NCBI RefSeq assembly: GCF_025698545.1
Contig: NC_068569.1
Span: forward strand, 9,114,001 to 9,178,000
DNA: 64,000 bases
Origin: Gossypium raimondii
Taxonomy: Eukaryota > Streptophyta > Magnoliopsida > Malvales > Malvaceae
Reading direction: 5' to 3'
In this document: in pieces, positions 1 to 64,000 of the stretch
How the letters are laid out: every line of letters begins with the position of its first letter
Position numbering within the stretch: the first letter of the stretch is position 1
Translations under genes and position numbers: made by a program
The notes under the pieces: generated by a model
Database searches by the model: none
What the model was told of the DNA's origin: nothing
The model's input: only the letters and a program-made list of their open reading frames with translations

Positions 1-3000
1 TCTGGTTTAACCAAGTCAGGTTCCTTCTCAATCTCAGCATTTTCTTGCTTACGAAGACCACCAAATTCATCACTTGTAATAGGCTCAGCATCAGATTTCT
101 GTTTGCTAATGTCTTCCAAAACATCCTTCATCTCAGTAATAACAGGACTACCTTTAGCAGAACTCATGGGGACATCCGTCTTCACTTCCATAGGCTCAGA
201 TTTAACTGGCATACGCCTGTCAACATATCTGTAATCTTGACGCTGGATATCCTGAGATATGTGAGTTTCAGTAACAACACAACCTGATGCTAAAGGACCT
301 TCACTTTTAGCAATAACTGATTGAGAAGATTGTTCTATCTTCATGCGTTTCAATGAAGGCTGTATGTCTACAGAAGTGTCAATTGCTGCAGATGTAGAAG
401 TTATTCTAGTTGAAATGTCTCCAGAACTATCTGTTTTCGTAGATATACTGTCCGATGATGGCAAGATGGAAGTAGAGTTTAGACAGGCACGTGCCTTCTG
501 AGCCTGTACATAATTGTTAACATGAACACAAACAGGGCAGGCTGGATATCTACAAGTCTTGTGATGACGGATCAATCTCTTGGAATGATGGCAACGAGGA
601 TATGAACATTGAGATGATTGACATGAATCCATATGAGATAACAATTTTCGTACAGTAAAGCAATAGCCATCACACTTGCCCTCAGATGCTTTACATCTAC
701 GAGCATGGCGCAGTAACAAAAGCCACCTCACTTGATTTCGGAATTGCCTGTCATGGCTCCCACTTCCAGCACCCCTCGAATTTGAAAGATTCGATGAGCT
801 TTTAGGAATAGTGGATGCACCGGCAGATAAATTATTACATTGAGCTTCATCCTGCCCAGATATTCTCTGCTGGAAATCCTCTTGGACGTGCTGCTCGCGT
901 GACATGTTCACTGGCATTTGAGACTGCTCTTGTGAGTGAGGGAGCCACTGGCCCTGCACAGCTGATTCTGGCGGTGCTCCAGCTGAAAGTTTATAATCAT
1001 TTTGCGACTCCGGAACCAATTGGTGTTGGTGCAACATCTGTTGCATTTGTTGAGAATTTTGTGGAAGCGATGAATGCATATCCTGCTGACTAGAGATCTG
1101 TTCAGCATGATTCTGCTGGAATTGACTCTGCGATTCAGAAAGCTGAAATTGTCCAGAAGCTTGTTGATGTAGAACCTCGCCATGGAGTTCCACTCCAGGT
1201 TCATGCTTCACTTGACTACCTATATCAGAAGCCATCTGAGGCTGACTATAACCACTATTATTGCTCATCAAATTTTGATGCTGCTGATTTTGCTGTGGAT
1301 GGTGTTGCTGTTGCAGAAACTGCCGTTGCTGGAACTGAAGGGACCGCTGCTGGAACTGTTGCAGCTGATTAGCTTGAAGGACATTGTCTCTCGAAGAAAC
1401 TGGAGGTTGGAAATTCATCTTTTCAAAATTATCCATGGACTGCGGATTCATATGGGCAGCCGATTGCATACCATGTAAATTTGACTGATTGCTTATCAAA
1501 GAAGAATTTGCTCTGGATATAGACTGCAAATTGACTGGATCTGAATTCTGAGAGTTTGTTATAGATCCAACAGATGTTGCAGAGCCATACAAGTTTCCAG
1601 ACCCAAAAGAATCAGCATTGTTCATTCCATATCCATCACCTGACACAAATCAAAACAAATATATATTTGCTTTCCTTAAGAAAAACTTGAATATTTCAAT
1701 AATAAATCGCATATTCAGATTCATTATTACTAAATTAAAAGGTGATAGAGAGGAAGAAATAAATTCATAAGGTTACCTTGCATCAGGGGTCGCTGATGTT
1801 GATCAAAGTGTTGTTGCAAAGGTTTTGGTGAATTAGCAAAAGGCGTGGTAGTCTGATATCCTCCAGAAGTTCCTGGTTCATTAACAATGAGCATATTGTT
1901 GCCCATCATCCCCAATGCACCATTTAGGGAAGCATTAGGAAACCCAAAAGTTTTCTGCTGCAAGCCAGACCTGATGCCACTACCTATTTGGCTGCCAAGG
2001 GTGTGCAAAATACGACTGTTTTGACCACCATGTTGCTTTTGCTGCTGTGGCTGAGATGACATCGTTGATTCAACAGTTGAAAGTCCAACATTATTGGAAG
2101 ACTGATTATTAATGCTATTGTTATTACTATTCAATCCAGGAGTGGGAATCATTTGGCTTGCCATTCTTTGCACACCAATTGATGACATTCCACCAGAAGC
2201 AATATGAAAATTTGCACTTGGATGTTGATACCCATTAGATATATTTCCTACAAAAGTACCAACCTGTTACCCTCGGAAAAAAATGGTATTAAAATATAAT
2301 TGTAAAAGAAGGTAAGGCTCAAATTTACCTTCAGATCTACTGAAGGAACCACTATTCATGCCAGCAGTAGGCAACAGACTTCCTGTATTGACATTCGTAG
2401 GAGGTATGCTTGCATTGGCAGCACTCATAGATGTATCTATAGAAGATGTAACCATGAGGCTAGGATTGCCACTGTGTGACAAGCCAGGGGTCGGTATCAT
2501 TGTACCAACTGGTGCTGATCCCGAATTAACAAGCTGAGCATGTCTTTGGTTGTGCACATTTCTACTATTCCTTATTAGAATCTGTAGACGTTGCTCTAAA
2601 GTACTCAAATTGGTGTAGTCCTCCTAGAAAACAAACTTCAAGTGTTAAAATTCGCCCCGGTTTTTTTTTCTCTTTCGGGGGATTAAGAAAGTTGTACACA
2701 TACAAATAAATGTGATCAGACGAATGCAAAGTAATGTGCTTCTACAGAGTGAAACAAATAAATTTACAAGTGTAATGGGTCCAACCTTTGTGCGTGCAAT
2801 CTTAAATAAACCTTCTTCCAACCGTCTTGCAAAATCCTGAAACTTGATCATTGATGCCTCGGTAATAGGATGTTGCTGGCGTGATTTTAAAAACTTAATG
2901 CTGGAAAAGAAGAGATAATAAATTGCATTAGTTAACCAAAAAGAACGCTACACATAGATATTATAACAAAAAATTCTAAGATGGAAATGCCCATCTTGAT

Positions 3001-4045
3001 ACATAGATTGACCAGATATAGAAGCTAAATAGCAATAATGATGATATAAAATCAATGACAAAAGAAAATTTCTATTACATGTAATATAAATATTCATCTG
3101 CATATCAATGTGAAATTATATAGTAAAGATAGGATAATAACATACATAGACACCACGTAATTGAAGTCTTAACACACACACACACACATGGAGATAGGTA
3201 GAGAGAGGGAGAGGGTTCTACAACTTGGTATTGAACCAGAACATCAATGTATATCCCAAAAAGAATCAACATTACCTACAAGGTCATAAAATCCTACACA
3301 AACAGATGGACAACTATTTAAACCAAAAGATCTTTGTCAGTCTTTGTTCGCACAACAAGCTGACCTATGAATTTATGTGAAATGTCAACATCTAAATCCT
3401 ACAGCCTTCATGCAATTGAGTTATTTTGTATGGTAAATTTTAAGCATATTTAGTAGTAGCAGAAAATCAAATACAAACATTATCTCAAGTCTCAACTAAA
3501 TGGTGCAAATTACACTGGTATGGAACTAAAAAAAACAAAAATGCCACCATTCATAACAAAAGAATGTTACTAAAAGGCAACCAAGCATTCAGCAGCAAAA
3601 GCAAACCCCAAACATGTACAATTGTATATGCAGACACACAAAAAGAAAACAATGAAAAGCATACAAATATTGGTATTAAACAGCACTCAAACACCACTCA
3701 CTCAATGCCCAAGGCAGATTATATTTCAAATTTCTCCTTAATTCAAAACGAATCAGATAGCATATACCAGCATTTAATACAACACAGAAAAAGAAATCAA
3801 AACTATTGGTATACAAAATCTTACATTTCTCCCCGCATGTAATCACGTGTTCTCATCAGGTCAGGATCCATATTCAACATATTATGTGGAGGACCACTAC
3901 TGCCAAGAACACCAGAAACACCTCCAGCAACCCCTAAATTCTGCATCTGGGAAGGCTGAAGCAGGTTCCCATTTTGCTGGGGTAACCCCCCTTGATTAGG
4001 AACCTGTCCAGATATCTGTCCTGACATATGCGTCTGCACATTCAT
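1..4045 (-). CDS. HAC1: HAC1-type CBP/p300-like histone acetyltransferase, N-terminal part
   Basis: Nuclear co-activator that acetylates histones; plant HAC proteins are the p300/CBP class. Coding exons read on the minus strand: 4045-3825, 2900-2786, 2623-2329, 2247-1777 and 1639 to the window edge, all with GT-AG borders and continuous phase, giving about 913 residues. The start MNVQTHMSGQISGQ is typical of plant HAC1. Residues about 74-150 (SRQQHPITEASMIKFQDFAR, then LEQRLQILIR) look like the KIX-like segment. A long Gln/Asn/Ser-rich part follows, with repeated MIPTPGL motifs. A TAZ1 zinc finger lies near residues 666-742, with a regular His/Cys series in RHARRCKASEGKCDGYC and PRCHHSKRLIRHHKTCRYPA. 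The PHD, catalytic, ZZ and TAZ2 parts would lie beyond the left edge. The family is about 1,700 residues, so roughly half is seen. HAC1 versus HAC12 cannot be decided here. Confidence 0.93.
3172..3188. repeat. (CA)n microsatellite
   Basis: Short run of about eight CA units inside intron 1 of the HAC1-like gene. Confidence 0.8.
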
Positions 4046-4740
4046 TTCTTTCTATATTCCTTCTTCGTTTTCGCCTTGTCTTGGTAACTACCACTACTAG
4101 AAAAAAACCCATAACTTATTCCACAATCTCGCTGTAAAATCGCACCATCCACCACCACTCATGCTTCCTTTTTTTCCCCCTCCTCTAATTGTCATTTCGA
4201 ATACTGCAGTTTTACAGCATATCTGTATCTTATGTACCCTGCTTATAGACATACAGGAAAATTGAATAAATTAACCCAAATTTCTATGATTCAATCTCAA
4301 TTTAAAAAACATCACATTGTTTAACAACATTGAAACTGAAATTAGCTAATAATGAAAATTAGGGGAATTTCGATCAACGAAGCAAGAAAATCCCCAATTT
4401 GGGGATTCCTGGATAAAATGCAATACTAATTAGTGAATTACGCAGTAAGCAAGAACTAACCCTAGGTTAATAAATGAAAAGATAATAATTTCCTAAAACA
4501 ATCAAGAAACGAAAACCCTAAAAACCAACCTGAGGAAAAATACAAAATCAAAGCAGAAGCAAGAGAAGCTACGAACGAAGCCTCAGGAATTCCGATGGTA
4601 AGACCCAGAATCGCGAGGACGATGATGGCGATCGGAAAATAAGAAGGGAACTAAACACTGCCTGAATCGCACGTGCGTTCAATACCGAGACACAGATGAA
4701 GAAAAAAACAAGATCGAAAAGAGAAAGGGAAAGTACGGGC
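4046..4740 (-). promoter_or_regulatory. 5' leader of the HAC1-like gene, probable leader intron
   Basis: On the minus strand a pyrimidine-rich leader runs from about 4730. A donor-like CAG/GTTGG lies near 4530 and an acceptor-like TTTTTTCTAG near 4101, so a 5' UTR intron of about 430 bp is likely. The start ATG at 4045-4043 follows GAAAGAA. No cDNA evidence is available. Confidence 0.45.
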
Positions 4741-5469
4741 GACCGGAATTAATTTTTCTGGGCTTGGGGTCTGAATTTTTTTTAAAAATAATAAATAATA
4801 ATTTTAGATTAATCTTTTTTTGTTCTTTTTTCCTACAGCGAAAATAGAAATTTTAAGTATGCATTTATAGCTTATTTGACGTCGATGATTTTTTCTTTTC
4901 TTTTGAAGTAATTTTTTCTTTTAATTCCTTCAGGGTTCTTTTTAAACATATTTTTAATTTCTTAATTTTATAAAGGAGGATAATAGTGATAGTTGTAAGT
5001 TGTAAACAATTAGACGCGCGGCTGCCGCAGGTGAATATACTTCAATGCTTCATTTTCTTTTTATTTTGATATTATTCAATGGAAAGTAGTAAGTAGGGTA
5101 ATATTCAAGATGCATAAATTATAAGAAATGAAGGATATTTATTATGTATTAGGGGTGTCGAAATAATTTGTTTGATTAATAACTAATTATTCATTTAAAA
5201 ATAATTAATTGATTAGGCCCAATTTTCTTTTCTTTTTTTTTATTACACCTTTTGTTTGAATTTGGTATATTTTTATTATTTTCAGTTAATTTATCCCCGA
5301 GAGTTGAACCAATACAATACATCATCAAAATTTCAAAGAAGATAAAAAGTAATTCGATTCTTATTTATCACCAACTAATTACACGTTAATAGACTTTCTA
5401 AACTATTTTATTTTCACCAGGGCATTTGAGAAAACAAAAACAATAAATAGAACATAAAAATAAAATCTT

Positions 5470-5625
5470 TGATATGCCGATTGAGTCTTAACTCGATTAA
5501 CATAGGTATTGTTGTCAGTGCATGAGTATATGAGTTTAAGTGTACTAAAGCGCATTATCCTCCTATTTAAGGGTTGGGGAGGGACTACGGATAGTTATAG
5601 GCATCATATCAAAAATAACATATAT
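5470..5625 (+). mobile_element. SINE-like element
   Basis: A piece with a box A-like stretch (GAGTCTTAACTCGATTAACA) and, about 40 bases on, a box B-like GAGTTTAAGTG. The downstream words GCGCATTATCCTCCTATTTA and GGGTTGGGGAGGGACTA resemble, from memory, a tRNA-derived SINE common in cotton. No clear target duplication or A-tail was seen. Confidence 0.4.
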
Positions 5626-6405
5626 GGTAAAAAATTATAATATTTGAAATTAAAGGACTACTAATAAGCTGACTTCTTTTCTTACATGAGTTAAATCGGT
5701 CATTTTTTTTTTCTGAAAATTTTTGATATAATAACTTATTAAGAAGTTTTTAATAAATTAATTAAATAATTTAATGATGTTTATTTTCAAAGTGTTACAA
5801 AACTCTAAAATAAATTTTTAAAATGCTTTGATTTATTACCAAATTTCAAACAAGGGTAATGTATAATCTTGAGTTACTAATACATTTGCTAAAGTATAGA
5901 TAAAACAATCTAAAAGACAGTATTGATGATAAAAAATTTCGTGCTCTATTAAACACTATAGCTGAAATAAATTTGTCTGAAATAAGTTACTCAATATCAA
6001 TTTTTTACTTTTAAAACATATAATCTCAAACATTATCATTATTATTATTTATTAAATTCTAAAAATACCAAATAATTTTTAGATTAAATAAAATTATTTA
6101 TATTTACAACTTGACACTTAAATTGTATTACCATTAAATTGTTTATAAAACTTATATTTAAAAGCAAACAATGAGTTTCTTTTTTTCTATATGATTTATG
6201 TTTATTTATTAATTACATTACATTAAACTATTTATCGAATTTTAAAAGCTATAATTAATTAATTTGGCCACGAAAAGGTATAATTAATACCATGAAATAA
6301 AAATGTAAAAAAGGAACACCAATAATGCATATTCATGTGTTGTGTACAAGTGCAACATATGTGATTTTATATGTTGTTTACTCTTAACTGTTAACGGGAT
6401 CAACA

Positions 6406-6431
6406 TGTACGTACGTACGTATGTATGTATA
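6406..6431. repeat. GTAC/GTAT tetranucleotide microsatellite
   Basis: Tandem GTAC units passing into GTAT units. Confidence 0.8.
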
Positions 6432-6740
6432 TACACGAGGAATTAGTGTAAAATTTAGTAGTTTCCCCAGTGACAAGTTAAGCAGATTAACCAAAAAAGC
6501 AATGAAAAGAATCTTCTATTAAAGAAATGAAGAGATGGTGCGGGAGTCAAGAGACTGGAGAAAGCTTTGATTAAAAGCTCTGTAGATTTGTATATAATAT
6601 ATAAATGTTCTCTTGACAAGCAAAACAAGTTAAATTCGCAAAACAAGTCATATTCTGATTATAGTCAGATTCTGATTATACGACTCGTAGAAGCAAAACT
6701 ACGATCGATGATTACGCTTACAAGTCTGAGAGTTCATCTC

Positions 6741-9215
6741 CTACACAACATTTAGCTCTTTGAGCCATGCTGTATGCAGAGGACATGGATCTGGTTTTCC
6801 CTCAGCAATTGCCTTCTCAGAGATTGAGTAGAACCATCCATTCCTCCACTTGAACTGTATGAATATGAACAATAATGTCTTAGAAAGGAACGCACAAATT
6901 ATGATACTCATAAAGTATATTCCTATATCGTGACCTGCAGTTTTTTACCTCTTTAACTGCTGTTGGGAAGTGGGCCACAGCTCGAGAATAAGCACATAGC
7001 CTATCCTCCATGGCTTCTTCAAATGTTATACCTTTCTCCGCTGCAGCAGCAGATGCGAGCTCTGCTATGAGGCTTGACACCTGAAAACTTAGATTTCAGG
7101 TCTTACGGTCAACTTATAGATACAAAATCAGCAAGGCTGAGAGATTTGAAGAACAAATAGTTTAAATAACAATATTTCTGTATCTATTCACCTCATGCCA
7201 TAGTTTTGCCAGTTCTAAAACGATTGAAATGATATTTTTGTTTGAGATTTTATTTTTAGGAAATAAAATGGGAATGGTGTGCACTTCCACAAAATTAATG
7301 ATCCAACTATTTACTACTGAAAAGAAAGCTCCACCTCAGAGCGGTATTCCTTCTCTGCAACGCCTACAGTTGCCCCAGGATGACGAGCTCCAACAAGCAT
7401 GAATGCACAAATCCATATGAGCTTCTCCAACATCTGCTTCTGAAATGCTTCTTTGTCAAGAACCTGGTCAGACAAACCCGAAGAAAATACAGAATAAAAT
7501 TTGTTAGTGGCACTTAAGGCTTGCTCTCAATAGTCAATTTATTTCTCCAATGTGATCCCTAAACCTACAACTTTATACCGCTTTAATCCACTAGTTAGTA
7601 GAACCATCCACCATGACATGAACACTCTTAATCACCAATAAGGAAACAATACCACAAGAACAATAATCAATTGGCCAAATCAAATAATGATTCAATTATT
7701 GCCCAACTTCCTCTTTCACCATGCCTCTATCTATATGAATGTCAGAAAATTTCAATCCCTTTCTTGTATCTATAGGTGTTGCGTATTTCCCTTCCTTCCA
7801 AAGGCGGGAGGAAAACACTCTTTCATTTCACTTAAATTAATAATTTTATTTTGAACTTTACCCCTAAATTTCTTTCTTCCCTTCTATTTTCCATCATTCC
7901 TATCAAAAGGAAAAGCAAACTTCCTTCCTCTTTTTCCTTCTTTTTTTCTTTCCTTGCTTTTCTCCATTCCTACCAAAAATAATACCCTTTGGCCAAAAAG
8001 AGAAAAATGTTTGAGCATGAACTTGACATGAAGAAAATGTTCATTGGCCAGTAGTGCACCTTTTGGAGGATAAGACTCATGTTACCCGGGCTTGTATGTT
8101 TGTGTCTAATACCTGAGTTGGACACAAATTTCGACATAGCTATGGAAATGATGCTCCAAATACATTGAAAAACTTAAAAAAAGAAAAAGAAAAAAAGAAG
8201 AAGGTATAACTGTGTCAGATAGTCAAATAGGATAATAGAAAAAATATATCTTTTACCTTGCAAGAGAGGCCTCCAGCATTTAATCTGGTAGCTATAGCAG
8301 ATGCCCATTTCCCATATGCTGCAGTTAGACCTTCAGGATTTGTGTCAGTCTTGCCATCAATAGGAGGTTCTCCAAGCTTCGCTACAGCAAAATATGCCAG
8401 CACCTGCTCTGCATCATTAAGACCTTTGCTTTGAAGCCATGGCTCCAGCATGCCATTCTGGAAAAAAACCAAATCTGCTAGATCATCAACACCCAGTGGT
8501 TGATCAAATAATTTTGAATTGAATAAAAAAAACTGGAAGTCAAATGAGAACGAATAAACATGGCATTAGTACATAAATTACGGAGGAAATCAGCACGAAT
8601 AACAACGTAAGTCAACTATGTAATGATACTCGATTTTCATCCATTTGCTTAAAAAAAGTTCATTGAAAGTTGAAAGACCAACAAGGAACAGAGCATTATT
8701 AAATTTCCACATAAAGCTCCAAACTCCATTGAATCAAACTGTTTATAAGGAATATAAAAAGGGGATTCCTCATAATCATCCATAGACAATTAATCAAAAA
8801 CATAACAAAAGATGAAACCATTTTAAAATAACCAAAATGAGCAAAGAGCAGGTATGATTGAGGCAGAGGTACCGTTCCAACGAGATTTAGGAGTGGCCTC
8901 AAGCACAGCCTCAAGATCATCATTCCTAGTACAAACCAATATAGGACCTTCAAAATCAAGCGGTACTGCTTCACCTCTCTTCACCAGCAAATCATCTCCC
9001 TTGCCCATATCTTGCAATGCTTTTCCCACTCTTCCACCACCAACAATAATTGCTGGCACCACCTCGGTAGCAGTAGTCGCAGGGGGAGCAGCCATAACAA
9101 TGGAGGAGGACTTCTTTGGAGTGAAAAAGCGTGTAGCAGTGAAAAGAGCGAGTTTGGGAGAAATCGGTTTGGGCGAATGGATCCAAAGGAGAGAAGAAGT
9201 AGAGAGTGTGGCCAT
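6741..9215 (-). CDS. Plastid-targeted Rossmann-fold protein (ketopantoate-reductase-like), function unknown
   Basis: Five exons: 9215-8873, 8474-8257, 7463-7335, 7080-6949 and 6854-6741 (TAG), giving 311 residues with all phases consistent. Residues 1-40 are rich in Ser/Pro/Lys and start MATLSTSSLLWIH, as expected for a chloroplast transit peptide. IIVGGGRVGKAL (GGGRVG at 59-64) is a dinucleotide-binding loop. Then come PILVCTRNDDLEAV and FFQNGMLEPWL, and a helical C-terminal half (EKLIWICAFMLVGARHPGAT, PLHTAWLKEL). This layout recalls 6-phosphogluconate-dehydrogenase/ApbA-type reductases, but I know no proven substrate. A plant-wide single-copy protein of this kind (At1g16080, from memory) neighbours TLP8 in Arabidopsis, as here. 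ATG at 9215 was chosen over upstream in-frame codons because those are not ATG. It faces away from the tubby-like gene. Confidence 0.85.
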
Positions 9216-10749
9216 GACGTTGGGTTCGTTGGTTGGTTTGGTGGTGGGCTTAGAGGCATGGGTGCTTTGTGCTTTTTGTTTATTGAGTGATAAGCGACAA
9301 GAAAGAAGAAGAGAACCACTCGATTCATGGGGTGGCCTTATCACTTCCTGAATTCTATCCGAAGTATGACATTCGGGAGGTAAGAATCAGCACCGGGTGC
9401 TAGTGTGCTTCTGGCCAGACAAAAAAGCCTCCCCAACAAACCATGTCGGATCTCTGGACCGGGCTACTTGCTTGGCCCAGAAAATCTGATCTTGGACAAA
9501 AGTTTTTGAACTCAGCTATCCGATTTTAAATAAATTTAAAGTAAAATTGATTTTACGTGTCAAAATAATAATTTAGCAACCAGAACATTGGGTTCTATAG
9601 TCTCTTTCAATGGCAATAATTTTTTAGTTGACTTGCTTAAAATATTAGGTGTACTCATAACTGCTGCTTCATAGGTTGATTTTTAGCTTACTGCCAAGAT
9701 TGTTCTAATTCTAAATAAGCTAAATTGTTTCAATTTGTTATAGTATTTCTTGTTAATATGAAATCCAAACGTAATTTGAACTATCGACCCATACAAAAAA
9801 CCTGTGTCCCATAAGGTACCCATGCATGTTATTAGGGTTTGCAGGTAGAGAGTGCGAAGTCAAGCACGTGGTATGATAAATATGTGTTAAATTTAGAGCA
9901 ATATACGTGTTAGCTTGTATGAAGCCTACTTAGAACGTCATCTCGATGAATAATAACTGTATCTTATAAATACCTGATTCCCCTAGGACACACAACAAAA
10001 ACACTCAACAAACATGAAATAAGTGTGGATGGTTATTACTTATTACACTAGTAAATATATTATAATAAAAATATTATTATTGGTTGTATTTTATATTTTT
10101 TCCCTCTATTTGATGTTAATATTTTTGTCTAGGTAAAAATAGAGAGTTTAAAATATTTTCCATACCTGATTGCTCCTGTGGATTATGCCTAGCATAGATT
10201 TTAATGACAGTACCTGTTCATCGAGAACCCTTCTAATGGCAACCAACAAGTGACCCCATTTAACATTCAAAACCCGCCCTTTAACCATAAAAATCATATT
10301 CCCTTTTTAGAATTATTTATTTGGAATCATAAATTCGTAAAATAGACCAAAAACATGGAATAATTGATTCAGACCATCCGAATATATCCTTACATCTTTT
10401 ATATTCAAAAGTTTCAAACTCTGTTCCCGCTTCTTGTCCATGTAAACAAAATAGTCAAGCCCAAATAATCTGTAATTAAGAACCGGTTGTCTTTCTTAAT
10501 TTCCACCGTAATCCCTCCATAGTCCATACACAAAAGGACAACAAGCTTTAAACAGTTACCGTTAACCTTTACCAAACACTGCGCATCTCAAATTCCACAC
10601 ATTTCCCTATACCTTTTTCTTTATTCAAATTCAAAACCCTTTCCTTTCAATTCAATTTGAAACCTTCATTTCTCAAACAAAGGACTGGCTCTCAAGCAAG
10701 CTGACCAAACCCCAGAGTTCTAAATCTGGTCCTCCGTTCTCAAACAACA
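9216..10749. promoter_or_regulatory. Shared upstream region of two divergent genes
   Basis: The spacer lies between two genes read outward: the Rossmann-protein gene to the left and the tubby-like gene to the right. The last 200 bp before 10750 are C/T-rich, as in many plant leaders (for example CCCTATACCTTTTTCTTTAT). I saw no other gene and could not place TATA boxes with confidence. Confidence 0.4.
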
Positions 10750-12988
10750 ATGGGTGAGTTGAAGGATCCTTTAGTTCAACGCCAAGCTTCATGCAATGCT
10801 CCGTATGTTAATCCTCTCATTGACCTCAAACACAACCGCAGCTGCAGTGAAGGGAACCCTGCATCATTTTCAGACAACAAGGAAAATGTTGTCTTTGGTG
10901 CTGGCAAAGAAAATGCAGCTCCTTCAACAAATAATGGGTCTTCTTCTTCTGAAGCTGCTAAAAAGACTACTACCCATTTGAAATCGCTGTCCACTATTGG
11001 TACTTTCGATGCTTCCAAAGAAGTTACAAGTTACAAGTCTCTGTCCACAGGGAAGGTCTTGAAAGAATCGTCCCTTCAGTTCTGTATGCAAATGAATGAA
11101 CCTGACAAGGCTTTTGGGTGCAAGTTATGGGACCCCATAGATTCAGACAATTCTGCTTCTTTGAATATTTGGGATTACTCGGATTCCGAAGCCGCCCCGG
11201 CTTCTTCTTGGTCTACATTGCCCAATAGGTCAGTCTCTGAACACAGCCTACTGCTTTTGCTGCTAATTCATGTCGTGTTTCTTACAAGTTTTTCTAATCA
11301 CTTATAATATGCTGGATGGTTAAAGTTTCAAGTCTAGTTGATATTTAGTTACATGTACAAAGAGGAGAAGCGTGTTTAAACTGGGAAAGATGTTTTGTAT
11401 ACCCTTTTTATTGATGTGTTGTATTTGGTGGCTTTTGTTTTAGGGCGCTGTTGTGCAGGCCGTTGCCACTGGACATAGGAAGATGTACTTGTGTTATTGT
11501 GAAAGAACCCTTACCTGATGGGTTCCATGGCGGCACTCTGTTTTCACTTTATACCAATGTAAGATCTCTTTTGACTTGTTAAGAACCCTGGTAACCTTTT
11601 TCAGTTTTTTCTGTAAGATCATCTGGATCACCACTTAGAATCCTTTCATTTTTATGTAATGAAACATATAATGAGCTGCACTAATTCTTTAGTTCAGATT
11701 GTGCAAGACGCATTTACCAGTACTCTTTTACATTTGATCTATTTGGCATTTCAACACGACAGGAAGGTAAAGGACGACAGGATCGGAAGCTAGCGGTGGC
11801 TTATCACAAACGACGGAATGGGAAATCAGTGTTTGCCATAGCTCAGACTACCAAAGGAATACTGTCTAATTCTGATGATAGTTGCGTTGGACTCATGACA
11901 GCTAACCTTCTTGGATCAAAATACCATATATGGAATCAGGTTTGATCTTTAAAAGGTTAAACCTTCTATAAAATGGCCATCAAATATAGGGAACAATCCT
12001 TACTTCAATTGGTTAATAACTTGCTTGGTTGCAGAATGGTCGAACCATGTCATCAAACAAACAATCTAATCCTCTCTTGGGTGTTGTAAGGTAACCCTAA
12101 CATCCCATCTCTGTCTAAGTTCATTTCCTTTTCACTCTCTCCCTTTTGATTTTATTTACTTCTTTAGGTTCATGCCAACCATAGCGACATGGACCGGGAG
12201 TTACCGAAGCATGAAGGCATATATACCTAAGCACCAATCAATGCAGCTCAAGAATGTGGCTCAGGTAGCTCAAAGGATTCACTTTCTCGATCATCCTTGA
12301 CGGGGTGTTTATTCCCCTTGTGTTAATTTGGATACTCTATTACTGTGGAGCTAAAAGAGAACATAAGATAGAAAATCTCTTTGCTTTTATGTAGATGCAA
12401 CACATTAATGGACTACCGAAGGACTGGGAGGAGAAAATGGACAAAATCCACAAGTTGTTCTCAAGGATTCCTCGTTACAACAAAGTAAGATTTGGGTTTC
12501 TGTCTAACCCTGTATTTCTCATCATAGAAAACTGAGGTTTCGGACTTGGGTTTCTGTCTAACCCTGTTATTGCTTTCTGTTGAGTCAGATGTTGAAACAA
12601 TACGAATTAGACTTCAGAGAAAGGGGAAGAGCTGCTGGACTCAGAATACAAAGCTCAGTAAAGAATTTTCAGCTGACATTGGAGGTATCATAACGTTTTT
12701 AAACACTACTATTAGCTATGTATATACAGCAAATGCATCTGTACACAAACATTTGCAAAAAGACTTAACGCAGGGATACATGCAAAGTGTGCATGCATGT
12801 GATGGGAAACTCGTATAAATTTAACTCTGGAATTGGTTTTCTAGGAGAACGGAAGGCAAACAATTCTTCAGCTTGGAAGAGTGGATAGATACAAGTATGT
12901 TATGGATTTCAGGTATCCACTAACAGGTTACCAAGCATTTTGTATATGCTTGGCTTCAATTGATTCAAAGCTTTGTTGCACTATGTAA
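10750..12988 (+). CDS. TLP8: Tubby-like protein without F-box (TLP8 type)
   Basis: Eight exons: 10750-11228, 11444-11558, 11763-11939, 12035-12090, 12168-12264, 12395-12484, 12589-12684 and 12845-12988 (TAA), 417 residues, phases consistent. Residues 1-158 are Ser/Asn-rich and of low complexity (DNKENVVFGAGKENAAP). The tubby C-terminal domain runs from about residue 163 (RPLPLDIGRCTCVIVKE) to the end, with IWNQNGRT, LQLGRVDRYKYVMDFRYPLT and the closing ICLASIDSKL. Tubby domains bind phosphoinositides and may tether the protein to membrane. Most plant TLPs carry an F-box before the tubby domain; none is visible here, which matches Arabidopsis TLP8. It shares its upstream region with the plastid Rossmann-protein gene. 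Confidence 0.9.
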
Positions 12989-15900
12989 TTGAAGAATCCC
13001 CCAACATTTTGTTCCTAGTTCAACCTCTGAACCGAAGTTTCTTTCCTAGTTAAAAAAAAATTGACCATTTTTTGTAAGAAAGTGACAAGCTATGTAAACA
13101 AGCTTAGATAATGATGCTTAAGGTTTTTAAGAATCATAGCTTGAATCCTAATTCTACGTACTCCATTTATTACTAAGGTAGCATTTGGTGTTTTCACATA
13201 TTATAATTCTAATGGAATGTGATTTTTGGAATATAAGTACTTATTAGGAAGGTATTGATTAAAATCCTAAGAAAGTTAGTTTATTAAGAATGCAATAATA
13301 ATTTATGAATTTACCCATATTAAATAAAAGATAATATTCATGGATTTAATTATTCTTACCAAATATTTGAATTAAATATTTAATAATAAATTTTAATTGT
13401 TATTTTTAATTTTCTTAATTTTAATTAAAAGGAAAATTGTCTTAAATGTATCCTACATATATTTTCTAAATGTAAGTAATATATATATAAAACTTGGAAA
13501 ATTTATGCATATATAATACTTATGAAGAACTCATTGAAGTAATAGAGAAAATGAAGTAGTAAGACAAAGGTATCCTAAACCAATATAAAAGTTAATATTA
13601 TCTTAATATTTTTTAACTTTCCAATTTCTTACATTTTATAATGAGAATTACATTGCTATATTTGTAACAAAAAAAAGAAATTTTTTAAATAAAGTAAATA
13701 AAATTTGACATTCCAAATATTAAAATCACTTTTTTACTCATTAAATTATTAAGAAAATGACCATTTTCTAAAATTGGGTTAGTTTAAATTGGATTAATTT
13801 ATTCCTTTCCAAGTCAATGAATTCAACTCCCACTTTGCTAAGCAGTCACCATTCTTCCCATGCAGAAGTAATCGCCATCCATGCTCAAACTATTATTTTA
13901 ATAGTTTTATTTAAATTTAATCATAATATATAATATTAATATTAATATTAAAATATTGTTTTAATAGTGATAACGAACTATTGCTATCCATGAACAATAA
14001 AATTCTAAAAATTTCCATTCACAGCCCAACCCATCCTCCTGACCACATATATCGCTACCGACAACCATAAACCAACGACCTTATGAAAACCAATTCAACA
14101 AATAAAACGACGCAACACCCCAACAACTAGGCAACGTTGCTTGCAATTTGCATGCCTCACAACTTACAAAAGCAAAAACGCAGAACCATACTTTGAAAAT
14201 AAATAAAAAGCACGGCCAAAATTAAATACATGGCTCAGGCTTGGCAACAGCTACCAAATTACAACACTGATGTTTCCTTTTCTTTAATTAATTCACATGC
14301 CCAAATGCTTCTCCCCTAATTTCCTTTTTTTTCACTTTAATTATTGTCAATCAAGTTTCTTAGCCATCAAACGTGATACACCAATAAATTAGATATATTG
14401 TATTTAATGTCGATTTTATACGTTCCTTTTTCTTTCTTTCTTTTTTAAAAATTAAATTAAATTCATGAGTGGAGATTAAGTTTACAGTTTCCTGTTTATA
14501 GCACATCGTTAGTTTCAGTTTCTTTAGTTACTCTTCACATGAAAATAAAGAATGAATAATTATATTTAAGAAATACATAAGGTAGGTAAAAAGAATGTCC
14601 ATATCAATATTAATTTTGAATAACTCAATATTGTAGCTGATGGATGGACAAACCATTAAAACGTGATAGTAAAATATGATTTGACGCAAAATATTAAACA
14701 CAATATAATATATCAATGTTTTAAATTTTATATGAATTATTAATATATATTTTGAAAGAATGAATTATCAACCCATTAGAATTTATTCAAATATAATAAA
14801 TTATGATATCTAACCTTTGTGGGCATTTAATTTAACAAGAAAAAGTAGATGTACGCTACCTATCTAAGAATTTCCATTTCATTAATTAACACCGCATGCG
14901 TAGCCTTCTCAATTTTCAACCTTCAACTCCTAACAGCAAAAATTGTTGGTTTAATTGGGCAGCTCTCATAGATGTCATTTGGTCTTTAACACATGCAACT
15001 CACCATGCATGCATGCATCACATTGCAAATCATAATTCCCTATTTTCTTACTAATGATTTTCATCTTCACGTTTTACAGACAAGGACAATGTTTGGAATC
15101 TTTTGAATGGGACCAAAATAAATATATATAATTTTAAGATCAGTCAAAGTTATAATTTTTAACTAAGCCAAAAAAAAAAAAAAACTAAATAATATCTTTT
15201 AACAATGTAGTGGAGAAGAACCCTTTAATTTTCATATATATCATACCAATAAAAGAAAAATATATCTTCAATGTATGGTTGCTACTTATTTTGCATATGT
15301 AACTAAAGGGTTTTTTTCCTCGAGGTTCTAGATGTTTTACATTTATTCTAGAAGAGTTAGTTTTACGTCTGTTCTTTAGTATTTATTTATAAATTGATAA
15401 ACTTATAATTTAATGAGCTTGTTGATTTTGATGCGAATTTACTTTATACACTACTTCATAAATCAGTTAGTTTTTATTGTATTTATTATATCGACCTGTT
15501 GATTTTTAAATATATATAACCTAGCAAGAGATATTATAACTCTCTAATTCCGTTGTGAAATTGAAAAGTCCCATTAATTAATAGTATATTAGAGAAGCTT
15601 TCAAAGTTTATTGGGATTTAGTAACTGTGATAAGTTATGTTGTTCTATAAGAAAGTAATAATAATAGTTTTAGGATCCGCCACTCTCAGCAGTAAAAGAA
15701 ATAGAAGAAAAAGATGCAAGTTTTTTTATTTATTTCGCGTTGCTAGAAAAGGATGCGCAAAACCAAAATCGATATTTTTTAAAATAAACATTTAATAGTT
15801 CTATTATAAGACGTGTAATAGATATTGAAGTTAAAATTAACCACTAATTAGTAAGATATGAAATGAAATTTAAACATGAGTACGTGACATAAAAATCTAA

Positions 15901-17571
15901 AAATAATCCTATAAAAATCAAAACGCATTTTATAGTTAAAAAAATAAAAAATACATAAATATACAAATATATCCAAGTCCATCTGAAACAAATTATTAAT
16001 GTATAAAATATTATATAAATTGATTAACTTTTACATGAAAAGAAACATATATTTTCTCTAGAATCATTACAACAAATAATGCAAAGATCCATAAAATATT
16101 TTACAAACAGGAGATTGATTGAGAAACAATATAATGATATAAACACACAATTTAGTTTTTAAATCGAATCACTTTAAGAAACTATGCAAATACAATGAAT
16201 ACAAAAATGATATGCACAACATTGTACATATCAATATGTCAAAGATTTATATAAAACAAACTAATTATGCAAAAACATTAACATAACTCAATCACAACAT
16301 AAAAACGAATCATTATGTTTTCAACACAAAAAATTTGTAATAATTTCCACTCGAACAGAATAAAACGTTAAAAACACAGTTTTCTTTTTTTTTTTTTAAA
16401 TGACTTTCACCTGAAAATACCAAAGAAGGTAATTAAGATGGTAACTTTTAAGTTGTTGTATAGATTTCGCTTTTTGAAAATACTTCGAAAGAGAAAATAC
16501 AAAAAGGAAAGACGTATTTGATATGCCACTTTCATTCTTAGTAATGAAAACCAAAATTCTTGCTCGTGAATCATGCGTCATCTATATATTTTTTCTGCAT
16601 ACAAGGAAAAATCGTGATCTTGAGTTGTGGCTATTATTTATTTATTATAAATTCCTCTCTTTTTTTTTTGAAATTATTCGAATAAACCGTATGTTTCTTT
16701 TGAAGGAAAAAAAGGTTTGATACGTTTTGGAAAACAGGAAGCAAATGACCATGAGCAACAGTCCCTAAAAGTTTGTCCCTTTTCCATTATAGTTCACTTA
16801 TAAAGATAATGCTTTACATAAATAGAAATGTCAATTAAAAAATATGATTATTAATGAAGCAGTATGTTTTCATTCATAATCCATTTATTTAATGGAAGAT
16901 TAAATTTATTAATATATAAGAAAAGCTTGAAGATAATAATAAAAATGTTGCACTAATTTATTTATGTGAACGAGTCCAGATAATATTTTTAATGAATTTT
17001 ATATTTTTAAAAATGCTGGGACAAAAATGTTAAACCAAGACTAATTTCAACCGAGGACTTAGAGGTCAAAATGTGAATTAAACACAATTTGATGCATTGT
17101 TCAACAATTCTAAATCATTTCAAATATTAAGGTTTTTTTTTTTTTTAGAAATTATCAGTTAACTCAAATTAAATCTTTAAACTGATTGTAATCAAATAAG
17201 TCTAAATATTGATAATCAACCAAAATCAAATAGTCAAAGCAAGCTAAAGTAGAAGTGCCTATCAATCTCAGTCAAAAAATAAAATTAAGAATAAAATGAT
17301 GATATTATTTATCTCGGAGAGCATAACTTCAAACCGAAGCCAAAAGAGAGTAGAGAAAAAACCGCTTCAAGACGGCCAACACATCCTTGTATCAACAGTC
17401 TCTCTCCCCTTCTATTTTTTTTCCCCTCAAACAAAGACCTTAACCTTTGTTTTTTCCTGGATCCTTTGAAATCGTTTCTCATTCTTTTTCCCCTCCCATT
17501 CTTAAGGTTTTCAGAGTGAGGGTGTGTGTTTGTTACTCTTGACCTCAGCTTTTTCTGTTTTTAGTTTTTTG
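12989..17571. other. 4.6-kb AT-rich intergenic region
   Basis: No gene recognised. Long A/T runs and short scattered reading frames only. The stretch from about 13165, after CTAAGGTAGCATTTGGTG, has the look of a MITE end, but I found no matching inverted end. Short CATGCATG runs occur near 15005. The last about 200 bp are the pyrimidine-rich leader of the AP2 gene. Confidence 0.55.
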
Positions 17572-20090
17572 ATGGCGAAAATCTCACATCAAAACCAGAA
17601 GAACGGTTCGGGTAATGAAAAAACTGCTGCACAACCTACAACCAAACTCAAGCGCACTCGTAAAACTGTTCCCCGTCACTCTCCTCCCCAACGTAGCTCC
17701 ACGTATCGAGGCGTTACTAGGTAATTATTCATACATACATACATATATATATAGTTATAAGGGATTGGTGATCTTTCTTGGCGAGTTTGTTCATTCAAGA
17801 TATACGGACAGTCTCAATTCTAATTTTATTTTGCTTTTTCTTTTCTTTTGTTTTTCTTGGCATTCTGTTTTGATTTCTCGATGGTTTCATTAATCAGGCA
17901 CCGATGGACAGGGAGATTTGAAGCTCATTTGTGGGATAAGAATTGCTGGAATGAATCGCAGAAAAAAAAAGGAAGACAAGGTAATAATAATAACTATCCT
18001 TCTTCCTCGCCCAATTTTCCTTTGGTTTTTTTTATACAATCAAACTAACAGTTCAAATTTAATTCTGTAAATTTCATGGTTGGTTTGGCTTGATGACGAG
18101 ATCGAAACTGAAATTAATGCAGTGTATTTAGGTGAGTTTTGATCACCTTGATGATCTTTCTTTTTCCCCTCACCCTGTTTAATAGACTTGTCATTGTCAA
18201 TAGCTATGTCGAAATTGTAGAATCCATTTGATTTTTGCCTGTATCAGAATTTGATGGAATTCATTCTTTTCGATGTATTGATATTTGATTAGGTGCTTAT
18301 GCGGATGAAGAAGCGGCTGCACATGCATATGACTTGGCTGCATTGAAGTACTGGGGACAAGATACTGTCCTTAATTTCCCAGTATGTTCATTTCAATGTT
18401 GGATTTTTCTTCTTATATACACAGACTTTATATGTTTCTTTTTTGGGTAAAAGATAATTCACTTTTGGCTTACTAATTCTGTTGTAGTTAGCCACTTATG
18501 AAAAGGAACTCAAGGAAATGGAGAGTCAATCAAAAGAAGAATACATTGGATCTTTGAGGAGGTAATACTTCAAAAAAAAGAAAAGTGTAAAGAATACCAT
18601 TAATCAAAACTTTATCGTTTAGAAAAAAAAACATATATATATATAAAATAATTAGAGTTTTTAATTCATTTATACATATTTTTGGTTTAATATTTAAAGG
18701 AAAAGCAGTGGATTTGCTCGTGGGGTCTCAAAATATAGAGGCGTGGCCAGGTTTGATCCTAACTCATAGAATTAGATTTAAAATTTAAATTTGTGGGGTT
18801 TATTATTATGGCCATTTAAAACTTTTTAAAAAAAAATCCACTTTGTAGGCACCACCACAATGGAAGATGGGAAGCTCGGATTGGCAGAGTATTTGGCAAC
18901 AAGTATCTCTATCTTGGGACATATGGTAAATTTTTATTAGTTAATTGCTTTCTAAATTTCCAATTAAATTAGTGGGAGGCTTTACTTTATAAAATCAGAA
19001 TACATGGTTATATGTGTGTAAAAGGAAAACGATGGGAATGAATTGTAATAAAATCCAGTTGGTTGAGATATTGTTTACCAAACTTCAACAGCCTCGCCTA
19101 CTGAGCTATTTAAGATTTGAAAAAGTCAATTCAACTAAATCTCCAACCCTCCACCCATATCTGCATGCATATTTAGTTCTCCTTTATTATATACATTAAT
19201 TAATTTAGATGGTTTTAGTTGGTTCGTGTCTTCTTTTCTAAACATTTCACATCACTCTGCAGGTTTGGTTATCAAATTTCATCATCTATACCATTTTTTT
19301 TATCCCTAAACTACTTTTACTTTTCTTTAAAACTTTCATATTTAATATAAGTTGATATGTTGTCATTCAGCTATAATTCGCCAATTGCTAAAACATCTAG
19401 TAATTATATATATTTATTAATTTATTGATGATGTGTTTTAATATAATTCACTATACTATATAGTGTAATAAATAATTATTTATTTTAAAAAATATATTAT
19501 TATGTGTCATAATTTGTTGTAATTCTTTCTATAACTTTGATATTTGTTATTTTTCAGCAACACAAGAAGAAGCAGCGATGGCTTATGACATGGCTGCCAT
19601 AGAATACAGAGGACTCAATGCGGTTACGAATTTTGACCTAAGTCGTTATATCGGTTGGTTACATCCAAATGACCAAAGTGATTCCAATAACTCTTCAAAC
19701 CCTCAACAAAACTTTAATGGTGACACCAATTCAACCCCAAGTCCTAATCATGACACGAAGTTAGAGATTTCCATCCAATCTCAAACTTACTGTACAAGTG
19801 ATACGCGACTAGACGACAGCAATAGCAATGGCAGCAGTAGCTCAGCCTCATCGGCACTAGGGCATTTGCTGAAATCATCAAAAATTAAGGAAATGTTAGA
19901 TAGGACATCGGAGGCTGCATGTCCATCAACGCCGCCCGAACCTAACGTACCTCGTCGGAGCTTTCCGGATTATATTCAAACATACTTTGATTGTCAAGAC
20001 TCTAGCAGCTACACTGAGGATGATGATATTATTTTTGGCGACCTAGATTCGTTGGCGATACCCATGTTTCATTGCGAGCTTGATGGGTAG
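17572..20090 (+). CDS. WRI3/4: AP2-type transcription factor of the WRINKLED family (WRI3/WRI4, ADAP)
   Basis: Eight exons: 17572-17720, 17898-17980, 18123-18131, 18293-18381, 18488-18561, 18700-18750, 18849-18925 and 19558-20090 (TAG), 354 residues. First AP2 domain at residues 45-110 ([20 protein letters not shown]), second at 147-204 ([20 protein letters not shown]). Exon 3 is only nine bases (TGTATTTAG) and encodes the V-Y-L of the first domain (78-80); this microexon is known from WRI1 and other AP2 genes, and VYL is needed for WRI1 function. The C-terminal half is Ser/Asn-rich with an acidic patch ([15 protein letters not shown]) that could activate transcription. WRI factors switch on fatty-acid synthesis genes; WRI3/WRI4 act mainly in floral tissue and stem, WRI4 for cuticular wax. 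WRI3 and WRI4 cannot be told apart here. Confidence 0.92.
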
Positions 20091-21541
20091 ATTTGAAAAA
20101 GAAAAAACAAGTTAAGGATTTAGTGGCAATGCATAATTAAGTTTGCAGGAAGGGAGTTTGTTTATCTGTATTGGTTCATTAAATGTAGATAAAGATAGGA
20201 GATAAAGACATTCATTTATCAAATATTTTAAATAAAAAGAATTGGCATCATGGAGCTTGAATTTTACATAATTCTTTCTGAGTTATGTAAAATTTTCATT
20301 CCTTCCGCTAGTGAGTTATCATATTTTAGTACTGTTTGAGTTTATATAAATATAAAAAGTATTATATTTTTCATTTTTATGTTATAAGAAAATAGATATC
20401 AAATATATTTTCAAATAAAAAATTATTTTTAAAAATAGAATATAAAAATTATCAAAAACTGAAACTTAAATGTTTTCTAATGATATGTGATAATTTTTCA
20501 CTGATAATATATTAAATATTAACTTTAAATATATATATATTATATTTAAGTCTAAAAAATTGCACCTATTGCATTGAAATTAAAAAATCACGGTCTAAAA
20601 AATAAAAAATTTACCATTTCAAAAAAAAATTATATAAATATTTGTGGAAGCAAAGGGGTAAAAGCTTTGGACGACAACACTTTTCTATTGATAATGGTGC
20701 GCCATACTATGCGGCGTATGCCTATATTTTCGGCTAACAACATAAAGGCTTGGACTCTCACGTACTTGAAAATTGAAAAGGTATAAAACACGAATGTATA
20801 ATTACACGAATAATACGAGGCAACTCCCCCTTTATCAAAGGAAAGAAGAATCAACTCTAATTGCTGTGAAAAGGTTAGGTTGGGATAGGGTTGTTATGCC
20901 AATTACTTACCCTTACACTAAATTAAAGGATTAGTCTATTTTTCTACAATTTTATTGTCAAGCAGTGAATGCGGATCTAAAATGCCAGACATCAAATTTA
21001 TATACGAAAAAGAAAGTGGATAACGAGTTTTGCAATTTGCAGAAGTTATGATGCTGCACATATAGCTGACATCAAACGTAGTATCTAAAACACACGTCAG
21101 ACATTTTGGAGGAGTTTGGTAAGCTTTAATTACAGGGTATTCATAGTGAGTGGTTTTGACAGGTGCAAGCTTGATTTTTTTTTATCTAAAATGTAATTTT
21201 AAGTGATAATGTGAATTTACTTACATCTATTAAACAACATATTTATAGTTTTAATATATAGTACTATTAGTATAAATAAATTATAAATAGGAAAGCTCAC
21301 AAATTTGTTATGGATATATGGGAATTAGGACATTCAAAACTGGACAGCCCTAATTCAATTTTGATTTCCTTGTTTACATATATTGACCCATCCACCTCCT
21401 CCTCTTTCATCAAACCGTCCAAAATTCTGGGGTCTTGTCTGATCTTTCTCTTAATTCTTTATCTCCAACTCTGGGGTCCAAAACCCCCCATGTTTTGAAC
21501 AAATTCATGTGCCCAAATCAAAACAGAATCCAGTTTTTGCA
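20091..21541. other. Intergenic region
   Basis: Holds the probable 3' UTR of the AP2 gene and the upstream region of the transporter pseudogene. Strongly AT-rich from 20330 to 20640. No gene or clear repeat seen. Confidence 0.5.
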
Positions 21542-22822
21542 ATGATGGAAGAACGGGAAGACAGCGAGACAAAGCCACTTCACCAGGATGCAGGAGGTAG
21601 CCATGTGAGAAGGATTAACCCCAAGAAAGGTATTCTGGAAATGATGTTAAGACCAATACAATGGTTAAGAATGTTGAGTGAAGAGTTGCATTGGAGCTTT
21701 GTGTTGGGAGTGGTGATAGTTTACGGAATCAGTTAGGGTTTTGGTGTTGGCTTGAGCAGAGTTAGCACACGGTACTACATGAAAGATGAGCAGAAGGTAC
21801 AACCCTCTCAAGCGCAGGTCTTGATTGGGATAATTCATTTTCCTTGGATTGTTTAGCCTCTTTGGGGCCTCCTTACTGATGTTGTCCCCATTCTTGGTTA
21901 CCGGAGACGGCCTTATTTAATTTTTGCTGGTAAATTATGAATAACCGAAGCCATAATTTTTCTTTTTTCCTTTTTGGTTATTTATTATTGGATTTTTTTT
22001 AATCTTCTTGTTCATGGCGTCCTGTTACCTGAATTTTAGTTTCTGATGGGTAATGGATATATCATGGAATCTTTCCAACTTCTTTTTATAATCCGGCGTA
22101 GACAAAAGAAGGAAAATAAGAGCAAAGAAAGAGTATGGAAGATAGAAAACCCGGTGTACCTTATTATATATGATCAGTGCAATTTTTTGACAGATTTATT
22201 TATGATTATTTCAGGGTTTCTTGGTGTGATCTCAATGCTAATTCTATCACTCCATAAGAATCTGCATCTTGGATTTGCCTTGTTATCCCCGGTGGCAGGA
22301 AGTGCTGGTATTGCAATTGCTGATGTGGCTATTGATGCCTGTGTCACACAACATGCTATAAGTCATACTTACCTTGCTGGTGATATGCAGAGCTTGTGTG
22401 GGATGAGCTCTTCTATTGGAGCATTGTTAGGACTCTCGCTTAGTGGCTTCTTTGTTCACCTAGTTGGAGCCAAGGTTTCCTTTCTACCCAGTATTTTATT
22501 AGTAATTGATTTGCGTTATTCTAGATTTGATGGTTTTCAGATTCTTTGAAAAATTCAATACAATTAACTGAATTGGGCATTTGATCAAACAGTTCCAATT
22601 GAATTATTAATTTTAACTAGTAAATCTTATGGTGCATTCCTAGCATTTAAGTAATAGATTTAATTAAATTATTTGGGAAATATGAAACCAAAACTCTTTG
22701 TGCCATTGAATTTCAATTACCTCCATCTTTACAATACTAAAATTATTTATAAAATTTGAGAGTAGTTGATTAATAATATAGCATCATAGAGAGGAATTCT
22801 GAATAATATTAAGGGTTGATAG

Positions 22823-25800
22823 TGTAACACTCTTAATCTGTATCCGTTGTCGAAACAGGGTTATGGAGTATTACCAGAACTTACAGAATGAGTACAGACA
22901 ATTTTATATTATTTTATCATACATGTCAGAAAACTTATCGTAAAGTCCCTTATTAGGGCCGTCGAGGCCCAAAACATACATTAGAAACAAGTCGGGACTA
23001 AATCGAAAACTTATAGAATTTTTCGCGAAATTTCAAAATTTTTCTAGGTGCAGGGGTCACACGCCCAAGTGGTTAGTGACACATCCATATCCTAGGCCGT
23101 GTGGTATATGAAATAGGTCACACGACCGTGTCCCCAGCCCATGTAACTCTCTGACTTGCAAAACATTAAGGTAAAAGGATCACACGGCCAAGCCACGCGC
23201 CCGTGTGCCAAGCCATGTGAAAAATACTAAGCATTCTGTTTTGAATTTTAAGATGCAAGGGACACACGACAAGAACACACGCCTATGTGCTAGGCCGTGT
23301 GTCACACACGGCTGAGACACGCCCGTGTCTCTTCCCGTATGGACAAAATAAGGCCATTTCTAAACCTTATTTCTCACCCATATGATCATCCACCTACACA
23401 AACATTTTAACACATCCAAAAGCCAATCCAAAACATTTAAATCATGCAAAACTCAAGTCTCATACATACCATATCACTTCATAAATCCATGTTTGTGAAT
23501 TTATCTATTTGACCATATTTACTTAATATCAAACATGAAATTAACTAATATGTTAATATACCAAAATACATTCATCATAAGCCATTCTAATAGCTATTTA
23601 CAACAAAAATATTTGTATGCCAACATTGGCTAACCGAAACCTATACATGCCATTATATATATAATTAGTATTATATTTGTACTGAAATGTGCCGATGAAT
23701 AGTGTGAGTGATCTCCGCCAAGCGTCCAATCCAACGAGCTTTCGTATTACTATAAAACAAAGGAAATAAAACTGAGTAAGCACTTAGTGCTTAGTAAGTT
23801 CGTATAACGGGAAATAAACTTACCATTCATTTGTACATTAAATAAACATACACATGCATCCCAAACAACTTGGCCATAACTTAAGCACACAATCTCATCA
23901 AACATGTTAGTTATTTATTTATTGTAAATAGCAATAACAAAGATGAGCTCATCAAATACCAAGTTCCATGTATTTCATGTATTTTTCAGATATTAATTTC
24001 ATTTTGATTTTTACTTGTCTTCATGTCAGAATTTCACTCGTTGAATCATTTGAAATCTCGGTGGATACGAGGGTAGTACACATAAAGTGTACAAATCAGA
24101 AATCCATCAATTCATGTCCGAGAGTACTCTTTAGAGCACTTAAATAGAAAGCTCTCCCTCAAGCACTATAATGGAAAGCTCATTGAGCCATGTAATGGGA
24201 AGCTTTTCCGGGATTAATAACGGGAAGCTCACAAAGAGCCTATATCGGGTAGCTTTGAAGAGTACTTAACGGGAAGCTTCGAAGAGCACTTAAGTCAGAA
24301 AGCACCGGATAGCCATATAATGGGAAGTTCAAGCGAGCACTAACAAGAAGCTCACAAAGTGTCTATAAACAGAACGCTCATAAGAGCGTGGGTGTCTACA
24401 GCATATGCAAATTACAACCAGTCGGGATGCTCCGAAGAGCATTTAACGAGAAGCTCGCAAGAACACTATAACGGGAAGCTTGAGAGGGCTTGTAACGGGA
24501 CGCTCTTTTGAGCTACGGTACGTCTGTAACATATGCAGGAACATTACCATTTCGAGAAACAGAACCTGGTATCTAATCGAGTTTCATTCATTCAAACGAG
24601 ACTTTAACATTTATTAGGTATTTCCAGATATATGATTAAATTTCATATACATGGCCAATACACAATTCACATAGAAATCATTCAAATAAATTCAAACATA
24701 TAATTGCACAATTAAGTTACACAAACTTATCTCGATTAATTGTTCGTGACTTGTAATCTACTAATTCGATACTTTTTCTTTACCACAATCTACTTCCGTA
24801 CTTGGTCTATCCGAATCTATACGGGTAAATTTAGCTCAATTTAATATAATTCGTATTCATTTCTATCCAATTCATATTTTAGGCGAAATTATCATTTTAC
24901 CCTATACTTTTAATTATTTATGATTTTGTTCCTAGGCTTGAAAGATGAAATTCATGCAATTTAATCATTATTTCAAGTCTAGATATTTTCATATATATAT
25001 CAATAATAACTCAATAATTCCATGAAATTTCAGAATTTTCCATAAATTTAACAATTTTCCAAATTAATCCCGAAAACATGATTTCATCCAAAATTTCCTT
25101 AATAAATACCTTTAAATATTCATTAAGATCTCAATTTCATCATCTAATAACTAAAATCATATGAATCCATAAATGGTAACTTCCAAAACTTTCAAAAAAT
25201 AAAAAACTAAAGAAATAGTAAGTTGGACCTAGTTGTAAAAGTCCAAAAACATAAAAATTTCAAGAAAAAAGCAAGAATTAAATTTACATGAAGCTAAAGT
25301 ATGAAAAATAAGCTTAAACCCTCTTCAATGGCTGTTTTTCAGCTGAAAATGATGATGATTTCTCTACAAATTCTAATTTCCCTTTTATTTCACCCAATTT
25401 TGAAAAAATTTACAATTTTGCCCTTATTTCACCAAATTTCCAGATTTTTTTTCTTGCTATGCCGCCTCAGCCTATTGCTTTAGGCATAATTGCTTCTCAA
25501 GTCCTTCCTTATTTAATTATTAGGTTATTTAATCACTTTAGAAAGTTTTGCACATTTTTCAATTTAGTTCTTTTTAATTAATTGACCACCGAAACATTAA
25601 AATTTTCTAAAGAAATTTTAATACTACCTTAATGATACTCCATAAATATTTATAAAAATATTTACAGCTCAATTTATAAAATCGAGGTCTCGATACCTCA
25701 TTTTCTAATTCAATTAATCTAATAAATCCTTATAAACACAAATTTACTAATTCAAAAATATTTTAAAAAACACATTTGGCTCGTAAATATTAAATAATAA

Positions 25801-25876
25801 AATTTACAAGCTCATTTACCGGATTTGGTGGTCTCGAACCACTGTTTCCGATATCACTGAAAATTGGGCTATTAGA
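22823..25876 (+). mobile_element. Solo LTR A (gypsy-like, about 3.05 kb) with 5-bp target duplication
   Basis: It starts TGTAACACTC and ends GGGCTATTAGA, a decayed form of the expected TGTTACA end. The 5 bases GATAG occur directly before (22818-22822) and after (25877-25881), a clear target duplication. Inside are CACACGGCC/CCGTGT-rich words (23050-23340) and a minisatellite around GGGAAGCTC (24130-24520). No gag-pol or second LTR is seen, so it is a solo LTR from recombination between the two ends. It lies in intron 2 of the transporter gene, in the same orientation as LTR B. Confidence 0.85.
24130..24530. repeat. Degenerate minisatellite inside LTR A
   Basis: Imperfect tandem units of about 25-35 bases around AACGGGAAGCTC...AAGAGC. 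The equivalent stretch occurs in LTR B (55460-55830), so it belongs to the LTR family and is not a separate locus. Confidence 0.7.
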
Positions 25877-27913
25877 GATAGGGTCTATGATGAAGCCAAT
25901 ATCAAGTGACTAAGGAGTTGAATCTTAATTTTCAAAACTTTGTCCAGGCATAAAAGAACACCTCACAGCCTTAGCCTGGCTTATTTTCTCTTATTTGAAA
26001 GCTACTAATTATTCAAGGCATGTAATCTCACAACTTGATTGAAATCCAGACTTTGCTAACCTCATAAGAATTTAGAATTTCTGTCTTTCTCTGTTTTTAT
26101 GTCTCTCTTTCTCTTTTCATACAAGAATGCAGAATCTTTTGTAAATATTACAGATGTTGTGCCAATATATCCATAATAGAAGATTTTACACAATAAAGAA
26201 ATTTTGATATAAGAGTTATTTTTCTTCAGTAACCACTCAAGTTAGGATAGGTTGACAAGGTATTCTGTGTACCTATTATTAGGCCATAAAGTTCTTTCTG
26301 TATTGCATGAGTCATTGAAGGTGTTACTTTTCCTACAGGGTGTATTTGGGTTGCTTGCAATCCCTGCTAGCCTAGTTGTTTTGGTTGGAATCTTGTTGAG
26401 AGAATCCCAAGTGCGCAACTTTGCTTATAGAAGAGTAAGTATTTTCTTTGCAAGCTCTGCATTGATCTTTCAGTTCTTCCTTGATATATTGAAATGTTGG
26501 AAATTGAGATTAGGTAAAGGAGAAAATTGTAGATGCTAGCAAGGTTATGTGGACAACACTGAAATGCCGGGATGTTTGGCGACCGTGTTTATACATGTAT
26601 TTGTCTCTTGCACTAGGCTTACATATCCATGAAGGGATGTTCTACTGGTATACAGATGCAAAGGAGGGTCCATCTTTCTCACAGGTAGCACCATTTCTTT
26701 TTATATTACATATGATTCAGTAATAACACTGCCTTTGGAGTTGGCAAGTGGGCTCTTGAGCTGGATTCAAGTAGTAGTATGTTGCTCCTAATTTCAATCG
26801 TTTGGCTTGTTTGGGCATCAGGGTGCCCAAATTTAAGTTATCTTAGGTTGAAGTTATTTTCATGTTGACTTTTAAAGTTGATTCAGCATTCATTATGTTG
26901 GTTATTTTTTGGGTGAAGTCAGGTCATCCTTTGACAATTACAGTAGCAGGTATTGGTATTGGTTTGGTCATTTTGGTTTTAGGTTGCTTGGTTTTATGTT
27001 ATTCAAATTCAAGTTGTTAATTTCTCACTTTTAAAGTTACTTTGGGTTGGGTTGCGTCTACTTAGTGATGGATCTGCTTACACCACCTCTCTAGGTACAC
27101 TTCACAGTTAGTCCATGTTTATATTATTTGTTAGTGTTTCTTTGCACCTTCTACCTTTGTGTTCTTAATGGTTTTCATTATTTAATTTATGCAGTCTAGA
27201 CTCTGGGAATAACCTTAAGTAGTCAACAGGAAAAAGAAAGTGATATAGGCATTTTGACTGTTTTTTTCCCCAATATCTAATAAATCTCTTGGTTGTAAGC
27301 TGCAATTGTATGCATTTTGCAGGAAGTTGTTGGATCCATCTTCTCTGTTGGTGCCGTGGGCTCTCTTTTTGGGGTCCTTCTGTACCAAAACTTTTTGAAA
27401 AACCATCCTTTTCGTGATATACTTTTTTGGGCCCAGCTGTTGCATGGTGTTTCTGGATTGCTGGATTTGGTATTGGTGTTGCGTATAAATTTGAAACTTG
27501 GTATGCCAGATTATTTCTTTGTGGTGGTTGATGAAGCAGTTTCTCGTATGATTGGGCGTATTAAATGGATGCCTTTTCTCGTACTTAGCTCCAAGCTTTT
27601 CCCATCTGGTATAGAAGGCACTTTCTTCGCTCTAATCATGTCAATTGATCAAATAGGATTGCTTTCATCAGCCTGGTCAGGAGGCCTAGTGCTCCACATG
27701 TTGAATGTTACACGTACACAATTTGACAACCTTTGGATAGCCATTGTTATCCGGAGCCCGTTAAGACTTATTCCAATCGGGTTCCTATTTTTGATGCCTA
27801 GAAGTGATCCCAACTTGTCCATCCTTCCATCTGAGATGTTGAGGACAAAAAGGGGCAATGATGTACTTGAACCTGAGAATATTGAAATGGCTACTCTTGT
27901 CAATAGCATCTGA

Positions 27914-28741
27914 CTTGAACCTGGGCCGGTATTTAAGGAATAACCTCTCCAAAAGTGAACATCGTTTTTCTTGTTGGGAAGTTATTGTAACAATTATCTT
28001 TTAGAATGTTTGAGTACTTAGACATGCAAGGACGTCTTCCTTTTTGTCCCTATGCAGTATTATGTTTCCGGAGGTATGGTTGCCTTTGAATCATTTGCTG
28101 AAGCATCTGAACCTATGCTCAAGGGAGTTCATATTATCTGGAAATTCTGGCTTTACTCAGTTGCCACTTTGCCTGTAGCATTGGAAATGCAGAGTCCGGA
28201 CAGTTTCTAGGTATGTTGCAGGTCCTCTCTCCATCTGTCTCTCACTCTCTGCTTCAACTTAATTGATTGCATCTGACCTCTGATTCTAGTGGTTAAGTGT
28301 GTATTGTATACTATGTGCATTTCGGCTAAAATGGCAATGGAATTAGTTACATTGTCAATGCTTTGTCAGAGACACAAACTGATTTACACACTGAAAATCT
28401 TTCTTCATACATTGAAATAAATAGTACAAGGATATTCATTTAACATGAAAATTAAACTCTTGCCTCTGCTGTGGAAGTAGTGTTATTTCTGGCAATAGCT
28501 GCCAACCCCCCCAACCCCCATTTTTAACATTTACTAATCACTCAGGAAATCTTGAGTGGCTAACGTAATCTGTACCTTCAATTCTCCCTGTGGAGTAATA
28601 TGTATATAATATGAATTAAGAAAGATGGTAGGGTATAGGTATTGTTAATTGCCAACACATCACTTGGCTTAGAAAAGATGGTGGTTATATGTATATATAT
28701 ATGTATCTCCAAAGCAGCCAACCATTGCTGTTTTTTTCTGC
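27914..28741. other. Convergent 3' ends
   Basis: Tail-to-tail spacer between the transporter pseudogene and the aspartic protease gene. It should contain both 3' UTRs. No other gene is supported. Confidence 0.5.
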
Positions 28742-30832
28742 TCAAGTAAAACTGCAACTTTCCTGCGCAAATCCCAACTTAGACCCCTTTGTATCATATA
28801 TAACCCTTTGGTTTCTTTGCTGATAATTTGCAATGATACCTATTTCGTCTTCGAATGAGAGGCTTGCAAGAGCCAAACAAACCTGAGATGCATCTGTCTT
28901 TACAAAGTAAAAGACCCCGTTGATATCCACCTTCATCTCAGCATTACCCTCAAACTGCAATTTTATTGTAGGAACATCCACTTCTTGGTATGCACTAAGG
29001 TTAAAGCAAGTATCCAAGATCGAGAAAGCCGGTGCAGTAGGAAAACCGGAGAATTGTTTCTGAAACTCTGCCTTCAAGGCCTTGTACATTGTTGGAGGAA
29101 GCCTTGTGATAACCGTCCCGGAATCAATAAGCATCGAGCTTTTACCAAAGCTTGAATCTTGCAGTGTCACCCCACCAACACTGATACCAGTAAGGTTGAG
29201 GAAATAAAAAGTTGATAGCTTTGGATTTGGGATAATTCTGGTATAAGAAATGGGGCTAGAAGTATTGTAAACTGATGAATTGCCTCCCAAAACTAATGAA
29301 CCTGATGCTCCAGATTGTGTTGATGGCAAACAATAGGAGAAAAACCCACCAAATATTGCTTTAGTTTGAGAAACCAGAGAGATTGAACTCCTCCCTAGAC
29401 CCAACAGACCTGAAGTTCCACCGAACAGACCATTATTGTTCCGGCCGCACCCAAATATGAAATTGTCCACTGGAGTCTTCCCTAGATTGAGTTGATCATG
29501 AGCTAATTCACCACGAGTGTAGGATCCGTCGCCATAGCTAACAACATAGTTACAGGTGGGCGGGTTTTCCCCACAGATTCCGGTGTTTCCAGTAGCAAAT
29601 GCAAGTGATTGACACTCAGATGAATTGCATGGGACTGTTCGGTAGGAAGGAGATGCAGTAGGGTTGAAAAGAGGTTCTTTTTGGCTATAACATGATTTGC
29701 AAGGCTGGCATTGAACCCAAGTCAAATCACTTCCGGTATCAACAATCACCGTCATTTTCCGACCAGCTATTTCGACTGTAACAATGTAGTTTAGCGTCCC
29801 GAGTTCGACTCCAGAAGTTAAGGGAAGTCTATCATCGGAAACATCACGTGTTTGGGTAGAGGCCATGTTTTTGATCCGGGCTTGCAATGACTGAACTCTT
29901 AGATCATCCAAAATCAAGCGTTTTTGAAGCAACTTGTTCCAGTCTTTGACCCCTCCTCCGTAACAATAGTCCTGGTGCTTCATTTCCAATATGGTTGCAC
30001 CTTTCTCCTGTCCTAAACATCCATAATGAAAGGGGATGTTATTATGCCCACCCTTAATCAAACATAATTTTGCATGAAGAAAGATCAAAGCATTGCAATG
30101 CCAAAAAAGCAAAACCAATGGAATAAAAGAAAGCAAAAAGTTGATATGCAAGAAACAAAAAGAGGCACGTATATATATGGATTTCGATGGTTTTCAATCC
30201 TGTCCATTGACCAAAAGCAGTGAACACAATTAGGTAATATAAATTGAAAATTAGAGATATTTATTTTTTATATACGGAGAGTATTAAAAGAGAAGTGAGA
30301 TCTTCAAATTAGAAGCACATATAAGGCAATTATAGATTAAATAATGTAATGAAAAGCAAAGTCAAGCTTAAAGTACAGTTTATATAGATTTCCTTCCACT
30401 ATATGGAGTAAATAAAAAGAGAGTGATAAAGAGTAAGGCAATAATGGCTGTCTCCCACAAGGCATGAAGCCATGAAAGCAGTTATGGGTCCTTTTTCCTT
30501 TCCTAGCAGGATAAAAAAGAAGAAGAAGAAGAAGCTGAGACAGAGATACATATCTCTCCAAGGTGGAAAATAAAACAAGGGTGAAGCTTTGGCTAGCAAT
30601 GTAATGTAACGAGTCCTGTTCATTTCGTTTGATAAAAAGTAAAAACATACATTAAAAGAAAAAGTAACAACTTACTTGATTTATGAGACAAACAAGTAGA
30701 ATCAACAGTGTCCCATGGAAGGTGGAGAAGCTGCTTGTCTCCATAACAGTGAACCTCATTGTGATAGTGGAGTAGGAGAACAAGTAGTGAAAGCATAAAA
30801 GGGAGAAGAGCCATTCCTTTCATTAACAACAT
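28742..30832 (-). CDS. Nepenthesin-like aspartic protease (A1 family), secreted
   Basis: Two exons: 30832-30676 and 30012-28742 (TGA), 475 residues. The N-terminus (MALLPFMLSLLVLLLHYHNE) is a signal peptide, followed by a propeptide up to about residue 115. The two catalytic motifs are present: DTGSDLTWVQ with Asp144 and DSGTVITRLP with Asp349. The flap motif is YGDGSYTRGEL (212-222). The Cys-rich insert after the first motif (CQPCKSCYS, VPCNSSEC, CGENPPTC) is the nepenthesin-type mark of plant atypical aspartic proteases. It probably acts in the cell wall or apoplast; the substrate is unknown. The Arabidopsis counterpart At1g79720 (from memory) lies next to the folate transporter, as here. 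No C-terminal GPI signal is seen. Confidence 0.93.
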
Positions 30833-33371
30833 TGCTGAGCTGAGAGTGATGAAAAGAAAAAAGAGATGAAGAGGAAGAGGAAGAGGAAGAGAACAAAAGA
30901 GGAAGGGCTGGCTAAAGGTCCCACTGCTGCATCTCGAATTATTGGGGATTCACATGCTTTTACTTACCAACACACTAATTAACACCACCCCCTTCTAAAC
31001 TTCTTCTCCTTCTTTCTCTGGATTTAAATAGATTCAACTCCAACCCCATATTATTATATCATCCTTCTTTCATAATTTTTTAAATTTCTTTTGTCCTTCA
31101 TATTTAGGACATTAAACCTGTTGCATGCGACGTAAGCGAAATTACATTCTCCATATAAAACAATGCCTGCTAGCCTCATGTAGACTGGACTATACTTAAG
31201 TTACTAGGTTGAGATTATGACTACTTATATTCTTTTAATTTTAATTACAACATTTATAAACTTCACGGACTAAATAATAAAAAAAGAAAAAGAAAATTGG
31301 TTTTTTATGCTTTGTGAGGTTGTTTGTTGTAAGAAAGGGACTTATCTCTTCACGGAATCTACTGTAACAGCTTACACCCTTTGAGGGACAGACAGGCTCT
31401 TTTGGTGCGTTTTTTATGTTCCCTGCCTTTTATTATTTGCTGTTTTCTGCAAGTGGAATATTTTATTTTTATTGCTGAATATCATATATGGATTCTGCCT
31501 TCAGAAAAAGAAAAAAGAATTGGATCCCATTTTTATATAATCATTTTTTGATAGGAAGATCAGATTAATTTGCTGCTATTACACTAACACACTTCTTTAT
31601 ATTAACACAACTTAAAACATACCGAAACACCCAAGTGTTTAACATTCTTAAGTGATGCCATTTCTCTAACCAAAAAAAGTGATGCAAATTGAATGTTAAA
31701 AGAAGAAGAATAAAAAAAGAGTTTAATGATAGTTTAGCTTTTGCATGCTCCTACTCTGACCATGCATTCCTCAATTCACTACTGATTTTGAATGTTTGAA
31801 ATTTAGAAACATAACTTTAATTCCCTTTTTCGATAATAAAAAGACCCTTCAAATTTTACGGTTTTATTTAATTTATTTGTATATTAAATTATATATTATT
31901 CGTCCAAAAGAAATTTTATTATATACTAATTTATATAACACCCATATCATTCGTTCAAAAAAAAAAAGCACCCATGTTATAAATGTTATAAAATCAACAA
32001 GTTTGAACATACAACTAAAAAAATTATAATAAAATTTTCAACTTAACTATTCATGTATTTTATTTTTTTTTGAAAATAGTAGTTTAAGCTAAAAGGATAT
32101 AGTATTCTTATATTAAATTTGTTGTTTTCTTAAAAAATTATTTCTAAATTTTTTAATTTAATTAATATCGGATCGACTTGTGACACGAACTTAGTCAAAC
32201 ATTTAATAATAACAAAATATAGATAATGTACAATATTATGATTTCTTTAAAATAAAATTTTATGATCACCATTCAAATTTCATTGATTGAATTGATGCAT
32301 TTCGTTGATTGAATGTGTTTCTTTTTAAATCTAAATGCTTTTCTTTTATATATAAAATGCCTACTGATTCATTTCGTTAATTAAAATTTTATTTTTAAAA
32401 ATCTAAAATGCTTTTTTTATATAAAATGTCTACTTCTATCAAAAATTTCCAACTCTTTTATCGCAGAAAATACACATTTAAGTACTCCGAACCCGAACAG
32501 ATATTATTTTAGTTGTTAAAATAGAAATAATGCCAACTAAGCTAAGATTTAATATTTTAATTAATAAAAAACAAAATATTTGTTTTCATATAATATAAAT
32601 CCTGTTCATATAATTATGAAATTTTAAATTATAAATTGAAAATAAATAAATAAAATTTAAATCATTATCTTTTGTTTTTGATAAAATATTAGAATATTGT
32701 AGTATTAGATGAAATAGAATGGAATTGAATACGGGGCGGCTGGTAATAGGCGGAAGCTGCTTTCACCGCTGCCCAAGTGTTTTTCAATTCAACCATGATG
32801 GATGGTATGAACAATTTGACTTTTACAATATCTTATACAAGTGGTGGTGGTGGTGTGTATTCAGCCTTTTGTGGATCCACATCAAATTCACTTCATCTTT
32901 TTCAAATTTTGTTCACAACTTGAAATGTATTTTTTATTAATATTTCAGTAAATCCAATCTCAAAACACTTTAATCTAAGGTCCGGTCTACATAAAGTAAA
33001 CCCGTGAACACATAAGGCTTGAAATGGAGTGATGATGGTGATTGATGTTGTACCACCATCCACTCAATGGCAACCATTTAATCCAGTTGTTTTAACATGA
33101 TTCTTTGAGCTAGTGCCTGTACATCCAAACGCCATCATAAAAACTAGCACAGGCTTTCTTAGACACAAAGAAAACACATCCATCCATCAAGGATTGCAAG
33201 GTTGTAAGTTAAATTGATATTATCCAATAAAGAATAAACTGATTTAGTATATTTTTCAGCAACTTAAAGAGAATATATATCTATATAATCGCAAAATCGG
33301 ACAAAACAACTATACCAGTCATTGCTTCATAACTCAGCAAAGGGGAAACTGAAACGGAAAAAGAGTACCAT
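30833..33371. other. Intergenic region, AT-rich
   Basis: Upstream region of the protease gene, with a purine-rich minus-strand leader next to 30840, then 3' region of PIG-F. Strongly AT-rich from 31790 to 32700. Short open frames here show no family motifs. Confidence 0.5.
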
Positions 33372-36300
33372 CTACTCTGCTTTGAGTTGCTTTCGTCCAG
33401 CATGCATTTTTAGTGCAAGACCAAAGGATCCCACCATCCCAACCACATAACCAGCCATTGCTCCATAACTCACACAGATTGGCCAATCCTACCAAGGAAA
33501 GTAATTGAGTGCGTCAAGCCTCTAATATATTTATACATATAATCGCAATGCTATATCCAAACAAACATGTCAAATTTGCAATACACTCAACAAACATGAA
33601 TAGTATCTTATATACCTGACAATATAAACTACAAGAAAAAAATGTTTTGCCAAAGCTTAATGGTTAGGAGGGAGAGATATAGATCAATACCCCACAGTCG
33701 TATTTGCATAACTACAGCCATGTGACAACCCTTCTTCTTCATGCATAATTTGTAAGTCATAATAGAGGAGGTAGCCACTAAAGGCAGATATTTTGGCTTC
33801 TAAGGGGCTGCCTAATGTCAATTGCACATTAACAAAGCAATTTCCGAACACTAGTGCTTTACAAGTATTGGGTGCGGAATGTAAGGGAGACAAGAATCCT
33901 TTTTCTTTGTGAGAGTACATCGAAGCAATATGCAAAAGATAACCACAGCTACACAGAGTAATGCAGTTCCATATAAAGCCCTGAAGTGCAATGTCATTTG
34001 GTCCATATACATGAGAATAGTGATGAACATAGATCACAAGATACAGAGTGTAGAAGATAGACTCTTGAACTTCGTCTATGGAGTCACACATCTTAAACCC
34101 CTCAAGACCAAGATCTTCCGCCACATCCAAAGGAGATGAAATGAATCATACACAATAAAAAACCAAGAATAACAGCAATCACAAGAATATGCCTGAATAT
34201 ATCTCATACGTCAGGTGAACAAAGCAAAAGTACATTAGCCACTTCTACAAATCACTCATTGAAAAAATGCTACACAAACAAGTAAGATTGATATGAAAGG
34301 AAAGGCATACTTTGATTACCCCAGAATAAAGTTAAGACTGTAAACAAGGATATAGGCTCAGGCATGCCACCAAGATACAATTGCAAATAAAAAAATTAAC
34401 CAAATTGACCAAGTGCATCTAACAAGTTTTAAAATTTTCCCAACATTAATGTTCAACTTCATCTACACCTGGAGGAACAGAAACTATTCAATAAATCTGT
34501 TCGACAGAATGCATACAGAAGTTTGGGCATAACTCCAGATGATTTTAGTAATTTGTGCAATGTCTCAACCCTCCAGTGGGACTGGAATCTGTTGTCACAT
34601 TCTATACAAGTTTCATTCAATAATACATTTGTAAGATCCACTTGCTTAACAAAAACACCTGATGAAGGGATATCAGCTCTATTAATTGGAAAAATATCTT
34701 TGAAACATAAGTTTTTGTAGGAGACATGTTGAAGTAATATATACAGAACCATCAGGTCACCAGCAGTTAAACCCACTTGTCCATATGCCTTAACCATGTT
34801 AGACTCGGGGCAAATATTGAATATACAAGTATTGGTTTATTATAAGGACTAGTTTCAAAATAATGATTCTAAGGTTTGAATTCATTAATCCCATCAAAGA
34901 ACTTAATGGAAGAATCCAATCATAAATGGAAAGGGGTTCAAAGTATGGAAAAGGGGAATAGTATATCTAACAAGTATGCAAATTTTGAGCACAGGAATGA
35001 ACATAGATAGCATGAGAAATCCTTTCCTGTTTTACTCATTAGCGATAAAGAAACATAAGAACTTAATGTGAAAACGAAAATTGTAAGTCACAATTTTTAT
35101 AGGGGGGAGATGGTACCTGCCAAGGGCGTTCCCAATCAAGTGGCATAGGCCAAGCACCAAACCAAGCTCCAATTACAGCTCCATGTGCTGGTAGACAAAG
35201 CATAAATTCCAAAGGTCCATTTGGCCTAAGAGAATGATATCAAACATCTATATCAACACATAGTAAAACCCATGCACAAATCAATCAAACATTATTCAGG
35301 TAAAAATGAGAATCTAGACGGACAAGACAGCAACCTCTTTATACAGATAACCAAATTTTCTATTGAAACACTCGCCTACTACTACAATTTATGTTGCAAA
35401 CCTAACTGTAAGTGCCATAAAGCTTTGATACTAAAAACAGTATGCTCTGAAACTTTACTCTCATTTCAACCTGTAAGCTCAAGCGTTAGATCCACAAATA
35501 TGCCATAACATAATTAAGCCGGAAAATTGCTAATCAAGTTTGAAAGGCTGCCCCACTACTATCTCTTTGACTCACCAGCCCTCTTCTCCAAACATACAAA
35601 TACACCAAATTAAAGGTAAAACTTTCGACGTGGCTATTTGAGAAGAATTTATCTCTCTGTATAAAAGGTTTTAGATATTGCAAACAATGAAGCTAGCTGT
35701 TTCACTTGTGAGTTCGTACACAAAAACTAATAAAGTAATAATACGATAAAGATAAAAATGGTTACTGATACCAAGTCTCATTTACCATGCAAAATGAACG
35801 AACATTTTAAAACAAGAAGCACAATGCTTATGGAAAATGAGGAGCCAGCATTTACACAAGAAACGCTTACTTTGTACATGCAAATATGCGATGCCAATCT
35901 GTCCAACTTGAACCATAAACACAAGCTGTGGGCACAAACTGCAAAAAGGCACCAAAACGTAATTTAGTGCGAGTATGGAATATAAAGGTTCATGTTACTA
36001 GTAATTTAGATGAACATAATACACCTAGAATTCAAATAATTAAGTCATAACAGAAACTCATCAATACTGCCTATTGACTAAGAGGAAACATGAATAAAAT
36101 ATAAATCAACACTGCATCCAGGTGACAACTGCAAACATGGAAAAAAAGCGGATCACAATGATGATATACCTTTGGGATTTTATAAACAAAATTAAATAAA
36201 ATAAATCTGTAAAAGGAAACATATTGCTACATGAGTATACATGTCCAACACCCTATGGAGTCGAATATTAAGCATTCAAATATGTAAGCTAATGCTGAAA

Positions 36301-37151
36301 GTTCCTAAATGATGTCAAAATATATACTATAAATAGACAGTGGTATTAAAACTTGGAGACTTACAGTGAATGAAGACATCAGAAGAGACCAGTTAACTGT
36401 CTTTTCTAAGTATCTGCACCCAACAAGAGAGGAACATAATTAATGCCCAATTTCGCAATAACTAACTTCTAAACCATTATGAAAACTGAAAAGCAAGGCC
36501 ATTGGGCATCCTTAGATAATATTGTCGCAATCGTAGTAATGCTAAGGTGTGGATTATATCCACCCTAGATCACGTACTGCAAGCCGACGGGTGCACCCAA
36601 AGCTAATGCTCCAAGCGCATTTAATAGAGCCCCTAGAAATTGAAAGACACACAAATTATACAACTATATTGCTAAAATTATAGTATTCAAGTGTCATTAT
36701 CAGCTTAACACTAACCAACAGGAAGTCCCAGCAGACCTCGGGCAATAGCTGTGAAATACTGTAAAAACCCAACATAAAACAATTAAAAAACAGTAAATAG
36801 AAATAAAATTCATCGAAATTATTGGCTAACCGAGCATTTCTCCGGTTTCTGTCTACAGCAACTGAAAAGAAGGATAACAACTGGGAATTCAATAGCCTAA
36901 CAAAGAAAAACAAATCATTAGAAACAAAAAGAAATTAGCGACAATGAACAAAGTAAAGAAAGTTGAGGGGGAAAAAAAGCTACCCAGATCAAACAAAGAG
37001 TTTTTGTAGGATCAAAGACGAGATTGAGGGAATAGACATGGTGGGCCACCCAAAACCCAGCGGCCAAGGCTAGTCCGCAGCAAACATGGATAAAAAATAC
37101 TTGGGAAGATGATATTGTCGATTGGGGATTCTTCTCTAACTCCTCCTTCAT
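33372..37151 (-). CDS. PIGF: PIG-F, subunit of GPI ethanolamine-phosphate transfer
   Basis: Eight exons: 37151-36984, 36896-36831, 36758-36716, 36632-36578, 36413-36365, 35938-35871, 35225-35117 and 33488-33372 (TAG), giving 224 residues, close to human PIG-F (about 219). PIG-F is a membrane protein of the endoplasmic reticulum that partners PIG-O or PIG-G in adding ethanolamine phosphate to the GPI anchor. Seen: VFFIHVCCGLALAAGFWVAH (first membrane segment), AIEFPVVILLF, ARGLLGLPVG, GALLNALGALALGAPVGLQY, the conserved GSSWTDWHRIF, then HGAVIGAWFGAWPMPLDWER and PWQDWPICVSYGAMAGY. The dense Gly/Ala/Trp pattern in the C-terminal half is typical of the family. Intron 7 is long (1.6 kb) and contains two chance-like open frames. 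The Arabidopsis gene At1g16040 (from memory) fits the same neighbourhood. Confidence 0.92.
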
Positions 37152-38239
37152 TTCCTTGTAATATCTTTTCTACAATGCTCTAATTGGAAATTTAAAATAT
37201 CCCGGGGTTTGAGACTTCGACTCGGCCCGGTTTTGGTGGGGACAGACTTCGGATCGTCTCTAATTGCTTTGACTGTTAAATTGTTAATGCCATCATTAAT
37301 TTTTAAATTTTTAAAAACTTTTTGTGTTCGGCCAAAATTTATGATATAATTATATTTATGTATAAAAATTTAAAAGGTCCTAATATTTTCTAAATTTTTC
37401 TACTATTTATATATTTGAAATTTGATATTCTACTTTTAATTTTAAAAATTTAATTATTTTATGTTTTTGAGTTTAAAAATGTAATTCTATTTGTTAATAC
37501 TATTAAAATTTATTTATTAAATTTATTGGTATAACAATTTAAAATTTTTAAAAAAATTTATTTGGTATTCATGTAACAAAATGATATTGTAATTAACTTG
37601 AACTTAATAGAGAATTTTATACCAACATTTTGATTGAAATAAAGTATTTAGATTAACTAATGACATTTTCTTATGATAGCCAGCCTTCATGATTGTGGCA
37701 GCAGGAAAGATTTTTCCTTTCGCTTGGTTCTTTTAGTTTGATTGCTTTAGGTCTGTCTAACACAATCTAAAGTACTAAATACCTTATTCAATGTCAGATT
37801 CTAGTAGGAAGATCTACCATCAGTCCAACGTTTGAATCGATATAATTAATATGCTGTACATACAACAATCTTTGAATAGATGTAATTAACATGTTAATGT
37901 TATATATTTTTAGTCAACTGACACACTTTTATTGTATATCTATATATTTTTTGGAAGCAAGTGACAAATATAACTTCAATTTGTCTCCATTATATACCAG
38001 TTTATAGTGCTCGCCCTACTCGAATTCTTTATGTGAATTTAACTTGGTACATCTAGAATAAGGAAACCCTATTTGGGATTACAGTAGCCAATACATAGAA
38101 ACAGTACTAAGCACTAAGCTAATATTAGAACATCGGGCACTTCCTATTTGTCATCACATTTTGCTATATAGAAAAGCTTTACTGGTTGTGGGTTTAGAGA
38201 GATGATATGCTCAAATATTCGTGGAGAAGTTGACACCTG
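37152..38239. other. Spacer between PIG-F and the proline-rich pseudogene
   Basis: AT-rich. From about 37700 it resembles the stretch at 39480-39720 (for example TTTTCCTTTCGCTTG against TTTTCTTTCGCTTG, and ACATTTTGCTATA in both), so it is the flank of a tandem duplication. Confidence 0.5.
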
Positions 38240-39160
38240 AGAAGCGCTGGTTAGGGAGTGGAGGTGGGTAATGAAATCAAGAAACTTGAAGACGTTCATT
38301 TTGAGGGTGTTTTTTTCTATATCATGGATATGCCACTACCAGATGGAGTAATACTACCGATCCCGTCATTATTCTTTGATGATGGTCGTATTGGGGGAGG
38401 ATGCACTGAGCTCTGTATTGGTGGAATTGCCTTCTCGGGAGATGCATGTAATGAGGTTGATGATGGCACCGTTGGAGGAGGATGCATTTTCTGTTTTGAT
38501 GGAACTGCTGGTGTAGGAGATGCATGGAATGAGGTTGGTTATGGCATTATTGGAGGAGGATGCACCGAACTCTGTTTTGATGGAACCGCTGGCATGGGAA
38601 ATGCATGTAATGAGGTCGATGATGGCATTGTTAGAGGAGGATGCATTGAGATCTCTGTTCTGGTGGAACTGCCGCTGTAGGCGGCAACGGCACTGCGCCT
38701 AGTGGTGTAGGAGGTGAAAATAAATTTGATCAAGGTATAATTAGCTTAGCTCATGGATTTGCAGTTTCATAGTTGTGATCAATTATGTGGTCTACTTGCT
38801 GCTGCTCAGTTGTTGTCGATCGATGCTTCCTTTGGAGTTGGAGCGCTACTCGTAATCCATCCAATACCCACAAACATCAATTCAAAGATTGATGATGATG
38901 ATGACGATCTTATTGCCATGAGTGGTTTTGGTGATGATATTGTTGAAGATGGAGGTGGTAGGCTTGAGATCCTTCCACCCATATTCAGAATTATCTACTC
39001 ATCGTTCAAGGACAGCCCTGTAGCAAGCATCCTAACGGGAAAATAAATATAAATAAATAAACCAATAATATTAAATTCCTTGTACATATATTACCAGGAA
39101 AAACTCTTGCTTGAACATCAATAGGAAGAAAAAGCAAAAGGAAGAAAAGTCTTGTTCTTA
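38240..39160 (-). pseudogene. Broken tandem copy of the proline-rich repeat gene
   Basis: Second copy of the gene at 40029-41499, same strand. The start of exon 2 (39017 downward) matches LSLNDE-IILNMGGRISSLPP, but the Ser codon TCG is TAG here, a nonsense codon at about 39002-39004. The first exon is recognisable at about 39096-39160 by its signal-peptide remnant, but I see no intact start. Further stops and frame changes follow. Instead of the 231-bp unit of the intact gene, this copy repeats a unit of about 84 bp (GATGCATGTAATGAGGTTGA and similar) between 38440 and 38680. The long open frame on the opposite strand here is a by-product of these repeats. Confidence 0.75.
38440..38680. repeat. 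Tandem repeat, about 84-bp unit, three copies
   Basis: Units begin near GATGCATGTAATGAGGTTGA, GATGCATGGAATGAGGTTGG and AATGCATGTAATGAGGTCGA, each followed by GGAGGAGGATGCA. Lies inside the proline-rich pseudogene. Confidence 0.75.
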
Positions 39161-40028
39161 CCTCCGACTAAATCATTTATATTTTTTAAACCAAGCCTAT
39201 ACATGCATGAGATAAATGGAGAGAGTCAAATACACATTCTTAACTCTCTTAGCTGTGAAGAAGACTTCAAATATATATATATATATCTACGGAAAATTAA
39301 TTTTAAATTATTTAAGAACTTTGTTGTTGGGCCAAAGAAGTGATATTACAATCGGGCGCAGTGCTGCGGGGTTTGACGGTATTATTATTTGGGATTTGGC
39401 TCAATGGTGGAACGCAATTGTGGGTTTCCAGTTGGTTGAAGGTATGCATGCTGATAGTCAGCCATCTGGACTTGACCATGGGGAAGACTTTTCTTTCGCT
39501 TGATCTTTCTACTTTGATATATGTCCGAATTTTATTTCTTTATTGAGATTTCCAAATTGTTAAGTATTTTGTTCAACACTTCTATTGTATATATTTGAAA
39601 GCAAAGTAACAACATTATAAACCCTGTTTGAGATTATAGTACAACGCCCGACACTTACTGCACTCATAACATTTGACACATTTTGCTATAAAATGCGTTG
39701 CATGTTTTAAGTTAAACTATGGATAAATCAAGAATTACTACTATGCCTTGGGAGTACATAACAAAATTAAAAGCTTTTTTTTTTCTAATTTTATTGATAG
39801 AAATGTGATAAAACAAGGCTATAACGGGTCATAAAACACCTTACAACCATAACACGGATCCTAAAAGATAAATGATTGAGAGAAAGAACACAGTGAAATC
39901 ATCACAGCAAAAAGAAAACAGAAATCACAAAGAAAGACTCGATATTCATTAAGCTATGAAACAGAAAATTTATGGAAAACTGGACACCTGAACCAGCGCC
40001 GGGTTGGAAGTGGAGGTGAGTGACGATA
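39161..40028. other. Spacer within the tandem gene pair
   Basis: Upstream part of the pseudogene and 3' flank of the intact gene. Contains a short AT microsatellite near 39270. No gene seen. Confidence 0.5.
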
Positions 40029-41499
40029 TCAAGAAACTTGAAGATGGTCATTTTGAGGGTGTGTTATCATGGATATGACACTATTGCCGAATGAAGTAGT
40101 ACTTCTGATCCCATCAATCATCTGATCCTTATTCTCTGGTGATGGCATTATTGGAGGAGGAGGATGCACTGAGTTCTGGTTTGGTGGAACTGCTGATTTA
40201 GGAGGTGAAAATAAATTTGCTGGGAGGGGAGTTGCATGTGGGGTGGTTGGTGATGGCTTTTTTGGGTAAGGATGCACTAAACTCTGTATGGGTGGAGATG
40301 CTGGAATAGGCGGCAACAACATGGCTCTTGGTGCTGGTAGTGTAGGAGGTAAAATTAAATTTGATGAATGTATCATTATCTGATCGCATGGTTTTGCAGT
40401 TTCATCGTTTTGATCACTTTTGCGGATTACTTGTTGCTGCTCAATTGTTTCTAGGAGGGGAGTTGCATGTGGGGTGGTTGATGATGGCATTTTCGGGGAA
40501 GGATGCAATAAGCTCTCTATGGGTGGACATGCTGGAATAGGCGACAACAGCATGGCTCTTGGTGCTGGTAGTGTAGGAGGTAAAATTAAATTTGATGAAG
40601 GTAGCATTAACTTATCGCATGGTTTTGCAGTTTCATCGTTTTGATCATTTTTGCGGTTTACTTGTCGCTGCTCAATTGTTTCTGGGAGGAGAGTTGCATG
40701 TAGGGTGGTTGGTGATGGCATTATTGGGGAAGGGTGCACTAAGCTCTGTATGGGTGGACATTCTGAAATAGGCGGCAACAGCATGGCTCCTGGTGCTGGT
40801 AGTGTAGAAGGTAAAATTAAATTTGATGAAGGTATTATTGACTTATCGCATGGTTCTGCAGTTTCATCGGTTTGATCACTTTTGCGGTTTACTTGTTGCT
40901 GCTCAATTGTTTTTGCTGCTTTCGGATCTGGAGCACCACCTGTAATCCATCCAATAACATCAAACATCATTTCAAAGATTGATGATGATGATGATCTTCT
41001 TATTTCCATAAGTGATCGTGGTGATGATATTGTTGAAGATGGAGGTGGTAGGCTTGAGATCCTTCCACCCATATTCAGAATTATCGACTCATCGTTCAAG
41101 GACATCCCTGTAGCAAGCTCCCCCCCAAAAAAAATAAGTAATAATTATATATGTTAACTATAAACAATATTTATCCATCTACCTATAAAAAGAATTAACT
41201 TAAATTAATTTTACATACCATTAATATTTTAAATAAATCAGTTATAGGACCAATAGCCGTACAATTGAAATTTTTTTATATTAGATAAATTAATAATTAG
41301 ATTTTTTTGAAAATTTATTCAAAATGTGACAACTACGAAATATATAACAAAGCATGAATTTGTATAAACAGTTACAAGGAGAAGATAATAGTAAATTCCT
41401 TATATATATATTACATTTACCGGGCATAAGTCTTGCTTGAGCATCAATAGAAAGCAGAGGGAGAAACAGCAAAAAGAAGAAAGCAGTGAGGCAGTTCAT
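40029..41499 (-). CDS. Secreted proline-rich protein with three 77-residue repeats, function unknown
   Basis: Two exons: 41499-41421 and 41107-40029, 385 residues. The start MNCLTAFFFLLFLPLLSIDA is a clear signal peptide; the upstream in-frame TTG is not used as a start. After SLNDESIILNMGGRISSLPP and a Ser-rich stretch come three direct repeats (about residues 93-169, 170-246, 247-323). Each holds TIEQQQVNRKSDQTDETA, then SSNLILPPTLPAP and a Pro-rich tail (PPIQSLVHPSP, PTTPHATPL). The end is Pro/Ser-rich and then polar. The content suggests an extracellular or wall protein, but I do not recognise the family. A broken copy lies 1 kb downstream. Confidence 0.7.
40215..40915. repeat. 231-bp tandem repeat, three copies, in frame
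   Basis: The landmark GTTTTGCAGTTTCATCG recurs at about 40393, 40624 and (as GTTCTGCAG...) 40855, a spacing of 231 bp, or exactly 77 codons. High identity between units points to recent unequal crossing-over. Confidence 0.9.
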
Positions 41500-43199
41500 T
41501 TTGGAAGCACAGCTCAAATAAATTTAATGTTCCAAAAGTATTAATTATGATACAAAGGAAGTGAGATGCAAAATCAGGTACTTATAGATACACGAAACCA
41601 TATGCATATATTTACGTAGTAGATAATAGGTAAATATCAAGCTAAGAAAAACGGCTTTGAACATATCATAAAGTACTGATGTAAATGGGAGCAGTCAAAT
41701 TAATATATTTAATTAAGTTCAAGTACTTCAACTAACATGCGAGCTTGGTTGGCCAATAGGAGGGCAAAGGGAAAGAGGGAAGAAACGGTGGTGGGTGTGG
41801 AAAAATAAGAGAGGGACGAGTTTAGTCAATTCAGGACCCATTCCTCCATTAATCAACATCTCCAGTTAATATACAAATTAGTAGAAAATTATCCTTCTCA
41901 GCTGAGTTCTCACCTACTCAAAATATTAGGAATTTGTAATTATATTTGTTTCAGTCATACTTGCCATATTTGTCTGTTTGCTTTTATCTTATGCATAGGT
42001 CTAGAATGTAGACCTCAACACAATAGCCACAAATAATGATGGTAATTTTAAATTACAGTGGTCACAAGCGACCAATGTATATACTAAGTTCATTTCGTTT
42101 ACTAATGTGAAAATTATACTCAGACACAGATGACTAAGTCATCCAATCAAAACCTCTGCCTGTCAACTCCTCTCTGTTCCCATACCCAGATCCCAAGAAG
42201 CTGGTCATAATAATTTTTATTACTTCCTCGTGGGGTATATTAGAATTTAATCGCGCTGGAGTTTATATATTTTGTATGATTACATTAGTTGAGCTAAAAC
42301 TTAAACAGAAAAATTTCTCATTTGATAAGCACATGTAATTGTCTTATTAAAATGACCTAAAAGCATCGGTCTATATACTGTATTTTATAAATTCTTATTG
42401 AATTTGAAATGATTAATCAACTAAATGATTAATATAGAAAATGTCTTTGAATCCTATGTGATGGTTTGATGGTTTGATGGTCAAGTATATTCACCACCTT
42501 AGGTGTCCTATGTTTGAGTCGCGCTAGTTACATTTATTGTTCAGATTTTACCTGGTTATTGTAATACACCAAAAATATATAGAGAGAAAATGTTTTCTAA
42601 ATTATTCTTTTTCTTATATTGGTATTTAATTTTTTTTGTGAAATTGACATCTAAATTAAGTTCTTTTTTCATAGGTTGGTATGTTCGTTTGTTAACTACA
42701 ATCAATGATGATATAACTCAATCATCAAGTAACACGTAGCAAAGATGCCACGTAAGCAATATCATATCATTATTTATGTCAAATAATTTCAAAAAATAAA
42801 AAAAATAGATAAATTAAATTAAAATTTTAAAAATTCTATAAAAAATTATAAATAAGTAAACCATATATAATTTTAAAAAAATAGTTATATTAAATTTTTT
42901 TTTTTAATTCCGTCTCCCCCGCTCTCAGCTCCCTCAACTTGCACAGATGAACTGGAACTCAAATTACTAAACTATTCAATTCTCTCAACAATGCAACAAG
43001 GTAGAAATTTCACGGAGGAGCTTTTAAGAGGGTGAACACTGGCTTGCATTCTGAGGGTAAAACCATTAAAGGTATCTGAGATAATATTAATTAGGGTAAT
43101 GTCTCTTGAGGGAAAGATGTTGCTGACTTGGTTTCTATTGGAACTACTTATAATTCTCAAAAGATACTCTGTAGGAATCTAAGAAGTCAATTAGCTTGA
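41500..43199. other. Intergenic region
   Basis: Upstream region of the proline-rich gene, then AT-rich DNA. Near 42470-42560 a stretch with TTGATGGTCAAG and TGTTTGAGTCGCG looks faintly tRNA/SINE-like, not enough for a call. CACGTAGC and GCCACGTAA near 42735 are MITE-like words without a mapped partner. Confidence 0.4.
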
Positions 43200-44335
43200 T
43201 TAGGTGGCCAGCCAATTGTCCACCTTCATCCGGCTAATGAAAGCCACACAAAGTCTCGAACTAGATACTCCGCCAACTCAACAGCACCAACAATGGGACC
43301 ACCATTTTTGCACCGGCCGACAGTGCTTTCTGAAAGACAAGGTTTCGTACACCGTAGATGGAGCTAAAGACAGTTTCAGAAATTGTGCATGAGATTAAAG
43401 GCTAGTTCTCTTTGAAAAATGCTCTTGGAAAGTGCTCTGGAAAAGTGTTTTTGAAAAGTTTAGTTTAAAATTTGAGTGTTTAAAATTGCTGTCAAAAAGT
43501 CCTTTTGAGAAATAAAATGTCTATTTTAGACATGTTATTATCAAGTAACAAATATGCATTTAAATAATATTTAAATTAGTTAATATTATTATATTTTAGT
43601 AAGAATATAAAAAATTATTATAAAGTAAGAATATAAAAAATTATTATAACTTGTTGTTAATATTTTAACATATGAAATATAAATTTTAAATATTTTTAAA
43701 CAATAAATATTAATTATTTATAAAATTTAATTAGAATATATAAAATATATTTTAAATATTTAAATATAACCATTAAATATTTGTAATTAGTATTTTAAAA
43801 AATATTTTTTATTTTTAATTAATGATTTTAACACATTTGTAATTAAGCACTAAGAGAAAAAAGGAAAATACTATGTTATTGGAGGGGTGAAAAAATAATT
43901 AAACACCAAAAGTGCTTTTCAGCTCCTTTTCAGAACTGCTTTTCAAAAGCACTTCTGAAAAGCTAAAAATTTCAGCCAAAAACAACTTGTTTTTCATAGT
44001 TTTTCTTTCAAAAGTGCTTTTGGAGTCAGAAGTGCTTTTTTTAAGCAATTAAGAACTGGCCCTAAGGATAAAGTGTTAGAGACTGCACGTGAAGCTAAAG
44101 ACGGTTTCAGAAATTGTGCATGAGATTGAGGATAAGGTGTTAAGAGACTGCACGTGAAGCTAAAGACAAGGTCATAGAAACAACTCGGCAAACGAATGGG
44201 GATATCGATGGTGCTTGCAGCAAAGAGAAAGAGGAACAATGGTGTGGGAACAGCGAAAGACACAACCGAGACGGCCTGGTGTCATATAGTGAACAATGGT
44301 TTTGGTCAATGCACCAGATGCTTCAAGCTTTTAAT
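43200..44335 (+). pseudogene. Decayed LEA-like sequence with 11-mer-type repeats
   Basis: A near-repeat of about 60 bp occurs at 43363-43396/44066-44100 and 44090-44165. Allowing for one frame change it reads like a late-embryogenesis-abundant helix, with pieces such as EIVHEIKDKVLETAREAKD and EAKDKVIETTRQT. Reading is broken by a frame change before GTTTCAGAAATTGTG and by the MITE insertion at 43399-44062. LTR C is inserted at 44341. LEA proteins protect cells in drying; this copy is unlikely to work. The family call rests on composition and is tentative. Confidence 0.4.
43399..44062. mobile_element. Harbinger/Tourist-like MITE (664 bp)
   Basis: Starts AGGCTAGTTCT and ends AGAACTGGCCC, imperfect inverted ends (9 of 11 match). 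TAA flanks it on both sides (43396-43398 and 44063-44065), the usual 3-bp target of PIF/Harbinger elements. Subterminal parts hold repeated AAAAGTGCTTTT/AAAAGCACTT words in both directions. It has no coding capacity and interrupts the LEA-like sequence. Confidence 0.65.
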
Positions 44336-44340
44336 CTTTT

Positions 44341-44691
44341 TGTAATGACCCAAAATTCACGGGCATCGGAAAAGTATAATATCGGGTCTCTGTCTTAGTA
44401 AATTGAGTTCGAAAATAATTATTAGAAATATTTACGAGACTAGTTGTGTGTTTAATTAGATTTTTATTTAGTGAATATAGCTTAATTTAAAGTAATTAGG
44501 AAAAGGATCAAATTGAATAAAGAATGAAAGCCTAATTATAGATTAAAAGAAAGTAAAAGGGCTAAAATGAAACTAAACCATTTATATGAAATGAGGCGGC
44601 ATATAAGCATTAAAATCTAAGATTTTATTTGAGTTATACATAAATATTATATATATTATTATTATAATTATTAACCATTATTATGGTTTTA

Positions 44692-44742
<51 letters not shown>

Positions 44743-47214
44743 ATAAAGTAAATAGTAGACAAATGAATGGTGATAAAATAATACAAGTGTAATTAAAATA
44801 TGTATATATTTGTAGTTTGTAGATTTAGTTTGCTTATTAATTAAGTATAAGATATTTATTAGTTATTATTAGTTATTATTTATTATTAAATTAAAAGATA
44901 TTTAATAATTAAATAATTAGTATAAGATTTTGGATAATAATAAATTATGATTTTGCCAAGTGTGTGGTAAAAATAAAATACAAGTGTATTACATTTATTT
45001 ATTTACTTGAAAACTAAGTAAAATATAATTATTAATTAAATAATTATATTATGATATTTTATTTGATAAACAAATTAAGCAGTGACAATTGTATGGTATT
45101 GATAGTGTACAAATGTGAATATATGATTAAATATTTAATAGATATTTAGAATAAAATATATTATATTATTATAACATAAAGTAAATAAAATAAAATGAAA
45201 TAAAAGATAGCAAATGAAATAAAAGAAAGAAAGAAACAGAATAGGCAAGGGACGAAACAGAGAAGAAACAGGGAGAAAAAAGAAAGAAAAGGAAAAGAGA
45301 AAGAAATGAAAAATTAGGGTTTAAGATTTTAAAGCTTTAAACGTAAGTCAATCAAGTTCTTTTCTTTTAATTTTGATGTTTTAGAAGTTTTAAAACAAAT
45401 TTTGTTGAAAATAAGTTGAGGTTTTGAAAGTTTATAGGTTTTAAGCACGGTTCATGTTGAACAAATTGTTGAATTAGGGATTTAATTGAATGAATTTGAG
45501 TTAGAATTGATAAAAGGATTAAATTGTAAAAGAAATTATAAGTTTTATATTTTAGGGACTAAATTGAGGGAAACTCGAAATTAGGAAAATATGCTGAAAT
45601 TTTAATAGTTAAATTTAAGTTTGGATGAAATTTGAATAGAAATAGAGTGTGAATTGAATTAAGAAAGTAAGTGAACTTAGTTAGGATTAAATTGAGAATA
45701 AGAAAGAAATTGAATAGAAATTCAATTATTTATCATAATTAGTGCTGAAATTAATAGTATAAATTATTATTATTTTCGTAGCTAGCAAAGAACCAGAAGT
45801 ATCGGCACGGAAGAGTAAAGAGAAGATTATCAAGGAGTAAACTCGAGAAAAATCACGGTTTGTATTACTATAATTTGAATTTATTTATTTTCAATTGTTA
45901 AATTTCAATTAAAGTACTTGGTAAGTGAAATTGAGGTGAGTATTAAAATATTGCATTGAATAAAAGTGAATGAAATGAATTGAATCGAAGTGAAATTATC
46001 TGAATTGTGTATTGATTAAAAAGTGGAAAGTGAAATTGGATTGAATTGTGATTGAATCGAAAGTGAATTTGAAATAGAAAAATGATTTGAATACCCTATT
46101 AACTAGTCGGGCTGAGTCAAATATAGTTGGCATGCCATAGGATTGGAAGAGTTCAGGGATACTTCGACCTCGAGTCGATGAGACACTGGGTGTCACTATA
46201 TTTCTTCGGATAGTTTCGATGAGGTACTGGGTACTAACTTTCTTCGGCTTTGCCGATGAGACACTGGGTGTCAACTATTGCTTCGAACTATCCGATGAGG
46301 CACTGGGTGTCATTCTGGTGTGTTTGGTTGGATCCGTGTACCCGCCAAAGTCCGAGTTTTGTTAATAGGGTAAATGATGAAATGACAAACCGAACGAGTT
46401 GATCAAACGAGCTATTGAAATGAAATGAAAAAGTTGAATTGTGAATTGAAATGTGAAATGAGATTGAGAAATGAACCCAATGTTCATGATATGTCCAAAT
46501 TCAAATTGTGGATGTATGATATCAATTGATGAATTGCTATTGTCGAAATATGGAATTTAAATTTAAATTAGTATATACGATTTATGCATTATATGTTTGT
46601 TATTGTTATAATTTGAATTATGGTAATACCACTGAGTATGAAATACTCAGCGTATGGTTGTTTCCGTGCGCAGGTTGATAGAAATCAAAAGTTTCAGTTC
46701 AGCATCCAGATCAATCCCGACTTCAGCATAACTTTGGTGATGTATATTTTCTTTTGGTAATGTGGCATGTACATAGGATGTGTATAAAGGTTATTATGTT
46801 TTACTATAAATGGTTAAAAATGTTAGTATTATAAGTTTGTGAATTATAATGAAAGAAGTTTATCTATTTTATTTAATTAGTACATTGTTAATTTAAATTG
46901 ATATTATGTTGATTGAGTTTGATTAGAATGTATTTAGAATAGAAAATGAGAATGTGACATGAATTGGTTGATTTGATTATATTTGAAAATGATATGGTTT
47001 TTAATTGCAGGGGGTTTTATGTAAAAATAAGCAGAAGTACTGCCGAAATTTTTTTAAAAAATGAATGAAGTCAATTAGTAAAATATTATATGATTTTATG
47101 ATTTTATTTTAATATGTTTGTTATCTATTTAAGAATTATTGTAAATTATTTGATATGTCCGGTAATGCCTCGTAACCCTGTTTCGGCGACGGTTTAGGGT
47201 TAGGGGGTGTTACA
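44341..47214 (-). mobile_element. Solo LTR C (gypsy-like, about 2.87 kb) with 5-bp target duplication
   Basis: Starts TGTAATGACCC and ends GGGGGTGTTACA; the reverse complement therefore starts TGTAACACCCCC, the same type of end as LTRs A and B, so it lies in the opposite orientation. CTTTT is found directly before (44336-44340) and after (47215-47219). An internal repeat reads CCGATGAGACACTGGGTGTC and variants at 46170-46320, unlike the AGCTC minisatellite of A and B, so it is a different family. No internal retroelement genes are seen. Its last 632 bp are included in the downstream tandem duplication. Confidence 0.85.
44690..44741. repeat. (ATT)n microsatellite
   Basis: About 17 ATT/TTA units without interruption, inside LTR C. 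Confidence 0.9.
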
Positions 47215-49332
47215 CTTTTGTTATCCTTTTTCATGGTTTTGTTCAATTCACTGTATTTCGAGCCTAAAGCCACAAAGGTATTGATTTTCATATAGCTTCT
47301 TTTGCTCAGTTGTAGTAGTTACAATATTTAGCACTTCATCCCACCCGGTTTGCTTCTTTACGCAATTGATGATATGGGTGATGTAGGTTATGTTGGAGAG
47401 AATAGAATGGAAAAGGAAGAAGGAAGAGGAAGAGGAGAGATCATAGCTTTTTCTAGGATTGCCGTGATGTTCGTTAGACCGGAGGAGTCGGAGATGATGT
47501 CGAGCCGATCTGGAGCTAAAGATGAAGAGGTTGTGGTGGCGGTTCTAGAGAGGGAGAAGACGTTCGCCTTTATTTTTTAAAATATTTTTTTGTAATTTTT
47601 AATTTTTTTTATTTTTTAAATTTTGTTGCTGTGACATGCCATGCCATTATTGGTAATAGTCAACTCCGGTCAACTAACAATATCTATTATTGATTTAATT
47701 AATTTTTTATCATTAAAATCTCAATTGAAAATGACATGATAAAAGATTCCCATGAAAATTAAATTTAAAAGCTTAATTAATTTTTCATTTTTGTTTTGGT
47801 TAAAGACTAGTTTCACCTTAAACTTTAATTTTATAAACAATGGTAAACAAGTAGTAAGCGAAGGGAAAAACTATTAGGGGAAAATTATGACATTAATTAT
47901 TAAGATGTTAATTTTAACAATAAATAGAAAATCTAAGTTGCATGGGATGGCTCATTTTAATTTTTAACTTCGTTAGGCATCTTTGACATGTCATTAAATT
48001 TATGTTTAGGATAAGAATGTCATTAGGACATGTAATTTAGATGTATGTTATGTTGAGTTACTTCTGTGTATTTAAAACATTATAATTTTATATTTTAATT
48101 TTTAACATATGCGATTATATTTTAACATGTTCTTACATGAGTCGTGTGCTTATTAATCTTTTGTTACTTCATGTTTAGCATAGCCTATTATATATATTTG
48201 CATTATTTTGTTTAATGATTCAATTTAAAGAAAAATAATTAAGTGTTTGTACTATGTTCTGATTATGTAAAGATAAAATTTTATATATTTGTTTTATGCT
48301 TATATATTTTTGGTGAAAATGTTAATAATTATTTATTTTTAATGTATCAATTTTCATAATCTACAGAATTTTGTTAAATAATTTGATATTTTAAATTTAA
48401 AATTTGAGTTGTTAATGTAAGGAGCGATCATATTCTAACCATAATAATAATTAAAATTTTTCCAACTTTAAAGGAGAAATGGTGAAAATGAAAAAGGTGC
48501 AACTTTTGGGGTAATGGGCGGTGGTGGAAACAACTAGGCATCTTATACTTATTCGATTGCTACTTTTGCTTAACTACCACTAAATTACTGTACCTTCTTA
48601 ACCCATTAACAGAATACTAAAAATCATCTTTATTATATTCTCCATGGAAGTGGGTGATGATGATTAAAGCCGTCGAGTTGGTGTATGAAGCGTAATGAGA
48701 GATGGACAAAATGAGTTATTTGTACTTCCAATAAAAAAATTATTTTTCTTCTAAATTGGTATGCAATGTTGGGTTGTTTAATTCTATTTTTATGAGGTAT
48801 AAATAATTAATTTTATTGTAGAAAACTAATAAAATTTCGTGAAATTTTCATAAAAATCTCCTTTTGGTGGGGAGTAAGTGAAATATACCTAAATACCCTA
48901 GAGTAGTGTCCCTATTATCTAGCGTAGTTATAAAAGGAGATCCCGTTAAAATGTTTTTATATGTAGTAATCTAGATTTTAATACGATATGAAAGGAGGTC
49001 TTTTTTTTTTTTGCGTGAATGATATGAAACTTTTAATTATTTTTATTGCGTTTTTGTTTCATATTTTTATACAACATTTAAATGATCCAAATTCCTATCC
49101 CTAAAAGGGAAGATATTAGGCACTTTCATATATAAATCTGATTGATACTATTCTGGGTTGTCCCTGAGATTAATATACAAAATTATTCATATTTGATCAA
49201 AATTAGCAAAGACAATCACATGAGTTACATGAGAAGGGACCTAATTAAACACTTTATGAGTAGGTAGTAGATAGTGACATTACAGCAAAATGCCTAAAAC
49301 ACACCACATGAGAACTGATCCAAGTGAATTGG
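46583..49332. repeat. Tandem duplication, copy 1 (2,750 bp)
   Basis: Starts TATGCATTATATGTTTG inside LTR C and ends GATCCAAGTGAATTGG. The whole stretch is repeated directly after it. It contains the last 632 bp of LTR C, its CTTTT target copy, and about 2.1 kb of AT-rich flank. A short open frame at 47350-47580 (MGDVGYVGENRMEKEEGRG) is present in both copies but differs in frame after indels, so it is not called a gene. Confidence 0.95.
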
Positions 49333-52078
49333 TATGCATTATATGTTTGTTATTGTTATAATTTGAATTATGGTAATACCACTGAGTATGAAATACTCAA
49401 ATATGTATGGTTGTTTCCGTCGCAGTTGATAGAAATCAAAAGTTTTCAAGATCCGATCAATCCCGACTTGACATAACTTTGGTGATGTATATTTTCTTTT
49501 GGTAATGTGGCATGTACATAGGATGTGTATAAAGGTTATTATGTTTTACTATAAATGGTTAAAATGTTAGTATTATAAGTTTGTGAATTATAATGAAAGA
49601 AGTTTATCTATTTTTATTTAATTAGTACATTGTTAATTTAAATTGATATTATGTTGATTGAGTTTGATTAGAATGTATTTAGAATAGAAAATGAGAATGT
49701 GACATGAATTGGTTGATTTGATTATATTTGAAAATGATATGGTTTTTAATTGCGGGGGTTTTATGTAAAATAAGCGTAAATCTTTAAAATTTTTTAAAAA
49801 TGAATGAAGTCAATTAGTAAAATATTATATGATTTTATGATTTTATTTTAATATGTTTGTTATCTATTTAAGAATTATTGTAAATTATTTGATATGTCCT
49901 AGAATGCCTCGTAACCCTGTTTCGGCGACGGTTTAGGGTTAGGGGGTGTTACACTTTTGTTATCCTTTTTCATGGTTTTGTTCAATTCACTGTATTTCGA
50001 GCCTAAAGCCACAAAGGTATTGATTTTCATATAGCTTCTTTTGCTCAGTTGTAGTAGTTACAATATTTAGCACTTCATCCCAGCCAGTTTTGCTTCTTTC
50101 TGCAATTGATGATATGGGTGATGTAGGTTATGTTGGAGAGAATAGAATGGAAAAGGAAGAAGGAAGAGGAAGAGGGAGAGATCATAGCTTTTTCTAGGAT
50201 TGCCGTGATGTTCGTTAGACTGGGAGGAGTCGGAGATGATGTCAGAGCCAGTACCGGAGCTAAAGACAGAAGAGGTTGTGGTGGCGGTTCTAGAGAGGGA
50301 GAAGACGTTCGCCTTTATTTTTTAAAATATTTTTTTGTAATTTTTAATTTTTTTTATTTTTTAAATTTTGTTGCTGTGACATGCCATGCCATTATTGGTA
50401 ATAGTCAACTCCGGTCAACTAACAATATCTATTATTGATTTAATTAATTTTTTTATCATTAAAATCTCAATTGAAAATGACATGATAAAAGATTCCCATG
50501 AAAATTAAATTTAAAAGCTTAATTAATTTTTCATTTTTGTTTTGGTTAAAGACTAGTTTCACCTTAAACTTTAATTTTATAAACAATGGTAAACAAGTAG
50601 TAAGCGAAGGGAAAAACTATTAGGGAAAATTATGACATTAATTATTAAGATGTTAATTTTAACAATAAATAGAAAATCTAAGTTGCATGGGATGGCTCAT
50701 TTTAATTTTTAACTTCGTTAGGCATCTTTGACATGTCATTAAATTTATGTTTAGGATAAGAATGTCATTAGGACATGTAATTTAGATGTATGTTATGTTG
50801 AGTTACTTCTGTGTATTTAAAACATTATAATTTTATATTTTAATTTTTTAACATATGCGATTATATTTTAACATGTTCTTACATGAGTCGTGTGCTTATT
50901 AATCTTTTGTTACTTCATGTTTAGCATAGCCTATTATATATATTTGCATTATTTTGTTTAATGATTCAATTTAAAGAAAAATAATTAAGTGTTTGTACTA
51001 TGTTCTGATTATGTAAAGATAAAATTTTATATATTTGTTTTATGCTTATATATTTTGGTGAAAATGTTAATAATTATTTATTTTTAATGTATCAATTTTC
51101 ATAATCTACAGAATTTTGTTAAATAATTTGATATTTTAAATTTAAAATTTGAGTTGTTAATGTAAGGAGCGATCATATTCTAACCATAATAATAATTAAA
51201 ATTTTTCCAACTTTAAAGGAGAAATGGTGAAAATGAAAAAGGTGCAACTTTTGGGGTAATGGGCGGTGGTGGAAACAACTAGGCATCTTATACTTATTCG
51301 ATTGCTACTTTTGCTTAACTACCACTAAATTACTGTACCTTCTTAACCCATTAACAGAATACTAAAATCATCTTTATTATATTCTCCATGGAAGTGGGTG
51401 ATGATGATTAAAGCCGTCGAGTTGGTGTATGAAGCGTAATGAGAGATGGACAAAATGAGTTATTTGTACTTCCAATAAAAAATTATTTTCTTCTAAATTG
51501 GTATGCAATGTTGGGTTGTTTAATTCTATTTTTATGAGGTATAAATAATTAATTTTATTGTAGAAAAACTAATAAAATTTCGTGAAATTTTCATAAAAAT
51601 CTCCTTTTGGTGGGGAGTAAGTGAAATATACCTAAATACCCTAGAGTAGTGTCCCTATTATCTAGCGTAGTTATAAAAGGAGATCCCGTTAAAATGTTTT
51701 TATATGTAGTAATCTAGATTTTAATACGATATGAAAGGAGGTCTTTTTTTCTTTTTTGCGTGAATGATATGAAACTTTTAATTATTTTTATTGCGTTTTT
51801 GTTTCATATTTTTATACAACATTTAAATGATCCAAATTCCTATCCCTAAAAGGGAAGATATTAGGCACTTTCATATATAAATCTGATTGATACTATTCTG
51901 GGTTGTCCCTGAGATTAATATACAAAATTATTCATATTTGATCAAAATTAGCAAAGACAATCACATGAGTTACATGAGAAGGGACCTAATTAAACACTTT
52001 ATGAGTAGGTAGTAGATAGTGACATTACAGCAAAATGCCTAAAAACACACCACATGAGAACTGATCCAAGTGAATTGG
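49333..52078. repeat. Tandem duplication, copy 2 (2,746 bp)
   Basis: Same order and ends as copy 1. Most of it is identical apart from homopolymer lengths. Differences cluster at 49400-49480 and 50080-50270 (small indels). It contains a second LTR end (GGGGGTGTTACA up to 49953). The right end lies 243 bp before the ATG of the small secreted protein gene. Confidence 0.95.
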
Positions 52079-52155
52079 TTTTGGAATTTGCTCCTTTTTA
52101 ACGCTACCTTTCACTCTGCCTTTTCTACCATTATCTTCCCTATTACTATTCCCTG

Positions 52156-52163
52156 CATAAATA
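52156..52163 (+). promoter_or_regulatory. TATA-like box of the small secreted protein gene
   Basis: CATAAATA, preceded by a C-rich stretch, about 165 bp before the ATG at 52322. A purine/pyrimidine-rich leader follows (AAGAAGAAGAAGAAG, then TTTTTCTCTTC). Confidence 0.4.
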
Positions 52164-52321
52164 CGACCACTACTCTTCCATGAAGTTTACAACTGTCTAT
52201 CATTAGAAGATCAAAAAGAAGAAGAAGAAGACCCTCTTTTCTTCTCTTCAATTATAAGCGAAAGAAAACATTTTTCTCTTCTTTCGTTTTTTTCAATTCA
52301 TAGAAACTATCACCAAAAGGA

Positions 52322-52798
52322 ATGATGTTGAAGTTTTCTGCATGGTTTATAGCTTTCTTATGTACAACTGCCCTTTCATGCAGGAAGGTTGAAGGTTTTC
52401 CTATATTAAAATCTCAAGATTCCTATCCCTCAAAATCCGTAGCTCAAGGACATGACATTCATGGTAATAAGGGTTTCATTGTTTGCTTGTCCTGTTCATA
52501 TTACTTCCCCTGAAACACAGTTGGAATTTGAGATGCAGATGCAGGTCTAAACCGGATAGTTAGCTTGGAATCGGAAGCAAAAGGCAGCGACAGAGACGAA
52601 TACTACAAGCAGCAATATCACGAAATTTTTGAGTCAGATAAAGCAAAGAGTGGAAAGGGCGCATACGGTGGTGCAAATATCCCCCACCACCGTCAAGGAA
52701 AAAACGCAGCTCCGTCACTCGTCAGCCCACCTTGCTTTCTGTTAACTGCTACGTTGCATGTAATATTACTTCCAGGTTTACTTCCCAAGCTCTTCTAG
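52322..52798 (+). CDS. Small secreted protein, possible peptide-hormone or GPI-anchored precursor
   Basis: Two exons, 52322-52463 and 52539-52798 (TAG), 133 residues. A second acceptor at 52533 would add two residues (the DA in DADAGLNR) without shifting the frame. Residues 1-25 (MMLKFSAWFIAFLCTTALSC) form a signal peptide. The middle is acidic and polar (SEAKGSDRDEYYKQQYHEIF). Near the end comes YGGANIPHHRQGKNAAPS (90-107), basic and Gly/His-rich, followed by a hydrophobic tail (PPCFLLTATLHVILLPGLLP). Signal peptide, variable middle and short basic motif fit a processed peptide precursor. The hydrophobic C-terminus after small residues also fits a GPI signal. I recognise no named family (not CLE, RGF, CEP, PSY or IDA). 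The intron is only 75 bp. The 2.75-kb duplication ends just upstream. Confidence 0.65.
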
Positions 52799-53649
52799 GC
52801 CATCATATATCTGCTCCCTTATTCATAACAGTAACAATCATGAATCACCAGCATCCCCCACAAACAAATGAAACAAGAAAATAGACAGATGGAACTTTCT
52901 GCCTGTTTGGAGTTGTATTATTATTGTTTATTTTTTTTTTGGGTGTGGATTGAGTATGTTGATTTCAGTAAGGAATTTGATTATTAGAAGTCTGTCCATG
53001 TCTTCTGTATCCGTTCCAGCTTTTTTCTACTTTATACAGGTTTCTCTATTATATTACCTATGAAGTAACAAATGTCTATCGGTAATTGGCTATGCCCAGT
53101 TGAGTTGGGATCGGTTCTAAGTATAGCATCAAACACTATATTTGTTTGTTTAAGGGACAACTATTTGGTAAACGAACGTCGGCAGGGATAACAAGTTGTT
53201 GAGATTTTTTTTTTTTGTAGAAAAAGAAACCATTAAACGATTACAACAGTTAAATTATACTTAAAAGAGGAGATAGACCCGTGGAGATCTCTTTCTAATA
53301 AGCTCGTAACTGGATCCGGTGGACTCTAAATAAACCTATCAAAGAACTATTTATATCAGCACATTTAATCATGTGATCTGTAACGCCATAAATTAAAAAT
53401 TAATCAAATAAATAAATAAAAAATCTTATTTTACTGATCATATTTAGAGTTTATGGTTTCCTCTATATTATTTTAAAGTTTCAACTTACTTTATCTTCAA
53501 TGTATAATATGCCTCGTTATTGCATCATTTTTTTTTTACTAAATGTACTAAATAATTATTTATATTATATATTTATTATTTATATTGTACAAATTATTTA
53601 GGGAAAAGAACCTCTCTAGTTCTCTGCGTTTTAATATTGAGTAAATTGG
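52799..53649. other. 3' flank of the small secreted protein gene and AT-rich spacer
   Basis: Probable 3' UTR up to about 53050. From 53200 AT-rich DNA with poly-T runs; no gene seen. Confidence 0.5.
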
Positions 53650-54045
53650 TTCCTCTCAAAAAAATTAGAGCAATTTAGCCTCAACCAATTTTCAAAATTA
53701 GCAACTAAGGATAATTAAACACAATGTTAATATTTTTCGTGAATTGTACGTATCTTTTATTGGTATAATAAAAATTTAGCCCTCAAAGTTTACACGTTTT
53801 GTCAATTTAATCTTCATTTAACAAATTTAGCCTATAATATTTACACATTTGACAAATTTGGTCCTTGATTTAAAAAATTAGCCCGCAATATTCAATATTT
53901 TGTCAACATTTATCCAAAATATAAAAACATCAAGGGTTCAATTATTATACCAATAAAATATGTATAATTAATTAAAATATTAACATTATGATTAATTGTC
54001 CTTAACTACTCACTTTCTAAATTGTTCTAATTTTTTTAGATGGAT
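53650..54045. mobile_element. Foldback (inverted-repeat) element, disrupted by LTR B
   Basis: The left arm (from AAAAAAATTAGAGCAATTTAG) and the reverse complement of the right arm (AAAAAAATTAGAACAATTTAG) align almost throughout. Both contain AATGTTAATATTTT, then TTTTATTGGTATAATAA, then a CCCT(C/T)-type stretch. The centre is near 53845. Its right end adjoins LTR B at 54060, so the outer end and any target duplication are obscured. Non-coding; Mutator-type MITE is a guess from the similar neighbour at 57104. Confidence 0.6.
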
Positions 54046-54059
54046 TGGAAAAGTGTTTT

Positions 54060-57031
54060 TGTAACACCCCTATCCCGTATCCGTCACCGAACCAAGGTTT
54101 AGGAGCATTATCAGAGTTTTCAGATCAAACTCAGATATTTTATATTACTTAACATTCATATCAAAAATTAATTATAAATTAATTATATTGTCCCTTATAT
54201 GAGCCTTCGAGGCCCAAAACATATATTAGAAACAAGTCGGGGCTAAATCGGCAACTCAGAGAATTTTTCGCGAAACTTTAAAAATTTTCCTAAGTGCAGT
54301 GGACACACGCTCGTGTGGTCAGGCCGTATGGCTCATACGGCCAAGTGACACACCTGTGTCTTAGGCCGTGTGGTATTTGAAGCAGGACACACGACCATGT
54401 CCCTAGCTCGTGTAACTCTCTGACTTGCAATACATTTAAGTGCAAGGGTCACACGGCCAAGCCACACGCCCATGTACTAGGCCGTGTGAAAATTCCTGAG
54501 CATTCTGTTTTAAATTTTTAAGATATAGGGGACACACGATAAGAACACACGCCTATGTGTTAGGCCGTGTCTCTGCCCGTGTGGACAAAATAAGGCCATT
54601 TCCAAACCTTATTCCTCACCCAATTTCACCTTCCACCTACATAAACACTTAAACACATTCACCAACCAATTCAAGACATTTAAACCAAGCCAAAACCAAG
54701 TCTTATGCATGATACTTCATCACATGTATTCCTATACTCAATCTTACCTAATTGATCAAATTTACATATATGCATACTTTATCAATTATGCTATCTCCGT
54801 CCATTTATCCATATGCTTACCATCATTAAACCATTTCAATTTCACACATCAAACATGTTAAGGCTATATATATACACATTTCAAAATATACCAAATACAA
54901 GCCATACCAATGGCTAGTTACAACCAAAATATTTAAAATGCCAACAATGGCCAAGTTAACCTATACATGCCATTATAACCAAAATTAGTTTCATAATTGT
55001 ACCGAAATGGGCCGGTGGATAGTGTGAGTGATCTCCGCCAAACTTCCAAACCAACGAGCTTCCGAGTACTATAAAATAAAGGAAATACAACTGAGTAAGC
55101 ACTTAATGCTTAGTAAGTTCGTATAACGGGAAATTATCTTACCATTCATTTACTCATACAATAAACATGCATAATACATCCAAAGCAATTTGGCAATTAG
55201 CCTAACACATATAACCTCAACAAACATGTTAGTCATGTATTTCATGTGAATAACAAGAACAAGGATGAGCTCATCAGGTGTCGAGTTTCCAAGTATTTCA
55301 TGCATATACAGATAATAGTTTCAATTTGATTTCACATGTTCTCATGCCAGAATTTCACCCGTTGAATCATTTGAAATCCCGATAGATACTTGGGTAGTAC
55401 ACCTGAAGTGTACAATACTATAAATCCGTCAATTCATATTCGGGAGTGCTTTTATGAGCACTTAAACAGAAAGCTCTCTCTCAAGCACTATAACGGAAAG
55501 CTCATTGAGCCTTGTAACGGGAAGCTCATAAAGAGCCTATAACGGGTAGCTCCAAAGAGCAATTAATGGGTAGCTCTTAAGAGCAATTAACGGGAAGCAC
55601 CAGATAGCCATATAACGGGAAGTTCAAGCGAGCACTAACGAAAAGCTCACAAAGCCTATAATCGGGAAGCTCACGAAAAGCCATATAACGGGACGCTCAT
55701 AAGAGCTGCGGTGTGCCCACAACACATGTAGGGTCACAACCAATCAGGATGCTCCGAAGAGCATTTAACGAGAAGCTCGCAAGAACACTATAATGGGAAG
55801 CTTGAGAGGGCTTGTAACGGGATGCTCTTTTGAGCTACGGTACGTCTGCAATATATGCAGGAAAACTACCGTTTCGGGAAACTGAACCTTGTATCCATCG
55901 AATCTCATTATCCAAATGGGACTTATTTATTTATCAGGGATTTTCAATTATGAGATCAATTACATACACATATATGACATTTACACAATTTACATATTCA
56001 ACACTCAATTTAAGCATATAAATATACACAATTAAGTTACACAAACTTACCTCGACAATTGTTTGTGACTTGTAAACTACTAATCTGATACTTTTTCTTT
56101 TCCACGATCTAACTCCATTTTTTATCTATCCGGATCTATACGAGTAAATTTAACATTAATTTAATATAATTTACATTCAATTCAATCCAAGTCACTTCTT
56201 ATGTAAAATTACTGTTTTACCCCTATACTTTTAATTAATGACAATTTCGTTCCTAGGCTCAGAAAATTAAATTCATGCAATTTAATCCTTATTCCAAGTC
56301 CAGCTGAATTTTACATATATCAATAGCAGCCCATGTATTTCACAAAAATTAGAATTTTTCCATGAATTCTACATTTTTACAATTTAGTCCCTAAATCACA
56401 TTTTCATCAAAATTCCTTTAACAAAAGTTGTTTATCTGTCAAAAACCTTTCATTTTCTACCATAAAACTTCATAGTTCAACTACATTCACCCCTGGAAAA
56501 GTCCTAGAACTTTGATAACTTTGCAAATTAATCCCCAAAATAGCTTAATTATGCTATTACAATTTCGAAAACATAAAAATTACTAAAAACGGGACAAGAA
56601 TTCATACCTAATTAAGCCAAGAAAGCTTGCTTGAGTTCTTTTCTCTTAGCTAGGGTTTCCATAAAAAAAATTTGGGAAATATATCTTTTATTTCCAACTT
56701 CATCATTTTCTTTAATTAAATTTCCATAGATGAATCACCATCCTTATCTACTAACTTCTCTTAATGGTCTATTTGCCATATGAGGACCTCAAACTTTGAA
56801 TTCCATAGCTATTTGATACTTATAGCTACTAGAACCCAACTTTTACATTTCATGCAATTTGGTCCTTTTATCAATTAGACATGTAATCGGTAAAATTTCT
56901 TAATAAAATTTTCATACGATTTTTCTATTATAATTTAGATCATGAAATAATATTAAAATAATTTTCTTTTCGGATTCGGATTTGTAGTCCCGAAACAACT
57001 GTTTCAATTTCACTGAAAACGGGCTGTTACA
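54060..57031 (+). mobile_element. Solo LTR B (gypsy-like, about 2.97 kb)
   Basis: Starts TGTAACACCCC and ends GGGCTGTTACA, perfect TG...CA ends. Flanks are GTTTT (54055-54059) and ATTTT (57032-57036), a 4 of 5 match, so the target duplication is probable. It parallels LTR A in full: same opening block, CACACG/CCGTGT words at 54300-54580, and AACGGGAAGCTC minisatellite at 55460-55830. No second LTR or internal genes. It sits at the edge of the foldback element at 53650-54045. Confidence 0.85.
55460..55830. repeat. Degenerate minisatellite inside LTR B
   Basis: Imperfect units of the AACGGGAAGCTC...AAGAGCC type, the same array as in LTR A. Confidence 0.7.
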
Positions 57032-57103
57032 ATTTTTACCAATTTTTATAATTTTATAAAATTTATAAGTATTTGTTAAGCATGACATGAAAGATAAAAT
57101 AGT

Positions 57104-58427
57104 GGCTTAATGGTATTTTTGGCCCTCAAACTTTTTTAAAAAAAGCAATTAAGTTCCTTTGAACTTATTGCACCCAATTGAGTCGTAAACTTATAAAACA
57201 AACTACATTGGCCATTTTGACTAACGATGATTGTTATAGAGTTGACACCACTGTTAAAGGCTTTGACATGGTGCTCTATGCCAACGACAATTGTTGAAGT
57301 CAACAAAAATAAAATTAAAAATGATTATTTTTTTGCTGGAATGAACCTAGATACATATAAAATTCTATGGAAAACCATATTCGATGAAAATCGTATGTAC
57401 GGCTTGGAGGAAGATCTTTCATACCTTTCGAGATCCACCCTATAAGATGGGGTCAAAAAGCCAAAATAAATGATTTTATCCCTTGTAAAAAGAAAATAGA
57501 TTATTGAACCCCTTTCACGCTCATGCCACGTTGAGGTATTGCAGAAGAAAAAACTGTAAAATTTGCTCCAATTTATCGTAATCGATTAGTTAACATGTTG
57601 GTTAACCGTATTCTAAAACATGAAAAAAAAATCATTAGCTTATTAAATTATCTACCGAGCCTTGAAAAAGATTCAACAAAAGAGAAACAAATTCACTATC
57701 TATTTTACGTCAAGCAAGACGTAGAGTAACTCCCAATATAGCAATAAAAGCAAGACGTGTAGGTGGATCGAAAATTGGATCTAGACAAAGAAAAGCACTT
57801 ACCATTCCTTCGTTTCAAAGCTTAATTTTTTTAATTTAAAAAATATTTTTATAAAATTAATTTTTTAAATATATAAATTTTAAAAAATTACTTAAAATTT
57901 ATAATAATATCAAATAAAAATCAGAAAGTTCAAAAGAAAATTAAAATTTCATAAAAACCATTTAAAAGTTAAGTTAAAAATTCTAGACAATTTTTCTAAA
58001 TTATATAAAGTTTAAAAGTCAACTTTTAAATGATTTTTATAATTTTATTTAATTTTTATAAATTTTAATAATGTTTTAAAAATTACAATTTTAAAAAAAT
58101 AAGTTTTAAAAGTTTTAAAATTTAATTTTTGAAACGAATGAACTAGGACAATCATATGTCTAGTTTCATTCCAACAAAAAAAATTAAAAAATACTCCTTT
58201 TAATTTTTTTTATTTTTCAAAAAATAATTTTTTTAAATTTTTACTAGCGTGACACGTCGTCAGCAACTATGATTGACATGGAGTGCCATTTTAGTATTGT
58301 AACAGTCAATATTAATTAAAGAGCCTATTTGGCCAATTTTATTAATTCATGGTTCAATTGGGTGCAAAAAATTTGGAACAATTTAATTGATTTTTTTTTA
58401 ATTTCAAGGGCCAAAAACACTTAAGCC
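57104..58427. mobile_element. Mutator-type foldback MITE with 9-bp target duplication, carrying plastid DNA
   Basis: Ends are GGCTTAATGGTATTTTTGGC on the left and, read in reverse complement, GGCTTAAGTGTTTTTGGC on the right. Flanks are TAAAATAGT (57095-57103) and TAACATAGT (58428-58436), 8 of 9 identical, the target length of Mutator elements. The arms pair along nearly their whole length: TTGCACCCAATTGA occurs in both, TTTGCTGGAATGAACCTAG pairs with TTTGTTGGAATGAAACTAG, and CCATTTAAAAGTT with TCATTTAAAAGTT near the centre at about 57990. Without the plastid piece both arms are about 430 bp. No transposase is present. Confidence 0.8.
57347..57808 (+). pseudogene. Nuclear plastid DNA: 3' end of rps12 (intron end and last exon) and 5' part of rps7
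   Basis: From CTAGATACATATAAAATTC on, the sequence follows, from memory, the plastid rps12 second-intron end (AGCCGTATTCGATGAAA-like domain V region), then the last rps12 codons (TATGGGGTCAAAAAGCC-like, ending AAATAA), the spacer with CTTTCACGCTC, and rps7. The rps7 frame starts at ATGCCACGT but has TGA as codon 4, then [10 protein letters not shown] and [20 protein letters not shown]. Later it loses frame, and about 15-20 bases are missing after GTAGGTGGATCG. The copy cannot encode S7; plastid copies are the working ones. It interrupts the left arm of the foldback element. Confidence 0.85.
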
Positions 58428-58436
58428 TAACATAGT

Positions 58437-59321
58437 TCGTGTCAACTTACTAAGTCATATGTACGGTCACGTATATATAAAGTCTCACATCAATATAAAG
58501 TAATTGTAAAATAATTAAGGGTAAATTACGTCTTTAAACACCCTAAAATAGAGTTGTTCTTATTTTGATTGCTTTAAATTATTTTTTTGTCAATTTAGTC
58601 ACCGTCTCTATAAAAATTCTTCAAAATTATCATTAAGTCGTTATCTCATCAACTTATTGCTGACTAGACCTACCACATCATCATTTTTTTCATGATATAT
58701 TGTTGAAAAAGTTACAAAATTTTAAGTTAATGCTCAAGTCTCCCCACTATCTTTTTTGTCTTCTCTTCCAATCTCAATACTGAATGAGTATGAGTTTTTT
58801 GGCCATTACGATTCTATTTTAAAATGAAAAGCAAAAGTATTATTATTGGAGCAAAAATAAGGAGTGGAATAATTAAGGGTGCAGTAGGATTAATGGTCTA
58901 CCACAATGTAATTGAAACACGGATTGCGGTGAGATTAAATTTAAAACGAATGGTGTACACGCACTACAACGTGGGTGTAGGGATGCGCAAACCTTGTATC
59001 CTGTTTACCCAACTTTGCATGCACAGATAAAAACAATCCACATATAGATGTTAGTTATTTCCCATTTTCTCCCCTCCTATTGTGAGCTAACGTTGTCACA
59101 ATGTTCAACAACATCGATATTGAATCGAAATTAGTAATACAACTTGTCCAAAGTTTTTCTTTTTTCTATGCACAAGCATATGGCTTGTGACCAGTGACGT
59201 CTGAATTTGAGGTACATTTCAAGTGAAATGTGAGACTTTATAACATAAACAAGTATTACAAAAATTGGGAAAAAGGAACGTTTAAAGACTACATGGACTG
59301 TATACGAGGTTTCTTCTTCCT
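58437..59321. other. 3' flank of HCT and AT-rich spacer
   Basis: No gene supported. The stretch 58510-58760 has the 'numbered response' style common to degenerate MITEs (GGGTAAATTACGTC, CAATTTAGTCACC) but lacks a clear partner. HCT 3' UTR probably lies just left of 59322. Confidence 0.4.
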
Positions 59322-62786
<3,465 letters not shown>

Positions 62787-63463
62787 CTACAAAATGAATG
62801 CCAACTAAGTTTCAGTTTCAAATTCAATGTTGCATCAAAACACAAAAGCAGATAGATTAATATACATTAAAAGGGACAAACAGGCCGCTCGGACTTATTG
62901 TCTTTTTCTGAATAAACAAAAGCGTGACAATCTCAAATCTACTAAAACATGAGAGATTCATAATCTGATCAGGGACCGGGGACTGAATTGTAAAAAGATA
63001 GATAGTTCCGTATTCAACAAAAATAATTTATTCGTTAGTCCTTATTACGTGGCTTTGAATAAGAATTAGAGTTTTCACCTGATTCAATGTATTATTGAAT
63101 ATTAAACTAATAACATTAACAACACCTATCATCTTTCTCCCGAAAAAACGAAACCATATACTTAGTTCCATGTACCACACACACACAGAGTCTAAGAAAA
63201 ATAGATATTTTGAAATTGAAATCAACAGATAATAATCGCCTTTCCTCGGTAGGATTTGATACCTTCTCTGGTCTCTGAGTTTTTTTTTGTAAGAGAAAAA
63301 GAAGTGTTTCAGTGCATTCACAATTCCAACTCAATAACCATGGCGATTGAAGAATATATACATATAGAATATAAGCAAGCAATGAAACAGGGTGGAAAAC
63401 CCAGAAAGTAAAACAAAAAAAAACAAAAAGCTTGATTACTCAAGGGAATCGGAAAAAACGAAC
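62787..63463 (-). promoter_or_regulatory. Probable 5' UTR intron of HCT
   Basis: On the minus strand TTTGCAG/GTTCGTTTTTTCC at 63463 and TTTTGTAG/GCCAAAAGC at 62787 fit a donor and acceptor. They would leave a 54-base leader exon before the ATG at 62732. Needs transcript support. Confidence 0.45.
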
Positions 63464-64000
63464 CTGCAAATCAGAAGTAAATGCAAAGGAAGAAGAAGAA
63501 CAAAAAAACGGGAGAGGAGTTGGTGAAAAAGGTGGTGAGCACTGAGGAGAAGATTGGAGGAGAACTTGGAATAATATAAGCGTGGAAAAAGGCAAAGCGA
63601 ACAAGAGCGGCATTTCATTTGTCACTCACCTACTCCCGCCTACTTAAATTGACCACTCACAATTCGCCACCTAGCTTACTTCTTTGGATTTTGACTACTT
63701 TTCTTATCTAAACAAGGCTCATATTTTAAATGATTCGGGTCTCCGATAACAATTGTCTAGACCCGATTCAAATTAGTTGTTTTATTGTAGTTTCAATCTT
63801 GTTTTGTTATTATTTCAATATTATATATTTTTATTTTTTATTTTAGAGACATTTGTTTACTAAGTTGTAATTATTTTATAAAGATTTTTAATATATTTTT
63901 GATTTATTGAAAATATTTATTTTAATATTTTAGAGTATTTGATATATATATTTAAAAATTTTGTATAAAAATAATTAAAAAATTTTAATATGAGTAAGCG
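63464..64000 (-). promoter_or_regulatory. Upstream region of HCT
   Basis: Contains TCACCTACTCCCGCCTAC (about 63626-63643), close to the AC-element core ACC(T/A)ACC that MYB factors bind in lignin genes, and TTATATTATT near 63575 as a TATA candidate. Beyond 63720 only AT-rich DNA is seen. Confidence 0.35.

Follow-up and report, generated by a model that had tools for sequence, protein, structure and literature searches.

A non-autonomous Mutator-like element (MULE) in Gossypium raimondii carries a piece of plastid DNA within one of its two long arms, and this piece most probably got there through repair of a break in the element where it stood, with about 20 bp lost within a palindrome of the arm, plastid rps12–rps7 sequence taken in as filler and decay thereafter. 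The element occupies positions 57104–58427 of the window, by which we mean the 64,000-nucleotide stretch C5:9114001-9178000 of an assembly of 750.8 Mb in 281 contigs. As the earlier note had described, it begins with GGCTTAA at 57104, ends with TTAAGCC at 58427 and is flanked by 9-bp repeats, within the 9–11 bp expected of a Mutator-like element, TAAAATAGT on the left (57095–57103) and TAACATAGT on the right (58428–58436), which agree at eight of nine positions. The left arm has an outer part (57104–57351, plus strand), recognised from the arm and palindrome alignments and from at least 44 match rows in the same genome including itself, and an inner AT-rich part (57809–57920, plus strand), recognised from the arm alignment. 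The right arm (58023–58427, minus strand), which also has matches elsewhere in the genome, is uninterrupted. The outer arms align with 157 identical positions, 36 mismatched ones and 53 in gaps. Their score is 81, where 300 dinucleotide shuffles reached at most 47, and the inner arms scored 100, the highest of as many shuffles being 76; together with the palindrome alignment described below, this gives the element the long terminal inverted repeats of a MULE. The arms had been said to pair over about 430 bp each; the pairing holds, but the arms reach only to about 57920 on the left and 58023 on the right, or about 355 bp without the insert and about 405 bp, respectively. Folding the element as DNA with and without the insert, a comparison that the earlier note had proposed, placed it far below its shuffles both ways (−183.6 kcal against −102.5, s.d. 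7.6, for the whole element, and −146.1 against −66.7, s.d. 6.9, without the insert; 10 mononucleotide shuffles each), and the insert alone was ordinary (−37.1 against −32.2, s.d. 5.1; 10 mononucleotide shuffles).

The arms belong to a family of at least 89 loci in this genome, the window locus included, a lower bound obtained by merging match rows within 3 kb. Genome searches were made with the left arm (at least 44 rows; 40 of 157 first-look candidates scored), the right arm (at least 48 rows; 40 of 89 scored), the arm of a relative (at least 59 rows; 40 of 138 scored) and the arm of a relative on C9 (30 rows; all 30 scored), each count including the query's own place. Among the best 40 scored candidates per window arm, no match exceeded 88% identity and none exceeded 84% over 100 bp or more. 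Target duplications were found at L077 (nine of nine), at L042 (eight of nine) and around a pair of family ends on C13 (eight of nine); an automatic scan of 35 sequences called a pair at eight or more only in L077 and L042, most of the scanned loci containing one end only and L078 failing even though it has both. The C13 ends lie 27 kb apart (C13:35765320-35792256; about 6 of the 27 kb were read) and enclose a broken FAR1-MULE-SWIM transposase, its domains in separate frames (PF10551, E 1e-28; FAR1, 3.4e-14; SWIM, 1.4e-6). MULE domains are common in this genome, with 2055 first-look candidates or about one per 365 kb, so that chance enclosure in a given 27 kb is about 7%; the C13 locus is probably a coding relative of the family. 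Because this end pair encloses the transposase, and from the 9-bp duplications, the family is very likely Mutator-like, as 'Mutator-type' in the earlier note had implied. MULEs with long or tandem terminal inverted repeats, as described from other plants (PMC3310237), share with it the 9-bp target duplication, the long repeats and the tandem ends seen in a C9 cluster; the family differs from that general description, with which we compare it rather than with named families, in having palindromes within its arms. The cluster, at C9:4.97-5.24 Mb, holds L022, L024-L028, L030, L033, L035-L038 and L048 within 270 kb, many of them with tandem terminal repeats about 110–165 bp apart, and could be a local burst or a segmental duplication. 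Another family end, L080, lies at C9:36469036, with a MULE domain 11 kb off at C9:36480505-36480786.

Only the left arm carries the additional block of about 460 bp, and its reading as chloroplast rps12–rps7 sequence was correct. The block (57348–57807, plus strand) comprises the end of the rps12 intron, rps12 exon 3, a spacer and the first part of rps7 with stops, an assignment based on matches to plastid copies, the stops, the substitution spectrum and an intron domain. We take its start to be rps12 intron 2, followed by rps12 exon 3. A degraded group II intron catalytic domain lies at 57370–57443 on the plus strand (RF00029, 39.3 bits against a gathering threshold of 40, E 4.4e-5); at Rfam's own threshold there was no match. 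Among at least 37 genome match rows, itself included, the nuclear plastid copies that match the insert best do so at 86% identity. One relative, L002, has an open frame matching Pfam Ribosomal_S7 (E 3.2e-30), and the insert's own rps7 frame is interrupted by stops. Contig C179 was considered as the plastid genome and rejected, with a stop in its rps7 stretch as judged by eye and nine repeat-rich pieces (about 89 of 169 kb); we therefore used the majority of 37 aligned nuclear rows, in which the rps7 frame is open, as a stand-in for the species' plastid genome. Against this plastid-like majority the insert has changed at 38 of 459 bases (8.3%), 27 of the 38 changes being C>T or G>A, and it has lost 2 bp (consensus 395–396) and 18 bp (consensus 486–503). 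With its plastid homology, nuclear flanks and decay, the insert is an old nuclear plastid insertion (NUPT). Such divergence and two deletions mean that it is not a fresh plastid read, and a misassembly that fused such a read with a nuclear element has nothing found in its favour and deserves practically no credence. One end of the C179 query also has 180-bp matches at 98–99% on the unplaced contigs C281, C246, C198, C107, C228, C223 and C241.

NUPTs are reported to total about 2.07 Mb in G. raimondii (PMC6852956), and end joining of breaks has been suggested as their route into the nucleus (PMC3989485). The insert resembles them as short, decayed plastid DNA in a chromosome; it differs in sitting within the palindrome of a transposon arm. 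The earlier note had held that it would be refuted if the plastid piece turned up in many unrelated places lacking the arms. This is in part the case: the plastid stretch was listed at 43 or more loci, the window included, with only two near a detected family locus, but the window copy does sit inside an element arm. The insert therefore has the origin of an ordinary NUPT and differs in its seat; by itself it amounts to a common kind of NUPT in an unusual place.

The donor was not necessarily plastid DNA itself. It is possible, if unlikely, that an older nuclear plastid insertion, for example the one at C7:26306132-26311226, supplied the template for the filler: the window and L049, which is part of that insertion, have seven derived bases in common against 2.1 expected under a site-weighted null. 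This places the pair fourth among 235, and a transversion among the seven bases is present in L002 too. However, the two share no deletion, the window's losses at 395–396 and 486–503 not being listed for L049 or L073 and that of L049 at 320–367 being absent from the window, and the excess of shared bases could reflect repeated mutation or an old plastid variant. The C7 locus is a plastid insertion split by 3.9 kb into L049 (C7:26306132-26306940) and L073 (26310833-26311226), whose halves overlap by 9 bp on the query, as expected from a 9-bp target duplication.

What the arm looks like without the insert can be seen in the opposite arm and in relatives, and the lost bases and the joints can therefore be read. 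In relatives the insertion point reads approximately GAATGAACCTrGACatatGgTTGTCCAAGTTCATTC, an imperfect palindrome. It aligned without plastid DNA inside in 19 distinct segments (21 before identical ones were removed) from 14 of 33 family loci, L079 on both strands and some segments, such as that of L042, degenerate, as well as in the window's right arm, where the 36-bp counterpart lies at 58136–58171 (−7.0 kcal when 45 bases spanning it are folded as DNA). This alignment confirmed that the right arm is uninterrupted and that the insert replaces about 20 bp of the left arm, within the 36-bp family palindrome. The outer left arm ends with the 5′ half of the palindrome, GAATGAACCTAGA (57339–57351), from which the sequence passes into plastid DNA from TAGATACATAT and then into CATTC-C-TTCGTTTCAAAGC. 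Short words shared at the joints, TAGA on the left and CATTC on the right, had been read as signs of end-joining repair. The left word stands: TAGA at 57348–57351 is common to arm and plastid, a 4-bp run of a kind (four or more) found in 2.8% of random junctions. The right joint (57803–57811, CATTC-C-TTC) is messier, reading CATTC-C-TTCGTTTC in the window. There CATTCGTT is common to the family arm and the plastid sequence, which occurs in 0.03% of random junctions, although the arm tested is the family majority rather than the true ancestor and CATTCGTT is not unbroken in the window. Because the window has extra or changed bases there, the joint is ambiguous and can be read as a 1-nt filler, as a G>C change with a 2-bp overlap or as a 4-bp duplication at CATTCGTT. 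When gaps are allowed, the similarity at the two joints stands out less, at 0.7% and 1.7%.

On these observations, a long-armed, foldback-like, non-autonomous Mutator-like element would already have been present at the site when a double-strand break arose within the 36-bp palindrome of its left arm. About 20 bp would have been lost at the break, and either end joining or gap filling guided by microhomology would have sealed the gap, with about 480 bp of plastid rps12–rps7 taken in; the patch would then have decayed like other NUPTs, through C>T and G>A changes and the 18-bp and 2-bp deletions. The transposase would have had no part in the insertion, and the patch has presumably not moved since. 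The first of two readings offered by the earlier note, that a foldback hairpin attracted organelle DNA during break repair, agrees with the seat in the family palindrome, the small deletion, the 4-bp word on the left and the finding of no second copy; that the palindrome made the break likelier, with the hairpin as its cause, is what we infer. A random NUPT might instead have landed in a common transposon with the palindrome irrelevant, which would leave the break-repair step intact and dispense with the hairpin, and this is a serious possibility that we only mildly disfavour. Plastid pieces are plentiful, with 43 listed loci for the insert's stretch and 37 for a neighbouring stretch, and a 30-species study found no consistent link between NUPTs and any one transposon superfamily (PMC12572781). 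The palindrome motif covers about one-tenth of an element, and for a single insert to fall in it is not improbable. Against a random landing, the joint falls inside the family palindrome, and in a C9 relative a 34-nt inverted repeat has a plastid piece between its two halves. Hairpins containing G+C cover 0, 12.6, 8.6, 10.6, 0, 0 and 25.3% of seven family sequences (the last being L050 with its flanks joined), against 1.8% of window positions 1–20000; none was called in the window's own right arm, L022 or L026.

Of known mechanisms, break repair in place appears to fit best with transposition-independent gap filling, with plastid DNA as the filler. In that model an internal break, perhaps aided by secondary structure, is patched with filler DNA (PMC8277862). 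The Pack-MULEs and single-copy Pack-TIRs ascribed to it there share with the window element an internal break possibly at secondary structure, filler with short microhomology and a single copy; the differences are that here organellar sequence serves as filler, placed within a single arm and not between the two, and that the cited set comes from animals. For the use of plastid DNA as filler in the arm of a transposon, the element offers a clean case that can be dissected. We searched the literature for MULEs or foldback elements that bear plastid DNA and saw none by title, which does not prove absence from print.

The earlier note's second reading, that a Mutator element now moves plastid sequence, is not supported, because no other plastid match found has the window's joints. 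None of the 43 other listed rows has the insert's two end points (best 40 of 341 candidates scored), and at the joints no copy of the window arms occurs in the flanking sequence of 34 plastid loci, which account for all 36 other rows of the 37-row search; with neither joints nor end points matched among the listed matches, we found no spread of the plastid piece in the assembly. Family arms were clear beside L050 and weak beside L055. A Pack-MULE would hold non-transposon sequence between its terminal repeats, with a parental copy elsewhere; here related sequence exists elsewhere in the genome and the insert lies inside one arm, and the matches returned include no mobilised copies with different target duplications. 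That the element captured plastid DNA and then took it to new sites is very unlikely: a second family member, near C9:34655 kb, bears the same plastid region, but its piece corresponds to query 491–760 rather than 502–987, lies elsewhere in the arm as judged by eye and lacks the window's joints, which occur in no match found.

That C9 member, L050 (C9:34654244-34656102, plastid 790–1059), carries its plastid piece at C9:34655033-34655302. The arm to the right of the piece matches 29 other rows (best E 5.7e-26), and the piece together with 39 other bases separates the halves of the 34-nt inverted repeat, which are 82% complementary; its left end and target duplication were looked for at the locus and not found. 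A third case, at C10:45809900-45815261 (L083, L072, L081 and L055), has plastid pieces (45811-45815 kb) bounded by arms whose pairing extends over 487 bp at 71%. The C9 and C10 cases suggest a recurrent pattern, in which palindromes in the arms of this MULE family, or in foldback arms generally, would act as traps for organelle DNA, hairpin-prone sites breaking and being patched with plastid fragments; we regard such a general trap as improbable. If it were real, the transposon family would mark where and how plastid DNA enters the nucleus, and if palindromes in foldback arms were preferred entry points, NUPT insertion would be tied to a predictable type of break. The 89 places, at an assumed 1.3 kb each, make up about 0.015% of the genome, and the 42 other plastid loci are therefore expected to give about 0.007 coincidences by chance; the family count is a lower bound, and a tenfold or thirtyfold undercount would raise this to 0.07 to 0.2. 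For the neighbouring plastid stretch, none of 37 loci (from 41 rows, less three on unplaced contigs and with one pair counted as a single locus) lay near the 88 typed family places.

An inverted-flank test of 29 loci against 812 mismatched left–right pairs gave P = 0.007 for the window, 0.004 for the C10 locus, 0.032 for L050 and 0.036 for L051, where one or two values near 0.03 are expected from 29 tests. With four of 29 loci standing out, a general link between NUPTs and inverted flanks was rejected. The 29 remained of 36 sequences after seven were dropped: L003 consists of plastid DNA throughout, the joined C10 locus stands in for L055 and L072, L073 is the latter part of a split copy, and the flanks of L002, L057 and L063 are short. 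The AT-rich 'INNER' matches seen beside many NUPTs look like low complexity and were set aside. The C10 element is a more distant foldback relative that, as judged by eye, ends in TATAAGCC and has an eight-of-nine duplication; a later insertion of 2.3 kb, starting with TAACACCC and ending with GGGTATTACA, split its plastid piece.
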